From an uncultured Prevotellaceae bacterium (GTDB lineage Bacteria; Bacteroidota; Bacteroidia; Bacteroidales; Muribaculaceae), in contig ONKU01000006.1 of assembly GCA_900318535.1 (NCBI GenBank), positions 1-64,000 on the forward strand: a stretch of DNA of 64,000 nt. Reading direction: 5' to 3'. Positions 1 through 64,000 of the stretch are shown here, in pieces; within the stretch, counting starts at the first letter, position 1; the number at the start of each line of letters is the position of its first letter. Under the pieces are notes generated by a model. The model did not search any database, was not told where the DNA came from, and saw nothing but the letters and a program-made list of their open reading frames with translations. The translations under genes were made by a program, and so were the position numbers.

Positions 1-314
1 GGGAGGCTTTTGGGAAATAATATTATGCATTTGAATAAAACAAAGGTTAAATACGTTAATTTTGCCTCCTTATTTCTGACATTGTCCAACCCTCAATCCG
101 CCTCTCTACCGTTTAATGTATAAGTTGTTGATTATCAATGCTTAATATATTCGAAGGTTGTTTTTGTCCTATTTTTTATGAAAAAAATATCACCTTTGCA
201 GTACATGCTTTAGCTGAGTACGTTAAACTAAGTCAAAAGTGTTAAATGTGAAGGCTTTGAAAGTTGTACTTCAAAACTCTACCATATTTGTACCGTTTAA
301 TATATAAATACCTG
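1..314. other. AT-rich intergenic leader of the SDR gene
   Basis: No convincing gene is seen here. The stretch is AT-rich. A 16-bp sequence beginning ACCGTTTAAT is present twice with one difference (about 109-124 and 292-307). A near-consensus -7 box (CATATTTG, about 283-290) lies about 25 bases before the ATG chosen for the first gene, so this is probably the promoter and leader of that gene. Confidence 0.4.
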
Positions 315-1109
315 ATGTTCAATAATTTGCATTTTCTGCATCGGCAAATGATGCTCTTTTGGGAGAAAATAGCTTATCCACCGAAATCAGTTTGCGAGGA
401 CAAAACGAGAGAGTGTTTCGCGAACAAATGGGTTGTCGTCACAGGAGCGACATCGGGCATTGGCGAAGCGTTGACACTGAGGCTGATCCGCGCAAAAGCA
501 AACCTCTATTTGATTGCCCGGAATGAACAGAAATTAAAGGAGTTGTGCAGCAAGGCCAGGGAGAATGGTTGTGAAGCCTTTTATGACTCCATCGATCTGA
601 GGGAGCGCGAGCAGTTAGACGCCCTTTGCACAACATTAAGAGACAGGATCCCTGCTGTGTCCTATTTCTTTTACAACGCGGGGAAATCCATCAATAGAAC
701 AATCAATGACTCCATCGACAGGATGCATGATTATGACCGCACCATGGATTTGAATTATCGTTCAATGGTAGCGTTGTCTTTGGCCCTGATGCCTGCCTTA
801 AGAGAAACTAGAGGCCGCATTGTTTATACTTCATCGGTAAGCAGCCGATATCCTTTCATCCCAGGATGGTCAGCTTATCATGCATCCAAATGTGCCGCCA
901 ATGCATGGTGCAGGACAGCCCGCAGGGAATTCAAGCCACTTGGGGTAAAGGTACAGATCGCATACATGCCTCTAGTCCACACGCCGATGTCGGATGTGAA
1001 TGAGAGATACCAGAACATGCCTGCATATTCCGCAGACGATGCGGCCTGCATCCTGTTGCAATTGGCGATGAGCGATAAGTTCTGTTACAAACCATGGTGG
1101 GCTTTATAG
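315..1109 (+). CDS. SDR-family NAD(P)-dependent oxidoreductase
   Basis: This 264-residue protein is a classical short-chain dehydrogenase/reductase. Seen: the cofactor loop TGATSGIG at residues 43-50, NAG at 121-123, the active-site Asn in DLNY (N147), Ser 173/174 in YTSS, and the catalytic YHASK (Y188, K192). ATG 315 is preferred to an upstream TTG at 264, because the TTG start would overlap the likely promoter. The gene is followed after 15 bp by an AMP-forming ligase, so the pair probably acts on one acyl or carbonyl substrate; the substrate cannot be read from sequence. Base composition is AT-richer than most of the window, like the following gene. Confidence 0.85.
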   Translation: MFNNLHFLHRQMMLFWEKIAYPPKSVCEDKTRECFANKWVVVTGATSGIGEALTLRLIRAKANLYLIARNEQKLKELCSKARENGCEAFYDSIDLREREQLDALCTTLRDRIPAVSYFFYNAGKSINRTINDSIDRMHDYDRTMDLNYRSMVALSLALMPALRETRGRIVYTSSVSSRYPFIPGWSAYHASKCAANAWCRTARREFKPLGVKVQIAYMPLVHTPMSDVNERYQNMPAYSADDAACILLQLAMSDKFCYKPWWAL

Positions 1110-1124
1110 GGGGTAAGGACATCC

Positions 1125-2642
1125 ATGAATAGGGCTATTATTGCAAAACTCAGCAAGCTGCACATCATCACGCCAGGTGGAATTTATCATTTGGCTAAAA
1201 GTTTTGTCCAGGATGGCATTTCACTGATGGCATTATTGAGATTTTCGGCCCATTATTACCCCAATCGGTACGCCTTGGTTTCAGAGGGGAAGAAGTTAAC
1301 TTACAAAGAGGTGTACGAGTCCGCCAATCAACTGGCCAAAGTATTGTTTTCGGATTACGGTCTGAAAGCGGGAATGTGTGTCGGACTGTTGTGCAGGAGT
1401 CACATGATGGGAGCATTGCTGTTACCGGCCTTGTCACGTCTTGGCGCCAATGTGAAGCTGCTGAATACCGGCATGGCCCAGTGCAAGTTGAGCGACTTGA
1501 TCAACAAGAACAAATTTGATTTGCTCATCTATGACCCGGAATTGAAAAACGCGCTCATCCCCGTTGGCCTGCCATGTGCAACAGTAGGCACCAAGGATTT
1601 ATACCACAAGCTTTCAAACAAGGACATGAGCCACGACCTGCACATCCCACACATCAAGCGAGGGGGCGAGATATCGGTATTCACGGGTGGCACAAGCGGG
1701 AAATACAAGGAAGCACCAAGGAGGATGTCTGTTTTTCAGTTCCTGCCTCCGTTTTTTGCGTTGTTGGAAAAACTGCGTATCGATGAGTATGACAGTGTGT
1801 TTTTGCCACTACCCGTGTATCACGGTTTTGGGCTGGCCACCCTCATCATATCACTCCTGATGGGCAAGAAAGTTTGCCTTGTGAAGCATTTTGATGCCGA
1901 TGATGCCCTGAAAACCATATCCGAAGAAAAGATAGAAGTACTGCCTGTTGTTCCCGCAATGCTTGCCCGCTTGTGGCAGGCTGAGAATGCCGCTGCACTG
2001 ATGAAATCGGTACGGTGTGTCATTTGTGGCGGGGACCGACTTGACAGGAAATGGATTACTGTAACAAACGAATACCTGGGCAATGTCGTCTATAATCTCT
2101 TTGGCACATCCGAGGCGGGATTCTTTATGGTAGCGTCCCCCGACGACCTGTCAAAAAATGAAGAAGTCACCATCGGCAGGCCCATATCAGGAGTGAAATG
2201 TCAAATCAAGGATATCGACAGCAATGGGACAGGATCGCTGTGGGTTCGTTCAAGTTGGGCGATGATCAACATGAAAGACAAATGGCAAGACACAGGCGAC
2301 CTGGTTTACCGCAATTCTGAAGGCTGTTACTTCTATCGGGGCAGGACAGACAATATGGTGGTCTGTGGCGGTGAGAATGTCTATCCCGAAAATGTCGAGA
2401 GAGTCATCAACGGGCATCCTGGCGTGTTGGCCTCGATAGTATTCCCGGTCTCAGATCCTCAATTCGGGACCGTGCTGAATGCCCATGTCGAACTCATCCC
2501 CGACTCGTCCTTGACTGCTGATGAACTTAAATCCTGGTTGCATTCACGTCTATCCCGTGCCGAAATGCCCCATCTCATATCGATTCAACCCGTCCATGTC
2601 TGTGAAACAGGGAAGAAGGCACGAGACAATAGAATCCAATAA
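1125..2642 (+). CDS. AMP-forming acyl-CoA synthetase / acyl ligase (ANL superfamily)
   Basis: This 505-residue enzyme would activate a carboxylic acid with ATP to an acyl-adenylate and then a thioester. Seen: a P-loop-like region FTGGTSGKYKE near residues 186-196, GTSEAG at 327-332, DTGDL at 389-393, the hinge region GRTDN and GGENVYPENVE near 406-425, and the C-terminal catalytic lysine in ETGKKAR (K497). The P-loop departs from the usual TSGTTGxPK (GGTSGKYK). It is probably cotranscribed with the upstream SDR gene. Such pairs occur in lipid, pigment and aryl-polyene-type pathways in this phylum, but no carrier protein or ketosynthase is visible here, so the pathway is unassigned. Confidence 0.82.
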   Translation: MNRAIIAKLSKLHIITPGGIYHLAKSFVQDGISLMALLRFSAHYYPNRYALVSEGKKLTYKEVYESANQLAKVLFSDYGLKAGMCVGLLCRSHMMGALLLPALSRLGANVKLLNTGMAQCKLSDLINKNKFDLLIYDPELKNALIPVGLPCATVGTKDLYHKLSNKDMSHDLHIPHIKRGGEISVFTGGTSGKYKEAPRRMSVFQFLPPFFALLEKLRIDEYDSVFLPLPVYHGFGLATLIISLLMGKKVCLVKHFDADDALKTISEEKIEVLPVVPAMLARLWQAENAAALMKSVRCVICGGDRLDRKWITVTNEYLGNVVYNLFGTSEAGFFMVASPDDLSKNEEVTIGRPISGVKCQIKDIDSNGTGSLWVRSSWAMINMKDKWQDTGDLVYRNSEGCYFYRGRTDNMVVCGGENVYPENVERVINGHPGVLASIVFPVSDPQFGTVLNAHVELIPDSSLTADELKSWLHSRLSRAEMPHLISIQPVHVCETGKKARDNRIQ

Positions 2643-2655
2643 AAAAACCGGAAAG

Positions 2656-2689
2656 ATTTGTATCAGACTTGCACGTTTTTCCTATTTTT
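2656..2689 (+). promoter_or_regulatory. Bacteroidetes-type promoter of the GH109-like gene
   Basis: TTTG (2656-2659) and TATTTTTG (2682-2689) match the -33 and -7 elements of the phylum. Their position inside a possible N-terminal extension (ATG 2669) argues that translation starts at 2720 instead. Confidence 0.6.
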
Positions 2690-2719
2690 GTGCTCAATAT
2701 CACACCAATATCCAACATT

Positions 2720-4255
2720 ATGAGACAAAGAAATATCATTGCACTTGTTTTGGCAGTGCTCGTGCTGCTGCCGAGCCACGTTTGGGCGCAGTTTAATTGG
2801 CCATATACCATCCAGGACGGGACTATCGTGACCGAGGTGCCAGTGCGGCCTGGAGGGCAGCAGTCGGCGCTGGGGCTTGCAGTGGAAAAGATTCCTGTCG
2901 TTAGGGTGGCGTTTGTCGGTTTGGGGATGCGTGGCCCTGATGCGGTAGAGCGTTGGACGCATATTCCCGGCATCGAGGTGAAGGCCTTGTGTGACCACGA
3001 GCGCGACCGTGCCGAGGCCTGTCAGGAAATCCTGCGCAAGGCGTCGATGCCCGCCGCCGATGTCTATTACGGCGAAGACGGGTATAAGGACCTGTGCCGC
3101 CGCAACGACATCGACCTGGTGTATATCGCGACCGACTGGCTCCACCATTACCTGATTGCACGCGAGGCGCTGGAACATGGCCATCACGTGGCTATCGAGG
3201 TGCCTTCGGCGATGAACATGACCGAAATCTGGTCGTTGATCAACCTGAGCGAGAGCAAGCGCCTGCATGTGATGATGCTCGAGAACTGCTGCTATGACTT
3301 CTTTGAGCTCAACTCGCTGTACATGGCTCAGAGGGGTCTGCTGGGCGAAGTCATCTATGTGCAAGGCGCTTATCGCCATGAGCTGTCGCCCTATTGGGAC
3401 GAATATTGGAAACGCGGTGCCGATGACAAACTAGGGTGGCGCCTGGACTACAATAGCAAGTTCCGCGGAGACGTCTATCCCACCCATGGCCTGGGACCCA
3501 TCGCGCAAGTGCTTAACCTTCACCGCGGCGACCGCATGAGAACGCTTGTGGCGATGGATACCCGCTCCTTCAATGGCCAGGAACTGTTCAAGGCCCGCAC
3601 AGGCGAGTATTGCCCCGACTTCAAGAACGGTGACCACACTACTACACTCATCTCAACCGAGAAGGGCAAGGTCATCGAGATCCACCACAACGTGATGACG
3701 CCGCAGCCCTATAACCGCATGTACCAACTCACCGGCACCAAGGGCTTTGTCAACAAATATCCCGTCGAGGGCTTTGCACTGGCCACCGAGGTGATGAAAA
3801 AGGCCGGTGTCAACGTCAGCAAGGATTACACTGGCCACTCCTACCTGAACAAAGAGGATACCGAGGCGCTCCTGCAGAGGTTCACCTCGCCTCTCGTGAA
3901 ACGATACGGCGAGGAGGCCAAGGAAGTGGGCGGACACGGCGGCATGGACTTCATCATGGACTCGCGCCTGGTCTATTGCCTGCAAAACGGGCTACCGCTC
4001 GACATTGACGTGTATGATCTGGCCGAATGGTGCTGCCTGGCCGAACTGGGCAGCCTCTCGATGAACAACGGCAACAAGCCTGTACAGGTGCCCGATTTCA
4101 CCCGAGGCGAGTGGAGCAGGTTCCGTGGATACCGCCATGCCTGGGCCAAGCCCGAGGACGAGGCCGCCACACGCGCCGCGGCTATGGAATTCACCAAGCA
4201 ACTGAAAGCCAAGGGCGCCAAGTATTGGGAGAAAGCAGCTGGCGCTGCTGATTAG
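2720..4255 (+). CDS. Secreted Gfo/Idh/MocA-fold glycosidase, GH109-like
   Basis: The protein has 511 residues with an N-terminal signal peptide (about 1-24, ending HVWAQ). It carries a Rossmann nucleotide-binding motif GLGMRG at 67-72 and the family signature ENCCY (188-192) and YPTHGLGP (253-260), followed by LNLHRGDR. These are typical of GH109 enzymes, which use tightly bound NAD in a redox-assisted mechanism to release alpha-linked N-acetylgalactosamine. The signal peptide places it in the periplasm or outside. The next gene encodes a hexosamine-kinase-like protein, which fits salvage of a released amino sugar. Another Gfo/Idh/MocA activity on a different sugar cannot be excluded. Confidence 0.83.
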   Translation: MRQRNIIALVLAVLVLLPSHVWAQFNWPYTIQDGTIVTEVPVRPGGQQSALGLAVEKIPVVRVAFVGLGMRGPDAVERWTHIPGIEVKALCDHERDRAEACQEILRKASMPAADVYYGEDGYKDLCRRNDIDLVYIATDWLHHYLIAREALEHGHHVAIEVPSAMNMTEIWSLINLSESKRLHVMMLENCCYDFFELNSLYMAQRGLLGEVIYVQGAYRHELSPYWDEYWKRGADDKLGWRLDYNSKFRGDVYPTHGLGPIAQVLNLHRGDRMRTLVAMDTRSFNGQELFKARTGEYCPDFKNGDHTTTLISTEKGKVIEIHHNVMTPQPYNRMYQLTGTKGFVNKYPVEGFALATEVMKKAGVNVSKDYTGHSYLNKEDTEALLQRFTSPLVKRYGEEAKEVGGHGGMDFIMDSRLVYCLQNGLPLDIDVYDLAEWCCLAELGSLSMNNGNKPVQVPDFTRGEWSRFRGYRHAWAKPEDEAATRAAAMEFTKQLKAKGAKYWEKAAGAAD

Positions 4256-4277
4256 AGATTAGAGATTAGTGATTATT
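4250..4277. repeat. 7-bp tandem micro-repeat at a gene junction
   Basis: Four heptamers in a row (GATTAGA, GATTAGA, GATTAGT, GATTATT). The first contains the stop codon of the GH109-like gene. Same period as arrays at 9877, 28497, 30015, 34040, 34086 and 47678. Confidence 0.8.
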
Positions 4278-4339
4278 CGCAATAATTGAATGCGGATGCC
4301 AAATTTGTTTAATTAGCGCAATTCGTAGTTTAAAAGAAA

Positions 4340-5428
4340 ATGGAAACTATTGATACTGCCAGCATTCTGGCGCAATTTGAAATAAAGGGCTTGGTCAAGA
4401 AGGTTAAGCCGTTGGGCAACGGACTCATCAACGACACTTACCACGTCGTTACCGACGGCGACGCGCCCGACTATGTGCTGCAACGCATCAACAACGCCAT
4501 CTTTCAGGACGTGGACCTGCTGCAGCACAATATCGAGGTAGTGACGGCGCACATCCGCCACAAGCTGAAAGCCAGCGGCACGACCGACATCGACCGCCGC
4601 GTGCTGCAATTTGTCAAGGCCCGTGACGGCAAGACTTACTACCGCGACGAGGCCGACCGCTACTGGCGCGTGATGGTGTATATCCCCGATACCGTCACCC
4701 AAGAGGCCGTCACGCCCGAGAGCGCCTACGATTGCGGCAAGGCCTTCGGCAATTTTGAAAAGATGCTGGTCGATGTGCCCGAACCGTTGGGCGAGACCAT
4801 CCCCGATTTCCACAATATGGAACTGCGCATGCGCCAACTGCGCGAAGCCGTCCAGAACGATGCCGCAGGCCGTCTCGACGAGGTGCGGGACATGATTGAC
4901 GAGCTGGAACGCGATGCCGACGAGATGTGCCAGGCCGAGCGCCTCTACCGCGAGGGCCGTCTGCCCAAACGCATCTGCCACTGCGACACCAAAGTCAACA
5001 ACATGCTGTTTGACCAGCAGGGCCAAGTGCTGTGTGTCATCGACCTCGACACCGTAATGCCCTCGTTCATCTTCTCGGACTACGGCGACTTCCTGCGCAC
5101 TGGCGCCAACTTCACAGCCGAGGACGACCCCGACCTGTCACGCGTGGGCTTCAACGAGGAAATTTTCAAGGCTTTCACGAGAGGTTACCTGGAGTCGGCC
5201 CGCGAGTTCCTCACACCCATTGAGGTGGAGCATCTACCCTATGCCGTGGCCCTGTTCCCCTTCATGCAGTGTGTGCGGTTCCTCACCGACTACATCAACG
5301 GCGACACCTACTACAAAATCAAATATCCGACCCACAACCTGGACCGCACCCGCAACCAACTCGCGCTGTATCGCGACGTGCGCCGTCACGACCAGATGAT
5401 GGCCGCCTTCATCCACACACTGCTATAA
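4340..5428 (+). CDS. APH-fold sugar kinase, N-acetylhexosamine 1-kinase-like
   Basis: The protein has 362 residues and the phosphotransferase (APH/choline kinase) fold. Seen: the glycine-rich N-lobe GNGLINDTY (26-34), the catalytic Brenner-type loop HCDTKVNN at 214-221 and the metal-binding IDLDTVM at 234-240, followed by SDYGD. The run CDTKVNN..VIDLDTVM resembles NahK, which phosphorylates GalNAc or GlcNAc at C1. Its place 84 bp after a GH109-like enzyme supports an amino-sugar substrate. The protein lacks a signal peptide and should be cytoplasmic. Substrate is inference. Confidence 0.75.
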   Translation: METIDTASILAQFEIKGLVKKVKPLGNGLINDTYHVVTDGDAPDYVLQRINNAIFQDVDLLQHNIEVVTAHIRHKLKASGTTDIDRRVLQFVKARDGKTYYRDEADRYWRVMVYIPDTVTQEAVTPESAYDCGKAFGNFEKMLVDVPEPLGETIPDFHNMELRMRQLREAVQNDAAGRLDEVRDMIDELERDADEMCQAERLYREGRLPKRICHCDTKVNNMLFDQQGQVLCVIDLDTVMPSFIFSDYGDFLRTGANFTAEDDPDLSRVGFNEEIFKAFTRGYLESAREFLTPIEVEHLPYAVALFPFMQCVRFLTDYINGDTYYKIKYPTHNLDRTRNQLALYRDVRRHDQMMAAFIHTLL

Positions 5429-5491
5429 AGTCCCCTCGCTAAGACGCGAAGGCGCAAATTTTTTGGGCAATAGCTCGCAATAAAGACACAG

Positions 5492-5520
5492 GGAGACGCA
5501 AGATTTTGCGTCTCTACTTT
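5492..5520. terminator. GAGACGC palindrome acting as a terminator
   Basis: GAGACGCAA (5493-5501) pairs with TTGCGTCTC, followed shortly by a T-run. It sits after the kinase gene. The same palindrome core recurs at 20605 and, in a coding sequence, at 50439. Confidence 0.65.
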
Positions 5521-5632
5521 TTAAAACGCCACGTTTTTTTTGCTATTGATGTCACCTTTTGGCTTCCTAGCTTGTTTTATTGGTGAACTGGTTCAAGAAA
5601 ACAGAAGTTTAACAATTCAAATTCAATAAAAA

Positions 5633-6079
5633 ATGGATCATCTAACTGAAATATTAGTGCCGATTGCCTGCGGTTGCGTTCTTCCCATCGTTGCCATTTT
5701 ATCGGGTGTCCGTAAGAAGATGAATGAGACCAACCAACGCACTCAAATCGTGCTGGCCGCTATCGAGAAAAATCCCGAAATGGACATCGAGGAACTCATG
5801 AAGAAGATTTCCCGCAATGGGAAACTGCTAAAGGAGAAACTGCTCACGAAACTGCTGTGGGGATGCCTCACCACACTGCTCGGTATTGGATTGATAGGCT
5901 TTGGTATCTATCTTGGTGCTAATCATCTTGGCGGCACCGATGACCCCATGACAGCCGTCTGCTTTGGCCTGGCAGCCCTTGGAGTAGGCATTGCATTTCT
6001 TGTCAATTACGGTGTTGGTAAGAAGATGCTCGCCAAGGAGATAGAGGCCGAGGAGAAGAGTGTGACTGAGCAAGCGTAA
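5633..6079 (+). CDS. Small membrane protein (DUF6249-like) in a sigma-factor operon
   Basis: This 148-residue protein has a hydrophobic N-terminal segment (about 8-22), a charged, probably cytoplasmic region with NPEMDIEELM near 45-54, and two further membrane segments (about 76-98 and 103-125). The arrangement and sequence resemble the small DUF6249 proteins that occur beside ECF sigma genes in Bacteroidales. The stop is 3 bp before the GTG start of the sigma-factor gene, so the two are surely cotranscribed. A role in controlling the sigma factor is plausible, but there is no recognisable anti-sigma domain. Confidence 0.68.
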   Translation: MDHLTEILVPIACGCVLPIVAILSGVRKKMNETNQRTQIVLAAIEKNPEMDIEELMKKISRNGKLLKEKLLTKLLWGCLTTLLGIGLIGFGIYLGANHLGGTDDPMTAVCFGLAALGVGIAFLVNYGVGKKMLAKEIEAEEKSVTEQA

Positions 6080-6082
6080 CCT

Positions 6083-6562
6083 GTGACCCGCGAAGACTTC
6101 ATAGCGCATGTGGAACGTGAGCAAGAGGCCCTGCGAGGTTTCTTGCTCGCCCTGTGCTGCGGCAACAAGAGCGACGCCGATGATTTGGCTCAGGATGCCC
6201 TGGTCAAGGCTTACCTCTCGTTGGCGGGCTATCAGAATAAAGGGAAGTTCCGCGCATGGCTTTTCAAGATTGCCTACAACACGTTCCTCAACCACAAGGC
6301 GGGATGCCGCACGATGGACAGCATCGACGAGGCGCGGACCTTCATCGGCGGTACCGAGGCCGATGCTTCGTTCGAGCACCAGGGCCTCTACCTCGCCCTG
6401 CGTACCCTGCCGCCCAAGGAACGCTCGGCCATCACGCTGTTTTACCTCAACGGATACAGCATCAAGGAGATCGCAGTCATTACCGATACATCGGAAGGAG
6501 CAGTCAAACAACAACTCTCACGGGGACGTGACAAACTAAAAGCCAAAATTAGAGCAAGTTGA
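6083..6562 (+). CDS. ECF-type RNA polymerase sigma factor
   Basis: This 159-residue protein has the two domains of ECF sigma factors: sigma region 2 (about 10-70, with DADDLAQDALVKAY and FRAWLFKIAYN) and sigma region 4 (about 110-156, with LPPKERSAITLFYLNGYSIKEIA and the helix-turn-helix EGAVKQQLSRGRDKL). The start is GTG at 6083, three bases after the stop of the upstream membrane gene, suggesting translational coupling. It would redirect RNA polymerase to an unknown regulon. The flanking membrane proteins are the likely sensors or inhibitors. Confidence 0.9.
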   Translation: MTREDFIAHVEREQEALRGFLLALCCGNKSDADDLAQDALVKAYLSLAGYQNKGKFRAWLFKIAYNTFLNHKAGCRTMDSIDEARTFIGGTEADASFEHQGLYLALRTLPPKERSAITLFYLNGYSIKEIAVITDTSEGAVKQQLSRGRDKLKAKIRAS

Positions 6563-6630
6563 GAGGTGAACAAAAAGGATTTATTCTTTTTTTAACCCGA
6601 GACGCAGCCTAATTTATCAAAACTACAGTT

Positions 6631-7032
6631 ATGAACAAAGATAAAGCACTTGAGGAACTTTTCCTCGCCAATAAGCCACACTTCGATGACAGTGACGCCT
6701 TCATGGCCTCACTCACCAAACGCTTGGACGCAGTAGAGTATATCAAACAACACCAAGAGGCGACCATACGACGTTACAAGATGGCTGTCGTTGTCGCATT
6801 TCTTGCAGGACTTGTTGTTGGTGGCATTGCCATCGCTTACCTACTCGAGTCACCGACCGATGCCCCCCTCTTTAATTTCGACACGCACAACATCTTCGTC
6901 CTGGAATGGCTTTGCAGCAACTCCCGATTAATCACCGTCAGTGCCATCTCATTGATGATGACAGTTGGCATCACCTCCTTCTTCGGCAATATTCAAGAAG
7001 TCCTGCGCATGCGCCAGTCACTCCAACATTGA
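6631..7032 (+). CDS. Two-helix membrane protein downstream of the sigma factor, putative regulator
   Basis: The 133-residue product has a soluble N-terminal part (about 1-50) with NKPHFDDSDAFMASL, followed by a membrane helix near 51-72 and another near 100-118. A short N-terminal cytoplasmic region before membrane helices is the layout of many anti-sigma proteins, but no zinc-binding ZAS motif (HxxxCxxC) is present. It is the third gene of the 5.6-7.0 kb operon, 68 bp after the sigma gene. An anti-sigma role is an inference from position only. Confidence 0.6.
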   Translation: MNKDKALEELFLANKPHFDDSDAFMASLTKRLDAVEYIKQHQEATIRRYKMAVVVAFLAGLVVGGIAIAYLLESPTDAPLFNFDTHNIFVLEWLCSNSRLITVSAISLMMTVGITSFFGNIQEVLRMRQSLQH

Positions 7033-7035
7033 CAG

Positions 7036-7193
7036 GAGGAAAACAACAAATACAATAAATACAAGGGCTTCCGCACTCTTGATATTAAAAACAACTCAAA
7101 CAACTATTACAACTTTTTTATTATGTTGTTTGAGTTGTTTAAGTTGTCTTTAATTAAAGCTATGGTTTGTATTTATTGTACTTATTGTCTTCC
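7036..7193. repeat. Imperfect ~160-bp inverted repeat between convergent genes
   Basis: The outer arms are a GGAAAACAACAAATACAATA-type motif at 7037-7064 and its reverse complement at 7167-7193. The inner arms are a perfect 16-bp inverted repeat (7089-7104 and 7125-7140). The outer motif also occurs at 16269-16295, 19056-19081 and, inverted, about 44790-44817. It could be a bidirectional terminator or a small non-autonomous element. Confidence 0.65.
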
Positions 7194-7214
7194 TTTTGTT
7201 GTTTTGTTGTTGTA

Positions 7215-7907
7215 TTATGCCCAGCGGAAGTTTTCAGTGCCGGCGCCGAGTTCGAAGTGGTATTTGGCGATGCCCAGGTCCATGTGGGTGTAGCCAATCA
7301 GCGAGAAGCCTTTCTTGGCGCGTACGCGTGGCAGTTGGCCTTCCTCGGCTGGCAAGAATTCAAACGAGAATTTTTGCTGATTGACGGCCGTGGGAGCTAG
7401 TAAGGCGGCCTCAACACCACGACGGAACCAGTCGGGGGTATCCTCACTGACGTTGCTCACCTGGTCGATGCGCTTGATCTTGTGCGCCACACCCTGAGTC
7501 TCGCCATAGCCGATAGAGATATAGGCCTGGATGGCCTCGCCGTCATTGAGCACATAGGTCCCGGGTATCTTGGTATAACTGAGTCCAACCCAACAGGTGT
7601 TCAGCCCGAGCGTCTGGGCAAACAATACCAGTTGTTCGCCGTAGTAGCCGATGCGGTCGTCAAGGTCATCAGCCTTTTGACCAATCATGACGAGGTAATT
7701 GGTCACCCCACGGAACTTCCCATACCTGGCAAAGGGACCCAGGAAAGCCTTGGGCTCGTTCTGTATCAGCTGGATGTGCAGTCTCCCCTCGCGGTTCACC
7801 TCGGCTATTTTCTCTTCCAGCGCACGAACGTGTGCATCTTCGAGCGGTTGCGGTTTGTAGGCCCTCACACTATGTCGGGCCTGAATGGCTTCTTGCAGTG
7901 TCATCAT
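7215..7907 (-). CDS. Nitroreductase-family protein
   Basis: This 230-residue cytoplasmic protein matches the nitroreductase fold: an N-terminal ARHSVRAYKPQPL motif (FMN phosphate binding), a central LGLNTCWVG segment and a C-terminal half with APTAVNQQKF. In the usual family the 'APTAxNxQ' segment comes early; here it lies at about residue 170, typical of the circularly arranged TM-nitroreductase subgroup. It probably reduces nitro or quinone-type compounds with NAD(P)H and FMN. First of several redox and repair genes on this strand. Confidence 0.8.
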   Translation of the reverse strand: MMTLQEAIQARHSVRAYKPQPLEDAHVRALEEKIAEVNREGRLHIQLIQNEPKAFLGPFARYGKFRGVTNYLVMIGQKADDLDDRIGYYGEQLVLFAQTLGLNTCWVGLSYTKIPGTYVLNDGEAIQAYISIGYGETQGVAHKIKRIDQVSNVSEDTPDWFRRGVEAALLAPTAVNQQKFSFEFLPAEEGQLPRVRAKKGFSLIGYTHMDLGIAKYHFELGAGTENFRWA

Positions 7908-7921
7908 CGATTATTTCAATA

Positions 7922-8959
7922 TTACTGAACTAAATAACGTTTATAGATTTGCCAAGCGGATTGCAGGGCGCTTTCGTCATAGGCGCCATCGAAGAATTGT
8001 GCATGGCAATCGTCCTTGAAAGGTGCCCAGTTGCCGCAGATGATGCCATCATGGGCGACAATGGGCTGGAAGATGCCGCTATTGTTGTGGGCGCGGTGGG
8101 TATGCTCCGTCGGGAGGACGATGTCACGGCTCTTGTAGCCGATGAGGTATTCGTCGTAGGGCGGAATCAAGAGGCATTTGCCCGTGCGAAAACCCCGTGT
8201 GCGGCAGTCATCCGTCAGATAGAATTCCCTACCCTTCCATTTCACAGTGTGAATCGTGTTGCCCAGCAAGGCAATGCCCTTGCGGCAGTCGCCGATGTTC
8301 AGCCCTGACCACCACACGAAGTCCTCCAATGTAGCCGGCTGGCGGCTTTGGAAATAGTTGTGGGCAAAGCGCATCAGGGCCTCGTCACGGTCGATAGCGT
8401 TTCGCGGCCCCACTTTACCGGCCGCCAAAGCATAGGTGGCCTTCATGGGCAACAGGTCGCCGCTGCACAGTGTCCCCGTCAGTTCGGCCATGCGGATGTG
8501 ATAGGACAGCCTGTGGGCATCCATGCTGATATCCCGTTCGGCTAGAGCCTGGACGATGTCCTCTTTTGTTATGCTCCTCTTGTCGGCAGCAGTCTGGGCA
8601 AGGATGTCACAGATGTCCATCTGCTCCTTTTCAGGAATAGAAATCCGGTTGCTGCTCATCCATCCGCGGGTGACAGCGATGGCCTTGGGAGCACACAGGT
8701 CGAGCATCCACCAGTAATCGTCGGCCGCAACCAGCTGCCATGTACCGCGCATCAGGTGCAGGCGGATGATGCGTCCGCCATCGAAGGCCGCCTTGAAGGC
8801 CCGTGCTGACGGCTTGTGCGTACGCATCGCCACCGCCCATCGCATCATGCGGTACTCCTGTGCCTGGATGGCGCCCATGTGGCTGACCACCTGCGCAGGA
8901 TCGCTGAACTGCGGTGCGGCAAGCTGCTGATTGAGAAGTCGGATGGCTATCGGATTCAT
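7922..8959 (-). CDS. Winged-helix DNA-binding protein, AlkZ-like DNA glycosylase family
   Basis: The 345-residue protein has the tandem winged-helix architecture of the AlkZ/YcaQ superfamily (HTH_42). Near the N-terminus it carries IQAQ (Q32, Q34), matching the catalytic Q-x-Q motif of one AlkZ-like subgroup that excises alkylated bases or unhooks crosslinks. Other family landmarks are LMRGTWQL near residue 70 and RPx-like segments replaced by IPPYDEYLIGY. The start codon overlaps the stop of the DUF4298 gene by 4 bp (ATGA), so the two are translationally coupled. Together with the AlkD-like gene at 10319 it suggests alkylation repair. Confidence 0.78.
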   Translation of the reverse strand: MNPIAIRLLNQQLAAPQFSDPAQVVSHMGAIQAQEYRMMRWAVAMRTHKPSARAFKAAFDGGRIIRLHLMRGTWQLVAADDYWWMLDLCAPKAIAVTRGWMSSNRISIPEKEQMDICDILAQTAADKRSITKEDIVQALAERDISMDAHRLSYHIRMAELTGTLCSGDLLPMKATYALAAGKVGPRNAIDRDEALMRFAHNYFQSRQPATLEDFVWWSGLNIGDCRKGIALLGNTIHTVKWKGREFYLTDDCRTRGFRTGKCLLIPPYDEYLIGYKSRDIVLPTEHTHRAHNNSGIFQPIVAHDGIICGNWAPFKDDCHAQFFDGAYDESALQSAWQIYKRYLVQ

Positions 8960-9258
8960 CTCCTTTTTCCCTTTTTCAGGCGAGCCGTGAGGTCTCGGGC
9001 ATCGGTGAGGATGTTCCAGATGCCGTCTTCGCTCAGGACTCCGCGCTTGAGGTCGGCAGGCAAGCGGCCGGCCTCGTCATCGGCCAGGTCCTGCTTCCAC
9101 AGGTCGCTGCCGTAGTACTCGTTGAGGGCGGCGATAGCCTCTTGGGCATCTTCCCACTTGTCGAGGGCGACCTCGAGGCGCTTCACGGCCGCCGTGACAC
9201 GATTGAGGTGCCGCTCCATCTGGCGGATGCGCGCTAATTGTTTCTTGTTGTCACTCAT
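8956..9258 (-). CDS. DUF4298 family small protein
   Basis: This 100-residue, mostly helical and charged protein begins with a predicted coiled coil (about 5-45, RIRQMERHLNRVTAAVKRLE) and then YYGSDLWKQDLADDEAGRLP, the hallmark of DUF4298. Its function is not known. The stop overlaps the start of the AlkZ-like gene, so it may be an accessory protein or simply a cotranscribed neighbour. Confidence 0.75.
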   Translation of the reverse strand: MSDNKKQLARIRQMERHLNRVTAAVKRLEVALDKWEDAQEAIAALNEYYGSDLWKQDLADDEAGRLPADLKRGVLSEDGIWNILTDARDLTARLKKGKRR

Positions 9259-9262
9259 CGCG

Positions 9263-9871
9263 TTACTTGATGTATTTCACCTTGGACTCGTCGCGGGGCT
9301 TGGCATCGGGCTTCTCGGCGGGATAGCCGATGGCGATGATGTAGTTGAGCTTGTAGTCCTCGGGGATGTCGAGACGCTCGAGGAAGAATTTGCACTTCTC
9401 GTTCGCCAGCAGGAAGCGCACGGGACCGCCCAGGCAGCAGGTGCCCAATCCTAGCGACTGCGCCGCCAGCATCATGTTCTCGCCCAGCAGACCGGCATCC
9501 AGTTCACCGCCGCCCTTGGCAGGGGTGCAAACGCAGATGAGGTTGGGTGCGTTGCGGAACATATTCTTGAAATTGGGGTCACGGGCGACCTGGTCGGGGT
9601 TCTCCTGCATGAAGACCTCGTTGACATCGGCGATGAGCTGCTGGTCCTCGACCACGCGGACGATCCACGGCTGGCGGTTCATGCCACTGGGCGCATTAAT
9701 ACCCGCACGCACCACGACCTCCAAGAGTTCATGCTCCACGGGCTTATCCAGGTACTGGCGCACCGAGCGACGCGCCATGATATTGTTGATTACCTCATTT
9801 TCATACACACTCTGGGCCGTCATGCCCACTACGCTCAACATAGCCATAAAGCAAAAAATCAATCGTTTCAT
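9263..9871 (-). CDS. Exported nitroreductase-family protein
   Basis: This 202-residue protein starts with a signal peptide (about 1-20, MKRLIFCFMAMLSVVGMTAQ) and continues with the nitroreductase signatures RRSVRQYLDKPV (about 34-45), APSGMNRQPW (60-69), and LGLGTCCLGG (about 140-149). The family is normally cytoplasmic and needs FMN, so export is unusual and would require flavin in the periplasm. Four bases separate its stop region from the start of the DUF4298 gene. It may reduce quinones or nitro compounds outside the inner membrane; substrate unknown. Confidence 0.8.
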   Translation of the reverse strand: MKRLIFCFMAMLSVVGMTAQSVYENEVINNIMARRSVRQYLDKPVEHELLEVVVRAGINAPSGMNRQPWIVRVVEDQQLIADVNEVFMQENPDQVARDPNFKNMFRNAPNLICVCTPAKGGGELDAGLLGENMMLAAQSLGLGTCCLGGPVRFLLANEKCKFFLERLDIPEDYKLNYIIAIGYPAEKPDAKPRDESKVKYIK

Positions 9872-9876
9872 TTCTC

Positions 9877-9897
9877 TTTAACCTTTAAACTTTAAAC
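9877..9897. repeat. 7-bp tandem micro-repeat
   Basis: TTTAACC, TTTAAAC, TTTAAAC in tandem between the two minus-strand genes. It reads as the same heptamer family as TAAACTT at 28497. Confidence 0.6.
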
Positions 9898-10307
9898 TAA
9901 AACACTACCTGGCGCTCGGGAGCCGAGAAGGAGCAGAAACATGCCGTGGCATCGGTAACGTAGAGCACTGCCATGTTGTCGTCATCGGCCTTGTACATAG
10001 TCTTGAGGCTCTCGTTGCGGTTCAGGAACTCCTCTTTCACCGCCAGCGTCTCGTCGGGCACCAGTGTGCCGCTCAGGCGCATCCACTCGCTGCCGTTGGG
10101 CTTGAGTGCACAGATTTCAAACTTGCCGTTCTTGGCCGCCTGTTTGTAAACGTCCTTCACTTTGCCCGTCATGATGTACAGACGGTCGTTAATAATCTCT
10201 GAAACGCCGAAGGGACGCACACGGGGCTGGTCGCCGTCGGCCGTGGCAATGAAGAATGCGCCGCATTCCTTCAAATAAGCCTGTACTTCTTGCATGTTCT
10301 GTTGCAT
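9897..10307 (-). CDS. Pyridoxamine 5'-phosphate oxidase-family (split-barrel flavin/F420-like) protein
   Basis: The 136-residue protein has the split-barrel signatures of the PNPOx-like family: CGAFFIATADGDQPRVRPFG near the N-terminus, then LYIMTGKVKDVYKQ and NGKFEICAL. Members bind FMN, heme or F420; a true PdxH function is unlikely because the protein is short. ATG 10307 is preferred over ATG 10334, which would overlap the preceding gene by 16 bp. Part of the minus-strand redox/repair run. Confidence 0.77.
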   Translation of the reverse strand: MQQNMQEVQAYLKECGAFFIATADGDQPRVRPFGVSEIINDRLYIMTGKVKDVYKQAAKNGKFEICALKPNGSEWMRLSGTLVPDETLAVKEEFLNRNESLKTMYKADDDNMAVLYVTDATACFCSFSAPERQVVF

Positions 10308-10318
10308 AATATCAATAA

Positions 10319-11065
10319 TTATTTGGTCATCCAATATTTCCGCTCGTCATCAGACATCTTTTCGATGGCGTAGCGCAGGGCCGTTCGCGGCATCTCGTGG
10401 ACGTGCAGTTCCAGGAAATCGCGCAGCAGGTCCATGCTCACCTGCTTGCCCATCTCACGCAGCATCCATCCCACGGCCTTGTGCATCAGGTCATGGGGGT
10501 GATGCAGGTGCACCAGGGCATAACGCAGGCACCACGAGGGGTCGCCATATCTGGAGGTCGTCCAGGTGCACACCATGCTCATGCGCTGCCGCCACAGGTT
10601 GTCGCTGTGTGCCAGCGCGTCGATGATGGCCATCTTGTCGCCCAGGGCGGTGGGGAGCATCAACCAGCGACCCAGAATCTTGGGAGCGGACAAATCCACC
10701 AGGTCCCAGTTATTGGCTTGCTCGGCATGGTCCAGATACATCGACACGATTTCGTCACGGCCTCTGATGGCCGCCGCATCATCGGCAAGGCGCTTGGTGG
10801 CCAGTCGCTCAAACCGCCACACGAGCAAGAGGAAACCGCAGAGGCGCACCTCGTGATAGCGGTTTGCCAGCAGTTCAGGAATCTCGTTCAGGGGCAAGTC
10901 GGTGACCAGCTTGACGACGGCCCTCGTCTGCGGCACTTTCAGGCCCAAGAACTCGTCACCCTCGCCATACTGGCCCGCGCCCGTCTTGAAAAAGCGCATC
11001 AAGCCCTGCCGCTGCTTCTCGTCGCGCAGCGTCTCCATATAGTCAATGATTTCTCTTGCGGTCAT
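10319..11065 (-). CDS. DNA alkylation repair protein, AlkD-like
   Basis: The 248-residue all-helical HEAT-like protein matches AlkD glycosylases, which remove bulky N3- and N7-alkylated purines. Seen: the N-terminal FFKTGAGQYGEGDEFLG, characteristic for this family, and ANNWDLVDLSAPKILG, in which the Trp and Asp correspond to the catalytic pair of AlkD. The C-terminal part has HDLMHKAVGWMLREMGK, also typical. It lies 3 bp after the MmcQ/YjbR gene stop on the same strand, so they form an operon. Confidence 0.87.
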   Translation of the reverse strand: MTAREIIDYMETLRDEKQRQGLMRFFKTGAGQYGEGDEFLGLKVPQTRAVVKLVTDLPLNEIPELLANRYHEVRLCGFLLLVWRFERLATKRLADDAAAIRGRDEIVSMYLDHAEQANNWDLVDLSAPKILGRWLMLPTALGDKMAIIDALAHSDNLWRQRMSMVCTWTTSRYGDPSWCLRYALVHLHHPHDLMHKAVGWMLREMGKQVSMDLLRDFLELHVHEMPRTALRYAIEKMSDDERKYWMTK

Positions 11066-11068
11066 ATT

Positions 11069-11410
11069 CTATCTGTATTTTTGGGCTACCAGACGGTAGG
11101 AATTACTGACCAATTCACGGACTTTGTCATCCGGGACATCCTGCCCCAACTGAACGCTGATCCAATAGCGCTTGTCCCCGTTGAACGGCTCGCCGATGGC
11201 CTGATAACGCTCCTTGAGCTCGACCATTTCGCCAGGGTCGCACTTGATGGTTATCGAGGAAAAATCGTCGATGTTGAAATAGCAGAACATGTGCCCGCTC
11301 ACATAAAACACCAGTATCGTGAACTTTCCCCTCGAGAACTTCTCAAACGGAGTACCCTCACTCACCCCCGGCAACGACAAGCAATATTCCCGAAATCCCT
11401 CAATATCCAT
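11069..11410 (-). CDS. MmcQ/YjbR family DNA-binding-like protein
   Basis: This 113-residue protein has the MmcQ/YjbR (CyaY-like fold) features: YCLSLPGVSEGTPFEK at the N-terminus, a beta-rich middle, and KRYWISVQL near the C-terminus. Members have been described as DNA-binding folds, but the role is not firmly known. It is the promoter-proximal gene of the minus-strand run that ends at 7215. Confidence 0.83.
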   Translation of the reverse strand: MDIEGFREYCLSLPGVSEGTPFEKFSRGKFTILVFYVSGHMFCYFNIDDFSSITIKCDPGEMVELKERYQAIGEPFNGDKRYWISVQLGQDVPDDKVRELVSNSYRLVAQKYR

Positions 11411-11465
11411 TCTATTATTTATTATTGTTAATTCCTTGCAAATATAGTAAAAACTCTGGAAGAGG

Positions 11466-12608
11466 TCAGATGACCTGGTTACTCCAAAGGCGTTTTAGGA
11501 ATTGCTCGACTGGCCAGATTTCGATGTTGCCCTGTTTGCGGGGGCGCTCTTCCATCGAAAGCAGGTACAGTTTTGCGTCAGGATACTCTTCGCTAAAGGC
11601 TTTTAATCCTTTGGTATCACTTGAAGTGACGATTTTAGAAGATTTTACCTCAATGCCCACCTCGGCTTGGCCGATGACGGCATCCACCTCATACTTGTTG
11701 TCTAAAGTGTGCCAATAAGATAAGGTTTTTTCAGGATGCATGTAAGAGAGATACGCCCTTAATTCCTGTATCACGAGATGCTCCAAAGCATGCCCATAAA
11801 TGTCAGTACCCGGTTGCAAGGGAACGCGCTTTAACAAGTGATTGGGTATGGCAACATCAAAGTAATAGAACTTGGGCGACTGAATAACTCTACGCTTGAT
11901 GACATGTGTGTAAGACGGCAGATAAAATCCCAGCATGGTTTCTTCAAGAATTGTGAAATATTCTTTTACCGTCTTGGACGAGATACCACATTCCTGGGCA
12001 ATATTGGTATAATTCACAATTTCGCTATTGCTCAATGCGGCGACCTGCAAGAATCGGGTAAAAGAGTCCAAGCGTCGGACAATGGCTTCTTCGACAATCT
12101 CCTGTTGCAAATAGTCTCCTATGTAGGACTGTATCCTCATTGAAGGATTCTCTACCAGATAATGACGAGGCAACATTCCATTATTTAAGGCTCTATTGAG
12201 GTCAAAGTTAGGGATTTCGGCACTAACAAGAGGAAACAAGGTCCTTCGCAATGCTCTGCCGCCAAGCAGATTGGCTCCACTGCGACGCAGTTTACGCGCA
12301 CTGGAACCGCTTAGAATGAACTTCAAACCTTTATTCTCAATAAGCCAATGCACCTCGTCAAGCAAAGCAGGCACCTTCTGCACTTCGTCAATAATGACCA
12401 GTTCGCCGTCTTCTAGCAACTCGCATTCTTCACGAAGCAAAGCAGGACGCATCTGAAGGGCCATGCGCACATCACTTTTCAACAGGTCATAAACTGTTGC
12501 GTCAGGGAAGAGCATCTTTAATAGTGTGCTTTTTCCTGTCTGCCTTGATCCCCAAAGGAACAGACTGTCTTCCTTGGCTTCTTCTAACTTTAATATCCGT
12601 TCGAGCAT
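11466..12608 (-). CDS. AAA ATPase with DUF4143 / PD-(D/E)XK-like C-terminus
   Basis: The 380-residue protein has a Walker A motif GSRQTGKST at 20-28, Walker B LVIIDEVQ (about 85-92), and a C-terminal region with VDAVIG..GIEVKSS, which fits a PD-(D/E)XK nuclease-like site within DUF4143. ATG 12608 is chosen over an upstream ATG at 12656, as the former gives the canonical family N-terminus MLERIL. Such ATPases are numerous in Bacteroidales and of uncertain role (defence or mobile element control is often suggested). Base composition is AT-richer than neighbours. Upstream lie three 32-bp repeats, possibly operators. Confidence 0.8.
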   Translation of the reverse strand: MLERILKLEEAKEDSLFLWGSRQTGKSTLLKMLFPDATVYDLLKSDVRMALQMRPALLREECELLEDGELVIIDEVQKVPALLDEVHWLIENKGLKFILSGSSARKLRRSGANLLGGRALRRTLFPLVSAEIPNFDLNRALNNGMLPRHYLVENPSMRIQSYIGDYLQQEIVEEAIVRRLDSFTRFLQVAALSNSEIVNYTNIAQECGISSKTVKEYFTILEETMLGFYLPSYTHVIKRRVIQSPKFYYFDVAIPNHLLKRVPLQPGTDIYGHALEHLVIQELRAYLSYMHPEKTLSYWHTLDNKYEVDAVIGQAEVGIEVKSSKIVTSSDTKGLKAFSEEYPDAKLYLLSMEERPRKQGNIEIWPVEQFLKRLWSNQVI

Positions 12609-12670
12609 GGCTATTCTTATTTGTTGCGGCAAATTTACTATCGAAAGTGCAAACACACAAGAAAAACGAA

Positions 12671-12780
12671 GAAAATCTGAAGTGCTACTCCAAAAATTCA
12701 GCGAAAATCCGAAGTACTACTTCAAAAATTCAGCGAAAATCTGAAGTACTACTTCAAAAATTCAGCGAAAATCTGAAGTA
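12671..12780. repeat. Tandem 32-bp iterons, 3.4 copies
   Basis: Units at 12671-12702, 12703-12734 and 12735-12766 and a partial unit at 12767-12780. Units 2 and 3 each hold a 13-bp palindrome GAAGTACTACTTC; unit 1 has a degenerate version. The period of about three helical turns would place each palindrome on the same face of DNA. The array lies between the divergent ATPase and Tricorn-like genes. Confidence 0.85.
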
Positions 12781-12907
12781 AGGCAGTCTTGGTATAGTCA
12801 CAAAATCTGTTGAATATCGCGTTTTACAAAAACAGAACGCACCTTTGATGATGGGCAAAGACAGTGTCATTTTTTCATATATGAAAGGGCTATTCGGGGT
12901 TTTTATG

Positions 12908-12915
12908 TATCTTTG
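12908..12915 (+). promoter_or_regulatory. -7 box of the Tricorn-like protease gene
   Basis: TATCTTTG, 33 bases before the ATG at 12948. No clear -33 element is seen. Confidence 0.5.
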
Positions 12916-12947
12916 CGACAAACTAATAACCAAAGTAAACATAAAAA

Positions 12948-15900
12948 ATGAGTATCAAAAGAAAAGTTGCAGCGATTGCTGCTTTATTGATGGCTGTTGG
13001 TGCTGCGGCACAGACTAACCCGTTGTGGATGCGCTATAGCGCTATTTCGCCCGATGGGCAGACCATCGCGTTCTCCTACAAGGGTGACTTGTTTACTGTG
13101 CCTGTGCAGGGCGGAACGGCCCATCAGTTGACGACCAATGCGGCCTATGACGCCTATCCCGTGTGGAGCCCCGACGGCCAACAGGTGGCCTTTGCGTCGG
13201 CCCGCGAGGGGAGCCTTGACGTGTACATCATCAGCAAGGACGGTGGCACACCCAAGCGCCTGACCACCGACAGCGGCAACGAGACCCCGCTCTGCTTCCT
13301 GAACGACGGCACGGTGCTGTTCGAGGCGACCAATATGCCCACGGCGCAGTCCATCCTGTTTGCCAGCCGCTCGTTTCCCCAGGTGTATCAGGTGAACACC
13401 AGCGGCGGCCGTGCGCGCCTGTTCTCGGCGCAGCCCATGCAGGACCTGAGCGTCAATGCCAACGGCGACATCCTGTATCACGACATCAAGGGCTATGAGG
13501 ACCCCTACCGCAAGCACCACACCAGCTCCATCACGCGCGACGTGTGGCTCAAGCGTGACGGGCAGTTCACCAAACTCACCGACTTCAACGGCGAGGACCG
13601 CACCCCGCGCTGGGCGCCCGACGGCAAGTCCTACTACTACCTGAGCGAGCAGGACGGCACGTTCAACGTCTATAAGAACACTGTCGGCGGCAAGGCCGTG
13701 CAGCTCACTCACCACAAGGACAACCCCGTGCGCTTCCTCTCGGTAGCCAATAACGGCACCCTGTGCTACGGCTACAACGGCGAAATCTTCACCCTGCGCG
13801 AGGGCAGTGAACCCCAGCGTGTGGACATCACCGTCAACGCCGACCGCAACGACAAGGAACTGATACGCCAAATCCGATCTAACGGCGCCACAGCCATCAG
13901 CGTGTCGCCCAGCGGCAAGGAAGTGGCCTTTGTGATGCATGGCGACGTGTATGTGACCTCGGTGGACTACAAGACCACCAAGCAGGTCACCAACACGCCC
14001 GAACAGGAACGTACCATCGACTTCTCGCCCGACGGCCGCAGCATCGTCTATGATAGCGAGCGCGGCGGCATGTGGAGCATCTACCAGACCAGCATCAAGA
14101 ACAAGGACGAGAAGCTGTTCACCTATGCCACCGACCTGGTCGAGGAACAGCTGACCAACACGGGCCACACCAGCATCCAACCCGCCTACAGCCCCGACGG
14201 CAAGAGTGTGGCCTTCCTCGAGGACCGCGCCACCCTGCGCGCCGTTGACGTCAAAAGCAAGGCCGTGCGCACCCTGATGGACGGCAAGTACATCTACTCC
14301 TACAGCGACGGCGACGTGTGGTTTGAATGGAGTCCCGACAGCCGCTGGCTGCTCTCGTCCTACATCGGCGAGGGCGGCTGGAACAGCCAGGACGTCGCCT
14401 TGGTCAATGCCAGCGGCAACGGCGAGGTGCACAACCTGACCGAGAGCGGCTACAACGAGGGCAACGCCAAGTGGGTGCTGGGCGGCAAGGCCATGATCTT
14501 TACCAGCGACCGCGCGGGCTTCCGCAGCCACGGCAGCTGGGGCAGTGAGGACGACGTGTACATCATGTTCTTTGACCTGGACGCCTATGAGCGCTTCAGC
14601 ATGACCAAGGAGGAGAAAGTCCTGCGCGAGGAGGCCGAGAAAGAGCAAAAGAAAGAGGCCGACAAGGCAAAAGCTGAACAGAAAACCAAAAAGAAAGACA
14701 ACAAGAAGAAAAAAGGCGCCACCGAGGAGAAGCCTGCCGTACCAGCCCTGCAGTTTGACCTGGAGAACTGCCGCGACCGCATCGCACGCCTGACGGTGAA
14801 CTCATCGCGCCTGGGCGACTACGTGCTCTCCAAGGGCGGCGACACGCTGTACTATCAGGCAGCCTTCGAGGGCGGCATGGACCTGTGGAAGCACGACCTG
14901 CGCGAGAACAAGACCGAAATCGTGCTCAAGGGCGTGGGTGGCGGCCAGATGATGGCCGACAAGGACGGCAAGAACCTGTTCGTGTGCACCGGCAAGGGCA
15001 TCCAGAAGATTGACCTCGCCAAGGGCAAACCCGAGTCCATCAGCTACGAGGCCAACTTCAACTATCGCCCCCAAGAGGAGCGAGAGTACATCTTCAACCA
15101 CATCTGGCAGCAGGTCAAGGACAAATTCTACGTCGAGGACATCCACGGTGTGGACTGGGAAGGCTACCGCGACAACTACAAGCGTTTCCTGCCCTACATC
15201 AACAACAACTACGACTTCCGCGACATGCTCAGCGAGATGCTGGGCGAGCTCAACGGCTCCCACACCGGCGTCCGCTACAATCCTGAGGGTCCGAGCCTGA
15301 AGACCGCTGCTCTGGGCCTGTTCCTGGATGACAGCTATCAGGGCGACGGCCTGCGCGTCGAGGAGGTCATCAAGCGAGGCCCCTTTGACGTGAAGAAGAC
15401 AGGCGTGACCGCTGGTTGCATCATCGAGGCTATCGACGGCAACAGCATTCCTGCCGGCGAGGACTATAACTGGATGCTCGACGGCAAGGCCGGCAAGCCC
15501 ATCCGCGTCAACGTGTACAATCCCAAGACCAAGAAGCGCTTTGACGTCACCGTCAAGGCCATCAGCAAGGGCGAACAGCAGGAGTTGCTCTACAAGCGCT
15601 GGGTGGACCGCAACCGCGCGCTGGTGGACAGCCTCTCGGGCGGCCAGTTGGCCTATGTCCACGTCAAGGAGATGAATAGCGAGAGCTTCCGCACCGTCTA
15701 TCGCGAACTGTTGAGCGACAAGAACCGCAACCGCAAGGCCGTCATCGTCGATGAGCGCCACAACGGCGGCGGCTGGCTGCACGACGACCTGTGCACCCTG
15801 CTCAGCGGCAAGCAGTACCAGAGCTTTGTGCCTCACGGCAAGGTGGTGGGCGTTGACCCGTTCAACAAGTGGACCAAGCCCTCGTGCGTACTCGTGTGCG

Positions 15901-16190
15901 AGGACGACTACAGCAACGGCCACGGCTTCCCCTTTGTCTATAAGGAGCTGGGCATCGGCAAACTCATCGGTACCCCTGTTCCCGGTACGATGACTGCCGT
16001 GTGGTGGGAGACGCTGATCGACCGTTCACTGGTATTCGGCATCCCACAAGTGGGCTGCCGTGACATGCGCGGCAACTACTGCGAGAACACGCCGCTGCTG
16101 CCCGACATCGAGGTCTATAACACCCCCGAGGACTACCTCACGGGCCACGACCGCCAGCTCGAGCGCGCCATCGAGGAAATGCTCAAATAA
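12948..16190 (+). CDS. Tricorn-type S41 protease with beta-propeller and PDZ domains
   Basis: This large (1080-residue) secreted protein has a signal peptide (about 1-22, ending GAAAQ). Residues ~25-550 are WD40/TolB-like propeller repeats (many SPDGxxxxF units). A lysine/glutamate-rich linker (about 555-605) precedes the C-terminal protease part. The latter has the Tricorn core site: SH in GELNGSHTG (S771, H772), a likely nucleophile Ser in DDYSNGH (S989), and a Glu in GNYCENTP (E1046), with PDZ-like sequence (about 780-870). The enzyme should degrade peptides in the periplasm. It ends 26 bp before a strong terminator hairpin. Tricorn homologues are well known in Bacteroidetes; function in peptide turnover is inferred. 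Confidence 0.87.
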   Translation: MSIKRKVAAIAALLMAVGAAAQTNPLWMRYSAISPDGQTIAFSYKGDLFTVPVQGGTAHQLTTNAAYDAYPVWSPDGQQVAFASAREGSLDVYIISKDGGTPKRLTTDSGNETPLCFLNDGTVLFEATNMPTAQSILFASRSFPQVYQVNTSGGRARLFSAQPMQDLSVNANGDILYHDIKGYEDPYRKHHTSSITRDVWLKRDGQFTKLTDFNGEDRTPRWAPDGKSYYYLSEQDGTFNVYKNTVGGKAVQLTHHKDNPVRFLSVANNGTLCYGYNGEIFTLREGSEPQRVDITVNADRNDKELIRQIRSNGATAISVSPSGKEVAFVMHGDVYVTSVDYKTTKQVTNTPEQERTIDFSPDGRSIVYDSERGGMWSIYQTSIKNKDEKLFTYATDLVEEQLTNTGHTSIQPAYSPDGKSVAFLEDRATLRAVDVKSKAVRTLMDGKYIYSYSDGDVWFEWSPDSRWLLSSYIGEGGWNSQDVALVNASGNGEVHNLTESGYNEGNAKWVLGGKAMIFTSDRAGFRSHGSWGSEDDVYIMFFDLDAYERFSMTKEEKVLREEAEKEQKKEADKAKAEQKTKKKDNKKKKGATEEKPAVPALQFDLENCRDRIARLTVNSSRLGDYVLSKGGDTLYYQAAFEGGMDLWKHDLRENKTEIVLKGVGGGQMMADKDGKNLFVCTGKGIQKIDLAKGKPESISYEANFNYRPQEEREYIFNHIWQQVKDKFYVEDIHGVDWEGYRDNYKRFLPYINNNYDFRDMLSEMLGELNGSHTGVRYNPEGPSLKTAALGLFLDDSYQGDGLRVEEVIKRGPFDVKKTGVTAGCIIEAIDGNSIPAGEDYNWMLDGKAGKPIRVNVYNPKTKKRFDVTVKAISKGEQQELLYKRWVDRNRALVDSLSGGQLAYVHVKEMNSESFRTVYRELLSDKNRNRKAVIVDERHNGGGWLHDDLCTLLSGKQYQSFVPHGKVVGVDPFNKWTKPSCVLVCEDDYSNGHGFPFVYKELGIGKLIGTPVPGTMTAVWWETLIDRSLVFGIPQVGCRDMRGNYCENTPLLPDIEVYNTPEDYLTGHDRQLERAIEEMLK

Positions 16191-16196
16191 CCTATC

Positions 16197-16305
16197 GGGT
16201 ACAACGAATTATCGGGTCGAGCCTCATCTTTTGAGGCTCGACTTTTCTTTTCCACAACAACAATAAAAGGAAAACAACAAGTACAATAAATACAAAGCTA
16301 TCCAG
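16197..16305. repeat. Left copy of a ~108-bp direct repeat flanking the methylase/HNH cassette
   Basis: From GGGTACAACG to GCTATCCAG. Counted by eye, it differs from the copy at 18984-19092 at about 8 of 109 positions. It contains a terminator hairpin (16216-16242) and the motif found also at 7037. Confidence 0.9.
16216..16252 (+). terminator. Intrinsic terminator of the Tricorn-like gene
   Basis: GTCGAGCCTCA pairs with TGAGGCTCGAC across a TCTTT loop, then TTTTCTTTT. Eleven base pairs. Confidence 0.85.
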
Positions 16306-16434
16306 CGCGATATATTTAAAAGACAACTGAATCAACTCGAACAACTTTCTTTCTAATCAACTGATTTATCTGATTATTCTGACTATCCAGCTACACACTA
16401 ACAACTGATACTCTGACACTTTACTGGAAGATTT

Positions 16435-16465
16435 TTTGTTTATATGCAAAAAGTGCCTATCTTTG
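16435..16465 (+). promoter_or_regulatory. Promoter of the structured RNA and methylase/HNH operon
   Basis: TTTG (16435-16438), exactly 19 bases, then TATCTTTG (16458-16465): an essentially perfect Bacteroidetes promoter. The expected transcription start is near 16471. Confidence 0.75.
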
Positions 16466-16470
16466 CACGT

Positions 16471-16779
16471 GGAATCGGGGGAGAAATCCCGAGGACAATA
16501 ACAAGCATTCGCTATTATTTCGCGTTCAGCCAAAAGCCTCGCAAACTTTTTGGAAATAACAAAGCACCGAAATAATGAGTGAGGGTATTCCGTATGGATA
16601 CCTTTCCACTGTATTAATAGCGATGCATTACGCCATAGGCGTGGTGCATTCTTATACAGTGGATGAGGTTTCCATGCGAGGCTGCCTCAAAGCTGAACGC
16701 GATAAGGATGTCATCACGTCTTTTACGTTCAGCGGCGTGATTGATAGTCGACTGCAAACTAATTGACTATCAATCGCCT
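16471..16779 (+). ncRNA. Large structured RNA leader (candidate cis-regulatory or free RNA)
   Basis: No gene explains these ~310 bases, but they fold strikingly. A 5' hairpin pairs 16475-16479 with 16488-16492. CGCGTTCAGC (16521-16530) pairs perfectly with GCTGAACGCG (16692-16701). Within that, 16591-16598 pairs with 16671-16678, CCACTGTAT (16606-16614) with ATACAGTGG (16654-16662), and ATGCATTACGCC (16623-16634) with GGCGTGGTGCAT (16638-16649, two wobbles). GCTGAACG can alternatively pair with CGTTCAGC at 16726-16733, excluding the first helix. GATTGATAGTC (16739-16749) pairs with GACTATCAATC (16765-16775), ending 4 bases before the methylase ATG. An ORF inside (16575-16766) is judged incidental. 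Riboswitch-like control is inference; the pairings are seen. Confidence 0.75.
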
Positions 16780-17856
16780 ATGGCAAACAAGAACCTGAAT
16801 GCCGCTAAGACGGCCAAGAAAGACGAGTTTTACACACAGATGAGCGATATCGAGCGGGAGTTGCAGCACTATTGGCAGCACTTTCGCGGCAAGACCATCC
16901 TGTGCAACTGTGATGACCCCTACGAGAGTAATTTTTTTAAATATTTTGCCTTACGCTTCAACCAACTTGGGCTTAAAAAGCTGATTTGCACCTGTTACAA
17001 CGGCTCGCCAGTGCAAGGCAATGAACTGATGATCGACTGGGGCGACTTTACCGAAGAGCCCAAGAAAATAGCCTACAAGGTTGAGATTACCGAAGTTCGT
17101 GACATGAACGGAGACGGAGCCGTTGACCTAAGCGATGTGCAGTACTTGCTAAAAAACGACAAAAACGTGCTTTCCATTCTCAAAACCGGTGATTTCCGCA
17201 GTTCTGAATGTATCGAACTTCTAAAAGAAGCCGACGTTGTTGTGACCAATCCTCCGTTTTCACTCTTTCGGGAGTATATTGGGCAATTGTTGGAATACAA
17301 TAAACGCTTCTTGATAGTCGGGAACCAGGGAGCCATAATCTATAAGGAAATTTTCCCGCATGTAATAAATAACAAAGTTTGGCTTGGTTATGGATTCAAA
17401 GGAGGTGCAGCTCATTTTGTTTCGCCCTATGAGGACATTGCTACTGCTTCTGATCATAAAGATGGTATGATCAGGGTTTCTGGTGTACACTGGTTTACCA
17501 ATCTAGAGATACCCAAACGAAATGAAGATATAGATCTAGTACGGAGATATTCACCCACTGACTATCCTTCCTTTGATAATTATAATGCCATAAATATAGG
17601 GCGAACACAAGATATTCCATACGATTATGATGGGATTATGGGAGTTCCCATTACCTTCCTTGACAAATATAATCCAAATCAATTTGAAATAATCTGGCAA
17701 GCAAGCGGCAACACACGCGCTTCTGCTCCAAAAGATATTTTAAATGAAGTAGGATATCATCCCCACCCCGAGGATCGTGGCGGTTGTGGTGTCGTTAATG
17801 GTAAAAGACAATACAGCAGAATTCTTATTCGCAACAAACATCCGAAGACGCTATGA
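16780..17856 (+). CDS. EcoRI-type adenine-specific DNA methyltransferase
   Basis: This 358-residue protein resembles the EcoRI methylase family, which methylates adenine N6. Seen: motif IV NPPF at 157-160 (adenine-type catalytic site), and the N-terminal KTAKKDEFYTQ, a family hallmark. An unusual insert at 108-119 (DMNGDGAVDLSD) is a perfect dockerin/EF-hand-type calcium loop. ATG 16780 is chosen; an ATG-like start upstream at 16741 would put the RNA hairpin inside the gene. The stop overlaps the start of the DUF262/HNH gene (ATGA), so they form one operon. The methylase may protect host DNA against the neighbouring nuclease; this is inferred. Confidence 0.87.
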   Translation: MANKNLNAAKTAKKDEFYTQMSDIERELQHYWQHFRGKTILCNCDDPYESNFFKYFALRFNQLGLKKLICTCYNGSPVQGNELMIDWGDFTEEPKKIAYKVEITEVRDMNGDGAVDLSDVQYLLKNDKNVLSILKTGDFRSSECIELLKEADVVVTNPPFSLFREYIGQLLEYNKRFLIVGNQGAIIYKEIFPHVINNKVWLGYGFKGGAAHFVSPYEDIATASDHKDGMIRVSGVHWFTNLEIPKRNEDIDLVRRYSPTDYPSFDNYNAINIGRTQDIPYDYDGIMGVPITFLDKYNPNQFEIIWQASGNTRASAPKDILNEVGYHPHPEDRGGCGVVNGKRQYSRILIRNKHPKTL

Positions 17857-18977
17857 TGACGATAAAACAAATCAGTGTGACCGTGAGGGAGATTACCCAG
17901 GGTTATGTGAACAACGAGGAGCAAGGCGTGAGGGGCTATGACGGGCTTCTGGACATCCGTCCGCCCTACCAGCGTGAGTTTATCTACAACGACAAGGAGC
18001 AGCAGGCCGTCATCAACACGGTGCTGCATGGCTACCCGCTGAATGTGATGTATTGGGTCAAACGCAACGATGACGCCGAGTGTCCCTATGAGGTGATGGA
18101 CGGTCAGCAGCGGACGCTCGCCCTGTGCGAGTATGTAGCGGGGAAATACAGTTTTGAGTTCAAAAACTTCTTTAATCAGCCTGCCGATATCCAGAAGCGG
18201 ATTCTGGACTATCCGCTCACCGTGTATGTTTGCGAGGGTGCGGCGAGCGAGAAACTGGAGTGGTTCAAGACTATCAACATTGCAGGTAAAGCACTCAACG
18301 AGCAGGAGATACGCAATGCTATCTATGCTGGCCCGTTCGTCAGCGATGCCAAGCGTCACTTCTCTAAAAGCAACTGCGGTGCCTATAAGTTGGGCAAGGA
18401 TTTGGTCAACGGAACGCCCATCCGCCAGGACTTCCTGAAAAAGGCGCTGGAATGGATGGCAGAACACGAAAATCGTGAAGGCAAGGCACAAAATCCTGTC
18501 AGTTACATGGCACAGCACCAGCACGACCCCAACGCCAACAACTTGTGGACCTATTTCCAAAATGTCTTGAACTGGGCCATCACCAATTTTGAGATGAAAA
18601 AGTTCAAGAAAATCATGAAGGGGCTGGACTGGGCGCTATACTATGATAAATACCACAACGAGACGCTCGACACGGTGGAGATGGCAAAACAAATCTCGGC
18701 ACTGATGCGTGACGGCGAAATCCAGCGGCAGTCTGGTATCATCCCCTATGTGCTCACGGGCGACGAGCAGCACCTAGACCTGCGAGCGTTCCCCGAAGAC
18801 ATCAAGCTAGCCGTTTGGGAGAAACAAAACCACATTTGTCCCTTGTGCGGCAAGGAATACGACTTCGAGTTCATGGAGGGAGACCACATCAAGCCGTGGC
18901 GTGAGGGCGGCCGCACCGTCATTGAGAATTGCCAGATGCTGTGCCGCGACTGCAACCGCCACAAAGGCGCGAAGTAA
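17853..18977 (+). CDS. DUF262 and HNH endonuclease protein (GmrSD-like)
   Basis: The 374-residue protein has an N-terminal DUF262 domain with DGQQR (83-87), which in GmrS-like proteins binds and uses NTP, and a C-terminal HNH nuclease: CPLC (329-332), GDHIKPW (H345), EN (N359), CRDC (364-367) and H370. The two CxxC pairs probably hold zinc. It is translationally coupled to the methylase by a 4-bp overlap. Together they suggest a restriction-like or modification-dependent defence module. The gene ends 26 bp before a duplicated terminator. Activity and target are inferred. Confidence 0.88.
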   Translation: MMTIKQISVTVREITQGYVNNEEQGVRGYDGLLDIRPPYQREFIYNDKEQQAVINTVLHGYPLNVMYWVKRNDDAECPYEVMDGQQRTLALCEYVAGKYSFEFKNFFNQPADIQKRILDYPLTVYVCEGAASEKLEWFKTINIAGKALNEQEIRNAIYAGPFVSDAKRHFSKSNCGAYKLGKDLVNGTPIRQDFLKKALEWMAEHENREGKAQNPVSYMAQHQHDPNANNLWTYFQNVLNWAITNFEMKKFKKIMKGLDWALYYDKYHNETLDTVEMAKQISALMRDGEIQRQSGIIPYVLTGDEQHLDLRAFPEDIKLAVWEKQNHICPLCGKEYDFEFMEGDHIKPWREGGRTVIENCQMLCRDCNRHKGAK

Positions 18978-18983
18978 CCCCTT

Positions 18984-19092
18984 GGGTACAACGAATTTAC
19001 GGGTCGAGTCTCATCTCTTGAGGCTCGACTTTTCTTTTCCACAACAACAATACAAGGAAAACAACAAGTACAATAAATATAAGGCTATCTAG
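18984..19092. repeat. Right copy of the ~108-bp direct repeat
   Basis: Matches 16197-16305 with about eight differences. Note a C-to-T change in the hairpin arm (GTCGAGTCTCA) that keeps pairing as G-U in RNA. With its twin it encloses the RNA leader, methylase and HNH genes (about 2.7 kb). Confidence 0.9.
19003..19038 (+). terminator. Terminator of the methylase/HNH operon
   Basis: GTCGAGTCTCA and TGAGGCTCGAC around TCTCT, followed by TTTTCTTTT; near copy of the 16216 terminator. Confidence 0.85.
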
Positions 19093-19304
19093 CTTAATTG
19101 TTTGGCTTCTTTATTAACCGCCCTGGCGGGCGGGAAATTGAACAAATTTTTAATAATAATTTGAATAATATCCCGTGCGTTAGCACGGTTAACTCCAGCG
19201 TCATTGAATTACACCTCACGAAAAGAGACGCAAAATCTGATATGAACCCCGAAAGTCAGACAAAAAACTTTCGGGGTTCATATCAGTTTCGCAATTATTT
19301 TTTC
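19093..19304. other. Intergenic stretch with several palindromes
   Basis: No gene seen. It holds CCGCC..GGCGG (about 19118-19129), CCGTGC-GTTA-GCACGG (19173-19188), and a perfect 19-bp inverted repeat with a 12-base loop (19237-19255 and 19268-19286). The last lies immediately upstream of the lipoprotein promoter. Confidence 0.7.
19237..19286. repeat. Perfect 19-bp inverted repeat
   Basis: Arms start CTGATATGAACCCC and end in GGGGTTCATATCAG; loop about 12 bases (19256-19267). It may be a terminator of upstream transcription or a mobile element remnant; only one copy is seen in this window. Confidence 0.8.
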
Positions 19305-19312
19305 TACCTTTG
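19305..19312 (+). promoter_or_regulatory. -7 box of the FISUMP lipoprotein
   Basis: TACCTTTG, 65 bases before ATG 19378. The right arm of the 19-bp repeat ends just upstream, near the expected -33 region. Confidence 0.5.
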
Positions 19313-19377
19313 CAATGTACTATTATACATAAACGAGATATCACTTAATTTGGATTCACAATTTAATGATTCACAAC

Positions 19378-20526
19378 ATGAAAACAATTAAGCTGTTTTT
19401 TTTATTACTGTCTTTTGTTGCAGGGCTGGCATCTCTTACATCATGTGGAGATAATGAGCCTGAGCCAATGCCTGTGGCTAAGGCTCCTGTCTTCGTAATG
19501 AACGAGAATTTCACCATCACTGCGACTTGCCCGAACAGTTACATGGCATTTATTAATGGCGTGGAGAAAACACTTCCATACACAGTTACCCAAACTTATC
19601 AGCAACAGATTATCGTAGTTAAGGGATACGGCTATGGCGAAGGAATGCAAAATAGTGATACCGTTGAACAGACTTTCACAGTTCCAGCGATGGAGATGCC
19701 CAAAGCCGAAGCTCCAGTTTTTGCAATGAACGAAAGTTTCGAAATTACAGCGACGTGTGCCAACTCCTACAAAGCATACGTTAACGGGATAGAAACAGTA
19801 CTTCCTTACACGGTTACTCAAACATACCAGCAACAGAACATAGTGGTATCGGGTTACGGCTATGGCATCAATTTACAGAATAGTGATACGGTTGAGCAGT
19901 CCTTCGTGGTTCCTGCCAAGCACTTCGATGAATATGTTGACCTGGGACTGCCTAGCGGCACGCTATGGGCCACGCGCAACATCGGCGCCAACAGTCCCGT
20001 GGAATATGGAGATTACTTCGCCTGGGGTGAGACCGAGCCCAAGGAGATCTATTCGTGGGATACCTACAAGTGGTGCAAAGCCTATGACGACTGGTTCACC
20101 AAGTATTGCACAGATTACGATTACGGCTACAATGGTTTCACTGACAACAAAAGGAAGTTGGATCCCGAGGACGATGCCGCCTATGTCAACTGGGGCTCAT
20201 CGTGGCGTATGCCGACGAAGAAGCAGCAGAACGAGTTGAGGGACAAATGCACCTGGACTTGGACGACCCTGGACGGCGTGAACGGTCGCTTGGTCACTGG
20301 TCCGAATGGCAACACAATTTTCTTGCCTGCAGCAGGCGAGTGCTCTGACAGTGGGCTCCGCCATGATGGCTCCTGGGGCTACTACTGGTCGAGCGAGCTC
20401 TACTTTTACACGGACGGCTCCGACGTGAGTCAAGCATTACACTTTTATTCGGTGCACTTTGACACGGGCTGGGATTTGCGCTACTACGGGTTAACGGTCC
20501 GTGCTGTGCGCGTCCCGCAGAATTAG
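19378..20526 (+). CDS. FISUMP-domain lipoprotein with two tandem 76-residue repeats
   Basis: This 382-residue lipoprotein has a signal peptide with lipobox LTSC (C23). Two repeats of ~76 residues (about 36-111 and 112-179) share APVF.MNE.F.ITATC, LPYTVTQTYQQQ and GYGYG, with only modest divergence. From about 186, YVDLGLPSGTLWA, YFAWGE and the later WRMPTKKQQNEL and GYYWSSE identify the FISUMP (Fibrobacter major paralogous) domain. This family is common on Bacteroidales surfaces and probably binds ligands; no enzyme site is seen. ATG 19378 fits the promoter and gives an intact lipoprotein signal. Confidence 0.85.
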   Translation: MKTIKLFFLLLSFVAGLASLTSCGDNEPEPMPVAKAPVFVMNENFTITATCPNSYMAFINGVEKTLPYTVTQTYQQQIIVVKGYGYGEGMQNSDTVEQTFTVPAMEMPKAEAPVFAMNESFEITATCANSYKAYVNGIETVLPYTVTQTYQQQNIVVSGYGYGINLQNSDTVEQSFVVPAKHFDEYVDLGLPSGTLWATRNIGANSPVEYGDYFAWGETEPKEIYSWDTYKWCKAYDDWFTKYCTDYDYGYNGFTDNKRKLDPEDDAAYVNWGSSWRMPTKKQQNELRDKCTWTWTTLDGVNGRLVTGPNGNTIFLPAAGECSDSGLRHDGSWGYYWSSELYFYTDGSDVSQALHFYSVHFDTGWDLRYYGLTVRAVRVPQN

Positions 20527-20604
20527 CACCATTTGCCCATACGAAAGAACATCCCACTACCTATAGTCGGCGGGGTTTCAGCGTAACAATCATATTAAAA
20601 AATA

Positions 20605-20618
20605 AAGACGGCGTCTCT
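20605..20618. repeat. Degenerate GAGACGC-family palindrome
   Basis: AAGACGGCGTCTCT; matches the arms of the palindrome at 5493 and 50439, in shortened form. It lies between the two convergent genes. Confidence 0.45.
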
Positions 20619-20626
20619 ACTTGTTG

Positions 20627-21613
20627 TTACTTGGAGTAGTTGTCGATGACTTTGTTTTTGTCGGGGCCCCACTCGCGGTAGCGGATCCAGACGTGGAGCC
20701 AGGCGCGGGCGATGGAATCGACGGCATCGGCCAGCAGCATGGCGCTGTACTCGTAGAAGCGCTCAAACTCGGGCTTCTGCTTAAACTCTGTGACTGACAT
20801 GTCCTTGCTGCCCTGGGGGATCATCTCGTAGGCCAGGAGATAGGAGTTCTCGGTGACCGCGCTCACGTAGTCCCATGCGCTGTACTTGCTGTCGCCCCAG
20901 TTGTAGATGAAGGGGCGCGAAAGGATTTTCTCCTCGACCGTCTTGATGAGGTCGGTCATCTTATCGGTGGCCAGGGGATAGCCCCTGCGGTCATAGAAGA
21001 AGCGCTCGTTGTCTTTATCGATGTCATAGGACTTGTTGACCTCGTTCTCCCAGATTTTCTCGATGGCGGCATGCACCTTGTCGAGCTTGCGCGCATCGCA
21101 ATGGAGGGGCATGTGGGAGTCGGCGATATAGTGGCTCAGGATAAAGAATCTCATGGCCATGTGGGTGGATGAGGGGCCGATGGGGTTGCCTTTCTCTTCA
21201 CGGAACTGGATCTTGAAGTTGTCCACAATGGTGTGGCACATGGCATTGACGCGGTCACACACGTTGCCGCCGACGATGACAAAGGGCTCGTCATAGAGTT
21301 TGGACTGCTTCTTCATCAGCTGATAGACTTCCATGGTCTTGGGCAGCGTCTTGAATTTGGGAGACGTCAGCAGCGGGTCGCCGATGGTGTATTTGGCACC
21401 ATGACTCGACCCCTGGTCGCAAAACACCTCGTCGGGGTACCAGGCGCCTTGCACGACAAAGTCGCGGTAGTTTTTGAACCAGCGCACCAGACTCCTGGCA
21501 TACCGCTGGACTTCTTTTGGGTTCTTTCCACGGCCTTCGGTCTCAGGGATATTTCCCATATCCAGGCGTTTCATGGCCATCATGGCCAGCCATGCATGAG
21601 TATATTTCTTCAT
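20627..21613 (-). CDS. Zinc-dependent phospholipase C / S1-P1 nuclease-like protein
   Basis: The 328-residue protein has His-rich features of the zinc-dependent phospholipase C and P1-nuclease superfamily: TH near the start (H6), then ILSHYIADSHMPLHCDAR near 157-175, which resembles the HxxxD..HxPLH metal-binding core. ATG 21613 is preferred over 21682, since MKKYTHAWL is the natural N-terminus. There is no clear signal peptide, unusual for this fold, so it might be cytoplasmic. Whether it cleaves lipids or nucleic acid is not known. Confidence 0.72.
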   Translation of the reverse strand: MKKYTHAWLAMMAMKRLDMGNIPETEGRGKNPKEVQRYARSLVRWFKNYRDFVVQGAWYPDEVFCDQGSSHGAKYTIGDPLLTSPKFKTLPKTMEVYQLMKKQSKLYDEPFVIVGGNVCDRVNAMCHTIVDNFKIQFREEKGNPIGPSSTHMAMRFFILSHYIADSHMPLHCDARKLDKVHAAIEKIWENEVNKSYDIDKDNERFFYDRRGYPLATDKMTDLIKTVEEKILSRPFIYNWGDSKYSAWDYVSAVTENSYLLAYEMIPQGSKDMSVTEFKQKPEFERFYEYSAMLLADAVDSIARAWLHVWIRYREWGPDKNKVIDNYSK

Positions 21614-21752
21614 AACAGTAACAAAAAGAATCAGTCGGGTTAACTCTGAATGAACAGAGGTTTGAATCACAAAGATACTCAATCATCCCGAACCATCATT
21701 CACCATTTACGGTCTTTTTTGCCGTTTTGATGAAAAAACACGGCAAATAGTC

Positions 21753-21782
21753 TTGCGAAGTGTGGAATGTTTCCTAATTTTG
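21753..21782 (+). promoter_or_regulatory. Promoter of the secreted hypothetical gene at 21802
   Basis: TTG (21753-21755), 19 bases, then TAATTTTG (21775-21782): a good match to the phylum consensus, 19 bases from the ATG. Confidence 0.65.
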
Positions 21783-21801
21783 CCAAAAACCTATAGAAGA
21801 T

Positions 21802-22515
21802 ATGAAAAAGATCAATATTACCTTATATGCAGTGATGCTGTCGACCATCTTCAGCATCGCCGTAGCCCAGCAGAGCTATCCCAAGGATCTCTTTGAGTAC
21901 GCATTGGAGTGCAGCGTGCCGCGTGAAATCAAATCCCCAAAAATCGGCGACTTCGTCAACGCTTTTCTCAGTTTAGATGAGACCAGCGAGGTTTTAGGCA
22001 CGCTTCAAACGGCGTGGGGCCACTATCTGCGTCACGAGCCGCAGGAGCCCTGTTATCAATTCACGATTGATGAGAAAAACGGATATGTCCAGTACATCTT
22101 CAATTCGCAGCTGTGTGATGATTTCAATGATAACGACGTCTTCTCAAAATCCACTTACGAGATGTGCTACTGGAACTGTGCCGACGGGAAGCACAAACTG
22201 ATTGCCGAAAACTTTGTCGGCACACTCGACGGCAAGTATATCATCGGCCAGTATGACGGCATCAGTTTCTTTCTTTATGATAACGCCACACATGAGATTT
22301 ATCCGGTCAGCGCCGAAGACATCGGTGCCTATGTGGACCCCGTAATCGATGAGTCCAACTTTGAAACAGGCGAACAAATGACGATGCATGATGAGACGGT
22401 CAGAGTTCATCGGTTGCCAAAACAGGGGAAAGACATCGAAGTCGAGATTTACTCCGGAACCCGGAAAACCGTCACCCGCCTGGTATGGGATGGCATGCGT
22501 TTCAAGCAGCAATAA
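21802..22515 (+). CDS. Secreted protein of unknown function
   Basis: The 237-residue protein has a signal peptide (about 1-22, ending IAVAQ). The mature part is beta-rich, with no catalytic motif recognised. Cysteines at CSVP, PCYQF, LCDD and CYWNC might form disulfides after export. It is followed by another exported protein with only one base between the stop and the next ATG, so the two probably act together. I do not recognise the family. Confidence 0.65.
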   Translation: MKKINITLYAVMLSTIFSIAVAQQSYPKDLFEYALECSVPREIKSPKIGDFVNAFLSLDETSEVLGTLQTAWGHYLRHEPQEPCYQFTIDEKNGYVQYIFNSQLCDDFNDNDVFSKSTYEMCYWNCADGKHKLIAENFVGTLDGKYIIGQYDGISFFLYDNATHEIYPVSAEDIGAYVDPVIDESNFETGEQMTMHDETVRVHRLPKQGKDIEVEIYSGTRKTVTRLVWDGMRFKQQ

Positions 22516-22516
22516 T

Positions 22517-23185
22517 ATGAAACCATACCATATCCACCATAGTCTTGTTTGCCTGATTCTGTCGCTTTGCTCCTGTTTGGGCGCCCAGGCTGTGGAGCTG
22601 AAGCCGCAAGGCGCGTCGGTCGATGACATCGTGCCTGCGGGCTGGCTGCACGAGGAGGCATCGGGCGACCTGAACAAGGACGGCATCACGGACCTCGTGG
22701 TAGTGGCAACGCCCGATTATGCCGAAAACATGCAGACTCGTGACGACGGCTACGTCTTTAACTTCAACCAGCCCATACTTGCCATCTACTTCGGCACGAC
22801 ACAGGGCCAGTTCCAGCTGTGGAAACAATATGACAACGTCATTCCCGCCGATGAAGACGAATTTTGCCGTCACGAAGCCAGCCTGGAGATCACCTCACGC
22901 GGCGCCCTTCACATCACCATGCAGCTGTGGTGCAGCATGGGCAGCTACGGCACTACGACCAACAGCTATACTTACCGTTACCAGAATGGTGATTTCTACC
23001 TCATCGGCACGGACAGCGAAGAAATGAGTCGCAACACGGGAGAAACCACCGTCGTCAGCGAGAACTACCTGACGTGGAAACGCCAGGTGACACAGTCCAA
23101 CGCATTCAATGAGGAGCCAGCAACCGAGAAATGGAGCCGACTGACGAAAAAACCGCTCGAAAAACTAGGCGCCCGAGAGCTTTGA
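22517..23185 (+). CDS. Secreted protein with an FG-GAP/EF-hand-like loop, function unknown
   Basis: The 222-residue protein has a signal peptide (about 1-24, ending GAQA) and then a GDLNKDGITDLVVV segment, typical of FG-GAP-like or VCBS repeats and dockerin-like calcium loops. The rest is beta-rich with no recognised motif. It is preceded by 21802-22515 with a one-base gap, suggesting an operon. ATG 22517 is chosen because the longer frame overlaps the upstream gene. Function unknown. Confidence 0.65.
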   Translation: MKPYHIHHSLVCLILSLCSCLGAQAVELKPQGASVDDIVPAGWLHEEASGDLNKDGITDLVVVATPDYAENMQTRDDGYVFNFNQPILAIYFGTTQGQFQLWKQYDNVIPADEDEFCRHEASLEITSRGALHITMQLWCSMGSYGTTTNSYTYRYQNGDFYLIGTDSEEMSRNTGETTVVSENYLTWKRQVTQSNAFNEEPATEKWSRLTKKPLEKLGAREL

Positions 23186-23213
23186 CAAGCCTTCAGCCCC
23201 CTAAAACCAAAAC

Positions 23214-24185
23214 CTAATAATCAACATTCAACCGGGCTTGGACGGTGCCGTCGCTCAGGTGCTTGACGCTGATGTAAAGGCCATCAGGAGACTGGTTCCC
23301 GCGCAGACTCATGCCCGAAATCGTGTAGTAGTCGGTGTCCTTGACCGTAACGGCCTCACCGGTGACGTCCTCGAGCGCATCGATCCCCCACTCGATGTCC
23401 TCTAACTCGGGCATCTCGCTGGGCTTGAGCGAGTTGCAAGTCATCATATAGACACCCATGTTGCCATATTTCAGGTAGTTGGCCTCGCTGTCAACAGTCC
23501 ACATGGCCACATTCAGGCCCATGTTGTGGAAGGTCTTGACGGTGTTTGCGTCGAAGTTGCCGATGGAGATGCTGGGATGGAGGCCATATTGACGGCACCA
23601 CTCCTCGTTGCCCTCCCAGTTGGCGTTGCACAGCCACTGGCGGGTGAACTGCGGATAGTGCTCGGCAATGTATTCCTGCGATTTTTTCATCGACGTGAGG
23701 AAGATCACCTTGTCGGCCAGTCCCTGATCGATGACCAGATGGGCCAATCCGTCGAAGTTGCTCATGTCGTTATTGTTGATGCCGGTTGTCCACTTGAGTT
23801 CGATGACGGGAAAGACACCTTTCTCGACACAGATGGCCAGATACTCGGCCACGGTGCAGATGTGGCCCGTGTAGGTGACACCGCTGCGGGTCTGGGTGTA
23901 CTGTTCAGCCTGCAACTCGGCCAGGGTGGCATCGGCAACGGTGAGATGGCCGCCCAGGCGGTTGGTGGTCTCGTCATGGCTAATGACATAGAAGCCGTCT
24001 TTGGTCACACGCACGTCACACTCCAGCCCATCATAGCCGTACACGTCGACGCCGTTGCGATAGGCCTCGGCAGTATTCTCAACCCCGATATTGCAGCCGC
24101 GATGGCCCACAAACAGCGGCTTCCACGCCCAAACGTCGACAGCAAGGGCCAGCACCATCAGCAAGGTAAAAAGTCGTCTATTCAT
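23214..24185 (-). CDS. Secreted glycerophosphodiester phosphodiesterase with a C-terminal tail
   Basis: The 323-residue enzyme hydrolyses deacylated phospholipid head groups to glycerol-3-phosphate. Seen: a signal peptide (about 1-20), GHRG (H28, R29), ECDV (E55, D57) and ISHDETTNR (H70), all catalytic or metal ligands in GDPDs. The last ~50 residues are extra and contain YYTISGMSLRGNQ and GLYI, resembling the C-terminal motif used by Bacteroidetes exported proteins (T9SS-like or sorting-type tails), here degenerate. That tail suggests secretion to the surface, but this is inference. Confidence 0.86.
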   Translation of the reverse strand: MNRRLFTLLMVLALAVDVWAWKPLFVGHRGCNIGVENTAEAYRNGVDVYGYDGLECDVRVTKDGFYVISHDETTNRLGGHLTVADATLAELQAEQYTQTRSGVTYTGHICTVAEYLAICVEKGVFPVIELKWTTGINNNDMSNFDGLAHLVIDQGLADKVIFLTSMKKSQEYIAEHYPQFTRQWLCNANWEGNEEWCRQYGLHPSISIGNFDANTVKTFHNMGLNVAMWTVDSEANYLKYGNMGVYMMTCNSLKPSEMPELEDIEWGIDALEDVTGEAVTVKDTDYYTISGMSLRGNQSPDGLYISVKHLSDGTVQARLNVDY

Positions 24186-24257
24186 CGTCTTGTTTTTAAT
24201 TGATTAAAAGATGTGCAAATATACGGTTTTTGAAGCCAAACCGCAAGTTTTGACGGA

Positions 24258-25130
24258 TTACTTGAGGTAGCGGGAGAAGAATTGCCAGATTTCCTCGCCG
24301 GTGTCGATGTCACCAGTGTGCCAACTGTGAACGCCGCCCACGACCTCGTAGAGCCACACGTCACAGCCCGTCGTGCTGCTGGTGTAGCGGTGCTTGACAA
24401 CGGGATGACCTTGGGCACCCTGCAGGCTCTCGACACGCTCGGTCTCCTCATGGGTACAGCGGTTTTTCGCTATCCAGTAACCGATAGCGACAGGCACGGG
24501 CAGATAGGCACCCCAGCCGCCCTTGTCCTCCATGTCGCCCGTCCACTCCGAAACGCGGTCCTTGGTGCCGTGGATTTCCATCAGCGGTATGGGGCGAGGC
24601 GCCTCCAACCGCTCATACATCCATGCCATCGTCAGCCCGGCAATAGGGGCAACCGCCTTGAAAACCGATTGCTTGCTGTAGGCCATCAGGTAACACATCT
24701 CGCCGCCGTTGGACATGCCGGTCAGGAAGGTGTTGTCACGGCTCAGACGATAGCGTTTTTGGACCTGACGCGCGATGCGGCACAGGGCTTTGACGTCATC
24801 CACTTTCCACCCTTTTTGGAAAGGATAACCCACGTTCCAGCTGGGTTCGTCTTGAGGATCTTTCAGCCCCTGCGGCAGGCAGACGGCAAAGCCGTGACGG
24901 TCGGCAGACGCCAGCATGGGGTTCTCTCGCCAGATGCCGGCGCCATAGCCGTGCAGGATGAACACCAACGGCGCATCGGGCTGCAACCCGTCGGGCAGAT
25001 ACATGGCAAAGTGCCGCATATAGCCATCGACCTTGACCGAGTCGTCCACAAAACGGCCCGCCTGGCACGGCAGCGCCGCTAAAACCAAACCCAATACGAT
25101 CAGGCCATATTTAAGGAATAATTTCATCAT
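24258..25130 (-). CDS. Secreted esterase (PHB depolymerase / feruloyl esterase-like, alpha/beta hydrolase)
   Basis: This 290-residue protein has a signal peptide (about 1-24) and an alpha/beta hydrolase fold of the LpqC/CE1-like type. Seen: the oxyanion-region HGYGAG (60-65), nucleophile GMSNGG (S140), Asp in GTKDRV (D191) and His in GGVHSW (H268). It should cleave esters such as feruloyl or acetyl groups on polysaccharide, or polyester; the substrate is not determined. It is not coupled to its neighbours by short gaps. Confidence 0.82.
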   Translation of the reverse strand: MMKLFLKYGLIVLGLVLAALPCQAGRFVDDSVKVDGYMRHFAMYLPDGLQPDAPLVFILHGYGAGIWRENPMLASADRHGFAVCLPQGLKDPQDEPSWNVGYPFQKGWKVDDVKALCRIARQVQKRYRLSRDNTFLTGMSNGGEMCYLMAYSKQSVFKAVAPIAGLTMAWMYERLEAPRPIPLMEIHGTKDRVSEWTGDMEDKGGWGAYLPVPVAIGYWIAKNRCTHEETERVESLQGAQGHPVVKHRYTSSTTGCDVWLYEVVGGVHSWHTGDIDTGEEIWQFFSRYLK

Positions 25131-25182
25131 CCTAACAATTTATCGTCGGCAAATATACAAAAAATGACCCACTTAGATTGAG

Positions 25183-26388
25183 TTATGCATTTTTACTCTG
25201 AGGGATGAGCAGGTTGAGGATGACACCTGCGATTGCAGCCAGGCCGATGCCGCTCAGCGAGAAGGAGCCCATTGGGATGACAGCGCCACCGATGCCCATG
25301 GTCAACGTCACGCTCACGATGATGATGTTGCGGGTCTCATCCATATTCACTTTGTTTTGGATGAGATTCTGAACACCTACCGAGGCGATGGAACCGAACA
25401 ACAGCAGCATGATGCCGCCCAACACGGCGCCGGGGATGCTCTGCAGCACGGCACTCAGCTTGCCGATAATGGAGAAGACGATGGCGGTGCCCGCAGCGAT
25501 GCGGATGACCGAGGCAGACGTGATGCGGGTAATCTGCATGGCTCCCGTCACCTCGCTGTAAGTGGTCACGGGAGGGCCACCAAACAGGGATGCCGCCAGA
25601 CAGGCAAGACCGTCGCCCAGCATGGTGCGGTGCAGGCCGGGATCCTTTACAAAGTCCTTGCCGGCAACGGCACTCACTACATAGACGTCGCCGATGTGCT
25701 CAATCACCGGAGCAACGGCTACGGGAATCATGAACAGGAACGGTTCCCAAGCGAACTGGGGCAACTTGAAATGAATGATACTGTCCGGCAAAGCGAACCA
25801 GGACGCGGCGGCCACAGCTGTCAGGTCCACCAACCCCATCAGGCACGCTGCCACATAGCCCACAATGATGCCGCACACTACGGGCACCAGCTTGATGAGC
25901 CCTCGGCCCAGCACCAGCACGATGATGGCTGTCAAGAGCGAGATGAAAGCCAGCAACCAGTGTTCCTTGGCCATATTGACTGCAGCAGGGGCCAGCGAGA
26001 GGCCGATGCAGATGATGACCGGCCCGATGACGACCGGGGGGAACAGACGATCGAGCAGGTCACGGCCCTTCCACTTGATGAGTACCGACATGACAAAATA
26101 GACCAACGCCACGCCCATGATGCCGGCTATGGCGCCGGGCATGCCCCATTGCTGGGAGGCCGAGATAATCGGTGCGATAAAGGCGAAACTAGAGCCTAAA
26201 AAAATGGGCACCTTACCTTTGGTGACCATGTGAAAAATAAAGGTGCCGATACCGGCGGTGAATAAAGCGGTGGCTGGATCCAGTCCCACAAGCAAGGGGA
26301 CCAGGACTGTCGAGCCGAAGGCGACAAACAGGAACTGGACGCCCACAATGGTCTTTCGGGCCAGAGACAGATTAGAGTTTTGCATCAA
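25183..26388 (-). CDS. uraA: Uracil-xanthine permease family transporter
   Basis: The 401-residue protein has about 12-14 membrane helices and matches the NCS2 nucleobase:cation symporters. Seen: the N-terminal FGSTVLVPLL, the GTFIFH segment, and the central PVAVAPVIEHIGDV with the conserved Glu used in uracil binding, followed by GGPPVTTYSEVTGAM. A uracil specificity is likely but could be xanthine. It stands alone on its strand between an esterase and an acetyltransferase. Confidence 0.85.
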   Translation of the reverse strand: MMQNSNLSLARKTIVGVQFLFVAFGSTVLVPLLVGLDPATALFTAGIGTFIFHMVTKGKVPIFLGSSFAFIAPIISASQQWGMPGAIAGIMGVALVYFVMSVLIKWKGRDLLDRLFPPVVIGPVIICIGLSLAPAAVNMAKEHWLLAFISLLTAIIVLVLGRGLIKLVPVVCGIIVGYVAACLMGLVDLTAVAAASWFALPDSIIHFKLPQFAWEPFLFMIPVAVAPVIEHIGDVYVVSAVAGKDFVKDPGLHRTMLGDGLACLAASLFGGPPVTTYSEVTGAMQITRITSASVIRIAAGTAIVFSIIGKLSAVLQSIPGAVLGGIMLLLFGSIASVGVQNLIQNKVNMDETRNIIIVSVTLTMGIGGAVIPMGSFSLSGIGLAAIAGVILNLLIPQSKNA

Positions 26389-26473
26389 TTAATTGATATT
26401 AAGGTTATTGGTTTTGAAAAAGCAAATGTGTACCGCACAACAGCCGGCAGGACATGAGTCATCGCGGGAGGGA

Positions 26474-27040
26474 TCATTTTATTGCCTTGATGAACCTGGC
26501 AGGGACACCGCCCACGATGGTGCGCGGGGCAACATCCTTGGTCACCACGGCACCTGCAGCAACGATAGCGCCGTCGCCGATAGTCACGCCGGGCAGCACC
26601 GTGGCGTTAGCACCGATCCACACGTTCTTGCCGATGTGAATGGGCGCGCTGGTCATCCCGGCACGCAACTCGGGGTCGACCATGTGGTTGAGGGTAGCGA
26701 GCACCACATTGTGACCGATGAGGGCACCCTCGTCGATGGTAATGCCGCCCTGGTCCTGGAACTTGCAGCCCATGTTGATGAACACACGCTCACCCACCAC
26801 AGTGTTCTTGCCGCAGTCGGTGTGGAATGGCGGGAACAGACCCACCGTTCGTGGCACCTCGCGGCCCCACAACTGCTCCAGCAGGTCGTGCAGTTCTTCT
26901 GGGGTATGATAACGGCTGTTGATTTCGGCGGTAATTTTCAAGGCCTCTTGCGACAGCTGGTGAAACAGCATGTGAACGGGTGAACCGCCGCCAATCGGCT
27001 GACCCGAGGCCATATACTCCCTGAACTCTTGTATTGTCAT
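26474..27040 (-). CDS. Sugar O-acetyltransferase (maltose/galactoside acetyltransferase type)
   Basis: The 188-residue protein is a left-handed beta-helix acetyltransferase. Seen: a helical N-terminus (about 1-60), the hexapeptide repeats ([22 protein letters not shown] and neighbours, about 125-160), the catalytic His in LNHMVDP, and the [10 protein letters not shown] and GGVPAR motifs. It transfers acetyl from acetyl-CoA to a sugar or maltose-type substrate. Start ATG 27040 is used. No close partner gene is seen. Confidence 0.88.
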
Positions 27041-27187
27041 GTCAGCGTTCTGTAGTTTTCACGACAAAGATAGTCATAAAAACCATATCGAAAAAGGCAA
27101 ATGCAAAAAGAATGACTATTTTTTTACCAGTGCCACTTTTTGGCAAAATTGTTCGCCTTGAATGCTGTTTTTTCAAATCAAATGGCC

Positions 27188-27195
27188 TAACTTTG
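27188..27195 (+). promoter_or_regulatory. -7 box of the NamZ-like gene
   Basis: TAACTTTG, 31 bases before ATG 27226. It makes the upstream frame start at 27034 unlikely. Confidence 0.5.
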
Positions 27196-27225
27196 CAAGG
27201 TGATATCAACAAATGGATTAGAACG

Positions 27226-28491
27226 ATGAAAATAACCAAAATTTCCTTACTGATGATGCTGATGTGGCTATCGCTCACGTCGATGACCACACTCAACTCA
27301 TGCGCTGCCAACAAGAGACACGTGGGCAGCACCACGACGGACCAGCCCGTCACCAGTTCGCAGGGAACCGTCTCGAGCGGTGAAGTCATACTGGGTGCCG
27401 CACGCACCGATCAATATGTCCCCCTGCTCAAGGGCAAACGCGTGGCGCTGTTAAGTAACCAGACGGGTATGGTGGGCGACAAGCACACCCTGGACCTGAT
27501 GCTGGAAAAAGGCGTGAACGTGGTGACGATTTTCTCGCCCGAGCACGGATTTCGCGGCAATGCCGATGCCGGTGAGCACGTGTCGAGCAGCATCGACGAG
27601 AAAACGGGCATTCCCATCGCGTCGCTCTACGACGGCAAGTCACCCATGCCCAGCAAGCAGGTGATGGACGGCATCGACGTCATCGTCACCGACATTCAGG
27701 ACGTGGGACTGAGGTTCTATACCTATTATGTGACGATGATCAACCTGATGGATGCCGCCGTGACCTACGGCAAGCAGTTCATGGTGCTGGATCGTCCCAA
27801 CCCCAACGGCATGTACGTCGACGGTCCCATCCTGGACATGACGCTCAAGTCAGGCGTGGGCCGCCTGCCCATCCCCACCGTTCATGGCATGACACTGGGC
27901 GAGTTGGCACAGATGGCCAACGGCGAGCGCTGGCTCAAGGACGGCAAGAAATGTGACCTCACGGTCATCCCCTGCCAGAACTATACCCACCAGACACGCT
28001 ACACATTGCCCATTGCCCCGAGTCCCAACCTGCCCAACATGCTCGCCATCTACCTGTATCCGTCGATGTGCTACTTCGAGGGCACGACCGTGAGTCTGGG
28101 CCGCGGCACCGACTGGCCATTCCAGGTCTATGGCCACCCCGACATGACCGGCTATGACTTTGAGTTCATCCCCACCAGCCGCTTTGGCGCCAAGACCCCG
28201 CCGCAGATGGACAAACTGTGCCACGGTATGGACCTGCACAACCTCGATGCCGAGGAAGTCATCGCCGAGGGCATCAACCTGAGCTACGTGATTGATGCCT
28301 ACCGCAACCTGACCGCAGGCGGCCACCAGTTCTTCCTGAAGAGCAATTTCTTTGACCTGTTAATGGGCACTACCCGCGTGCGCGAAATGATTGCCGAGGG
28401 CAAAACCGCCCAGGAGATCAAAGCCACCTGGCAGGCTGACGTGGAACTGTTCAAGGCCCAACGCAAACCCTACCTCCTCTATGACGAATAA
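27226..28491 (+). CDS. namZ: Lipoprotein exo-beta-N-acetylmuramidase NamZ-like (DUF1343, GH171)
   Basis: This 421-residue lipoprotein (lipobox LNSC, C26) belongs to DUF1343, whose characterised member NamZ releases MurNAc from peptidoglycan fragments. Seen: LLSNQTG, FSPEHGFRG, ASLYDG, DIQDVGLRFYTY, DRPNPNG, and CYFEGTTVSLGRGT. The start is taken from the lipobox and promoter. It is the first gene of a likely salvage operon with a symporter, WYL regulator and two beta-lactamase-fold hydrolases. The symporter begins 45 bp downstream after a 7-bp repeat array. MurNAc release in the periplasm is inferred from the family. Confidence 0.88.
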   Translation: MKITKISLLMMLMWLSLTSMTTLNSCAANKRHVGSTTTDQPVTSSQGTVSSGEVILGAARTDQYVPLLKGKRVALLSNQTGMVGDKHTLDLMLEKGVNVVTIFSPEHGFRGNADAGEHVSSSIDEKTGIPIASLYDGKSPMPSKQVMDGIDVIVTDIQDVGLRFYTYYVTMINLMDAAVTYGKQFMVLDRPNPNGMYVDGPILDMTLKSGVGRLPIPTVHGMTLGELAQMANGERWLKDGKKCDLTVIPCQNYTHQTRYTLPIAPSPNLPNMLAIYLYPSMCYFEGTTVSLGRGTDWPFQVYGHPDMTGYDFEFIPTSRFGAKTPPQMDKLCHGMDLHNLDAEEVIAEGINLSYVIDAYRNLTAGGHQFFLKSNFFDLLMGTTRVREMIAEGKTAQEIKATWQADVELFKAQRKPYLLYDE

Positions 28492-28496
28492 CTCCC

Positions 28497-28531
28497 TAAA
28501 CTTTAAACTCTAAACTCTAAACTTTAAACTA
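28497..28531. repeat. Five perfect 7-bp tandem units
   Basis: TAAACTT, TAAACTC, TAAACTC, TAAACTT, TAAACTA; ends 5 bases before the ATG of the symporter. Confidence 0.9.
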
Positions 28532-28536
28532 AAAAT

Positions 28537-29982
28537 ATGACTCCCTGGATTGTCCTTGCCACGATCGTTGGCTATTTTATCCTGCTGTTTATCATCTCGT
28601 GGGCCGCGTCGCGCAAGAGCGACACCGCCACTGCCCTGAGCGGCGGCCGTCAAGCCCCGTGGTTCATTGTCGCCATCGCCATGCTGGGCGCGCCCATCTC
28701 GGGCGTGACCTTCATCTCGGTACCGGGCATGGTGGTTACCAAAGGCTTCAGCTACCTGCAGATGGCGCTGGGCTTTATCGTGGGCTACTTTGTCATCGCC
28801 TACGTGCTCATCCCGCTGTTCTACAAGCGCAACCTGGTATCCATCTATGGCTATCTGGAGCAACGCTTTGGCGGCAGCACCCACAAGAGCGGCGCGTGGT
28901 TCTTCTTCATCAGCAAGATGCTGGGGGCCGCCGTGCGCTTTTATGTCGTGTGCGTGACCTTGCAGCTGCTGGTGTTCTCGCCGCTGCACATCCCCTTTGT
29001 CATCAACGTCATTGTGACTATCGCGCTGATTTTCCTGTACACGCTGCAAGGCGGTGTAAAGACAGTCATCTGGACCGACACGTTGAAGAGCTTCTGCCTC
29101 ATCCTGTCGGTGGTGCTGAGCATCTATTTTGTCGCCAAGGGCCTGGGTTATGACTTGGGCGGCCTGTGCAAGGCCGTGGCAGGCGACGACACGTCACGCG
29201 TCTTCTTCTTTGACAATCCCAAGGAGGGCACCTACTTCTGGAAACAGTTCATCGCCGGCATCTTCATGGTCATCGCCACCACAGGCCTTGATCAGGACCT
29301 GATGCAGCGCAGCCTGGCCTGCAAGAACGCCAACGAGTCGGCCAAAAACCTCATCGTGAGCGTCTTCCTGCAGGTCATCGTCATTGCCCTGTTCCTGATT
29401 TTGGGTACTTTGCTTGCCATGCACGTGAAGGCTAACGGTATCGCCATGCCCGAGAAGACCGACGAGCTGTTTGGCACGGTAGCTTTCAGCGAGGGCATGC
29501 CCGTGCTGCTGGGCGTGGTGTTCATCATCGGCCTGATTGCCGCCGCCTATTCGGCTGCCGGATCGGCACTGACGTCGCTCACCACCTCATTCACCGTCGA
29601 TATCCTTGGGGCAGACAAAAAGCAGGACGACAAGGCACTGGGACGCACCCGCCGCATGGTACACATCGCCATGGCAGCCGGCATGGGCCTGGTGATTCTC
29701 ATCTTCTACGCCATCAGCAACAGTGACGCCATCAGTGCTGTCTATACGCTGGCCAGCTACACCTACGGCCCCATCCTGGGCCTGTTTGCCTTTGGCATGA
29801 TGTGCAAGAGCCCCGTGCGTGACCGCCTGGTTCCTGTGGTGTGTATCGCGGCTCCCGTCATCAGCTTCTTTATCCAGATGTGGCTCAAGAACCAGTTTGA
29901 CTACACCCTGGGCTTCGAGTTGCTGCTGCTGAATGCCGCCCTGACCATGATTGGCCTGGCATTGCTCATCAAGAAGAATTGA
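28537..29982 (+). CDS. Sodium:solute symporter (SSS family), candidate MurNAc/sugar importer
   Basis: The 481-residue protein has about 13 membrane helices. Landmarks of the SSS family: SGRKSDT-like motif followed by GGRQAPW near residue 45, GAPISGVTFISVPG, and the LTSLTTSFTVDILG segment. Because it follows NamZ, and Tannerella is known to import MurNAc by an SSS-type carrier (MurT), MurNAc or a muropeptide-derived sugar is a good candidate; this is inference, and no MurK or MurQ gene is in the window. A 7-bp repeat array lies on either side. Confidence 0.83.
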   Translation: MTPWIVLATIVGYFILLFIISWAASRKSDTATALSGGRQAPWFIVAIAMLGAPISGVTFISVPGMVVTKGFSYLQMALGFIVGYFVIAYVLIPLFYKRNLVSIYGYLEQRFGGSTHKSGAWFFFISKMLGAAVRFYVVCVTLQLLVFSPLHIPFVINVIVTIALIFLYTLQGGVKTVIWTDTLKSFCLILSVVLSIYFVAKGLGYDLGGLCKAVAGDDTSRVFFFDNPKEGTYFWKQFIAGIFMVIATTGLDQDLMQRSLACKNANESAKNLIVSVFLQVIVIALFLILGTLLAMHVKANGIAMPEKTDELFGTVAFSEGMPVLLGVVFIIGLIAAAYSAAGSALTSLTTSFTVDILGADKKQDDKALGRTRRMVHIAMAAGMGLVILIFYAISNSDAISAVYTLASYTYGPILGLFAFGMMCKSPVRDRLVPVVCIAAPVISFFIQMWLKNQFDYTLGFELLLLNAALTMIGLALLIKKN

Positions 29983-30014
29983 TAGGCGTTAGACTCTAGG
30001 CTTTAGGATGGCAA

Positions 30015-30056
30015 CTAACTACTAGGGACTAGGGACTAGAAACTAAAAACTAAAAA
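30015..30056. repeat. Six 7-bp tandem units reaching the start codon
   Basis: CTAACTA, CTAGGGA, CTAGGGA, CTAGAAA, CTAAAAA, CTAAAAA; the last unit overlaps the A of the ATG of the WYL gene. A second, weaker heptamer run (TTAGACT, CTAGGCT) begins near 29989. Confidence 0.9.
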
Positions 30057-30952
30057 TGGCCCGCAACCTGATTAACCGCTACGTGTGGCTGGTGGACACC
30101 ATCAGCCGCTACGGGCGCATCACGCTCAAGGACCTGAATGCGGCCTGGCTGCGCAGCGAAATCAGCGAAGGCAAACCGCTGGCACGCCGCACGTTTTTCC
30201 ACTACCGCGACGGTGTGGAGGAGATGTTCGACATCAACATCAAGTGCGACAAGGCCACGTTTGAGTACTACATCGATGACAAGGACGAAGAAGACAACGC
30301 CCGGCTGAGGTCGTGGCTGGTGGACTCGGTGTCGATGAGTGGCACACTGAGCAACGCCCGCGACATCAGCAGCCGCATCATGCTCGAGAACGTGCCCTCG
30401 GCGCGTGAGCACCTGCCCGTGGTCATCGACGCATTGAAGCAGAACCGCCGCATCCGCTTCTCCTACAAAAGCTACACGCGCGCCCTGCCCACCGACGGCA
30501 TCGTGCTGGAGCCTTACTTTGTCAAGATCTTCAAACAACTGTGGTACGTCATCGGCCTTAACGTCAAGGACGGCCAAATCAAGACCTACTCGCTGGACCG
30601 CATGAGCAATCTGAACCTGCTGCAGGACTTATTTGACATGCCCGAGAACGTGAATCCGTCAGAGTTCTTCAAGGACTGCTTCGGCATCATCACCAACCAG
30701 AACAGCGCCAAGCGCATCGTCCTGCGCGTGGAGCCCACCCAGGCCAAATACTTCCGTGCCCTACCGCTGCACAGCTCCCAACAGGAAGAGGTGCACGACA
30801 ACTACTCCATCTTCACCTACAAGATGCGCATCACCTATGACCTGAAAGAGGAACTCATGTCCCACGGCGCCAGCATCGAGGTGATGGAACCCCAAGAACT
30901 GAAAACCCTCATCCTCACCGAACTCCAACAAGCCCTCAACAACTACAAATAG
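30056..30952 (+). CDS. WYL-domain transcriptional regulator
   Basis: The 298-residue protein has an N-terminal DNA-binding part (about 1-70, with a helix-turn-helix-like LKDLNAAWLRSE) and a WYL domain (about 130-205), with LWYVIGLN and KTYSLDRMSNL. WYL domains sense small ligands or nucleotides. Its ATG is abutted by the 7-bp array. It is the third gene of the salvage-like operon, and a likely local regulator of it, though no operator is identified. Confidence 0.8.
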   Translation: MARNLINRYVWLVDTISRYGRITLKDLNAAWLRSEISEGKPLARRTFFHYRDGVEEMFDINIKCDKATFEYYIDDKDEEDNARLRSWLVDSVSMSGTLSNARDISSRIMLENVPSAREHLPVVIDALKQNRRIRFSYKSYTRALPTDGIVLEPYFVKIFKQLWYVIGLNVKDGQIKTYSLDRMSNLNLLQDLFDMPENVNPSEFFKDCFGIITNQNSAKRIVLRVEPTQAKYFRALPLHSSQQEEVHDNYSIFTYKMRITYDLKEELMSHGASIEVMEPQELKTLILTELQQALNNYK

Positions 30953-30958
30953 CAATCT

Positions 30959-32464
30959 ATGAAACGTCAATTATTAGTATTACTGGCATTGTTGCCGCTG
31001 CTGCTGGCGGCACAGGTAGGCGATCTGCCCCGAAGCACGCCTGCAGCCGAGGGTATCAGCACCCAGGCGGTCATCAACATGATGGACTCGCTGATGGGCC
31101 TGCCCGAGTGTGACATCCACCATGTGATGGTCGTGCGCCACGGCAAAGTGGTTGCCGAGTTGCACCCTGCGCCTTTCCGCGCTGAGGACAGCCATACGCT
31201 CTACTCGGCGAGCAAGACGTTCACCTCGCTGGCGGTGGGCTGTGCCATCGACGATAACCTGCTGCGCCTCGATGACAGGGTGATGACTTTCTTCCCCGAT
31301 AAGCGCACGGGCCGTGTGAGCGACAACATGGCGGCCATGACTGTGCGTGACCTGCTGATGATGGCCTCGGGTGTGAAACCCGACTGGACCATGCGCAACA
31401 ACAGCACCGATTGGGTAAAGGACTGGTTGGCAAAGCCGGTTGACGACAAGCCAGGCAGCCTGTTCCAGTATGACTCGATGTGCACCTTCATGCTCAGTGC
31501 CATCGTGCAGCGCGTGACGGGCCAAACGATGCTGGAATACCTGCAAAAGAAATTATTCGACCCCATGCACATCACCGTGGCCGATTGGGAGACGAGTCCC
31601 GACGGCATCAACACCGGCGGCTGGGGACTGCGCGTCCAGGCCGAGACGATGGCCAAGTTGGGGCAGCTGTTGCTCAACAAGGGCAACTGGAACGGACAGC
31701 AACTGGTGAGTGCCGACTATGTGACCGCCGCCTGCTCACGCCTCATCGACGGCGGCGCCAAAGAAACCGTGCCACCCACCGACGGCAATCAGGGTTACGG
31801 CTACCAGGTGTGGCAGAGCAAATGGCCTGGCTCATTCCGCGCCGATGGTGCCATGGGACAATATACCGTTGTGGTGCCCCAAGAGGACCTCGTGGTAGTC
31901 ATCCTGGGCATGAAACTTTACGGTCACGAGGAGCTGGCATGCATCTGGAATCAGATGATGCCTGGATTGAACGCGAAGCCACTCCAACCCGAAAACAAAC
32001 TGCAAAAAAAACTTGAAAAACTTTGCGCTAATGCTGGCCTACAGTTGCCAAAGGGTAAAAAAGGCAAGAAGCAAAGCATACTATTGCATCTGAACTCCAA
32101 CAAATTCGGCATCAGGCAGATAGGCCTATTTGGGGGCAATGGTCTCAATACGATGGAATTAGAATATGAAGCTCAGGACAGCGAGGAATATGCTTTAGGC
32201 TACAACTCATGGCGCTATAGCACGCTGGCAGGTTTGCCCTATTACTCTATCAACGCCATCAACCGTATGCAGGGCTTCGCTCACGGCTTCACTGCCGCAG
32301 GAGCCTATGCATGGACCTCTGCCACGACGCTGGAAGTCAAGGTGCACTTTGTTGACTGGATCAGCGGCATGAATTACATCTTTGATTTTGACAAGAACGA
32401 GGTAAGCATCTGCGACACTTATCCCAATTCCAAACCTGTCACCATCCCCTTCACGAGGCAATGA
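30959..32464 (+). CDS. Secreted serine hydrolase, beta-lactamase/penicillin-binding-protein fold (first of two)
   Basis: The 501-residue protein has a signal peptide (about 1-18), then the class-C beta-lactamase-like fold. Seen: active-site SASK (S83, K86), YDSMC (in place of YxN), and the HG-type region near GAMGQY. It begins 6 bp after the WYL gene and its stop overlaps the next ATG. The family includes D-Ala-D-Ala peptidases, esterases and beta-lactamases; a role in peptidoglycan fragment processing fits the operon. It is a paralogue of the next gene. Confidence 0.8.
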   Translation: MKRQLLVLLALLPLLLAAQVGDLPRSTPAAEGISTQAVINMMDSLMGLPECDIHHVMVVRHGKVVAELHPAPFRAEDSHTLYSASKTFTSLAVGCAIDDNLLRLDDRVMTFFPDKRTGRVSDNMAAMTVRDLLMMASGVKPDWTMRNNSTDWVKDWLAKPVDDKPGSLFQYDSMCTFMLSAIVQRVTGQTMLEYLQKKLFDPMHITVADWETSPDGINTGGWGLRVQAETMAKLGQLLLNKGNWNGQQLVSADYVTAACSRLIDGGAKETVPPTDGNQGYGYQVWQSKWPGSFRADGAMGQYTVVVPQEDLVVVILGMKLYGHEELACIWNQMMPGLNAKPLQPENKLQKKLEKLCANAGLQLPKGKKGKKQSILLHLNSNKFGIRQIGLFGGNGLNTMELEYEAQDSEEYALGYNSWRYSTLAGLPYYSINAINRMQGFAHGFTAAGAYAWTSATTLEVKVHFVDWISGMNYIFDFDKNEVSICDTYPNSKPVTIPFTRQ

Positions 32465-34059
32465 TTAAACGTCTTAGCGCCATATTGCTGTTTTTCACAC
32501 TCACCTTCACGGTACGGGGCCAGGTGGGGGAATTGCCTCGCTCCACGCCCGAGGAGCAGGGTGTGTCCAGTGGATTGCTCAACAGTTTTTACCTTCAGTT
32601 GACCAGCATGCCCGATGTGGATGTGCATCACATGATGGTGTTGCGCCACGGCAAGGTCATCGGCGAACTGCATGCCTCGCCCTATCAGGCTACCGACGTG
32701 CACACGCTCTACAGCGCCAGCAAGACGGTAACTGGCATGGCGGTCGGATTGGCCGTTGAGGATGGCTTACTCAAAGTCGATGACAAGGTGTCAAAATACC
32801 TGCGCGACAAGATGCCTGCCACACTGTCGCCCGCGCTGGACAGCCTCACCGTACGGAACGTGCTCATGATGGCGGCAGGCCGCAAAGAGGACCTGAGCAT
32901 CTTTGAGGGCGACCAGGACTGGCTGAGTACCTGGTTTGCCAGCGATTTCCACGGCGTGGGCAAGCAGTTCAACTACGACTCGATGTGTACCCATGTGCTG
33001 GCGATGATCGTCACGCGGCTCACGGGCAAACCGTTGCTCGAGTATGTGCGGGAACGCATCTTTACCCCGCTGCACATCACCCAATGCGACTGGGAACTCG
33101 CGCCCGACAGCGTCGAGATAGGCGCCTGGGGCTTGCGCCTGCATGCCGAGAGTCAGGCCAAGCTGGGTCAGCTCATGCTGCAAGAGGGCCAGTGGAACGG
33201 CCGGCAACTGATCAGTGCCCAGTGGATTCACGACATGACACAGCGCCTGATCAGCACCCAAGAAGAGCATCACATCAAACTGTCATGGACCGAGAGGCTG
33301 ATGAATGCCCTGCGCAGCATGTGGCACACCATCCGCTCATGGTTCACGGGCTACAACGTCGATGATTACTACTTGGGCTACGGCTATCAGACCAAGGCCA
33401 TCCAGCACCCGCGGGCCGAGTGCTACTTTGCTGCCGGCTATGGCGGCCAACTCATCTATGTGGTGCCCAAGCTGGACCTGGTAGTGGTCATCAACGGCCG
33501 CGCCGGCAACTATGGCGACGAGCTGAATGCCCTATACTACCACCTCGTGGAACCGCTGCTTGACGAGGAATCATTACCCAAAGCCGCCACCGTGCATTTG
33601 ACCATCGACATGCCGCTGGGCGAGGCCACCCATCCGTTGGAAGACAAACTGATGGGCAAGGCCATCGTTTTCAGTGACAACCTGCTGGGGCTGCAATCCA
33701 TGACCGTAGAGCGCAGCGGCAACGACCGCCTGTTTACAATGACCGACCGCCGTGGCATCCACCATGCCCTGGCCGCATGTGGCGAGTGGCGCATGACCAC
33801 CAGCGACGACCATCCCATCTACATTGTCGAGTGCCGCGAGCAACTGGTGGGCACTCCCAGGCCGTTTACCAGTGCGGCCGCCTATGCCTGGCAGGGCGAC
33901 ACCCTGGCCATGCGCGTGGATTGGATTGACGGAGGCGACAACCGCCGTCTGAGAATCATTCCAAACGGCAATCAAGTGACCGTCATCGCCTGTGACAACT
34001 TCGACCCCCTGCTCACCGACACCATCGTTGGGGAATTAGGAGTGAGGAGTGAGAAGTGA
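32461..34059 (+). CDS. Secreted serine hydrolase, beta-lactamase fold (second of two)
   Basis: The 532-residue paralogue of the preceding gene shares the same start of the mature protein (GxLPRSTPxxxGxS), HHMMVLRHGKV and SASK (S85, K88), and YDSMC. The two are about a third to half identical by eye, suggesting a tandem duplication with later divergence. It is translationally coupled by an ATGA overlap. The stop and last codons lie within a 7-bp repeat run. A signal peptide (about 1-20) places it outside the cytoplasm. Specific reaction unknown. Confidence 0.8.
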   Translation: MIKRLSAILLFFTLTFTVRGQVGELPRSTPEEQGVSSGLLNSFYLQLTSMPDVDVHHMMVLRHGKVIGELHASPYQATDVHTLYSASKTVTGMAVGLAVEDGLLKVDDKVSKYLRDKMPATLSPALDSLTVRNVLMMAAGRKEDLSIFEGDQDWLSTWFASDFHGVGKQFNYDSMCTHVLAMIVTRLTGKPLLEYVRERIFTPLHITQCDWELAPDSVEIGAWGLRLHAESQAKLGQLMLQEGQWNGRQLISAQWIHDMTQRLISTQEEHHIKLSWTERLMNALRSMWHTIRSWFTGYNVDDYYLGYGYQTKAIQHPRAECYFAAGYGGQLIYVVPKLDLVVVINGRAGNYGDELNALYYHLVEPLLDEESLPKAATVHLTIDMPLGEATHPLEDKLMGKAIVFSDNLLGLQSMTVERSGNDRLFTMTDRRGIHHALAACGEWRMTTSDDHPIYIVECREQLVGTPRPFTSAAAYAWQGDTLAMRVDWIDGGDNRRLRIIPNGNQVTVIACDNFDPLLTDTIVGELGVRSEK

Positions 34060-34060
34060 G
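34033..34060. repeat. 7-bp repeat run forming the C-terminus and stop
   Basis: GAATTAG, GAGTGAG, GAGTGAG, AAGTGAG; three units lie inside the coding end of the hydrolase gene (34057-34059 is the stop). Confidence 0.7.
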
Positions 34061-34085
34061 AAGTTTTCAGGCAATAGTAACCATA

Positions 34086-34113
34086 CTAACAACTAAGGAC
34101 TAAGGACTAACAA
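34086..34113. repeat. Four 7-bp tandem units before xerD
   Basis: CTAACAA, CTAAGGA, CTAAGGA, CTAACAA; ends 3 bases before the TTG start of xerD. Confidence 0.9.
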
Positions 34114-34116
34114 CTC

Positions 34117-35043
34117 TTGCGCGACATCACCGACATAGCGGACGTGAAACGTCAGTTTCTGGCTCATTTGACGCTGCAGAAAGGCATGAGCCAGAATACC
34201 GCCGTCGCCTACAGTGACGACGTGGACAAGCTCATCCGTTACCTTGCCGATGCCGGCGTGGGCATCGAACGTGCCACAACCGACGACCTGGAACGCTTCA
34301 TCTGCACCCTGCAGGACGTGGGCATCCAGCCACGGTCCCAAGCTCGCATCATCAGCGGCGTGAAAGGCTTCTACAGGTTCCTGCGCCAGGAGCATTTTAT
34401 GGATACCGACCCGACGGAACTGCTGCTCACGCCCAAAATCGGGCGCCACCTGCCCGAGGTGCTCACCATCGCCGAAATCGACGCCATGATAGCCGCCATC
34501 GACATGTCCAAGGCCGAAGGGCAGCGCAATCGCGCCATCATCGAGACGCTATACGGCTGCGGCCTGCGCGTGAGCGAGCTGGTGACGCTCAAGCTGTCCC
34601 AACTCTATCTCGAGGAGCATTATGTCGTCATCCAGGGCAAGGGCAACAAGCAGCGCGCCGTGCCCATCTCGCCCGTCGCCATCGAGCAGATCAACCTGTA
34701 CCTGGAGCAGACACGTTCCCATCAGGTCGCCCAACGGGGCAGCGAGGACATCCTGTTCCTGAACCGCCGCGGCGCGATGTTGACGCGACAGATGATTTTC
34801 CATATCGTCAAGCAGCTGTGTGAACTGGCCGGAGTGCGCAAGGTCATCAGTCCCCACACCCTGCGCCACAGTTTCGCCACCCACTTGCTCGAGGGCGGTG
34901 CCAACCTGCGCGCCATCCAGCAGATGCTGGGCCACGAGAGCATCACCACAACCGAGATCTACGTCCACATCGACCGCACCCGCCTGCGCGACGAAATCCT
35001 CCAGCACCACCCCCGCAATAAAACTTCCCAACAACAGAATTAG
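34117..35043 (+). CDS. xerD: Tyrosine recombinase XerD
   Basis: This 308-residue protein has an N-terminal SAM-like core-binding domain (about 8-100) and a C-terminal catalytic domain with all conserved residues: R151 (GLRVSE), K175 (GKGNK), H247 and R250 (PHTLRH), H273 (LGHES) and nucleophile Y282 (IYVH). It should resolve chromosome dimers with XerC at dif. The start is TTG at 34117; a GTG at 34144 is an alternative. It follows the 7-bp array and is probably outside the salvage function despite its place. Confidence 0.9.
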   Translation: MRDITDIADVKRQFLAHLTLQKGMSQNTAVAYSDDVDKLIRYLADAGVGIERATTDDLERFICTLQDVGIQPRSQARIISGVKGFYRFLRQEHFMDTDPTELLLTPKIGRHLPEVLTIAEIDAMIAAIDMSKAEGQRNRAIIETLYGCGLRVSELVTLKLSQLYLEEHYVVIQGKGNKQRAVPISPVAIEQINLYLEQTRSHQVAQRGSEDILFLNRRGAMLTRQMIFHIVKQLCELAGVRKVISPHTLRHSFATHLLEGGANLRAIQQMLGHESITTTEIYVHIDRTRLRDEILQHHPRNKTSQQQN

Positions 35044-35047
35044 CAGG

Positions 35048-36472
35048 TCATCCAACAAACAGATCGTTCATTGTTACCTGATAGATTACTTGGGATGCAT
35101 ACTCATTTTGGTATAGGCCGTAAGGAGTAATCCAAGTCATTAACACACCACTTCTATTCTTAGTTTCGCGAGTAAAAGCATCGATGCGATTTCTAACTTT
35201 CTCGTCCTCTTTAGCAGTGATGGTATATTGACCATAAGTATATTTAATTTCGCACAGGTTAACCAAATGGTCGGCACGTTCAATAATCATGTCAATCTGT
35301 GCGCGAGGATTAGATGTGTGACTGCGCCACGAGTAATATTCCACGGCAATTCTGGAAAGTCCCAACGCATGGCGTATTTGCGAAATATGTAGAACACAAA
35401 CATGTTCGAAGGCAAGCCCTTGCCATGTGTTGAGAGTCGGGGTATTCAGGTGTTGCTCCCAGTAATCCTCAGTAGTCAGTTTTTTAGAAAATGTCAACTG
35501 GAAAAGGGTAAACAAATCAACCAACTGATAGTAAGCATCTTTCACTTTCATTTTTCCATTGGCCTTTGTCACATACCGCCGGACTATATCACAATACACC
35601 AAGTCATTTAATTGCTTACTGAGCGTTCCGCTCGATGAAACATGCAATGCCCCAGCAATCTCTTGCCGAGTCAATCCTTGTTTATTCTTGCCCAAGAGTT
35701 CAACAATTCTGAGATAGGGCTCGGGGGACCTAAATAGTGAGGCATACAGGCGCTTGTATTCTTGACTTAGCTCAGCATTCTTGCGGAAGTATAGTCGATC
35801 TATATTTTGCGCCAGACTTTGCTTCTTTTCAAGCAGACTCAAGTAGTAAGGGATACCACCCAATACCATGTAAGTCTCAACAACTGCCTGCCGTGGCCAT
35901 TGTATGTTGCGGGCCTTGAGATAGGCTTCGGTTTCAGCCAGATTGAATTGGCGAAGGTAAATAACATGGGTCATGCGGTTGTGCAGACCACCATGATTAT
36001 CAATAATATTATTAATCATCCATGAAGTTGCCGAACCACACACAATCAGGATAACATCCTTGCGAAGCGATGCCCATGTGTTCCAAAAATGACCTAATGC
36101 CTGAACAAAGCCAGACTTAGGCGTGTCAAAGCATGGTAATTCGTCGATATAAATGACACATCTTCCTTTTCCCGACCGATGCTCAAGAGTCGATTTTAGA
36201 AATTCAAAAGCTTCCAACCAATTCCTGGGTTGCTCCCCCGCATAACCTGCCTGAATCAATGATCTGGTAAACGTGAACATTTCTTCCTCTCTACTACCAT
36301 CAATCATACCAGTCGCCGAGAAAGCAAAATGCCCTTCAAAAAATTGTTGTATCAGATAAGTCTTACCCACGCGACGACGACCATATACCGCCACAAACTC
36401 CGCACGTCCCGATTTGCTAATGTTTTGAAGTAACTGGAGTTCCTCTTTTCGACCAATAAAATCCGCATCCAT
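35048..36472 (-). CDS. AAA ATPase with DUF234 / PD-(D/E)XK-like C-terminus
   Basis: The 474-residue protein has a Walker A motif GRRRVGKTYL (31-40), Walker B CVIYIDELP, and a C-terminal DUF234 region with IDMIIERAD..LCEIKY, typical of a PD-(D/E)XK nuclease-like site. A winged-helix-like segment (LTRQEIAGALHVSSSGTLSKQL, about 270-290) separates them. It resembles the Archaeal-type ATPases (ArCHC/DUF234). The sequence is AT-richer than its neighbours. Upstream it has two 36-bp repeats, as the first ATPase has iterons. Function unknown; mobile or defence-related is plausible. Confidence 0.8.
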   Translation of the reverse strand: MDADFIGRKEELQLLQNISKSGRAEFVAVYGRRRVGKTYLIQQFFEGHFAFSATGMIDGSREEEMFTFTRSLIQAGYAGEQPRNWLEAFEFLKSTLEHRSGKGRCVIYIDELPCFDTPKSGFVQALGHFWNTWASLRKDVILIVCGSATSWMINNIIDNHGGLHNRMTHVIYLRQFNLAETEAYLKARNIQWPRQAVVETYMVLGGIPYYLSLLEKKQSLAQNIDRLYFRKNAELSQEYKRLYASLFRSPEPYLRIVELLGKNKQGLTRQEIAGALHVSSSGTLSKQLNDLVYCDIVRRYVTKANGKMKVKDAYYQLVDLFTLFQLTFSKKLTTEDYWEQHLNTPTLNTWQGLAFEHVCVLHISQIRHALGLSRIAVEYYSWRSHTSNPRAQIDMIIERADHLVNLCEIKYTYGQYTITAKEDEKVRNRIDAFTRETKNRSGVLMTWITPYGLYQNEYASQVIYQVTMNDLFVG

Positions 36473-36522
36473 ATCTAATTCAATGATTTAGTTGATGTGC
36501 AAAGATAATATCATTCTTTCGA

Positions 36523-36642
36523 ATATTTCGCCAAAACTAAGAAAAAAATCAAAATTTGGCGAAATATAGCATTCATAAATTCCCAAAACAGAAAAAATAA
36601 TTATGTTTTGGCGAAATATAATACTCATAAATCCCCAAAACA
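36523..36642. repeat. Upstream repeats of the DUF234-type ATPase
   Basis: Two direct 36-bp copies at 36555-36590 and 36607-36642, each beginning TTTGGCGAAATATA and ending CCCAAAACA, differ at about four positions. A third, inverted core lies at 36523-36537. Each copy can itself pair (TTTTGG with CCAAAA). No gene is seen from 36473 to 36768. Confidence 0.8.
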
Positions 36643-36736
36643 CAAACATGAACACCACTTCTGTCGATAGATACCCGCACGAGTGGATTGGATAAAAAAG
36701 GGGAAGTCTATTACCTTTAAATTCTGTTGTTTTTTG

Positions 36737-36744
36737 TAATTTTG
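36737..36744 (+). promoter_or_regulatory. -7 box of the CotH-dockerin gene
   Basis: TAATTTTG, 25 bases before the ATG at 36769. No clear -33 element. Confidence 0.5.
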
Positions 36745-36768
36745 CGGGACATAATAATAGATTGACAA

Positions 36769-38382
36769 ATGAAAAGACTGTTATTGCTTGCGATAGCGGT
36801 GCTGACCCTGGCTGGAACGGCCCGCGCCAACTCGTGGTGGGACAACTATCGCCCTGACAACCGCAACGTGAGACTCACGTCTACCAACCTGCCCATCGTG
36901 TGGATTGACGTGAACGGCAATTACATCGACCGTGACGAGCGCATCACGGCCCGCATGAAGATTATCCACAACGGAGCCGGCAGCCTCAACTATGCCGACA
37001 CGGTGGCCCATCCCGGGCAGACGATCGACTATGAAGGTTATGTGGCGCTGCGATATAGGGGCAGCTCGTCGTTCAGCATGAGCGACAAGAAGCCCTACTC
37101 CTTCCGCCCGTTGGACAAGCCGCTCGAGGAGGGTGGCGAGAAGAAGAAGGTCAAAATCCTGGGCATGGGCAAGGACAACAACTGGGCCCTGCTCGCCCCC
37201 TATGCCGACAAGAGCATGCTGCGCGACCTGCTGGCCTTTGAAGTGTCACGGCCGTGGATGGAATACACGCCCCAGGGCCGCTATTGCGAGCTGTTCCTGG
37301 ACGGCATCTATTATGGCGTGTACATCCTCACCGAGGTCGTTTCCCCCGGCAAACACCGCCTGAATCTGCCCGATCCGGGCGAACAGGGCGACACCATCAC
37401 CGGTGGCTACATCATGGAGGTGAACCGCACCGACGGCGAAGTGACCCACCGCTCCAAGTACCACCCCGTGAGCAGTTCGGGCACACCGTACAATAACCAG
37501 TACATCCATTTCCAGTACAAGTCGCCCGACTACGAGGACATGACGGCCGACCAGGTGAACTACATCAACGGGCGCATCGACCAGATGGAGCGAACCTTGT
37601 GGAATTACAGGCCCACGGGCGAGACCACCTATCGGGACTTCCTGGACATGCAGAATTTCGTCGATTACCAGCTCGCCATGGAGCTGGGTCACAACGTGGA
37701 CGGTTACCGCCTGAGCGGCAAGTTCTTCAAGCGCCGCGACAGCGAGGACGCGCGTTTCAAGATGGTCGTGTGGGACAACAACCTGTCCTATGGCAACGCC
37801 GACTACTATAACGCGTGGCGCACCGACTCCTGGATCTACAAGAACAACAACGTCCTCAACAATGCGGGCGACACCCAGCTGATTCCCTTCTGGTGGTACA
37901 AACTCAACACCGACCCCGAATTCACCGCCGCGCTCAAGAGCCGCTGGGCACAGTACCGACGCAACAACCTGCGCGAGGACCGCATCATGGCAACCGTGGA
38001 CTCGCTGGCCAACGAGCTGACCTCGCACGGCGCCGAACAGCGCAACAGTCAGGCTTGGCCCCGCTGGGGAGAGTATGTGTGGCCCAACTACTATATCGCC
38101 GACGACTACACCGACGAGATCTCCTGGCTCAAGCAGTGGCTGCACGACCGCATCGCATGGATGGACCAGCAGCTGGGCTTTGACCCCAATGCCAGCCTGC
38201 GTGGCGACGTGGATGGCGACGGCAACGTGACCATCAGCGACGTGACGGCCCTGATCGACTATCTGCTGAGCGCTGACGCCACCAGCATCGACACAGACGC
38301 CGCCGACTGCGACCAAGACGGCACCATCAGCATCAGCGACGTCACGGCTTTGATTGATTACCTCCTAGTGGGCCGTTGGTAA
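36769..38382 (+). CDS. Secreted CotH-family protein with C-terminal dockerin module
   Basis: The 537-residue protein has a signal peptide (about 1-20, ending ARA), the CotH kinase-like domain (about 85-430: LRYRGSSSFSMSDKKPY, YADKSMLRDLL, ELFLDGIYYGVYILTE, VVWDNNLSYGNAD), and a dockerin-type pair (about 478-537) with GDVDGDGNVTISDVTALIDYLL and DQDGTISISDVTALIDYLL. CotH proteins are atypical protein kinases in spore coats; Bacteroidetes homologues are of unknown substrate. The dockerin loops bind calcium and may attach the protein to a partner. One of three such genes here. Confidence 0.86.
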   Translation: MKRLLLLAIAVLTLAGTARANSWWDNYRPDNRNVRLTSTNLPIVWIDVNGNYIDRDERITARMKIIHNGAGSLNYADTVAHPGQTIDYEGYVALRYRGSSSFSMSDKKPYSFRPLDKPLEEGGEKKKVKILGMGKDNNWALLAPYADKSMLRDLLAFEVSRPWMEYTPQGRYCELFLDGIYYGVYILTEVVSPGKHRLNLPDPGEQGDTITGGYIMEVNRTDGEVTHRSKYHPVSSSGTPYNNQYIHFQYKSPDYEDMTADQVNYINGRIDQMERTLWNYRPTGETTYRDFLDMQNFVDYQLAMELGHNVDGYRLSGKFFKRRDSEDARFKMVVWDNNLSYGNADYYNAWRTDSWIYKNNNVLNNAGDTQLIPFWWYKLNTDPEFTAALKSRWAQYRRNNLREDRIMATVDSLANELTSHGAEQRNSQAWPRWGEYVWPNYYIADDYTDEISWLKQWLHDRIAWMDQQLGFDPNASLRGDVDGDGNVTISDVTALIDYLLSADATSIDTDAADCDQDGTISISDVTALIDYLLVGRW

Positions 38383-38418
38383 AACCAAGCTATTATACTA
38401 TTGAATTTCTAAAAACCG

Positions 38419-40101
38419 ATGATCAAAAATATAATCTGTCTTGTCATTCTGTTGGCAATGTGCCCCGTAACGGCACTGGCCCAACAACACGCCATCGAAA
38501 AAGCGCTCGATGACTATAACCGCACCCCTTCAGTAGAAACCGCCAACCGCTTTTTCGCCCTTCTCGACCAGGAAGAGTTCACCGAGGAAAAAATCCGGTT
38601 TTCGGCCCATGTGCCACCCGACTCGGTTCGCCAGCAGGTGTGGTACTGGGCTTCGGAGTGGTTCTATGACAAGCAGGATTATACCCAAAGCAAGGATTAT
38701 GGCCTCAAGGCCCTCAAGCTGTATCATGGCGCCAGCGACACCAAGGCCGATTGCCTGAATTTGCTGGGATGCATCTATGTGCGTCTGGGCGACTTCAAGA
38801 ATGCGGCAGCCTATGCCAAGCAATGCCTCAATATCGACATGGCCAGTGGCGATCATGACCGCATCTCATCGAGCATGAACACGCTGGCAGGCATCTACAT
38901 GGCCGCTCATCAAGCCGATGAGGCCGAGAAACTCATCGTCCAGGCCATCAACCATGCCGACCTGGCCAACAATCCTGCCCGCAAGGCCGTACTGCTGGGT
39001 ACGGCGTCCGAAATCTATCACTCACTGACCCAGGAGGAAAAAGCCCTCGACTATGCCCAGCAGGCCTATGATCTGGAACAGACTCTGGGGCGCAGCCTGC
39101 CTGCCGCCTACCGTCTGGATCAAAAGGCATCGGCCCTCATGGGGCTGAAGCGTTATGAAGAGGCCGAGAAGGCCCTGCGCGAGGCCATCCCCGTGATGCG
39201 CGAGCAAGGTGACCTGCACTCGCTGGCCATTGCGGCCAACCATCTGGGCACCTGCCTGATATGGCAGAAACGCAACGACGAGGCGTTCCCGTTTTTCCGC
39301 GAGGCCGCCGACCTGCTGGTCAAGATGGGTGACCCTGTCAATGAGATGTATTCCCGCCGCGGCTTGTGCCTGAGCCTGTGGGAAAGTGACCCCGACAGTG
39401 CCCGCAGCGAGTTGAACCGTTTCAATTTCCTCAAGGACTCGCTCTATACCAGCGAGTCGGCCGAGGCGCTGGCACGCCTCAATGCCGAGTTTGGCAACGA
39501 CCAGTTGACGATGGAGAATGAGCAAGTGCGCAACGCCCGCACACGCGACCGCATCATTGCCGTGGCACTGCTGTTGCTGCTTGCAGCGGCAGCATGGTGG
39601 GTCATCAGGCGACAGCGCCATCGTCAGCAGCAGCACATCAACAAGCTGGTGCGCGAGATTGAGCGATTGAAGGCCGAGAGCGAGGCGGCACGGGCTGCTA
39701 TGGCCAGCAGCCGAGCCGACATCAGCGATGTTGAAGAAGCCTTGCCCGACGACGAACCCGCTCCGACGATTATCGGTGTCACCGAGAATGAATTCCTCAC
39801 ACGCGTCATCGACTTTGTCAACGACCATCTCGAGCAGGGGGACTTCGGACTGGAGAATATGGCCGATCACTTCGCTATGAGCGTTTCCACACTGCGCCGA
39901 CGCCTGCAGGATGCCACTGGCGTTGCGCCCAAGTCCTATATCCAGGCCATACAGATGCAGCGCGCCTGCAACCTGCTCGACAGCGGCCTGCAGATTGCCG
40001 ATGTGGCCATGCAATGCGGCTTCACCGAGCCCGGCAGTTTCACCCGCACCTTCAAGCGAGTCCTCGGCCTTACCCCGTCTCAATACCGCACCCGGGCTTG
40101 A
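38419..40101 (+). CDS. Membrane-bound TPR sensor with AraC-type DNA-binding domain
   Basis: The 560-residue protein has a signal/anchor (about 1-22), TPR repeats over ~40-340 (e.g. DCLNLLGCIYVRLGDFKNAAAYAKQCLNI), one membrane helix at about 377-395 (VALLLLLAAAAWW), a coiled coil and then an AraC-type helix-turn-helix pair (about 455-560, FAMSVSTLRRRLQDATG and AMQCGFTEPGSFTRTFKRV). The periplasmic TPR part may sense a ligand and control transcription from the membrane. It sits directly before the LRR-dockerin gene, which has a palindrome in its promoter region. Confidence 0.85.
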   Translation: MIKNIICLVILLAMCPVTALAQQHAIEKALDDYNRTPSVETANRFFALLDQEEFTEEKIRFSAHVPPDSVRQQVWYWASEWFYDKQDYTQSKDYGLKALKLYHGASDTKADCLNLLGCIYVRLGDFKNAAAYAKQCLNIDMASGDHDRISSSMNTLAGIYMAAHQADEAEKLIVQAINHADLANNPARKAVLLGTASEIYHSLTQEEKALDYAQQAYDLEQTLGRSLPAAYRLDQKASALMGLKRYEEAEKALREAIPVMREQGDLHSLAIAANHLGTCLIWQKRNDEAFPFFREAADLLVKMGDPVNEMYSRRGLCLSLWESDPDSARSELNRFNFLKDSLYTSESAEALARLNAEFGNDQLTMENEQVRNARTRDRIIAVALLLLLAAAAWWVIRRQRHRQQQHINKLVREIERLKAESEAARAAMASSRADISDVEEALPDDEPAPTIIGVTENEFLTRVIDFVNDHLEQGDFGLENMADHFAMSVSTLRRRLQDATGVAPKSYIQAIQMQRACNLLDSGLQIADVAMQCGFTEPGSFTRTFKRVLGLTPSQYRTRA

Positions 40102-40216
40102 TGGATTTTAGAGCTCCACATTTTTGATGGATTAGAACACCATTTTTCTAATACAGACAAGGAGGCAAAAGTATATTTTTAATAAATTTCTGAGAAAAAA
40201 ATAGCCCTTTGCGTTG

Positions 40217-40252
40217 TTTTTGGTCAAAAATGTTCAGTTTTTTGACCAAAAA
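40217..40252. promoter_or_regulatory. 14-bp inverted repeat, candidate operator
   Basis: TTTTTGGTCAAAAA (40217-40230) and TTTTTGACCAAAAA (40239-40252) form a palindrome with 8-base spacer. It ends 6 bases before the -33 element of the LRR gene, a position typical for an activator. Confidence 0.65.
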
Positions 40253-40258
40253 TGTTAA

Positions 40259-40287
40259 TTGTATTCAATAATAATGTTGTAAATTTG
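40259..40287 (+). promoter_or_regulatory. Promoter of the BspA-LRR-dockerin gene
   Basis: TTG (40259-40261), 18 bases, TAAATTTG (40280-40287). It supports ATG 40336 as the start. Confidence 0.65.
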
Positions 40288-40335
40288 CGATATCGAAAAC
40301 AACAATTTTTATTAACTTTTAAATCCAATTGCGCT

Positions 40336-43300
40336 ATGAAAAAGATTCTACTGACATTCATGTTGGCCTTGATGGCCATCACTGCCCAAGCAGTGACCGA
40401 GTTCACGGTAGGCTCGCTCAAGTATTACATTGAGACCAATGGTGATGCCTACTGTAATGGTCTGGCGGCCTCGGCCGGCAATCCAACGACCATCACCATC
40501 CCCGGCCGTGTGACCTACAACGGCACGACCTACTATGTGACCAACATCGCGACCAACGCGTTCAAGAACAACACCACATTGAAACAAGTTCGTGTGGGTT
40601 GGGGTGTTAAACAGATCGGTTCAGCATCATTCATGGGCTGTACTGCCCTGGAGTATGTCTGGCTCCCCAGCAGCGTTAGTGTCATGTATAATCAAGCGTT
40701 CCAGGGCTGTACCTCAATGCTTCAATTCCAGATTGCGGCACCGACGCCTCCCATATTATACGGCGATAAAACGTTCTACAACATGAAGAAGTGTGATGTC
40801 GTTGTTGCCATGCAAAGCAACATTTCGGCCTATGGCAACTCCAGCCAATTTGTTGACGCCGACAAAAACGGCAGCATCAGTGCCGAGGGCTATGCCGCCA
40901 ACGACTTTATCAACAATGGCGTCGCTTGGGTGATTACCAACGATAATATCAAAGATATCAACGTCAATGTCACTATGGTTGGCATCAGCCCAACCCTCAC
41001 CTACTTGCCCATGACTTCTTCAACGACTGACTACACCAATGCCACTTATGGTAATGGGTCAAGTTTGAATTGCATTTGGACAGAGATTGCATCTTATGCC
41101 GCCGATGGCAGGACCGCCCTGAAGACAATCGGTCGCAGTGACTCGGGCTCTTACTTCAGGCTGAATAAGGTGGGGGCGCGTGCCTTCGAGGGCTGTACGG
41201 GGCTGACCGAGGTCAATATCTCGGCTGCTGAGATTGAGGAGTCTGCCTTCTACAACTGCACCAACCTGGCTACGGTCAACCTCTACCTCAAGAACAACGA
41301 GAGTTATGGTACGCAGAAGTTGGGAAATCTATGTTTTGCCAACACTGCCGTAACCAGTCAATACATTCCCTCATCCTTGACCAGTTATGGATATGGTGCA
41401 TTTGCCATGTGCAGCAACTTGAAAACGTTTTCTGTCTCGCCGTCAAACCAATATTTTAGTGCGTACGGCATACAAGGTAATTTAGCATTATATAGCAAGG
41501 GCACAACCTTCCTAACGCTCTATCAGCATCCTAATGCTCCTGTTTCACTTTATAATAATCAATACCTTTATATAAAGTATATCAATCCTTATGCATTTGC
41601 AGGTGTGGAGTACTCTATCACAATTCCTTCAGGTGTGACATCCATCGGCTCCTATGCGTTCTATCGTGCCAAATGCTATACCCTTCTCATTCCCAATTCG
41701 GTAACGTCATTCGCCACCACAACATTTGCCTACATGAAGGTCAATCGTCTGATTTTCAACAAGACAGACATACCCTCTTCACTCACTGGCAGTTCCACGT
41801 TCAACGGCGTGACCAATACTTCGGGCGGGACGTCCATCCGGCTGAGCGTACCCAGCGCATGTACCAACAAGTACCGCACCACTTCACCCTGGTCCACCAC
41901 ATTCACCACTGTTGACGAGAAGGCCTACGATACTCAAATATATGAGACTGATGGAACGGCTACCAATATCTATATCACTGTTATGAACTACAACAGTTAT
42001 ACCGATCCACTGGTACCAAATGTCACCTACCCTGGCCAATGCAAAATCGTTAGGGGTGATATGACCAACAGAACGGGATACCTCAACATCCCCAACTATT
42101 GGTTTAACAATAATTATAATAGCACTACGGCATTTGCCATCACCGAAATCGATCGCGAGGCATTCCGTGATATGACCGGTATCACCAAGGTACAAGGCGG
42201 TGAACGCATCACTAAGATCGGTGCCCTGGCATTTGCGGGCCTGACGGGCTGCACTCAGGGCTTCAACATCCCCAATCCTGTAGAGTTCGGTGACTCATCA
42301 CTGTTCAACTGCTGGACCCCGACCATCACGCTGGGCGACCGCCTGGAGCGCATTGGCAATGACGCTTTCCGCTACAGTGCGGTACGTCAGGTGCTCATGC
42401 CGCCCAGTGTCACCTCAATCGGCAAACGCTTCATCGCTGGTGACAACCAACTTGACACGTTGCGCCTCTCGCCCAACATCACCGAGATTCCCGACCAAGG
42501 CCTTGCATGGGTCAACACGCGCTACATTGTTATCCCCTACGGCGTGAAAAAAATTGGTACGCAGGCGTTTTTCAGTGACAAGGCGCTTATCGTCGACGGA
42601 CAATACCTCTATGAGACCAATTGCGAGAACGTGGTGGTCATCCCCAGTTCGGTCACCTATATTGACCCCGATGCGTTCAAATATGCCCGCCACCTGGATG
42701 CCATCTTCCTGAACTGCCCCTACGGCGCGTTCAAGACGACGAGCAAGAACAACTGGCAGCGTCGCACCGACTATAACGCCGACAACTGCTATGACTGGAG
42801 CGGCCACAAGTTGTATGTGCCCGTGGGACAGGTGCAGCAGTACCGCAACGACCCGGGCATCAAGGCCGCCTGGAACGAGAATAGCGACGTCAGCGCTGGC
42901 GCATTTGACTTCACGACGGGCAACGACTTCATGACCACGATGTACCGCATGACGGTGGTTAACCCCACGACCAAGACGGCCAAGTATGTCTATAACTGGG
43001 GCACTGGCAGTGCCTACATTAACGCGGTCAATACCAAGACCGACCACCTCACCGGCACCTCTTACACGATGGTCGAGATCGGTGACAGTTGCTGGGCCAA
43101 TCCCAATACTGTTTTTAAGCAAGTCAGTTTCTCAAGTTCCAGCACCATCACCCGCATCGGTGCCTACGCCTTCCAGAACTGCTCGGGCTTGAATATCGAG
43201 GTCAATGTACCCGAGTCCGTGAACGAAATCGGCAGGAATGCGTTCTATGGCTGCACCAATTTGCCCTCGGTGTTCCTGAACCGCACTGGCTTGACAGCCG

Positions 43301-44664
43301 TGTACCCCAATCTGTTCACATCTTCACAACAGACCATCCTGTATGTGCCCCTGAACAGGTTCTACAATATCGCCAACCAGACCAGTGGGTGGCTGGCCAA
43401 CTCAGCATCCAACCGTCGATTATTGCCCTACGTCAAGCCCACCACCCAGTGGTCAGCCATCTCGGTGCCCGTGAGCGACAACATCCTGCTGCCCGCCAGC
43501 GGCGAGTTCTATTACGCGTCCTCCATCAACTCGGGCAATAGCGCGCTGAACAAGACCCAGTTGACTAACAGCAAGGGTATCAAGGGCGGCGAAGGCATGC
43601 TCATGAAGGGAACCGTCGGCACGGTTTACCGCTTCCGCCCCAACGATGCCGTGTCGGGTTATTCTTATATCTCACCGTCAACCAATTTACTGAAGGGTGC
43701 CACAGGCGTCAGCCAGACGCTCACCTACTCGAGCAGCGGCCCGTATTACTACACCTTTGACGGCCAAAAGTTCAACCGTGTGAACTCCTCGGCCACGGTC
43801 TATAGCGGCGAGGCCTACGTCCAGACGAGCAGCAGTTTCAGTAACGTCTATATTGACAGCGATATCACGACCTATGACCTGTGGATCAACGGTACCCAGG
43901 TGAACAGTGACAACTGCAGCAACCTGAAGGTCATCAGCGGCGTGAGCGGCACGACCGTCTCCTATAACCCGACGTCCAAGACGTTGACGCTCAACGGTGC
44001 GACAATCACCAACGACACCGATCCTGGAATCCGTAGCGAAATCTCCGGGTTGACCATCAAGGTCAGCGGCACCAACAATGTCATGGTCACCGCAGGTAAC
44101 CACTACGCAGTTCAATTCATGCAGAACGCCACGATCACGGGCACGGGAAGACTCAATGCCGGAAGCAATGCAGGAACAGGTTGCTTCGTATATAGCGGTA
44201 AAACCCTGAACATCAACGGTGGAGTGCAAGTGAAAATCTTGGGAGCGATATATGGCATCATGGGTTATTCGACCACATCCCGATTGATTATCAGCGGAGC
44301 CACCACCAAACTGACGGCCAAGGGCGTTAGCCAGGGCAGTTACTACCAGCTTCCCACCACCATGAACGACGGGCTCGCCATCACCTCGCCCGCTGGAGCC
44401 TACTTCAACAATGGCACCGTGATCTACAACGGCAGCGTGGCCAAGAACATCGAAGTTGTCATCAGCAAACCCGACGTTACCCGTGGTGACGTGAACGGCG
44501 ACGGCAGCGTAAACATCAGCGATGTGACTGCCTTGATCGACTACCTGCTCAGCGGCAATGCCTCAGGTGTCAACGTGAGCGCAGCCGACTGCAACCAGGA
44601 CGGCTCGGTGAACATCAGCGATGTGACTGGCCTTATCGACTACCTGCTCTCCGGCTCTTGGTAA
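40336..44664 (+). CDS. Secreted BspA-type leucine-rich repeat protein with C-terminal dockerin
   Basis: The 1442-residue protein has a signal peptide (about 1-18, ending ITAQA), then many BspA-type (LRR_5) repeats, e.g. IGSASFMGCTALEYVWLPSS and IGSYAFYRAKCYTLLIPNS, up to about residue 1010. A C-terminal region of beta-rich sequence follows and the protein ends in a dockerin pair (about 1384-1442): GDVNGDGSVNISDVTALIDYLL and DCNQDGSVNISDVTGLIDYLL. BspA-like proteins bind host or bacterial surfaces. The dockerin suggests calcium-dependent attachment; no cohesin is seen in the window. ATG 40336 is chosen because the upstream frame overlaps the promoter. Confidence 0.86.
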   Translation: MKKILLTFMLALMAITAQAVTEFTVGSLKYYIETNGDAYCNGLAASAGNPTTITIPGRVTYNGTTYYVTNIATNAFKNNTTLKQVRVGWGVKQIGSASFMGCTALEYVWLPSSVSVMYNQAFQGCTSMLQFQIAAPTPPILYGDKTFYNMKKCDVVVAMQSNISAYGNSSQFVDADKNGSISAEGYAANDFINNGVAWVITNDNIKDINVNVTMVGISPTLTYLPMTSSTTDYTNATYGNGSSLNCIWTEIASYAADGRTALKTIGRSDSGSYFRLNKVGARAFEGCTGLTEVNISAAEIEESAFYNCTNLATVNLYLKNNESYGTQKLGNLCFANTAVTSQYIPSSLTSYGYGAFAMCSNLKTFSVSPSNQYFSAYGIQGNLALYSKGTTFLTLYQHPNAPVSLYNNQYLYIKYINPYAFAGVEYSITIPSGVTSIGSYAFYRAKCYTLLIPNSVTSFATTTFAYMKVNRLIFNKTDIPSSLTGSSTFNGVTNTSGGTSIRLSVPSACTNKYRTTSPWSTTFTTVDEKAYDTQIYETDGTATNIYITVMNYNSYTDPLVPNVTYPGQCKIVRGDMTNRTGYLNIPNYWFNNNYNSTTAFAITEIDREAFRDMTGITKVQGGERITKIGALAFAGLTGCTQGFNIPNPVEFGDSSLFNCWTPTITLGDRLERIGNDAFRYSAVRQVLMPPSVTSIGKRFIAGDNQLDTLRLSPNITEIPDQGLAWVNTRYIVIPYGVKKIGTQAFFSDKALIVDGQYLYETNCENVVVIPSSVTYIDPDAFKYARHLDAIFLNCPYGAFKTTSKNNWQRRTDYNADNCYDWSGHKLYVPVGQVQQYRNDPGIKAAWNENSDVSAGAFDFTTGNDFMTTMYRMTVVNPTTKTAKYVYNWGTGSAYINAVNTKTDHLTGTSYTMVEIGDSCWANPNTVFKQVSFSSSSTITRIGAYAFQNCSGLNIEVNVPESVNEIGRNAFYGCTNLPSVFLNRTGLTAVYPNLFTSSQQTILYVPLNRFYNIANQTSGWLANSASNRRLLPYVKPTTQWSAISVPVSDNILLPASGEFYYASSINSGNSALNKTQLTNSKGIKGGEGMLMKGTVGTVYRFRPNDAVSGYSYISPSTNLLKGATGVSQTLTYSSSGPYYYTFDGQKFNRVNSSATVYSGEAYVQTSSSFSNVYIDSDITTYDLWINGTQVNSDNCSNLKVISGVSGTTVSYNPTSKTLTLNGATITNDTDPGIRSEISGLTIKVSGTNNVMVTAGNHYAVQFMQNATITGTGRLNAGSNAGTGCFVYSGKTLNINGGVQVKILGAIYGIMGYSTTSRLIISGATTKLTAKGVSQGSYYQLPTTMNDGLAITSPAGAYFNNGTVIYNGSVAKNIEVVISKPDVTRGDVNGDGSVNISDVTALIDYLLSGNASGVNVSAADCNQDGSVNISDVTGLIDYLLSGSW

Positions 44665-44927
44665 GAAACTACGAATTTCGCGAACCTTTAGCTCGGCGAA
44701 GCCAATTAAACTAATAGCATCCGCATTCTTTTAATTGTTGACGAATTAAGCTAATTGGCATCTGCGCTCCAACGGGGTGCGGATGCCTTTTGTATTTGTT
44801 GTGTTTATTGTTTTCCTTTTTGAGGGCTTGGCGACTTGGCGTGAGGCCGTTTTTGTATTGAGAAATGCCCGTTTTACTCATTAATCTCTAACCTGCGAGA
44901 AACAATAAGAATTTAACTGGATTTTTA
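44665..44927. other. Intergenic stretch with terminator and dispersed repeats
   Basis: No gene seen. It holds the terminator at 44757, an inverted copy of the GGAAAACAAC motif (about 44790-44817) and AT-rich runs of the GCGGATGC / TTAATTCGC type that recur at about 4291-4330 and 47703-47786. Confidence 0.6.
44757..44791 (+). terminator. Terminator of the BspA-LRR gene
   Basis: A 14-bp arm from GGCATCTGCG pairs with an arm ending GCGGATGCC across a 3-base loop (three wobbles), followed by TTTT. Confidence 0.8.
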
Positions 44928-44958
44928 TTGGATAAATGAAAGATAATTATTAAATTTG
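44928..44958 (+). promoter_or_regulatory. Promoter of the internalin-like LRR-dockerin gene
   Basis: TTG (44928-44930), 20 bases, TAAATTTG (44951-44958); the ATG is 57 bases downstream. Confidence 0.65.
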
Positions 44959-45014
44959 CCGCATTACTGAAGAATTGGAATTCAAATTTACTAACTAATA
45001 AAACGAGAACGATT

Positions 45015-47597
45015 ATGAAGAAACTATTACTTTGTTCACTGGCGGTACTGCTGGCGGCACTCGCTGCCCATGCCGATGTGACGATCAACGCCACCAACTT
45101 CCCTGACGCGACCTTCCGTTCCTACCTGCTGAGCCAGTATCCCAGCGGCACCATCACCACGGCGCAGCTCAATGCTCGCGACACGTTGAATCTGCCTTAC
45201 AAGGGCATTTCCAATATGACGGGTGTGCAGTATTTTACCCAATTGAAAAGGTTGGATCTATACTCTAACAATCTGACCACGATTGACGTGAGTGCCAACA
45301 CCAAGCTGATTTACCTCAACTTGGGCTACAACAAGTTGACGTCAATCAACGTGGAAAATAACACGGTGCTGCAAGAGCTGTATCTCCAGAATAACCAACT
45401 CACCACAGTCAGTGTGAACAATCACAGCAGTCTGAGAACGTTGTGGGTTCGGGGCAACACTACCTTGACGGGCTTCTACTGCTGGCGTGATGCGCTGACC
45501 AGTGTTGACGTGACAGGTTGCACAGCACTGCTGTATCTCAAGATTTACAACAACTATAACTTGACGGGTATCTATGGCTTGGCAGACTGCACCAATTTGA
45601 CCTGGCTGGATGTCGAGGACACGTCGTTCAGCGACTTGAGTGCTGTTAAGGGCATGACCAAGCTGGAGACGTTGCTGGCGGGCAATACCCAAATCACCGT
45701 CCTCAATACCAGCCATAGTGGCAGCCTGAAAAACCTGCAAGTCGCTGGCGACACGCGATTGACCGAACTCATCTGCTACAGTGAGGACTTGACAACACTC
45801 AAAGTGACGGGTTGCACGGCATTGAGCACGCTCAAGTGCTACTACAATGATAATCTCGAGACTATCACTGGCTTTGCCGGTTGTAAAGCGCTGGCCTATG
45901 TGGACTGTGAGGACTGTGCCATCGCCGAGTTGCCCGGCGTGAACGACATGACGAACCTGCAGACGCTGTGGTGTCGCAATAACCAGTTGACGGGCACCCT
46001 TGAAGTGAGCGACAAACCTCAACTGAAATATCTCAGGGTTAGTGGCAACAAGGGGCTGCAAGAACTCAGATGCCCCCGCAACGCCTTGATATCGCTTGAT
46101 GTGACGGGCTGCACCGCTTTGAACTTATTACATTGTGAAGAAAACAGCAATCTTTCGTCAATCCAGGGACTGACTGATTGCACAGCGTTAAATTGGTTTG
46201 GCTGCGATTATTGCGCACTCACTTCACTTGACTTGACATTCTGCCCTGGCCTCCAAAGTCTGTATTGCTACAATAACCAGTTGACCTCGCTCAACGTGAC
46301 GGGTCTGACTCACCTTTTGAACTTGAACTGCATGAACAACCCTGACCTTGGCAGCATTACCGGCCTGAGTGACTGCTCGGCCGTGACTTATTTTGGGTGC
46401 TCTAACTGCGGCCTCAACAGCCTGGATGTGAGCCACATGAACAATCTGGGAGAGCTGTGGTGCAGCGAAAATCTGTTCACCACACTCTCGGTAAATAATA
46501 AACCCCAGTTGACGGCACTGGTTGCCAACGGTAATCTATCACTTGTAGAATTAGAATGCTACTCTTGCGCCCTGACCCGTTTGGATGTTTCTGATTGCCC
46601 CGTACTGGATTATATCGATTGCGAGGAAAACCAATTGACTGAACTGGACGTCACCACTTGCCCGGCGCTCATATACTTCCTCTGCTCATACAATCAACTG
46701 ACCGAACTCGACATCAGCCGCAACTCTGGACTCCTTTACCTCTGGTGCCGAGACAACCAGTTGACAAGTGTGGACCTGAGCACTTGTCCCGACGGTTTCC
46801 TTTCTCTTGACTGCCGTAACAACCAGGTTTCGGGCACTATCGATGTCTCGAGGTTTGCCAACTTGATCCATCTACTATGTAACAATAATCAGATATCTCA
46901 AGTGGTACTCGGTAACCATGACCAGCTCATCTACCTTTGGGTCGCTGCCAATCAGTTAACGAGTCTTGATGCCAGTGGCTGCACTGCACTGCAAACATTA
47001 CGTGCTCAAACCAATCAGCTGACGAGCCTGCCACTGGGAAATTGCCCTGATTTGAATGAATTGCCCATTTTCTATAATAAAATCAATGCCACCAAGATGG
47101 GTGAGATTGTCGACGCGCTACCCATGCGCAGCTCCGATGAACCAGGAGCACTTTATGCCATTATCGATTATGAGCCCGGAGCAGACGATACAGTAGAGGG
47201 TAATGTCATTACTGCAGCCCAAGTCAGCCAGGCCAATGCCAAGAACTGGAATGTCTATCATTGGTCTTGGGCTGAAGGCGAAGGTTGGGAACTCTATACC
47301 GGCAGCTCGTTCCAGCGCGGCGACGTGAACAGTGACGGCAGCGTGAACATCAGCGACGTGACCGCCCTGATCGACCTGCTGCTGGGCGGCGGCACCATCA
47401 GCAACCCGGCGGCCGACTGCAACCAGGACAACGGCATCAACATCAGCGACGTGACCGCCCTGATCGACTACCTGCTTGCGGGCAATTGGCCCTCGAGGGT
47501 GATGCGCACCAGCACCAGCGTTAGCACCGTTGGTGGGCCGCATTTTGTTGACAGCGAGAACATCGTGCTCGAGAAACCGCAACGCAGGCGCCATTGA
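45015..47597 (+). CDS. Secreted internalin-like LRR protein with dockerin and a frameshifted tail
   Basis: The 860-residue protein has a signal peptide (about 1-20, ending HAD), many leucine-rich repeats of the LxxLxCxxNxLTSLDVxxxxxL type, and a dockerin pair (about 768-826): GDVNSDGSVNISDVTALIDLLL and DCNQDNGINISDVTALIDYLL. The last ~35 residues (SRVMRTSTSV...KPQRRRH) resemble no domain. Behind the stop another frame encodes a further half-dockerin, so the end of this gene has probably lost or gained a frame. It would otherwise act as a calcium-binding, surface-attached adhesin-like protein. Confidence 0.83.
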   Translation: MKKLLLCSLAVLLAALAAHADVTINATNFPDATFRSYLLSQYPSGTITTAQLNARDTLNLPYKGISNMTGVQYFTQLKRLDLYSNNLTTIDVSANTKLIYLNLGYNKLTSINVENNTVLQELYLQNNQLTTVSVNNHSSLRTLWVRGNTTLTGFYCWRDALTSVDVTGCTALLYLKIYNNYNLTGIYGLADCTNLTWLDVEDTSFSDLSAVKGMTKLETLLAGNTQITVLNTSHSGSLKNLQVAGDTRLTELICYSEDLTTLKVTGCTALSTLKCYYNDNLETITGFAGCKALAYVDCEDCAIAELPGVNDMTNLQTLWCRNNQLTGTLEVSDKPQLKYLRVSGNKGLQELRCPRNALISLDVTGCTALNLLHCEENSNLSSIQGLTDCTALNWFGCDYCALTSLDLTFCPGLQSLYCYNNQLTSLNVTGLTHLLNLNCMNNPDLGSITGLSDCSAVTYFGCSNCGLNSLDVSHMNNLGELWCSENLFTTLSVNNKPQLTALVANGNLSLVELECYSCALTRLDVSDCPVLDYIDCEENQLTELDVTTCPALIYFLCSYNQLTELDISRNSGLLYLWCRDNQLTSVDLSTCPDGFLSLDCRNNQVSGTIDVSRFANLIHLLCNNNQISQVVLGNHDQLIYLWVAANQLTSLDASGCTALQTLRAQTNQLTSLPLGNCPDLNELPIFYNKINATKMGEIVDALPMRSSDEPGALYAIIDYEPGADDTVEGNVITAAQVSQANAKNWNVYHWSWAEGEGWELYTGSSFQRGDVNSDGSVNISDVTALIDLLLGGGTISNPAADCNQDNGINISDVTALIDYLLAGNWPSRVMRTSTSVSTVGGPHFVDSENIVLEKPQRRRH

Positions 47598-47673
47598 CTG
47601 CAACCAGGACGGCAGCGCCAACATCAGCGACGTCACAGCCCTGATCGACTACCTGCTCTCCAACCACTGGTAA
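47594..47673 (+). pseudogene. Half-dockerin remnant in another frame
   Basis: Read one frame away from the upstream gene, about 25 codons encode NAGAIDCNQDGSANISDV followed by a typical ALIDYLL..HW ending and stop. It has a normal calcium loop and could be the true C-terminus of the preceding gene after a single-base indel, or a fragment of another dockerin gene. No start codon of its own. Confidence 0.8.
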
Positions 47674-47677
47674 ACCA

Positions 47678-47705
47678 GGAATTAGGAGTTAGAAATTAGG
47701 AATTC
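47678..47705. repeat. Four 7-bp tandem units
   Basis: GGAATTA, GGAGTTA, GAAATTA, GGAATTC, placed 4 bases after the remnant stop and overlapping the terminator arm. Confidence 0.8.
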
Positions 47706-47745
47706 GCATCCGCGCTTCATAAAAAATGGGGGCGCGGATGCTTTC
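47706..47745 (+). terminator. Terminator after the LRR-dockerin genes
   Basis: GCATCCGCGC (47706-47715) pairs with GCGCGGATGC (47732-47741). The loop is long (16 bases) and includes an A-run. Confidence 0.65.
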
Positions 47746-47903
47746 GTTTAATTCGCTTAATTCGCCGACCCAAATAATTCGCCGACCAAAAAACTTCGCG
47801 GCTTAGCGTGAGGCAACGGGGTGCGGATGATGCGAACAGCGCGGGGCTCAAACTTTTATGGTATTCTGTCTGAAGAAGATTTGGAATTTTGCTCAAAATG
47901 CAC
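47746..47903. other. Intergenic stretch with a recurring spacer sequence
   Basis: No gene seen. AATTCGCCGACC occurs twice (about 47760 and 47776), and TTCGCGGCTTAGCGTGAGG resembles the spacer near 44830. These are probably part of the dispersed intergenic repeat family of this genome. Confidence 0.5.
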
Positions 47904-47911
47904 TAACTTTG
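47904..47911 (+). promoter_or_regulatory. -7 box close to the start of the small gene at 47915
   Basis: TAACTTTG ends 3 bases before the first ATG. If it is the true promoter, transcription would start at or beside the start codon. Confidence 0.4.
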
Positions 47912-47914
47912 CCG

Positions 47915-48217
47915 ATGATGAAACACTTAAAATTCATACTTACCAATGGCGGGCATTTGCGGCTGGGTGAGGTGACCCTGCACCGCGAACTGCTCATGCC
48001 GCACGAGCAGTGCTGGGGCGGCGGATACTATGAGTACGATTACGCGAGCAACGTGTTGATTTTGTCCGGCAAGTCGTTTGACTACGGCGGCCCGCGCTGG
48101 GACCGTATCGGCGTGCTGCTGGTTCCCGAGGCCTACCGTGGCATCACCATCGTCTATCGCGACCAGTGGGACGAGGAGATGAGCGTATCTGACTCTTTCA
48201 CCATCAAGTATTACTAA
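47915..48217 (+). CDS. Small protein of unknown function
   Basis: About 100 residues (two adjacent ATGs at 47915 and 47918). The sequence is beta-rich and aromatic, with WGGGYYEYDYASNVLILSG near the middle and YRDQWDEEMSVSD near the end. No known family, signal peptide or membrane helix is recognised. It ends 7 bp before the FAD/Fe-S oxidoreductase gene, so it may be cotranscribed. The -7-like box immediately upstream would imply a leaderless transcript. Confidence 0.6.
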   Translation: MMKHLKFILTNGGHLRLGEVTLHRELLMPHEQCWGGGYYEYDYASNVLILSGKSFDYGGPRWDRIGVLLVPEAYRGITIVYRDQWDEEMSVSDSFTIKYY

Positions 48218-48224
48218 ACGTGCT

Positions 48225-51197
48225 ATGAAACGGTTCTTGAACGCCATTAACGGCCTGCTGCCCAAGGACAGGATTTACACCGATGAGTTGCGTACCCTGG
48301 CCTGGGGCACCGACGCGAGTTTTTACCGGCTGACGCCCCAAGTGGTCATCCGCGCCAAGGACGAGAACGAGGTGTCGACGATTGTCAGGACGGCGAACAA
48401 ATTCGGGCTGCCGTTCACCTTCCGCGCCGCTGGCACGTCACTGTCGGGGCAAAGCGTGAGCGACAGCATCCTCATCGTGGCGGGCAAGAATTGGGAGGAC
48501 TACAGCGTGGCCGCTGACGCCGAGAGCATCACCCTGCAACCCGGCCTCGTGGGGGCACGGGTGAACCAGATCCTGAAACCACTGGGGCGCGTGTTCCCGC
48601 CCGACCCCGCCAGCATCGGCTCGGCCATGGTGGGCGGCATCGTCGCCAACAACGCCTCGGGCATGAACTGCGGCACACACGCCAACAGCGACCGCATGCT
48701 CATCTCGGCGCGCCTGGTGTTGCCCGACGGCACCGTGCTAGACACGGGCGATGCGGCCAGCCGCGAGGCCTTCAGGCAGAGCCATCCCGACTTCATCGCC
48801 AAGATTGAAGCCCTGCGCGACCGCGTCCGCGCCAACCAGCCGCTTGCCGACCGCATCCGCAAGAAATACAGCATCAAGAACGTGACGGGCCTGAACCTAC
48901 GGCCCCTGGTCGCCTATGACGACCCGTTTGACATCATCGCCCACAGCGTGGTGGGCAGTGAGGGCACGCTGGCCTTCATCAGCCAGGTAACGATGCGCAC
49001 ACTGCACGACTACCCGTGCAAGGCCTCGGCCATGCTCTACTTCTACACCATGCGGGAGAGTTGCGAGGCAGTGGTTGCCCTCAAGCAACTCAAGTCGAGC
49101 GACGAGGACATCGCCATGAGCGAGGAGAACCTGATGGTGAAGAGCGCCGAGATGCTCGACTACCTGTCGCTGGCATCGGTCGACGACCCCGTCTATCTGC
49201 AATACAAGCAGGACGTGGACGCCGGCAAAATCGAGGGCGTGGAGCCGGGCGATTACCACAACCTCACCGCCATCCTCACCGAGACCAAGGCCGTCACCCC
49301 TGACGAGCTGCAACGCCGCATCGACGCCATCACGCAGTGCCTGTCGCAATTCAAGACCTATATCCCCGTAACGTTCACCACCGACCCGGCCGTTTATGGC
49401 AAGTATTGGGCCATCCGCTCGGGCATCTTCCCCAGCGTGGGCGGCGCGCGTCCCGTGGGCACGTCGTGCCTGATCGAGGACGTCGCCTTTGCCGTCGAGG
49501 ACCTACCCGAGGCGACCGTCAAGCTGCAAAAACTCATTGCCGACCACGGCTATCGGGACGCCTGCATCTATGGCCACGCCTTTGAGGGGAATTACCATTT
49601 CATCATCAACCAGCTCTTCAGCGACGAGAGCGAGGTGCAGCGCTATGCCGGCATGATGCGCGACGTGGCGCGCCTCGTGGTCGAGGAATATGACGGCTCA
49701 CTCAAGGCCGAACACGGCACGGGCCGCAACATGGCGCCGTTTGTCAAGTATGAGTGGGGCGAGGAGGCGTTTGCCGCCATGCGCGAGCTAAAAGAGATTT
49801 TCGACCCGCATTATCTGCTCAATCCTGGTGTCATCTTCAACGACGACCCCGAGTGCTTCATCAAGCACTTCAAACCCCTGCCCGAACTCAAGATGCGGGG
49901 GCTGGAAGCGCCCAAGGAGTCTCCCAGTGTGCTCAAGACCGTGGAAGGCGTCCTCAAGGCCAACAAATGCATCGAGTGCGGTTTCTGCGAGGTGAATTGC
50001 CTCACTTGCGGCCTGACGCTCTCGTCACGCCAGCGCATCGTCATCCAGCGCGAAATATCGCACCTGCGCGAGACGGGCAACGACCCCGATCGCTTGGCAA
50101 CACTCGTCAAACAGTACCATTATCAGGGCGACCAGACGTGTGCCGGCGACGGCCTGTGCTCCACCTCCTGTCCTATGGGCATCAACGTGGCCGACCTGAC
50201 CCACCTGGTGCGCCAGGAAGCGCTGCCGCAGGGCAGCATGGGGTACAAGACAGTCGACTGGGCGGCGCGGCATTTTGCGGGCGTCAAGAGCGGCTTGCGC
50301 CTCGTGCTCGACACGGCACGGTTGGGTCACAACGTGCTCGGCACCAATGCCATGAAGGGCGTTGCTGGTGCCCTGCACAAGGCGGGACTGCCCCTGTGGA
50401 CCCCTGCCATGCCTGGCAAGACGCGCCAGCCGAAGGCATGTAGAGACGCAAAATCTAGCGTCTCCACACCATCAGGAAGTAATGTCACGCCCCTTAAGGT
50501 GGTCTATTTCCCCTCGTGCATCAACCAGACGATGGGGCTGTCAAAAGGCGCGCCCGTGAAGAATACCCTCGTCGATGAGATGGTGCAGCTTTGCCGCAAG
50601 GCGGGCTACGAGGTCATCTTCCCCGAGGGGCTTGAAAAGATGTGCTGCGGCACCATTTGGGAGTCCAAGGGCATGCTCGACATAGCCGACCGCAAGACTG
50701 CCGAACTCGACGAAGCCTTGTGGCAAGCCAGCGAGCAAGGCAAATACCCGATCGTGTGCGACCAGAGTCCGTGCCTGCACCGCATGCGCAAGTGCATCAC
50801 GCGCATGCAACTGTATGAACCTGTCGAATTTATTTGGGAATACCTGCGGGAACGGCTGGAGTTCACGCCCATCGACCGCCACATCGCCCTGCACTTCACC
50901 TGCTCGACCCGCGAGATGGGGTTGGTGGACAAAATGACACAACTGGCGCGCCTGTGCAGCAACAACGTCTTCCTGCCCGAGGGCGTGGGCTGCTGCGGCT
51001 TTGCCGGCGATCGCGGCTGGACCTATCCCGAGGTGAACCGTTGGGCGCTACGCAAACTGCGTAAGCAATTGGAGGACAACAGCATCGAGATGGGCTACAG
51101 CAACAGCCGCACCTGCGAGGTGGGCCTGGAAACCAACGGCGGCATCCCCTACCAGAGCATCGTCTACCTCGTCAACGAGGTCACCCGCTCCAAGTAG
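48225..51197 (+). CDS. FAD-binding and (Fe-S)-binding oxidoreductase, D-lactate / 2-hydroxyacid dehydrogenase type
   Basis: This 990-residue fusion has an N-terminal FAD-binding domain (RAAGTSLSGQS near 66-76; NNASGMNCG), an FAD-oxidase C domain, a ferredoxin part (CIECGFCEVNC near 582-592; CAGDGLCSTSCP near 639-650), and two CCG domains (MCCGTIWESKG near 805; GVGCCGFAG near 922). It resembles Dld/GlcD-GlpC-type enzymes that oxidise D-lactate or other 2-hydroxyacids and pass electrons to quinone or a carrier. A short inserted segment at 736-755 coincides with a dispersed palindrome (50439-50468). Confidence 0.86.
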   Translation: MKRFLNAINGLLPKDRIYTDELRTLAWGTDASFYRLTPQVVIRAKDENEVSTIVRTANKFGLPFTFRAAGTSLSGQSVSDSILIVAGKNWEDYSVAADAESITLQPGLVGARVNQILKPLGRVFPPDPASIGSAMVGGIVANNASGMNCGTHANSDRMLISARLVLPDGTVLDTGDAASREAFRQSHPDFIAKIEALRDRVRANQPLADRIRKKYSIKNVTGLNLRPLVAYDDPFDIIAHSVVGSEGTLAFISQVTMRTLHDYPCKASAMLYFYTMRESCEAVVALKQLKSSDEDIAMSEENLMVKSAEMLDYLSLASVDDPVYLQYKQDVDAGKIEGVEPGDYHNLTAILTETKAVTPDELQRRIDAITQCLSQFKTYIPVTFTTDPAVYGKYWAIRSGIFPSVGGARPVGTSCLIEDVAFAVEDLPEATVKLQKLIADHGYRDACIYGHAFEGNYHFIINQLFSDESEVQRYAGMMRDVARLVVEEYDGSLKAEHGTGRNMAPFVKYEWGEEAFAAMRELKEIFDPHYLLNPGVIFNDDPECFIKHFKPLPELKMRGLEAPKESPSVLKTVEGVLKANKCIECGFCEVNCLTCGLTLSSRQRIVIQREISHLRETGNDPDRLATLVKQYHYQGDQTCAGDGLCSTSCPMGINVADLTHLVRQEALPQGSMGYKTVDWAARHFAGVKSGLRLVLDTARLGHNVLGTNAMKGVAGALHKAGLPLWTPAMPGKTRQPKACRDAKSSVSTPSGSNVTPLKVVYFPSCINQTMGLSKGAPVKNTLVDEMVQLCRKAGYEVIFPEGLEKMCCGTIWESKGMLDIADRKTAELDEALWQASEQGKYPIVCDQSPCLHRMRKCITRMQLYEPVEFIWEYLRERLEFTPIDRHIALHFTCSTREMGLVDKMTQLARLCSNNVFLPEGVGCCGFAGDRGWTYPEVNRWALRKLRKQLEDNSIEMGYSNSRTCEVGLETNGGIPYQSIVYLVNEVTRSK
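50439..50468. repeat. GAGACGC-family palindrome inside the oxidoreductase gene
   Basis: TGTAGAGACGC and GCGTCTCCACA arms around AAAATCTA, one mismatch. It is read through in frame, encoding a segment around CRDAKSSVST between two conserved domains. Confidence 0.85.
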
Positions 51198-51220
51198 TCC
51201 CCCGCCTGCAGACACAACAA

Positions 51221-51259
51221 AAGTGTCCACAAGTCGAAAAAAACGAGTTGTGGACACTT
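51221..51259. terminator. Bidirectional terminator between convergent genes
   Basis: AAGTGTCCACAA (51221-51232) pairs with TTGTGGACACTT (51248-51259), with an A-run in the loop; T-rich on one side, A-rich on the other. Confidence 0.8.
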
Positions 51260-51278
51260 AAACAATCTATACTCTATC

Positions 51279-51845
51279 CTACTTGAGTTGAGCGCCGTCG
51301 TGGAAGGCGGTGCCGACGGTGGTACCCAGCTGCACGTATTTGTAGCGCGTGGGGTCGTAGGTGATGATGTGCATCTTCTCGATGTCGGGGTTGCCCTCCT
51401 CGTCGAGGAAACGTTCGTCACACAGCACGTTCACGACCTCGGCAATCAGGTAGTAACCCGTATTGCGGTCCTCGTCGATTTTCTCCTTCACACGGCACTC
51501 CATCGTCATGGGGAAGTCGGTGAACAAGGGGGCATTGACGTTGGGCGCCTTCTCGATCGTCCAGCCCGTCTTGGCCATCTTCTCGGGGTCCTTCTTGGCG
51601 CTGACGATGCCCACAAAGTCAGATGCCACCATCGTCTCGGTCGTGGCAAAAGCGACTGTAAACGTGTCGTTGACAGCCAGATTGTCGGTCGTGGCGTGTG
51701 AGGACAGCGAAATCATGATTTCATTCATATCCCAGGTGCCGCCCCATGCCGCATTCATGGCGTTGGGACGTCCCTCTTTGTCATAAGTGCCGATGATGAG
51801 CACCGGTTGTGGAAGTATCCACGGTTTTGATCCAAAACTCTTCAT
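51279..51845 (-). CDS. Flavin reductase-family protein
   Basis: This 188-residue protein has the split-barrel flavin reductase fold with FMN-binding segments: NAMNAAWGGTWD near 30, SSHATTDNL near 52, and DTFTVAFATTE. It also holds DFVGIVSAKKDPEKMAKTGW, a marker of this subgroup, which may be FMN-binding or reduce flavin. The gene is convergent with the large oxidoreductase. Electron donor not determined. Confidence 0.85.
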   Translation of the reverse strand: MKSFGSKPWILPQPVLIIGTYDKEGRPNAMNAAWGGTWDMNEIMISLSSHATTDNLAVNDTFTVAFATTETMVASDFVGIVSAKKDPEKMAKTGWTIEKAPNVNAPLFTDFPMTMECRVKEKIDEDRNTGYYLIAEVVNVLCDERFLDEEGNPDIEKMHIITYDPTRYKYVQLGTTVGTAFHDGAQLK

Positions 51846-51875
51846 TTTCTTATCTTATTTTTGATTAGTGGTTGG

Positions 51876-53561
51876 TTATTTCAATTTCAGAATGGCCTTC
51901 ACCGGCTTGGGGGTGATGTCCATCGGTATCTCGATGCGGGTGATGGAGCTGTCGGGCACAGGAAGGATGAAATAGCGCCGACCCTGATACTCCAGCGGGT
52001 AGAAGCCCTTGGGCTCATAGCTGATATTCAGGCCATAGTCCTGACGGCGCTGCTGCTCCTCAGGCGAGAGGGCCGTTTCGGCCTTATCAAAACAATAACG
52101 CGCGGTCTGGAAAGTCGCAGGCAGGGTGTCGAGCCGCAAGGTGACGGCGATATAATCCTGACCTGGGACACGCAGGACGTCGCCGGTGATATCGGGATTC
52201 TCAGCCTTCATGGACCACACCTGCGCGCCATCGAGCAGACGTCCCTCGTGATAACGGCGATAGACCGAATCGCCGACGAACTGCACGTTTTCTTTGCCGT
52301 AGTAGGCCCTGTAGATGACCTCATGGGCAAAGTAATTGGTGGACATGAAATTCATGGGCTTGATGAAACGGCTGTAGCCGTCGAACTGGCGTTCGAGCAG
52401 AATGGCCTGAGCCGGGGCCGCGGCGATTTCCTGTTCCACCTGTTCGTTATAGGCCTTATACTTGTTCAAGACCTTGATGCCGCGGCCATAAGTGAACACA
52501 CTCAGTCCCAGCAGAGCGATGACCGCCAACACACGCAACGGCTGCCAACGGTTACCAAGCAAGGAATCGACCGCCTTGATGACGATGATGGCGGCGACGG
52601 TTACCAGCGGCGCATAGGCCCGCTCGTGGTTCAGCCCCAGGGCAAACATTACCGCAGCCAGGCACAGCAGGACGTAGGTCCATACCGACTGCCTGACCGC
52701 TCTCCTGCCGCGACGCGTCAGCAGCAGGCACACGCCTACAGCCACCGCCAACAAGGGCAGATAGAAGCGCCACATCTTCTCCATAAAGATGTACCAGCGG
52801 CTCGACAGCATGTCGTCAGGACTGAGATTGAGGGCGATATCGGTGGTCACACGGTTCCACGCACCGGGCGACAGAACGATGAGCATGATGCCCAACGCAT
52901 AGCCCATCATCATGACCACCACACGACGGTCGAACAGGCGAGAGTTGAAGGCATAGTACATCAGGAATCCGCCCAGGAAACCCAATGAGGTCGCCTCGTT
53001 GAATCCGCCGGCCACAAAGCCGAACAGCAGCCATAACAATGCCTTGCCCCACCCTAACGGTCGGCCCTGGGCACGTTGAAGAACGGCTACCAGCAGCAAT
53101 GACAACGTGATGGCCCACATGTAGTTGGCACTACCGGCCATCCACAGCATCGTCTCGCCCGGGACGGGATAGCACGTGCCCACTATCGCAAAAAATGCCG
53201 ATAAGGCCAGCAGCGAACGCCGCCCAGTGGCCAGCCGGCTCACCAGATGGGCCAGCAGGACGAACACCAGCGCGTTGCAAACGTTGAAAGCCGCCTTGCC
53301 CAACAGGCCACCAAACAATTCAGGCACCAACTCAGCCAGACGGCCGTTGGTGCCTGTGTAATGAGTCAAATGGGATTGCAGCAGGTCGGCAAATGAACGC
53401 ATTGGGGTCCACACGCCCTCAATGAGCGTGAAGGCCATGTCATCCTCCTTGAAGGTGGTGAGCGCGTTCATCACCAGCATCACAGCAAACGCCACAACGA
53501 GCAGCCCCCAATAGGCCACGTCGTGCCAGCGTCCGCTACGCGATGCTTTCAAGTGCCACAA
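51876..53561 (-). CDS. DUF6056 multi-pass membrane protein
   Basis: The 561-residue protein has about ten membrane helices (e.g. VAYWGLLVVAFAVMLVMNAL, LFGFVAGGFNEATSLGFLGGFLMYYAF, MMGYALGIMLIVLS) and a soluble C-terminus. An EDD motif (KEDDMAF) after helix 1 and the long loop with HYTGTNGRL are characteristic of DUF6056, which resembles lipid-linked glycosyltransferases of the GT-C type. The transferase role is inferred. It lies 5 bp after the frr stop on the same strand. Confidence 0.78.
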   Translation of the reverse strand: MWHLKASRSGRWHDVAYWGLLVVAFAVMLVMNALTTFKEDDMAFTLIEGVWTPMRSFADLLQSHLTHYTGTNGRLAELVPELFGGLLGKAAFNVCNALVFVLLAHLVSRLATGRRSLLALSAFFAIVGTCYPVPGETMLWMAGSANYMWAITLSLLLVAVLQRAQGRPLGWGKALLWLLFGFVAGGFNEATSLGFLGGFLMYYAFNSRLFDRRVVVMMMGYALGIMLIVLSPGAWNRVTTDIALNLSPDDMLSSRWYIFMEKMWRFYLPLLAVAVGVCLLLTRRGRRAVRQSVWTYVLLCLAAVMFALGLNHERAYAPLVTVAAIIVIKAVDSLLGNRWQPLRVLAVIALLGLSVFTYGRGIKVLNKYKAYNEQVEQEIAAAPAQAILLERQFDGYSRFIKPMNFMSTNYFAHEVIYRAYYGKENVQFVGDSVYRRYHEGRLLDGAQVWSMKAENPDITGDVLRVPGQDYIAVTLRLDTLPATFQTARYCFDKAETALSPEEQQRRQDYGLNISYEPKGFYPLEYQGRRYFILPVPDSSITRIEIPMDITPKPVKAILKLK

Positions 53562-53566
53562 AGCAA

Positions 53567-54127
53567 TTATACTGTAAGGATTTCCTTCTCCTTGGCAGCA
53601 AAGATCTCGTCGATCTTCTTCATGAACTTGTCATGAATCTTCTGGACCTTCTCCTCGCCGTCCTTGCTCACATCCTCGCTCATGCCTTCCTTAACGGCCT
53701 TCTTCAAGCCCTCGATAGCCTCGCGGCGGGCATTGCGGATGCTCACGCGAGCCTTCTCGCTCTCGGCCTTGGAGTCCTTAACGAGCAGTTTGCGGCGCTC
53801 CTCGGTCAGGGGCGGGATGTTGAGGCGGATCACCTCACCATTGTTCACGGGCATGATGCCCACGTTGCTGTCGATGATGGCCTTCTCGATGGTCCCGATC
53901 ATGGTGCGCTCCCAGGGCATGATGGCGATGGTGCGCTGGTCGGGGGTGCTCACGTTGGCCACGTTGTCGATGGGCACGGGGCTGCCATAATAGTTCACAC
54001 GGATGCCGTCGAGAATCTTCACGTTGGCCTTACCTGCACGGATGTGTGCCAGGGTGTCATCGAGGAAATCCACGGCTTCCTGCATCTTTTTCTCGGCTGC
54101 GTCGAGATAGAATTTCACGTCGTTCAT
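53567..54127 (-). CDS. frr: Ribosome recycling factor
   Basis: The 186-residue protein has the RRF landmarks: the N-terminal helix with EKKMQEAVDFLDDTLAHIRAGKAN, VNYYGSPVPIDNVANVSTPD, LTEERRKLLVK and ARVSIRNARREA. It splits terminated ribosomes together with EF-G. Full length, typical for the family (185 residues). A near -7 box on the minus strand is near 54175. The next gene downstream (DUF6056) may be cotranscribed. Confidence 0.95.
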   Translation of the reverse strand: MNDVKFYLDAAEKKMQEAVDFLDDTLAHIRAGKANVKILDGIRVNYYGSPVPIDNVANVSTPDQRTIAIMPWERTMIGTIEKAIIDSNVGIMPVNNGEVIRLNIPPLTEERRKLLVKDSKAESEKARVSIRNARREAIEGLKKAVKEGMSEDVSKDGEEKVQKIHDKFMKKIDEIFAAKEKEILTV

Positions 54128-54237
54128 AGTGTCGCGTTTTTATTTGTTTTGTTGTTACTTGTTATTTTATTGGTCACGAAAGTACACCATTTGCCACAAC
54201 CCTGCAAGTTTTTTGCCAAAAAATCAAAATTTGCACG

Positions 54238-55176
54238 TTACAGCACGTTCTCGCCGTTGAATTCCCGCACGATGTAGTCGGGGCGGTTCTTGGTCTCGTT
54301 GTAGATGCGCCCGATGTACTCGCCGATGATGCCCAGCGACAACAGTTGGATGCCGCCCAGGAACAGGATGAGCACGACCAGCGTGGGATAGCCCTGAACG
54401 GGATCGCCCCAGATGAGCGCCTTGACGAACACGAATATCATGTAGCAAAAGGCCAGCAGCGAGACGATGAAGCCAATCACCGTCGAGATGCGCAGCGGCA
54501 CACTGGTAAACGAAGTGATGCCGTCGATGGCCAACGAGAACAGGCGGCCGTAACTCCATGACGAAGCGCCTGCCACACGGTCGCCCTGCATGAATTCCAC
54601 CTCTTTCTTCCTGAAACCTATCCAGCTGTACATTCCCTTGGTGTAACGCTCGCTCTCGCGCATCTTTCTCAAGGCGTTGACGCACTTGCGGTCCAGCAGG
54701 CGGAAATCACCCACATTCTGCAGCACGTCGAAGCGCGACGAGCGCTGCAATATATTGTAGAACAGCAGCGACAAGCGTTTGCGCAGCCAGCTCTCCCGGC
54801 CGCGCGACTTGCGCTTGGCATACACGTCATCATAGCCCTGCTCCCACCACTTGATCATCTCGGGGATGAGCGTGGGCGGGTGCTGCATGTCGGCATCGAT
54901 AATGACCATGCAGTCGCCGGTCACATAGTCGAAACCCGCCAGCATGGCCGCTTCCTTGCCAAAGTTGCGCGACAGGTCCACATAGTTGACGCGGCTGTCC
55001 TGCTGGCGCAGGCGCTGCAACTCGGTGAGGGTGCCGTCGGTGCTGCCATCGTTGACAAACATGAGTTCCCACTCATAGCCCTGGTTGGCGTCCATGAGTT
55101 TGACCAACTCGGGATAGAGCAGCGGCAGGGACTTCTCTTCGTTATAGCACGGGATGAGGATTGATATCTTTTTCAT
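54238..55176 (-). CDS. Glycosyltransferase family 2, polyprenyl-phosphate sugar transferase type
   Basis: The 312-residue protein has a GT-A domain (ILIPCYNEE, VNDGSTDGT, metal-binding DAD at 94-96 in VIIDADMQHPP) and two C-terminal membrane helices (about 229-252 and 265-288). This is the layout of GtrB/DPM1-like enzymes that load sugars on polyprenyl phosphate for use outside the membrane. It lies apart from its neighbours by >25 bp. Which sugar is transferred is not known. Confidence 0.87.
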   Translation of the reverse strand: MKKISILIPCYNEEKSLPLLYPELVKLMDANQGYEWELMFVNDGSTDGTLTELQRLRQQDSRVNYVDLSRNFGKEAAMLAGFDYVTGDCMVIIDADMQHPPTLIPEMIKWWEQGYDDVYAKRKSRGRESWLRKRLSLLFYNILQRSSRFDVLQNVGDFRLLDRKCVNALRKMRESERYTKGMYSWIGFRKKEVEFMQGDRVAGASSWSYGRLFSLAIDGITSFTSVPLRISTVIGFIVSLLAFCYMIFVFVKALIWGDPVQGYPTLVVLILFLGGIQLLSLGIIGEYIGRIYNETKNRPDYIVREFNGENVL

Positions 55177-55202
55177 CGTCTTGTAAAGTGTTTACATTCA
55201 AT

Positions 55203-56420
55203 TTACTGGAACGTCAGCGACGAGAGGCAGTCGCTCTTGAGACAGGCAGCTGCCTGGGCAATCTGGTCGGGTGTGACGGCACGGATGCGCGAGATGGTGT
55301 CGCCGATGGTCGCCACAGCGCCATGATAGAGCAGGCCGCGACCGGCGCGCATCGCCATGAACTCAGTACTGTCAGCCGCCACGACCAGCTGGCCGCAATA
55401 CTGCTTCTTGTAGGCTTCCAACCGTCGCTCGGGCAACAGGTCCTGGCTCAGGCGGCTGGTGATGCGGTCGATCACATGCAGGCTTGAACGCACGTCGTCG
55501 GGGTCACAGCCCAAGTAGATTTCCATCCACCCGCAGTCGCTCAAGAGCGTCAGGGTGGACTCGACGGTATAGACATAGCCACGGCGCTCACGCAATTCCA
55601 CATTGAGCAGCGAGTTCATACCCGGTCCGCCCAGGATGTTGTTCAGCAGCATCAGGGCATAGCGCAGGGGATGGTTCATGTCGGGCACACGGGCGCCCAC
55701 GATGGTGTGGGCCTGATGGGTGCCTATCTTGATGGTCTGGTGGAACGGTTCTACCCTCTCGGGCACATGGCGCTGCCGCGGCGCTATTGCATGGCTCATG
55801 CCGCCGAAGCATTTCTCGGCCAGACGGAAGACCTTCTCGGGCTTTTCGGGTCCTACCGAGAAGAACGCCATGTTGCCGGGCACATAGAGCGTCTTGAGGT
55901 AGTGCATGCAGTCCTCGCGGGTGAGGTTTTCCAAATCCTCTTTCTTACCCAAGATGTTATGTCCCAGTTCACTGCCGGCGAAGAGCAGGTCCTCGAAGTC
56001 GTCATAGACCGCATCGCTGGGCGTGTCGCGGTAGCTGGCGGCCTCCTCGAGCACCACATCGCGCTCACGGTCCAGCTCCTCCTGGGGAAAGACCGACCAC
56101 TGGACCAAATCGGCCAGCAGGTCGATGGCGCGAGCCAGATGCTGATGGGGGAAGACCGAGTAGAGCATGGTTCCCTCCTTGGTGGTATAGGCGTTCAATT
56201 CGCCGCCCACCCGTTCCATGCGGTTGAGGATGTGCCAGGCACGGCGGTGTTCGGTACCCTTGAAGATGGTGTGCTCCACAAAGTGGGCCAGGCCATGGTG
56301 GCCGTCACGCTCGTCACGGCTGCCGGCGTTCACGGCAAGGCCGCACCAGGCCACTTGGTTGGCGGTGACGATGTGGACCATTCGCAGGCCATTGGGGTGT
56401 GTATGATAGTAAGTTGTCAC
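55203..56420 (-). CDS. M16-family metallopeptidase, single-repeat form
   Basis: This 405-residue protein carries the inverted zinc motif HFVEH at 46-50 (GLAHFVEHTIFKGTEHR) with the downstream Glu likely in REREVVLEE-type sequence near 115. M16 proteases often work as dimers of ~45-kDa halves, and this size fits such a half with the active motif. No signal peptide is visible, so it is probably cytoplasmic and degrades peptides. It lies on the same strand as GT2 with a 26-bp gap. Confidence 0.88.
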   Translation of the reverse strand: MTTYYHTHPNGLRMVHIVTANQVAWCGLAVNAGSRDERDGHHGLAHFVEHTIFKGTEHRRAWHILNRMERVGGELNAYTTKEGTMLYSVFPHQHLARAIDLLADLVQWSVFPQEELDRERDVVLEEAASYRDTPSDAVYDDFEDLLFAGSELGHNILGKKEDLENLTREDCMHYLKTLYVPGNMAFFSVGPEKPEKVFRLAEKCFGGMSHAIAPRQRHVPERVEPFHQTIKIGTHQAHTIVGARVPDMNHPLRYALMLLNNILGGPGMNSLLNVELRERRGYVYTVESTLTLLSDCGWMEIYLGCDPDDVRSSLHVIDRITSRLSQDLLPERRLEAYKKQYCGQLVVAADSTEFMAMRAGRGLLYHGAVATIGDTISRIRAVTPDQIAQAAACLKSDCLSSLTFQ

Positions 56421-56486
56421 TTGTTTTTAGTCCTTAGTTTTTGTTTTTTGTTGGCCATGGTGGAGCCATGGCATGGTGAACCTTTT

Positions 56487-57167
56487 TTAGAGCCTTGTGT
56501 TGAGGTGGAGGACATGCTGGACGAGCAGTATCTCGTGGATGTCGCTGCGGCGCACGTCCATGTCGTCGTAATTGGGATTCTCGCTGCGCAGGACGACCAT
56601 GTTGGGGTCGCTGTGGCGGCGCAGGTATTTTACCAGCCTGAAGTCGTCGAGCTGAACGACATAGATCTGGCCCCAATAGATCTGATTGGGATTACTCACC
56701 TCGCGCACGGCCACGAAGTCGCCGTCGTTGATGACCGGCGCCATCGAGTCGCCACTCACGCGCACAATGCGGCAGTTGGGGCTCATGTTGGGCAGATTTA
56801 CCCATCCCACGATGTTCTCGCTGGCAAACAGCTCGTTGCGTCCCGAAGCGACACCAGCCGTCACATCCACGTCATAGACGGGCGTACCGCCACCATTAGC
56901 GGATGCCATCACTTCCCCGTCAACACGCACGGGCGTCTTGCCAAAGGGCAGATCGGTGCCCTCCATGAGCCATTCCTTGCTCACCCCCAGGTTGACGACC
57001 AGACGGTTGAGGAAAGATTCACTCAGCGGCATGTGGGCATTGAGATATTTCGACAGGTTGGACGTGTCGACTCCGATGCGCTCGGCAAACTGCACCTGCT
57101 TCAAGCCCATCTCCTTCATCAGGTACTTGATTCGGTCGATGATTTCGGCATTTTTCTCTTTTTCCAT
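56487..57167 (-). CDS. XRE-family repressor with S24 (LexA-like) peptidase domain
   Basis: The 226-residue protein has an N-terminal helix-turn-helix (about 12-45, LKQVQFAERIGVDTSNLSKYL), a hinge cleavage-type Ala-Gly (A104-G105) in DVTAGVASG, and an S24 domain with VSGDSMAPVI (S141) and RLVKYLRR (K180), the Ser-Lys dyad. This is the layout of CI/LexA-type repressors inactivated by self-cleavage after DNA damage, although here it is isolated from any prophage genes. A 15-bp palindrome overlaps its promoter. Confidence 0.87.
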   Translation of the reverse strand: MEKEKNAEIIDRIKYLMKEMGLKQVQFAERIGVDTSNLSKYLNAHMPLSESFLNRLVVNLGVSKEWLMEGTDLPFGKTPVRVDGEVMASANGGGTPVYDVDVTAGVASGRNELFASENIVGWVNLPNMSPNCRIVRVSGDSMAPVINDGDFVAVREVSNPNQIYWGQIYVVQLDDFRLVKYLRRHSDPNMVVLRSENPNYDDMDVRRSDIHEILLVQHVLHLNTRL

Positions 57168-57200
57168 AATGATTGTTGTGTTCTATGGTTTCTTTGTCGG

Positions 57201-57252
57201 CAAAATTACAACAAAATCTTTGCATATCGCAAATAATTAGCCAATATTTGGC
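57201..57252 (-). promoter_or_regulatory. Promoter and candidate operator of the S24 repressor
   Basis: On the minus strand TAATTTTG (57201-57208) is the -7 box, with CAAA of the -33 region at 57230-57233. TTTGCATATCGCAAA (57219-57233) is a palindrome lying over the -33 element. A second palindrome, GCCAATATTTGGC, is at 57240-57252. Confidence 0.65.
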
Positions 57253-57314
57253 CAAATTCATGGTAAATGTGCCGAAAACGCCATTTTAATAGCCAGCAAA
57301 ACAAGAAGATTGAT

Positions 57315-57322
57315 TATATTTG
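57315..57322 (+). promoter_or_regulatory. -7 box of the thioesterase gene
   Basis: TATATTTG; the likely start codon is ATG 57344, and the TTG at 57320 falls in the promoter. Confidence 0.55.
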
Positions 57323-57343
57323 CAAAGAATAAACAGATTTATC

Positions 57344-57709
57344 ATGATAGGATTGACACATACCAGCCAGTTGACGGTCACCGAGGCCGTCACGGCCGTT
57401 GCCATGGGCTCGGGCGACATGCCCGTGCTGGCCACACCGGCCATGATGGCGCTCATGGAGAATGCCGCCATGCTTGCCGTGGCCGACCATCTGCCCGAAG
57501 GCAGTACCACCGTGGGCGGACATATCACCTCATCCCACCTCAAGCCCAGCAAACTGGGCGACACAGTGACCGCCACCGCCACAGTGACCGGCGTTGACGG
57601 CAAGAAGATTGAGTTTAAAGTCCAGGCCCACTGCGGCGACACGCTGCTGGGCGAGGGCACCCACCTGCGTTTTATTGTTGACCGCAACAAATTCATGTCA
57701 AGATTATGA
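57344..57709 (+). CDS. Hotdog-fold thioesterase-like protein (FlK-type)
   Basis: This 121-residue protein has a hotdog-like layout: PVLATPAMMALMENAA in the N-terminal half, STTVGGHITSSHLKPSKLGD in the centre, and GEGTHLRFIVD at the end. The pattern resembles fluoroacetyl-CoA thioesterase and related acyl-CoA thioesterases. The substrate is unknown. The stop overlaps the start of the thioredoxin gene by 4 bp. Confidence 0.77.
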   Translation: MIGLTHTSQLTVTEAVTAVAMGSGDMPVLATPAMMALMENAAMLAVADHLPEGSTTVGGHITSSHLKPSKLGDTVTATATVTGVDGKKIEFKVQAHCGDTLLGEGTHLRFIVDRNKFMSRL

Positions 57710-58206
57710 AAAAGATACTGACCATCGTAGTGCTCGCCGTCGCACTGTTCGCCACCGCCGTGAACACCCAGGAACAGACGGCTCCCAAGAAAGTTTATAA
57801 TGAGGAGATCAATCCGCTGGAACAAATCGACCAGGCCGTTGCCCAAGCCCATGCCGAGGGCAAGTACGTCATCTGCCAGGTGGGCGGCAACTGGTGCCCG
57901 TGGTGCCTGCGTTTTGCCGATTTCATCACCAACGACAGCACCATCAATGCCGTCATCGAGCAGAACTTCGTCTTTATCCACGTGAACTACCATCCCCGCA
58001 AAGCTGGAGAGGTGGGCAAGGCTCTGATGAAACGCCTTAACAATGCCGGGCGCTTTGGTTTCCCGGTACTTGTCGTGCTCGACGAGCAGGGCAACATCAT
58101 CCACATCCAGGACTCGGGCTACCTCGAGGAGGACGAGAGCTACAACGCCAAAAAGGTGTTGACGTTCTTTAGGCAGTGGACCCCGAAGGCAGTACGTGGA
58201 GAATAA
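57706..58206 (+). CDS. Exported thioredoxin-fold protein
   Basis: This 166-residue protein has a signal peptide (about 1-20, ending AVNT) and a thioredoxin-like domain with WCPWC (C64, C67) and the cis-proline segment FGFP (P120). The active site dipeptide PW is unusual relative to the GP of thioredoxin and suggests a reductase or disulfide-handling role in the periplasm. It is cotranscribed with the thioesterase gene by an ATGA overlap. Confidence 0.82.
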   Translation: MKKILTIVVLAVALFATAVNTQEQTAPKKVYNEEINPLEQIDQAVAQAHAEGKYVICQVGGNWCPWCLRFADFITNDSTINAVIEQNFVFIHVNYHPRKAGEVGKALMKRLNNAGRFGFPVLVVLDEQGNIIHIQDSGYLEEDESYNAKKVLTFFRQWTPKAVRGE

Positions 58207-58220
58207 CGACCTGACAGGCC

Positions 58221-58541
58221 ATGGCAAGCAATCCCGACTTGGTGCAGTACATCGCCGACCAGTGTGCCGGAGCCGGCGAAATCACCGTCAAAAAGATGTT
58301 CGGCGACTACGGCATTTATTGTGACGGCAAGATTTTCGGGCTCATCTGCGACGACTGCTTCTACCTCAAGCCCACCGAGGCGGTACGGCCACTGTTGCGC
58401 ACCGTGGAACTGCAGCCGCCCTACGACGGTGCCAAGGACTATTTCCTGATTGACGACGTAGATGACCGTGACTACCTGGCCGCCCTTGTCAGCGAGACCT
58501 GCAAGAACCTGCCTGAACCCAAACCCAAGAAAAAGAAATAA
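58221..58541 (+). CDS. TfoX N-terminal domain-like small protein
   Basis: The 106-residue protein shows the TfoX-N features: KKMFGDYGIYCDGKIFGLI near 24-42, then YFLIDDVDDRDYL. In other phyla TfoX regulates competence, but single-domain proteins of this size are common in Bacteroidetes with unknown role. It lies 15 bp after the thioredoxin gene and 3 bp before the carbonic anhydrase gene. Confidence 0.83.
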   Translation: MASNPDLVQYIADQCAGAGEITVKKMFGDYGIYCDGKIFGLICDDCFYLKPTEAVRPLLRTVELQPPYDGAKDYFLIDDVDDRDYLAALVSETCKNLPEPKPKKKK

Positions 58542-58543
58542 TC

Positions 58544-59095
58544 ATGATTGACGAGATTATTGAATACAACAAGACGTTTGTTGCCCGCAAGGGCTATGAG
58601 CCCTATGTGACCGACAAGTATCCCGACAAGAAACTGGCGGTATTGTCCTGCATGGATACCCGCCTGACCGAACTGCTGCCCGCTGCCCTGGGCCTGAAGA
58701 ACGGCGATGCCAAGATCATCAAGAACGCCGGTGGACTGGTGATTTCGCCTTTTGACTCGGCCATGCGCAGCCTCGTCGTCGCCGTCTATGAACTGGGCGT
58801 GGAAGAAATCATGGTGGTGGCGCATTCCAGTTGCGGAGCCTGCCACATGAGCTACAGCCACTTCCATGACGAGATGATCAAGCGCGGTGTGACCGACGAG
58901 ACGCTCCACACCATTCGCTGCTGCGGCATCGACCTCAACCATTGGCTCGAAGGCTTCAAAGACACCCCCGAGTCGGTGCGCAAGACCGTCGAGGCCATCA
59001 AGACCCATCCGCTCATGCCCCGTGACATCACCGTGCGCGGCTTTATCATCGACTCCACCACTGGAGCACTTGAAGAAATCACGACAAAAAACTGA
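58544..59095 (+). CDS. Beta-class carbonic anhydrase
   Basis: The 183-residue enzyme interconverts CO2 and bicarbonate. Seen: zinc ligands C36 (CMDTR), H94 and C97 (HSSCGAC), and the D38-R40 dyad; the third motif NAGG lies at 61-64. These are the family signatures in the expected order. It starts 3 bp after the TfoX-like gene and is followed by a 60-residue protein 9 bp later. Confidence 0.9.
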   Translation: MIDEIIEYNKTFVARKGYEPYVTDKYPDKKLAVLSCMDTRLTELLPAALGLKNGDAKIIKNAGGLVISPFDSAMRSLVVAVYELGVEEIMVVAHSSCGACHMSYSHFHDEMIKRGVTDETLHTIRCCGIDLNHWLEGFKDTPESVRKTVEAIKTHPLMPRDITVRGFIIDSTTGALEEITTKN

Positions 59096-59103
59096 CAACC
59101 GAT

Positions 59104-59286
59104 ATGGCACATATCTGCGAAAACTGCAAATTCAGGGCCCACTACGACAAGAAGCCCAATTCAGTCCTGGGTAAATTCTGGCGCTGGCACATCAATTACT
59201 GTCCTGGCTGGAGAAGCTACTTCTCACGCCAGAGCGAGGAGAAAAAGGCCGAATTGAGGGAGAAATATCATTTTGACCGGCTATAA
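59104..59286 (+). CDS. Small conserved-looking Cys-containing protein
   Basis: The 60-residue protein has CENCKF (CxxC) near the start and a further Cys in NYCPGW, with a basic and charged C-terminal helix (EEKKAELREKYHF). It could bind zinc. I do not know the family by name. It is in a tight operon (9-bp gap upstream; 22 bp downstream). Confidence 0.7.
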   Translation: MAHICENCKFRAHYDKKPNSVLGKFWRWHINYCPGWRSYFSRQSEEKKAELREKYHFDRL

Positions 59287-59307
59287 CGCCATCAACAACA
59301 CTTAGCC

Positions 59308-59727
59308 ATGGCCAAGAAAGTCTATTTTGCCGGCTCCATACGTGGCGGCCGAGTCGATGCCGACCTATATCGCCGCATCATTGAATATATCCAGCGTAAC
59401 TACGTGGTGCTGACCGAACACGTCGGCAAGAGCAACCTGAGCCTGACCGAGCAGGGCCGTGAACGAGACGCGCGCATCTACGACCAGGACACGGCGTGGC
59501 TGCGCGAGAGCGAAGTGCTTATCGGCGAGTGCACCTGTCCGTCGCTGGGCGTGGGCTATGAGTTGGCCTATGCCGAAGCCCGCGACATCCCCTGCCACAT
59601 CTTCTACGACAGGAGCAAGACCCAACTCTCGGCGATGCTCACCGGCGACCCCTATTTCCACATCCATCCCTACACCACCGAGGACGAGATCTATCCCATC
59701 CTGGACGAGATACTCGGGCGGTCGTGA
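59308..59727 (+). CDS. Nucleoside 2-deoxyribosyltransferase-like (DNPH1-like)
   Basis: The 139-residue protein has FAGSIRGGR at 7-15 and PSLGVGYELAYA with the expected catalytic Glu (E85), both typical of the DNPH1/RCL-type nucleoside 5'-monophosphate N-glycosidases and deoxyribosyltransferases. It should cleave or transfer deoxyribose from a nucleotide. Exact substrate unknown. Part of the 57.3-59.7 kb run on the plus strand. Confidence 0.82.
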   Translation: MAKKVYFAGSIRGGRVDADLYRRIIEYIQRNYVVLTEHVGKSNLSLTEQGRERDARIYDQDTAWLRESEVLIGECTCPSLGVGYELAYAEARDIPCHIFYDRSKTQLSAMLTGDPYFHIHPYTTEDEIYPILDEILGRS

Positions 59728-59783
59728 AATCGATGGGCGCAACTTTAAATCATACAACCGATCAAGAAAACGAATAACGAAAC

Positions 59784-60782
59784 ATGTTCTTTTTAATCAT
59801 CACACTGGCAATGGGCTTGTTGATGCCCTTCCAGACGGCCGCGAATTCCCGTCTGCGCCAGGTCGTGGGGCCGGCCTATATATCGACACTGGTCTCATTC
59901 ACCGTTTCGACGCTTGCATTGTTACTGGTATCGCTGTTGGCGGGGATTCCCATCCTGCCGACCGAAACGATGCTGGCCGAGGCTCCCTGGTGGAGCTGGT
60001 TTGTGGGCATCGTGGCCGTGGTGACCATCACCATTGCCATCCATCTGTTCAAGGAAATCGGACAGCTGCAGGCTCTGATTATTCCCATGTTCAGCCAGCT
60101 GATTTTCAGCCTGTTGATTGACCACTTCGGGTGGTTTGGCGCCAAGGTCATCCCATTGGGCACCAGCCGCATCATCGGTGCTGTGCTGCTCATCATCGGT
60201 GTGATTCTCGTGGTCGTTCTGCCCCGGCTGAAAGCAGGCCAAAAGGCGGTTGGCGCCAGCACCGGGTCAAGGCAGACCTTTTGGCAACTGATGGCCATCC
60301 TGTCGGGATGCCTGTCGGCTAGCATCACAGGCGCCTATGCCCAACTGTCGAGCATCGTGGGCAACCCCGTTCAAGCTACAACGGTAGCCTTCTTTGTCGC
60401 CACGGTGGCACTGCTGCTGTTCTGCACCTGCCTGGGCAAGACGCAACTGGTGGGCAAGGCCTTCAGCCGCCAAATGACGGAGCAGCGAGAGCCCTCAAAC
60501 GAGTCTGAAGGGCCGAGTCGCGACGGAATTCGACGAAGTCAATATCCATGGTGGATGTGGGCTGGCGGCCTGTGTGGTGCGGTAATCGTGTTCGGCAACG
60601 CTTGGCTGGTGCCCAAAGTCGGGGTCGGCGTGTTCAGCATGGCACTGTTGGTGGGCCAACTGGGCTTGAGTATGCTCATGGAGCATCACGGCTGGCTCGG
60701 CGCCCCGCGCAAGCGTGTCTCCTGGCTGCAGATTGCCGGCATCCTGCTCATGCTTGCCGGTGTAGCTCTCATCAGACTATGA
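59784..60782 (+). CDS. DMT-type transporter of the DUF606 (YdcZ) family
   Basis: The 332-residue protein has about ten membrane helices and two DUF606-type halves, each beginning with a segment like MGLLMPFQTAANSRLRQ and MAILSGCLSASITGAYAQL, so it is an internally duplicated form. A variable soluble loop with SNESEGPSRDGIRR lies between the last helices. Substrate unknown. The stop overlaps the next ATG by 4 bp. Confidence 0.8.
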   Translation: MFFLIITLAMGLLMPFQTAANSRLRQVVGPAYISTLVSFTVSTLALLLVSLLAGIPILPTETMLAEAPWWSWFVGIVAVVTITIAIHLFKEIGQLQALIIPMFSQLIFSLLIDHFGWFGAKVIPLGTSRIIGAVLLIIGVILVVVLPRLKAGQKAVGASTGSRQTFWQLMAILSGCLSASITGAYAQLSSIVGNPVQATTVAFFVATVALLLFCTCLGKTQLVGKAFSRQMTEQREPSNESEGPSRDGIRRSQYPWWMWAGGLCGAVIVFGNAWLVPKVGVGVFSMALLVGQLGLSMLMEHHGWLGAPRKRVSWLQIAGILLMLAGVALIRL

Positions 60783-61447
60783 AACGGGGAAGTATACACA
60801 ATGCGACCGAGATGGTGGACCTCATCCAGCAGGTGGGGTTCCTGCCGCTGCTGTATAGCGGCATCGGTGGATTCTCGGCCGAGGAAGTGGTGGACAGCGA
60901 CTGCCGCTATGTGGTCTATGACGACGGTGGCTGGGACTGGCCCATGTGGAAGTGGAAAGGCCCCATCGTGACCGAAGGGAACTGCGTGTACGGCAAGTTC
61001 TACGACAAGAAAGCAGGCTACATCAGCATGGACTGGTGGCCCGACTTCATGAACTGGCGCCGCCATGCCTACCCTGCCCCGCCCGAGGGTTCCATTGAGG
61101 AATCCATCGTGTTAACCCTGCGCGAGCACGGCAGTCTCATCACCCGCGAGCTGCGGGCCGCTTGCGGCTTCACGGGCGCCAAAATGCGCAGCCGCTTCGA
61201 CGGCTATATCACCCGCTTGCAGATGGCATGCCGCATCGTCACCCAGGACTTCGTGTATCCGCGTGACAAGCACGGCAAGGAATACGGCTGGGGATGGGCG
61301 TTGCTCACCACACCCGAGCAACTGCTGGGCAAGGAGGCCTGCCAGTGTGAGCGCACGCCCGAGGAATCGCTGGAACGCATCATCGGCCACTTGAAACGCA
61401 TCCTGCCCCGCGCCAGCGAGCGAGAGATCATGAAACTCATCAAATAA
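60779..61447 (+). CDS. Putative AlkZ-related/winged-helix protein
   Basis: The 222-residue protein has a distinctive N-terminal part with FLPLLYSGIGGFSAEE and WDWPMWKWKGPI, and a C-terminal helical part with a winged-helix-like LREHGSLITRELRAACGF. This resembles proteins annotated as AlkZ-related in the phylum, but lacks the complete AlkZ domain. ATG 60779 is used because the longer frame overlaps the transporter. The assignment is uncertain; it may be an unrelated DNA-binding protein. Confidence 0.6.
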   Translation: MKRGSIHNATEMVDLIQQVGFLPLLYSGIGGFSAEEVVDSDCRYVVYDDGGWDWPMWKWKGPIVTEGNCVYGKFYDKKAGYISMDWWPDFMNWRRHAYPAPPEGSIEESIVLTLREHGSLITRELRAACGFTGAKMRSRFDGYITRLQMACRIVTQDFVYPRDKHGKEYGWGWALLTTPEQLLGKEACQCERTPEESLERIIGHLKRILPRASEREIMKLIK

Positions 61448-61462
61448 AACGATAATATCATT

Positions 61463-61831
61463 ATGAAAAGAATTCTTATCGCATTGGCCCTGCTCATGGC
61501 GGTTGTAGCCGTTCAGGCGCAAAAGATCAGCTACATCGAGACGACAAGTTCATGGCACTACGTCTATGACGAGAAGGGCAAGAAGGTGTACACCTTCAGC
61601 ACTTCACAGGGCGAAGTGGTCGCCTACAGCGAGTCGTTCTACATCGTGAAGAACGGCAGTTGGTATTACACCTGCAATGCCAAGGGCAAAAAGCTGCACA
61701 CTTTCTCGGTGAGCAATGTGGGCGAAGTGCTCTCGGCAACAGGCGACACGTTCACCAGCCGCAAGGGCAGCTGGATCTACACCTGGGACAAGAACGGCAA
61801 GAAGCTCGCCACCCGATACAGCCAGCACTAG
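61463..61831 (+). CDS. Secreted small repeat protein
   Basis: The 122-residue protein has a signal peptide (about 1-20, ending VQAQ) and 2.5 repeats of ~37 residues: SSWHYVYDEKGKKVYTFS, GSWYYTCNAKGKKLHTFS, GSWIYTWDKNGKKLATR. The repeats look like short beta-hairpin units, perhaps a small beta-propeller or sheet. No family name is recognised. It follows the previous gene by 15 bp. Confidence 0.7.
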   Translation: MKRILIALALLMAVVAVQAQKISYIETTSSWHYVYDEKGKKVYTFSTSQGEVVAYSESFYIVKNGSWYYTCNAKGKKLHTFSVSNVGEVLSATGDTFTSRKGSWIYTWDKNGKKLATRYSQH

Positions 61832-61870
61832 AAGGCGGCACACCCTCTAACAACTCTTAACACCAAAAAC

Positions 61871-61901
61871 TTGCATAATTCAAGGATTTTTCCTAGTTTT
61901 G
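61871..61901 (+). promoter_or_regulatory. Promoter of sbcDC
   Basis: TTG (61871-61873), 20 bases, TAGTTTTG (61894-61901). The leader to the ATG is about 75 bases. Confidence 0.6.
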
Positions 61902-61980
61902 TGCTACCAAATCATTTTCCATCAAGAGGAAAAGCAGTATGAAGCATTGTTCAACCAAACTAAAGTAAACTGTACCATTC

Positions 61981-63183
61981 ATGTTCACATTTATCCACAC
62001 GAGTGACTGGCATTTGGGCCAGAACTTCTACGGCTACGACCGTAGCGAGGAGCAGCACGATTTCCTGAGCCAGTTGGCCGACATCGTGCGTAAACACACG
62101 CCCGATGCGCTGCTGGTCAGCGGCGACATCTTCCACACGGCAGCGCCCTCCAATGCTGCCTTCAACCTGTATGTCAACGCCATGCTTGACATCCACAAGG
62201 CATGCCCCACCATGGCAATTATCGTGATTGCGGGCAACCACGACAGCGCCTCACGCCTGGACAGCGACAAACGCCTGTGGCAACTGGCCAATGTCCATGT
62301 GCTGGGCGGCATCGCGCGCGACAAGAACTGCAACGCCGATTTGGACCAGCACATCATCAAGGTGGGCGACAGGGCCATTGTCGCTGCCGTGCCGTTTGCC
62401 TACCCCGCAAGTTTCCCGTTGACAGCGGGAGCGGCCGACATCAGCCGCGACCAGCGCCAGCAGGCCTATTTCCAGGCCCTGCTCGACCGCGCGAATGAGC
62501 TTAACAGCGATGGGCTGCCTGTTGTGCTCATGGCGCATCTGGCCGTCAACAACAGCGATTTTACGGGTCACGACCGCAACATGACGATGGAATGTGTAGA
62601 GCTGGACACCTTGGGCAACGGATATGACTACGCCGCCCTGGGACACATCCACCGCCCCCAAGACGTGAGCGGGCGCGCCCGCTACTGCGGCACTCCCGTG
62701 CCCGTGAGCTTTGACGAGCAGTGCGAGCACTCGGTGAGCATTGTCGAGATTGATGCCCATGGCAGCATGCCCCGCATCGAAACCAAAACCATCAAGAATC
62801 CCAAGCCGTTGCACACCATCCCGCCGCACGAGCCAGCATCGTTTGATGACACCATACAACTGCTGCAGGCGCTCAACCCTAACGAGCGTTCTTACATCCG
62901 CCTCAACGTCAAGGTGGACCATTACCTGCCCGTGGGTGCCCAGGAGCAGGCAATCACGGCCATCAAGGACAAGCACTGCCGTTTCTGCGAAATCAGGAAG
63001 ACATCCACTACAGCCGTAGCACGGCGCGAGCGTCAAATGACGATTGAGGAATTCAACGCCAAACAGCCCATCGACATTGCTGACCAGTACTTTATCGACA
63101 CGTTCGGCGAACCCATGACTGAGGAGCAGCGCAACATGTTCAATCATATTTATCAATTAGTCCAGGAGGCGAACAGACAATGA
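61981..63183 (+). CDS. sbcD: Exonuclease SbcCD subunit D
   Basis: The 400-residue protein has the Mre11/SbcD metallophosphoesterase motifs in order: TSDWHLG (D9, H11), GDIFH (D49), GNHD (N86, H87), a His in MAHLAVN, and GHIH. It acts as the nuclease half of the SbcCD complex, which opens DNA hairpins and blocked ends. The stop overlaps the sbcC start (ATGA), so the two subunits are translationally coupled. Length is typical. Confidence 0.93.
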   Translation: MFTFIHTSDWHLGQNFYGYDRSEEQHDFLSQLADIVRKHTPDALLVSGDIFHTAAPSNAAFNLYVNAMLDIHKACPTMAIIVIAGNHDSASRLDSDKRLWQLANVHVLGGIARDKNCNADLDQHIIKVGDRAIVAAVPFAYPASFPLTAGAADISRDQRQQAYFQALLDRANELNSDGLPVVLMAHLAVNNSDFTGHDRNMTMECVELDTLGNGYDYAALGHIHRPQDVSGRARYCGTPVPVSFDEQCEHSVSIVEIDAHGSMPRIETKTIKNPKPLHTIPPHEPASFDDTIQLLQALNPNERSYIRLNVKVDHYLPVGAQEQAITAIKDKHCRFCEIRKTSTTAVARRERQMTIEEFNAKQPIDIADQYFIDTFGEPMTEEQRNMFNHIYQLVQEANRQ

Positions 63184-64000
63184 AACTCAAAAAACTCACA
63201 ATCGACAATATCGCATCCATCGAGCATGCCGTCATCGACTTTGATGCCGCACCGCTGGCCGACGAGCATCTGTTCCTGATCTCCGGAGAAACGGGGTCGG
63301 GCAAATCCACCATCATCGACTGCATCTGCCTGGCCCTGTATGGCAACACGCCGCGCCTGAATGCCGCCAAGGGTGCAGACTACTCCAGCAGCCGCACTGA
63401 GGGCGAGAACGAGGAAAGCCTCAGGACCAACGACGTGAGGCAGCTGCTGCGCCGCGGGGCCGTCAGTGCCGATGTTGAGCTGACCTTTGACGATAACGAC
63501 GGCATCCCCTACAAGGCCACATGGCACGTGCACCGCTCACGCAACAAGGTGAATGGCGCTATCCAAAAGCCCGTACGCGTGATCATGACCGACGAGGGTG
63601 CGCCCAAGCACAGCCACTACAGCAAAATCAAAGAGATTGAAAAGTTTGTCAAGGAGACTATCGGGCTGGACATGAAGGAGTTCTTCCGCACAGTCGTGCT
63701 CGCTCAAGGCAAATTTGCCGAGTTCCTGAACAGCGACGATGACGAGAAAGCCGACCTGCTCGAGAAGATGACCGGCACCGATATCTATGCCAAAATCGGC
63801 AAACAGATTTATGAGACCTGTAAGGAAAAGCAGAATGAGCGCGACAGGCTGAAAGACCTGCTGCAGAACATCACACTCCTGGACGAGACGGCAAAGGCAG
63901 AAATCACCGATGAAATCGCTGCTTTCAAGGCAAAAATGGGTGAAGCGCAACAGCAACACGACGGCGCCAAGAAAATGACCGACTGGCTCAACGAGAAAGC
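63180..64000 (+). CDS. sbcC: Exonuclease SbcCD subunit C, partial (runs off the window)
   Basis: The first ~273 residues are present. Seen: Walker A GETGSGKST (36-44), the Q-loop region VVLAQGKFAEFL, and the start of the long coiled coil (EKQNERDRLKDLLQNI). SbcC is the SMC-like ATPase partner of SbcD. The gene is open at the window end, without any sign of truncation. Confidence 0.92.
   Translation, partial: MKLKKLTIDNIASIEHAVIDFDAAPLADEHLFLISGETGSGKSTIIDCICLALYGNTPRLNAAKGADYSSSRTEGENEESLRTNDVRQLLRRGAVSADVELTFDDNDGIPYKATWHVHRSRNKVNGAIQKPVRVIMTDEGAPKHSHYSKIKEIEKFVKETIGLDMKEFFRTVVLAQGKFAEFLNSDDDEKADLLEKMTGTDIYAKIGKQIYETCKEKQNERDRLKDLLQNITLLDETAKAEITDEIAAFKAKMGEAQQQHDGAKKMTDWLNEK

Follow-up and report, generated by a model that had tools for sequence, protein, structure and literature searches.

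The window, i.e. the whole stretch of 64,000 nucleotides analysed here, contains an EcoRI-type adenine methyltransferase gene adjoining a gene for a protein with GmrSD_N and HNH domains. As predicted from models (PF13651; PADLOC MTase_II and REase_II), methyltransferase and restriction enzyme lie side by side as in type II restriction-modification systems; NPPY is presumably the methylase motif. A leader of about 310 nt separates a promoter-like motif from the ATG of the methylase. The main features of the locus are the following:

16435-16465, plus strand: promoter-like TTTG ... TAnnTTTG, read in the sequence (TTTG at 16435-16438, TATCTTTG at 16458-16465)
16780-17856, plus strand: EcoRI-type adenine methyltransferase (PF13651, E-value 9.6e-148)
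17853-18977, plus strand: GmrSD_N and HNH protein, matching the PADLOC type II restriction enzyme model

A near-perfect promoter had been proposed at this position in an earlier reading of the sequence (the original prediction). We take TTTG/TAnnTTTG to be the promoter consensus. TAnnTTTG is found within 130 nt upstream of the conserved core of the leader at 75 of 125 loci identified by covariance-model matches, compared with 5.3% of shuffled sequences.

The methylase/HNH cassette is flanked on both sides by a direct repeat of 122 nt (16185-16306 and 18972-19093, 90% identical), as if the upstream gene had had its 3’ end duplicated beyond the other side of the cassette. The repeat contains a terminator-like inverted repeat. 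Its A/C-rich end (16252-16306, about 40–55 nt) turns up in many of the genomes sampled from the genus; with a 607-nt query that includes it, the own genome was hit 11 times, several of the hits being the A/C-rich piece itself. A further inverted repeat of 23 bp (96%, 10-nt loop) is located at 19234-19289, after the HNH gene and ahead of the open frame that follows.

The leader of 309 nt folds at -124.1 kcal/mol, whereas shuffled sequences reach a mean of -77.7 kcal/mol (z = -9.35); none of 100 shuffles was as stable. The predicted folded leader of about 310 bases is thus real, and the observation as a whole was confirmed. A DNA search of the genus detected the leader in 31 of the 101 genomes, counting the own genome. 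Scanning with the HNH protein yielded at least 583 candidate stretches, at least 524 of them relatives, of which the best 80 were kept. Altogether 105 leaders, 97 of them distinct, were located 5’ of methylase homologues. Sorting by motif assigned 70 of the 105 to the window-like type I and 18 to a sister type II, and 17 to neither; three of the 70 type I leaders are type II when read by eye. One locus with incomplete sequence (L061) was dropped. Unless stated otherwise, structure statistics refer to alignment A2, whose 57 rows are the 61 distinct type I leaders minus L073, L062, L076 and L119. Alignment A1 comprises 50 of these 57 rows and A3 comprises 38 chosen rows. A fourth alignment (A4, 34 rows) holds L001 and 33 of the 40 leaders that stand in front of non-EcoRI cargo and have both a PK1 helix and a U-run.

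Positions 16501-16775 of the window represent a member of an RNA family of roughly 250 bases, containing two pseudoknots as well as two competing pairings. The elements are as follows, with the fraction of paired cells in the 57 homologues:

16475-16492, plus strand: 5’ hairpin, from the fold, outside the conserved core and the aligned region
16501-16583, plus strand: conserved 5’ domain with P1 and P2 (alignment; covariance models R1 and R2)
16509-16521 with 16569-16582, plus strand: P1, 89.7%
16522-16530, plus strand: 5’ arm of PK1, pairing with 16692-16700, 98.4%
16531-16536 with 16546-16552, plus strand: P2, inner three pairs 93.8%, outer three pairs 60.6%
16537-16542, plus strand: loop strand of PK2, pairing with 16676-16681, 99.1%
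16584-16602, plus strand: variable hairpin P2b, 62.9%
16606-16613 with 16655-16662, plus strand: P3, enclosing P4 (block 16606-16662), 55.9%, every pair variable
16623-16634 (strand a) with 16638-16649 (strand b), plus strand: P4, 92.5%
16664-16689, plus strand: hairpin P5, whose loop holds the 3’ strand of PK2 (16676-16681), 79.7%, with alignment gaps
16692-16700, plus strand: 3’ arm of PK1, partner of 16522-16530 or, in helix B, of 16726-16733
16711-16720, plus strand: strand c, pairing with 16638-16647 of strand b as helix E, the alternative to P4
16721-16724, plus strand: U-tract of four U directly 3’ of strand c, read in the sequence
16726-16733, plus strand: downstream arm of helix B
16739-16775, plus strand: hairpin D (GATTGATAGT...ACTATCAATC, arms 16739-16748 and 16766-16775), ending 4 nt before the ATG, TGC in the loop

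In the 57 leaders 86.5% of the cells of the drawn structure are paired, against 81.2% in shuffles and 35–44% when the arms are slid, and 36 of the 72 pairs show changes on both sides. Covariation in homologues, the check put forward with the original prediction, was found in PK1, PK2, P4 and E. The low pairing of P3, P2b and the outer part of P2 may be due to misalignment of variable stems. Summed over seven helices, G-U pairs outnumber A-C mismatches 227 to 63, which suggests the plus strand as the RNA strand; P2 shows the opposite (11 A-C versus 3 G-U), as does PK2 in A4 (likewise 11 versus 3).

The original prediction had described a 10-bp closing helix formed by 16521-16530 and 16692-16701. 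The helix exists, and both-sided changes are seen at five of its nine core pairs; own partners were clearly preferred over swapped ones (z = -13.0, 57 homologues). However, it is not a nested closing stem: since P1 crosses it, the core is pseudoknotted. The long hairpin read at 16591-16678 fared similarly. The pairings listed for it exist in the fold, but its outer helix (16592-16598 with 16671-16677) overlaps with the better supported PK2. This loop-loop helix and helix E are additions to the pairings read originally. Both-sided changes occur at four of the six pairs of PK2, one of them being C-G in 32 sequences and G-C in 21; in the wide set 90.3% are paired and eight of nine pairs change on both sides. 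Because the columns of PK1 align poorly in A4, this helix was tested sequence by sequence. The best PK1 helix is better than every one of 20 shuffles in 143 leaders out of 186, but not in the other 43; for PK2 the numbers are 158 and 28. Both pseudoknots are kept, with other sequences, in most copies from other families.

Strand b is shared between two helices: it forms P4 together with strand a, or E together with strand c. Both alternatives pair in 179 of 202 triplets. In the 57 leaders 93.5% of the cells of E are paired with both-sided changes at eight of ten pairs. In the 34 leaders of A4 the values are 93.1% and eight of nine pairs for E and 94.1% and five of six pairs for P4, well above the 20–65% of slid controls; the pair types of E were reached by 55 and the both-sided count of P4 by 49 of 500 shuffles. 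By score 179 of 186 leaders have a PK1 helix, and in 158 of these a U-run follows 8–60 nt after its 3’ arm; in the remaining 21 no U-run is present at the position sought, and that of the window consists of four U only. The 158 leaders were used for an energy test of E, with strand c defined as the stretch before the U-run (the 28 omitted comprise 7 without PK1 helix and 21 without U-run). All 158 pair strand c with upstream sequence at -10 kcal/mol or better, and the mean is -20.0 kcal/mol for own strands and -13.4 kcal/mol after swapping (z = -24.3). Among the 40 of these leaders listed, all with non-EcoRI cargo, E ends no more than 1 nt from the U-run in 37. Helix E looks like an intrinsic terminator because the U-tract directly follows strand c; the predicted helix has the stem and U-tract of such terminators, but its large structured loop is atypical. 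When E was forced in a nested fold of the window, which models neither P3 together with E nor the core pseudoknots, the energy was -78.1 kcal/mol versus -102.9 kcal/mol for the free fold with P4. With a difference of 25 kcal/mol, E would therefore need help or stay a minor form.

A second exchange involves the 3’ arm of PK1, for which an alternative pairing with 16726-16733 had been foreseen. This pairing (helix B) was recovered: when the following bases are included, 56 of 57 homologues have a downstream pairing of the arm of -5 kcal/mol or better, and own partners outperform swapped ones (z = -8.8; none of 2000 permutations). The arm by itself achieves this in 46 of 57 homologues (z = -6.7). 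Some sister leaders, when read by eye, show a compact local stem and U-tract overlapping with the 3’ arm of PK1. Two other pairings were rejected: one between strand c and hairpin D, which would couple E to D, is complementary in 87.1% of cells but does not covary (equalled by 261 of 500 shuffles), and one between strand a and hairpin D likewise failed (z = -0.8).

The hairpin reported 4 bases before the start codon is present as well and 97.0% paired in the 57 sequences. Of 186 leaders, 141 contain hairpin D, and its loop carries TGC in all but two of them (139), against 30 of 3720 shuffles. In the other 45 it was not found within 300 nt, and a few of them have D further on; some copies of the leader lack D or are truncated. 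In the set with non-EcoRI cargo 21 of 45 leaders have it. At L237 and L246, where hairpin D was not found, the start codon of an MBOAT gene lies inside helix B, just past the U-tract, as read by eye.

A covariance model built from the RNAalifold structure (R1) contained only five pairs and was replaced by R2, which covers the 5’ domain with P1 and P2. Of 33 Bacteroidales loci, mostly of type II, R2 recognised 27 (weakest E-value 0.93); among the six without a match, L054 and L055 are truncated at a contig end. On 15 loci mostly from other groups it gave a single match (L103, E-value 0.3), which is not upstream of a methylase. With R1 we detected matches in 29 of 397 genomes of a family sample and in 11 of 393 genomes of an order sample, the own genome included. 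Ten matches of the order sample lie outside the own genome. Seven of these stand before EcoRI-type methylases (tblastn), two are L157/L161 and L159/L162, described below, and one (L160, E-value 9.2e-4) is probably due to chance, as no methylase was found by tblastn and no leader is recognisable. Among 395 sampled genomes of the phylum, R2 detected the own genome only, with filters that lose weak matches. A model search in four other families of the order gave matches in 7 of 71, 4 of 15, 53 of 170 and 38 of 169 genomes. From this search 126 matches were fetched; the others lie at places already covered or at G1346:C17, G1561:C70, G1565:C35 and G1568:C2. Distant blastn gave no match of the leader in phage records and plasmids, and an exact 20-base pattern had no match in viral contigs. 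The leader accompanies methylases only about 29% identical to that of the window (L118, L119), whereas methylases outside the Bacteroidales with about 47–57% identity occur without it. It thus does not track the protein lineage.

We classified the genes downstream of the 126 fetched matches ourselves. An EcoRI-type methylase follows in 76 cases (75 by tblastn; L282 was read at a contig end) and other restriction-modification or methylase-type genes follow in 21 (14 with a Pfam hit, 7 by similarity or by eye), the hits being D12, N6_N4, Eco57I/N6, C5, MmeI, GmrSD and SNF2/ResIII helicase. Cell-surface genes are found in 18 cases (12 with a Pfam hit, 6 by similarity or by eye), with hits to Acyl_transf_3, MBOAT, Sulfatase and Glycos_transf_2. 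The remaining 11 genes are of another kind, unclear or truncated. Both restriction and surface cargo occur in 8 of 93 genomes among the fetched matches. An acyltransferase was also found behind a leader copy in the genus of the window (L115). At L157/L161 the leader is followed by a D12 methylase, an HNH_2 protein and a second methylase, and at L159/L162 by a broken methylase-like gene without Pfam hit, whose relatives at L167 and L171 are open. Three leaders precede small relatives of Cro/C1-type HTH proteins, perhaps regulators, assigned by Pfam hit for L220 and by blastp for L232 and L234. Two further copies look like remnants: a full-looking leader without methylase (L114:5381-5650, minus strand) and a leader followed only by the start of a methylase (L028:132-406, minus strand).

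The start of the EcoRI-type methylase is located 240–291 nt after the start of the core in 70 of 75 cases, and other cargo is found at similar spacing. This similar position in front of varied and unrelated genes argues for action in cis and makes a single protein partner or a guide role unlikely. Two functions suggested originally find no support. These are a control of the ratio of methylase to nuclease and a functional RNA belonging to the methylase/HNH defence unit: the RNA precedes both genes and is likewise found before unrelated restriction-modification operons and cell-surface genes.

At the gathering threshold Rfam 15 had no match in the window and returned only four tRNAs for 16 loci. 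Loose searches gave no match at gathering score except for one tRNA, with microRNA, snoRNA and plastid families below threshold. The impression that the leader corresponds to no named riboswitch is thereby borne out by the Rfam search that had been recommended. We also found no published report of the RNA among the titles and abstract openings of a mostly open-access body of literature. As far as Rfam and the literature were searched, the leader looks like an undescribed RNA family. It is a conserved structured 5’ leader of protein-coding genes, as riboswitches are, and shares with attenuating riboswitches and leaders the pseudoknotted core, the mutually exclusive helices, the U-tract and the use of one leader by unrelated genes. 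In contrast to these it is without Rfam match, and its targets are restriction-modification and envelope genes. Like the HEARO/omega RNA of IscB it is a structured RNA near an HNH-domain gene; here, however, the methylase gene lies in between and the RNA also precedes surface genes, so that it is not tied to an HNH nuclease gene, and IscB and Cas9d models scored far below cut-off. AbiF is another phage-defence gene associated with a non-coding RNA, RCd22, which is reported to neutralise its own protein by binding (PMC12373285); the cargo described here is too varied for one protein partner. For restriction-modification systems a 2025 review, in the portion accessible, lists antisense RNA, C proteins and hairpins limiting access to translation starts of the nuclease (PMC12707154). 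Timing and dosing of genes would be the common purpose, whereas the present RNA is a conserved pseudoknotted leader on the sense strand before the methylase; the words ‘riboswitch’ and ‘attenuat’ do not occur in that portion of the review.

Taken together, our preferred reading, to which we assign a probability of roughly 60% on the basis of sequence comparison, is that the leader is a cis-acting, riboswitch-like transcription attenuator whose core decides between P4 and the terminator-like helix E. A switch or attenuator had been among the roles proposed originally, and it is backed by the covarying, mutually exclusive helices and by E running into the U-tract. Judged from the promoter motif, the transcript would start about 30 nt upstream of the conserved core and fold with PK1 and PK2. 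Strand b would then pair either with strand a, giving P4 as antiterminator, or with the later strand c, giving the long helix E that leads into the U-tract and would act as intrinsic terminator. The choice would be made by the core, with PK1 competing against helix B, formed by the 3’ arm of PK1 and bases around the U-tract, and with a small molecule or a host factor presumably binding the core. Hairpin D at the start codon may add translational control, repressing the gene, or may bind a factor. The leader would in this respect work by analogy to attenuating riboswitches; we do not claim that it belongs to them.

Among the alternatives, dependence on a protein deserves most attention. Processive antitermination operates in polysaccharide operons, and a host antiterminator related to NusG, UpxY or LoaP, or another RNA-binding protein, might recognise the core or hairpin D without any small-molecule ligand, as for the EAR and put RNAs. 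These too are large cis-acting leader RNAs with surface-polysaccharide type cargo, which the surface genes found here recall, and the TGC kept in the loop of D could be a site of recognition. No Rfam match links the present RNA to them, however; it has a terminator-like helix of its own and precedes mostly restriction-modification genes, and the exchange between strands a, b and c beside a U-tract fits simple attenuation, so that we regard a protein-dependent leader as rather unlikely. Still less probable is a purely translational switch, with the start codon masked by hairpin D or helix B and no terminator function for E. The well-paired hairpin close to the ATG and the MBOAT start codons inside helix B at L237 and L246 agree with it, but E runs into a U-run (no more than 1 nt apart in 37 of the 40 leaders listed), and D was not found within 300 nt in about a quarter of the leaders (45 of 186).

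The remaining explanations are considerably weaker. Being stably and intricately folded, and lying near an HNH domain that weakly resembles those of IscB and Cas9d, although far below cut-offs, the RNA could be a trans-acting part of the defence unit, e.g. a guide RNA, a type III antitoxin or a retron-like RNA. The same RNA stands before glycosyltransferases, acyltransferases and unrelated methylases, which renders this highly improbable; the ideas of guide RNA and antitoxin were dropped once the RNA appeared before surface genes. A retron would have a reverse transcriptase gene beside its RNA; the two proteins encoded downstream of the leader in the window are the methylase and the GmrSD_N/HNH protein. 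We give hardly more credit, if anything slightly less, to a DNA element, i.e. a folded recombination site or a mobile cassette collecting cargo. The wide variety of genes behind one leader and the direct repeats around the cassette of the window would suit it, but the excess of G-U over A-C in sum on the plus strand, the promoter motif upstream, the pseudoknots and the U-tract favour an RNA. Finally, an open frame of 63 amino acids is present at 16577-16768 of the window. A conserved reading frame through the leader was considered from the start as evidence against an RNA, but the frame is not conserved: frames of at least 30 amino acids occur in only 5 of 107 leaders, that of the window included, and base changes keep the pairs, leaving a conserved peptide product with a negligible chance.

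Returning to the attenuator, its likely use is the conditional expression of phage-facing genes, i.e. restriction-modification and envelope modification; we infer that exposure to phage, met by restriction or by envelope change, is the common thread of the targets. More tentatively, and in our view with clearly less than even odds, the leader may represent a new riboswitch class, confined to Bacteroidales as far as sampled, through which one cellular signal sets both restriction and surface remodelling. A phage-changed metabolite, SAM or an envelope precursor would be candidate signals, for instance. If this were true, the leaders would define an RNA-controlled phage-defence regulon, of which 8 of 93 genomes carry both types of cargo. 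If the attenuator reading is right, the leader would be an undescribed and widespread regulatory RNA family of the Bacteroidales that links restriction-modification to envelope-modifying genes. The conditioning of restriction-modification expression could then be tested with a single leader-reporter construct, and phage defence in the Bacteroidales would gain an RNA switch open to a direct search for its ligand.
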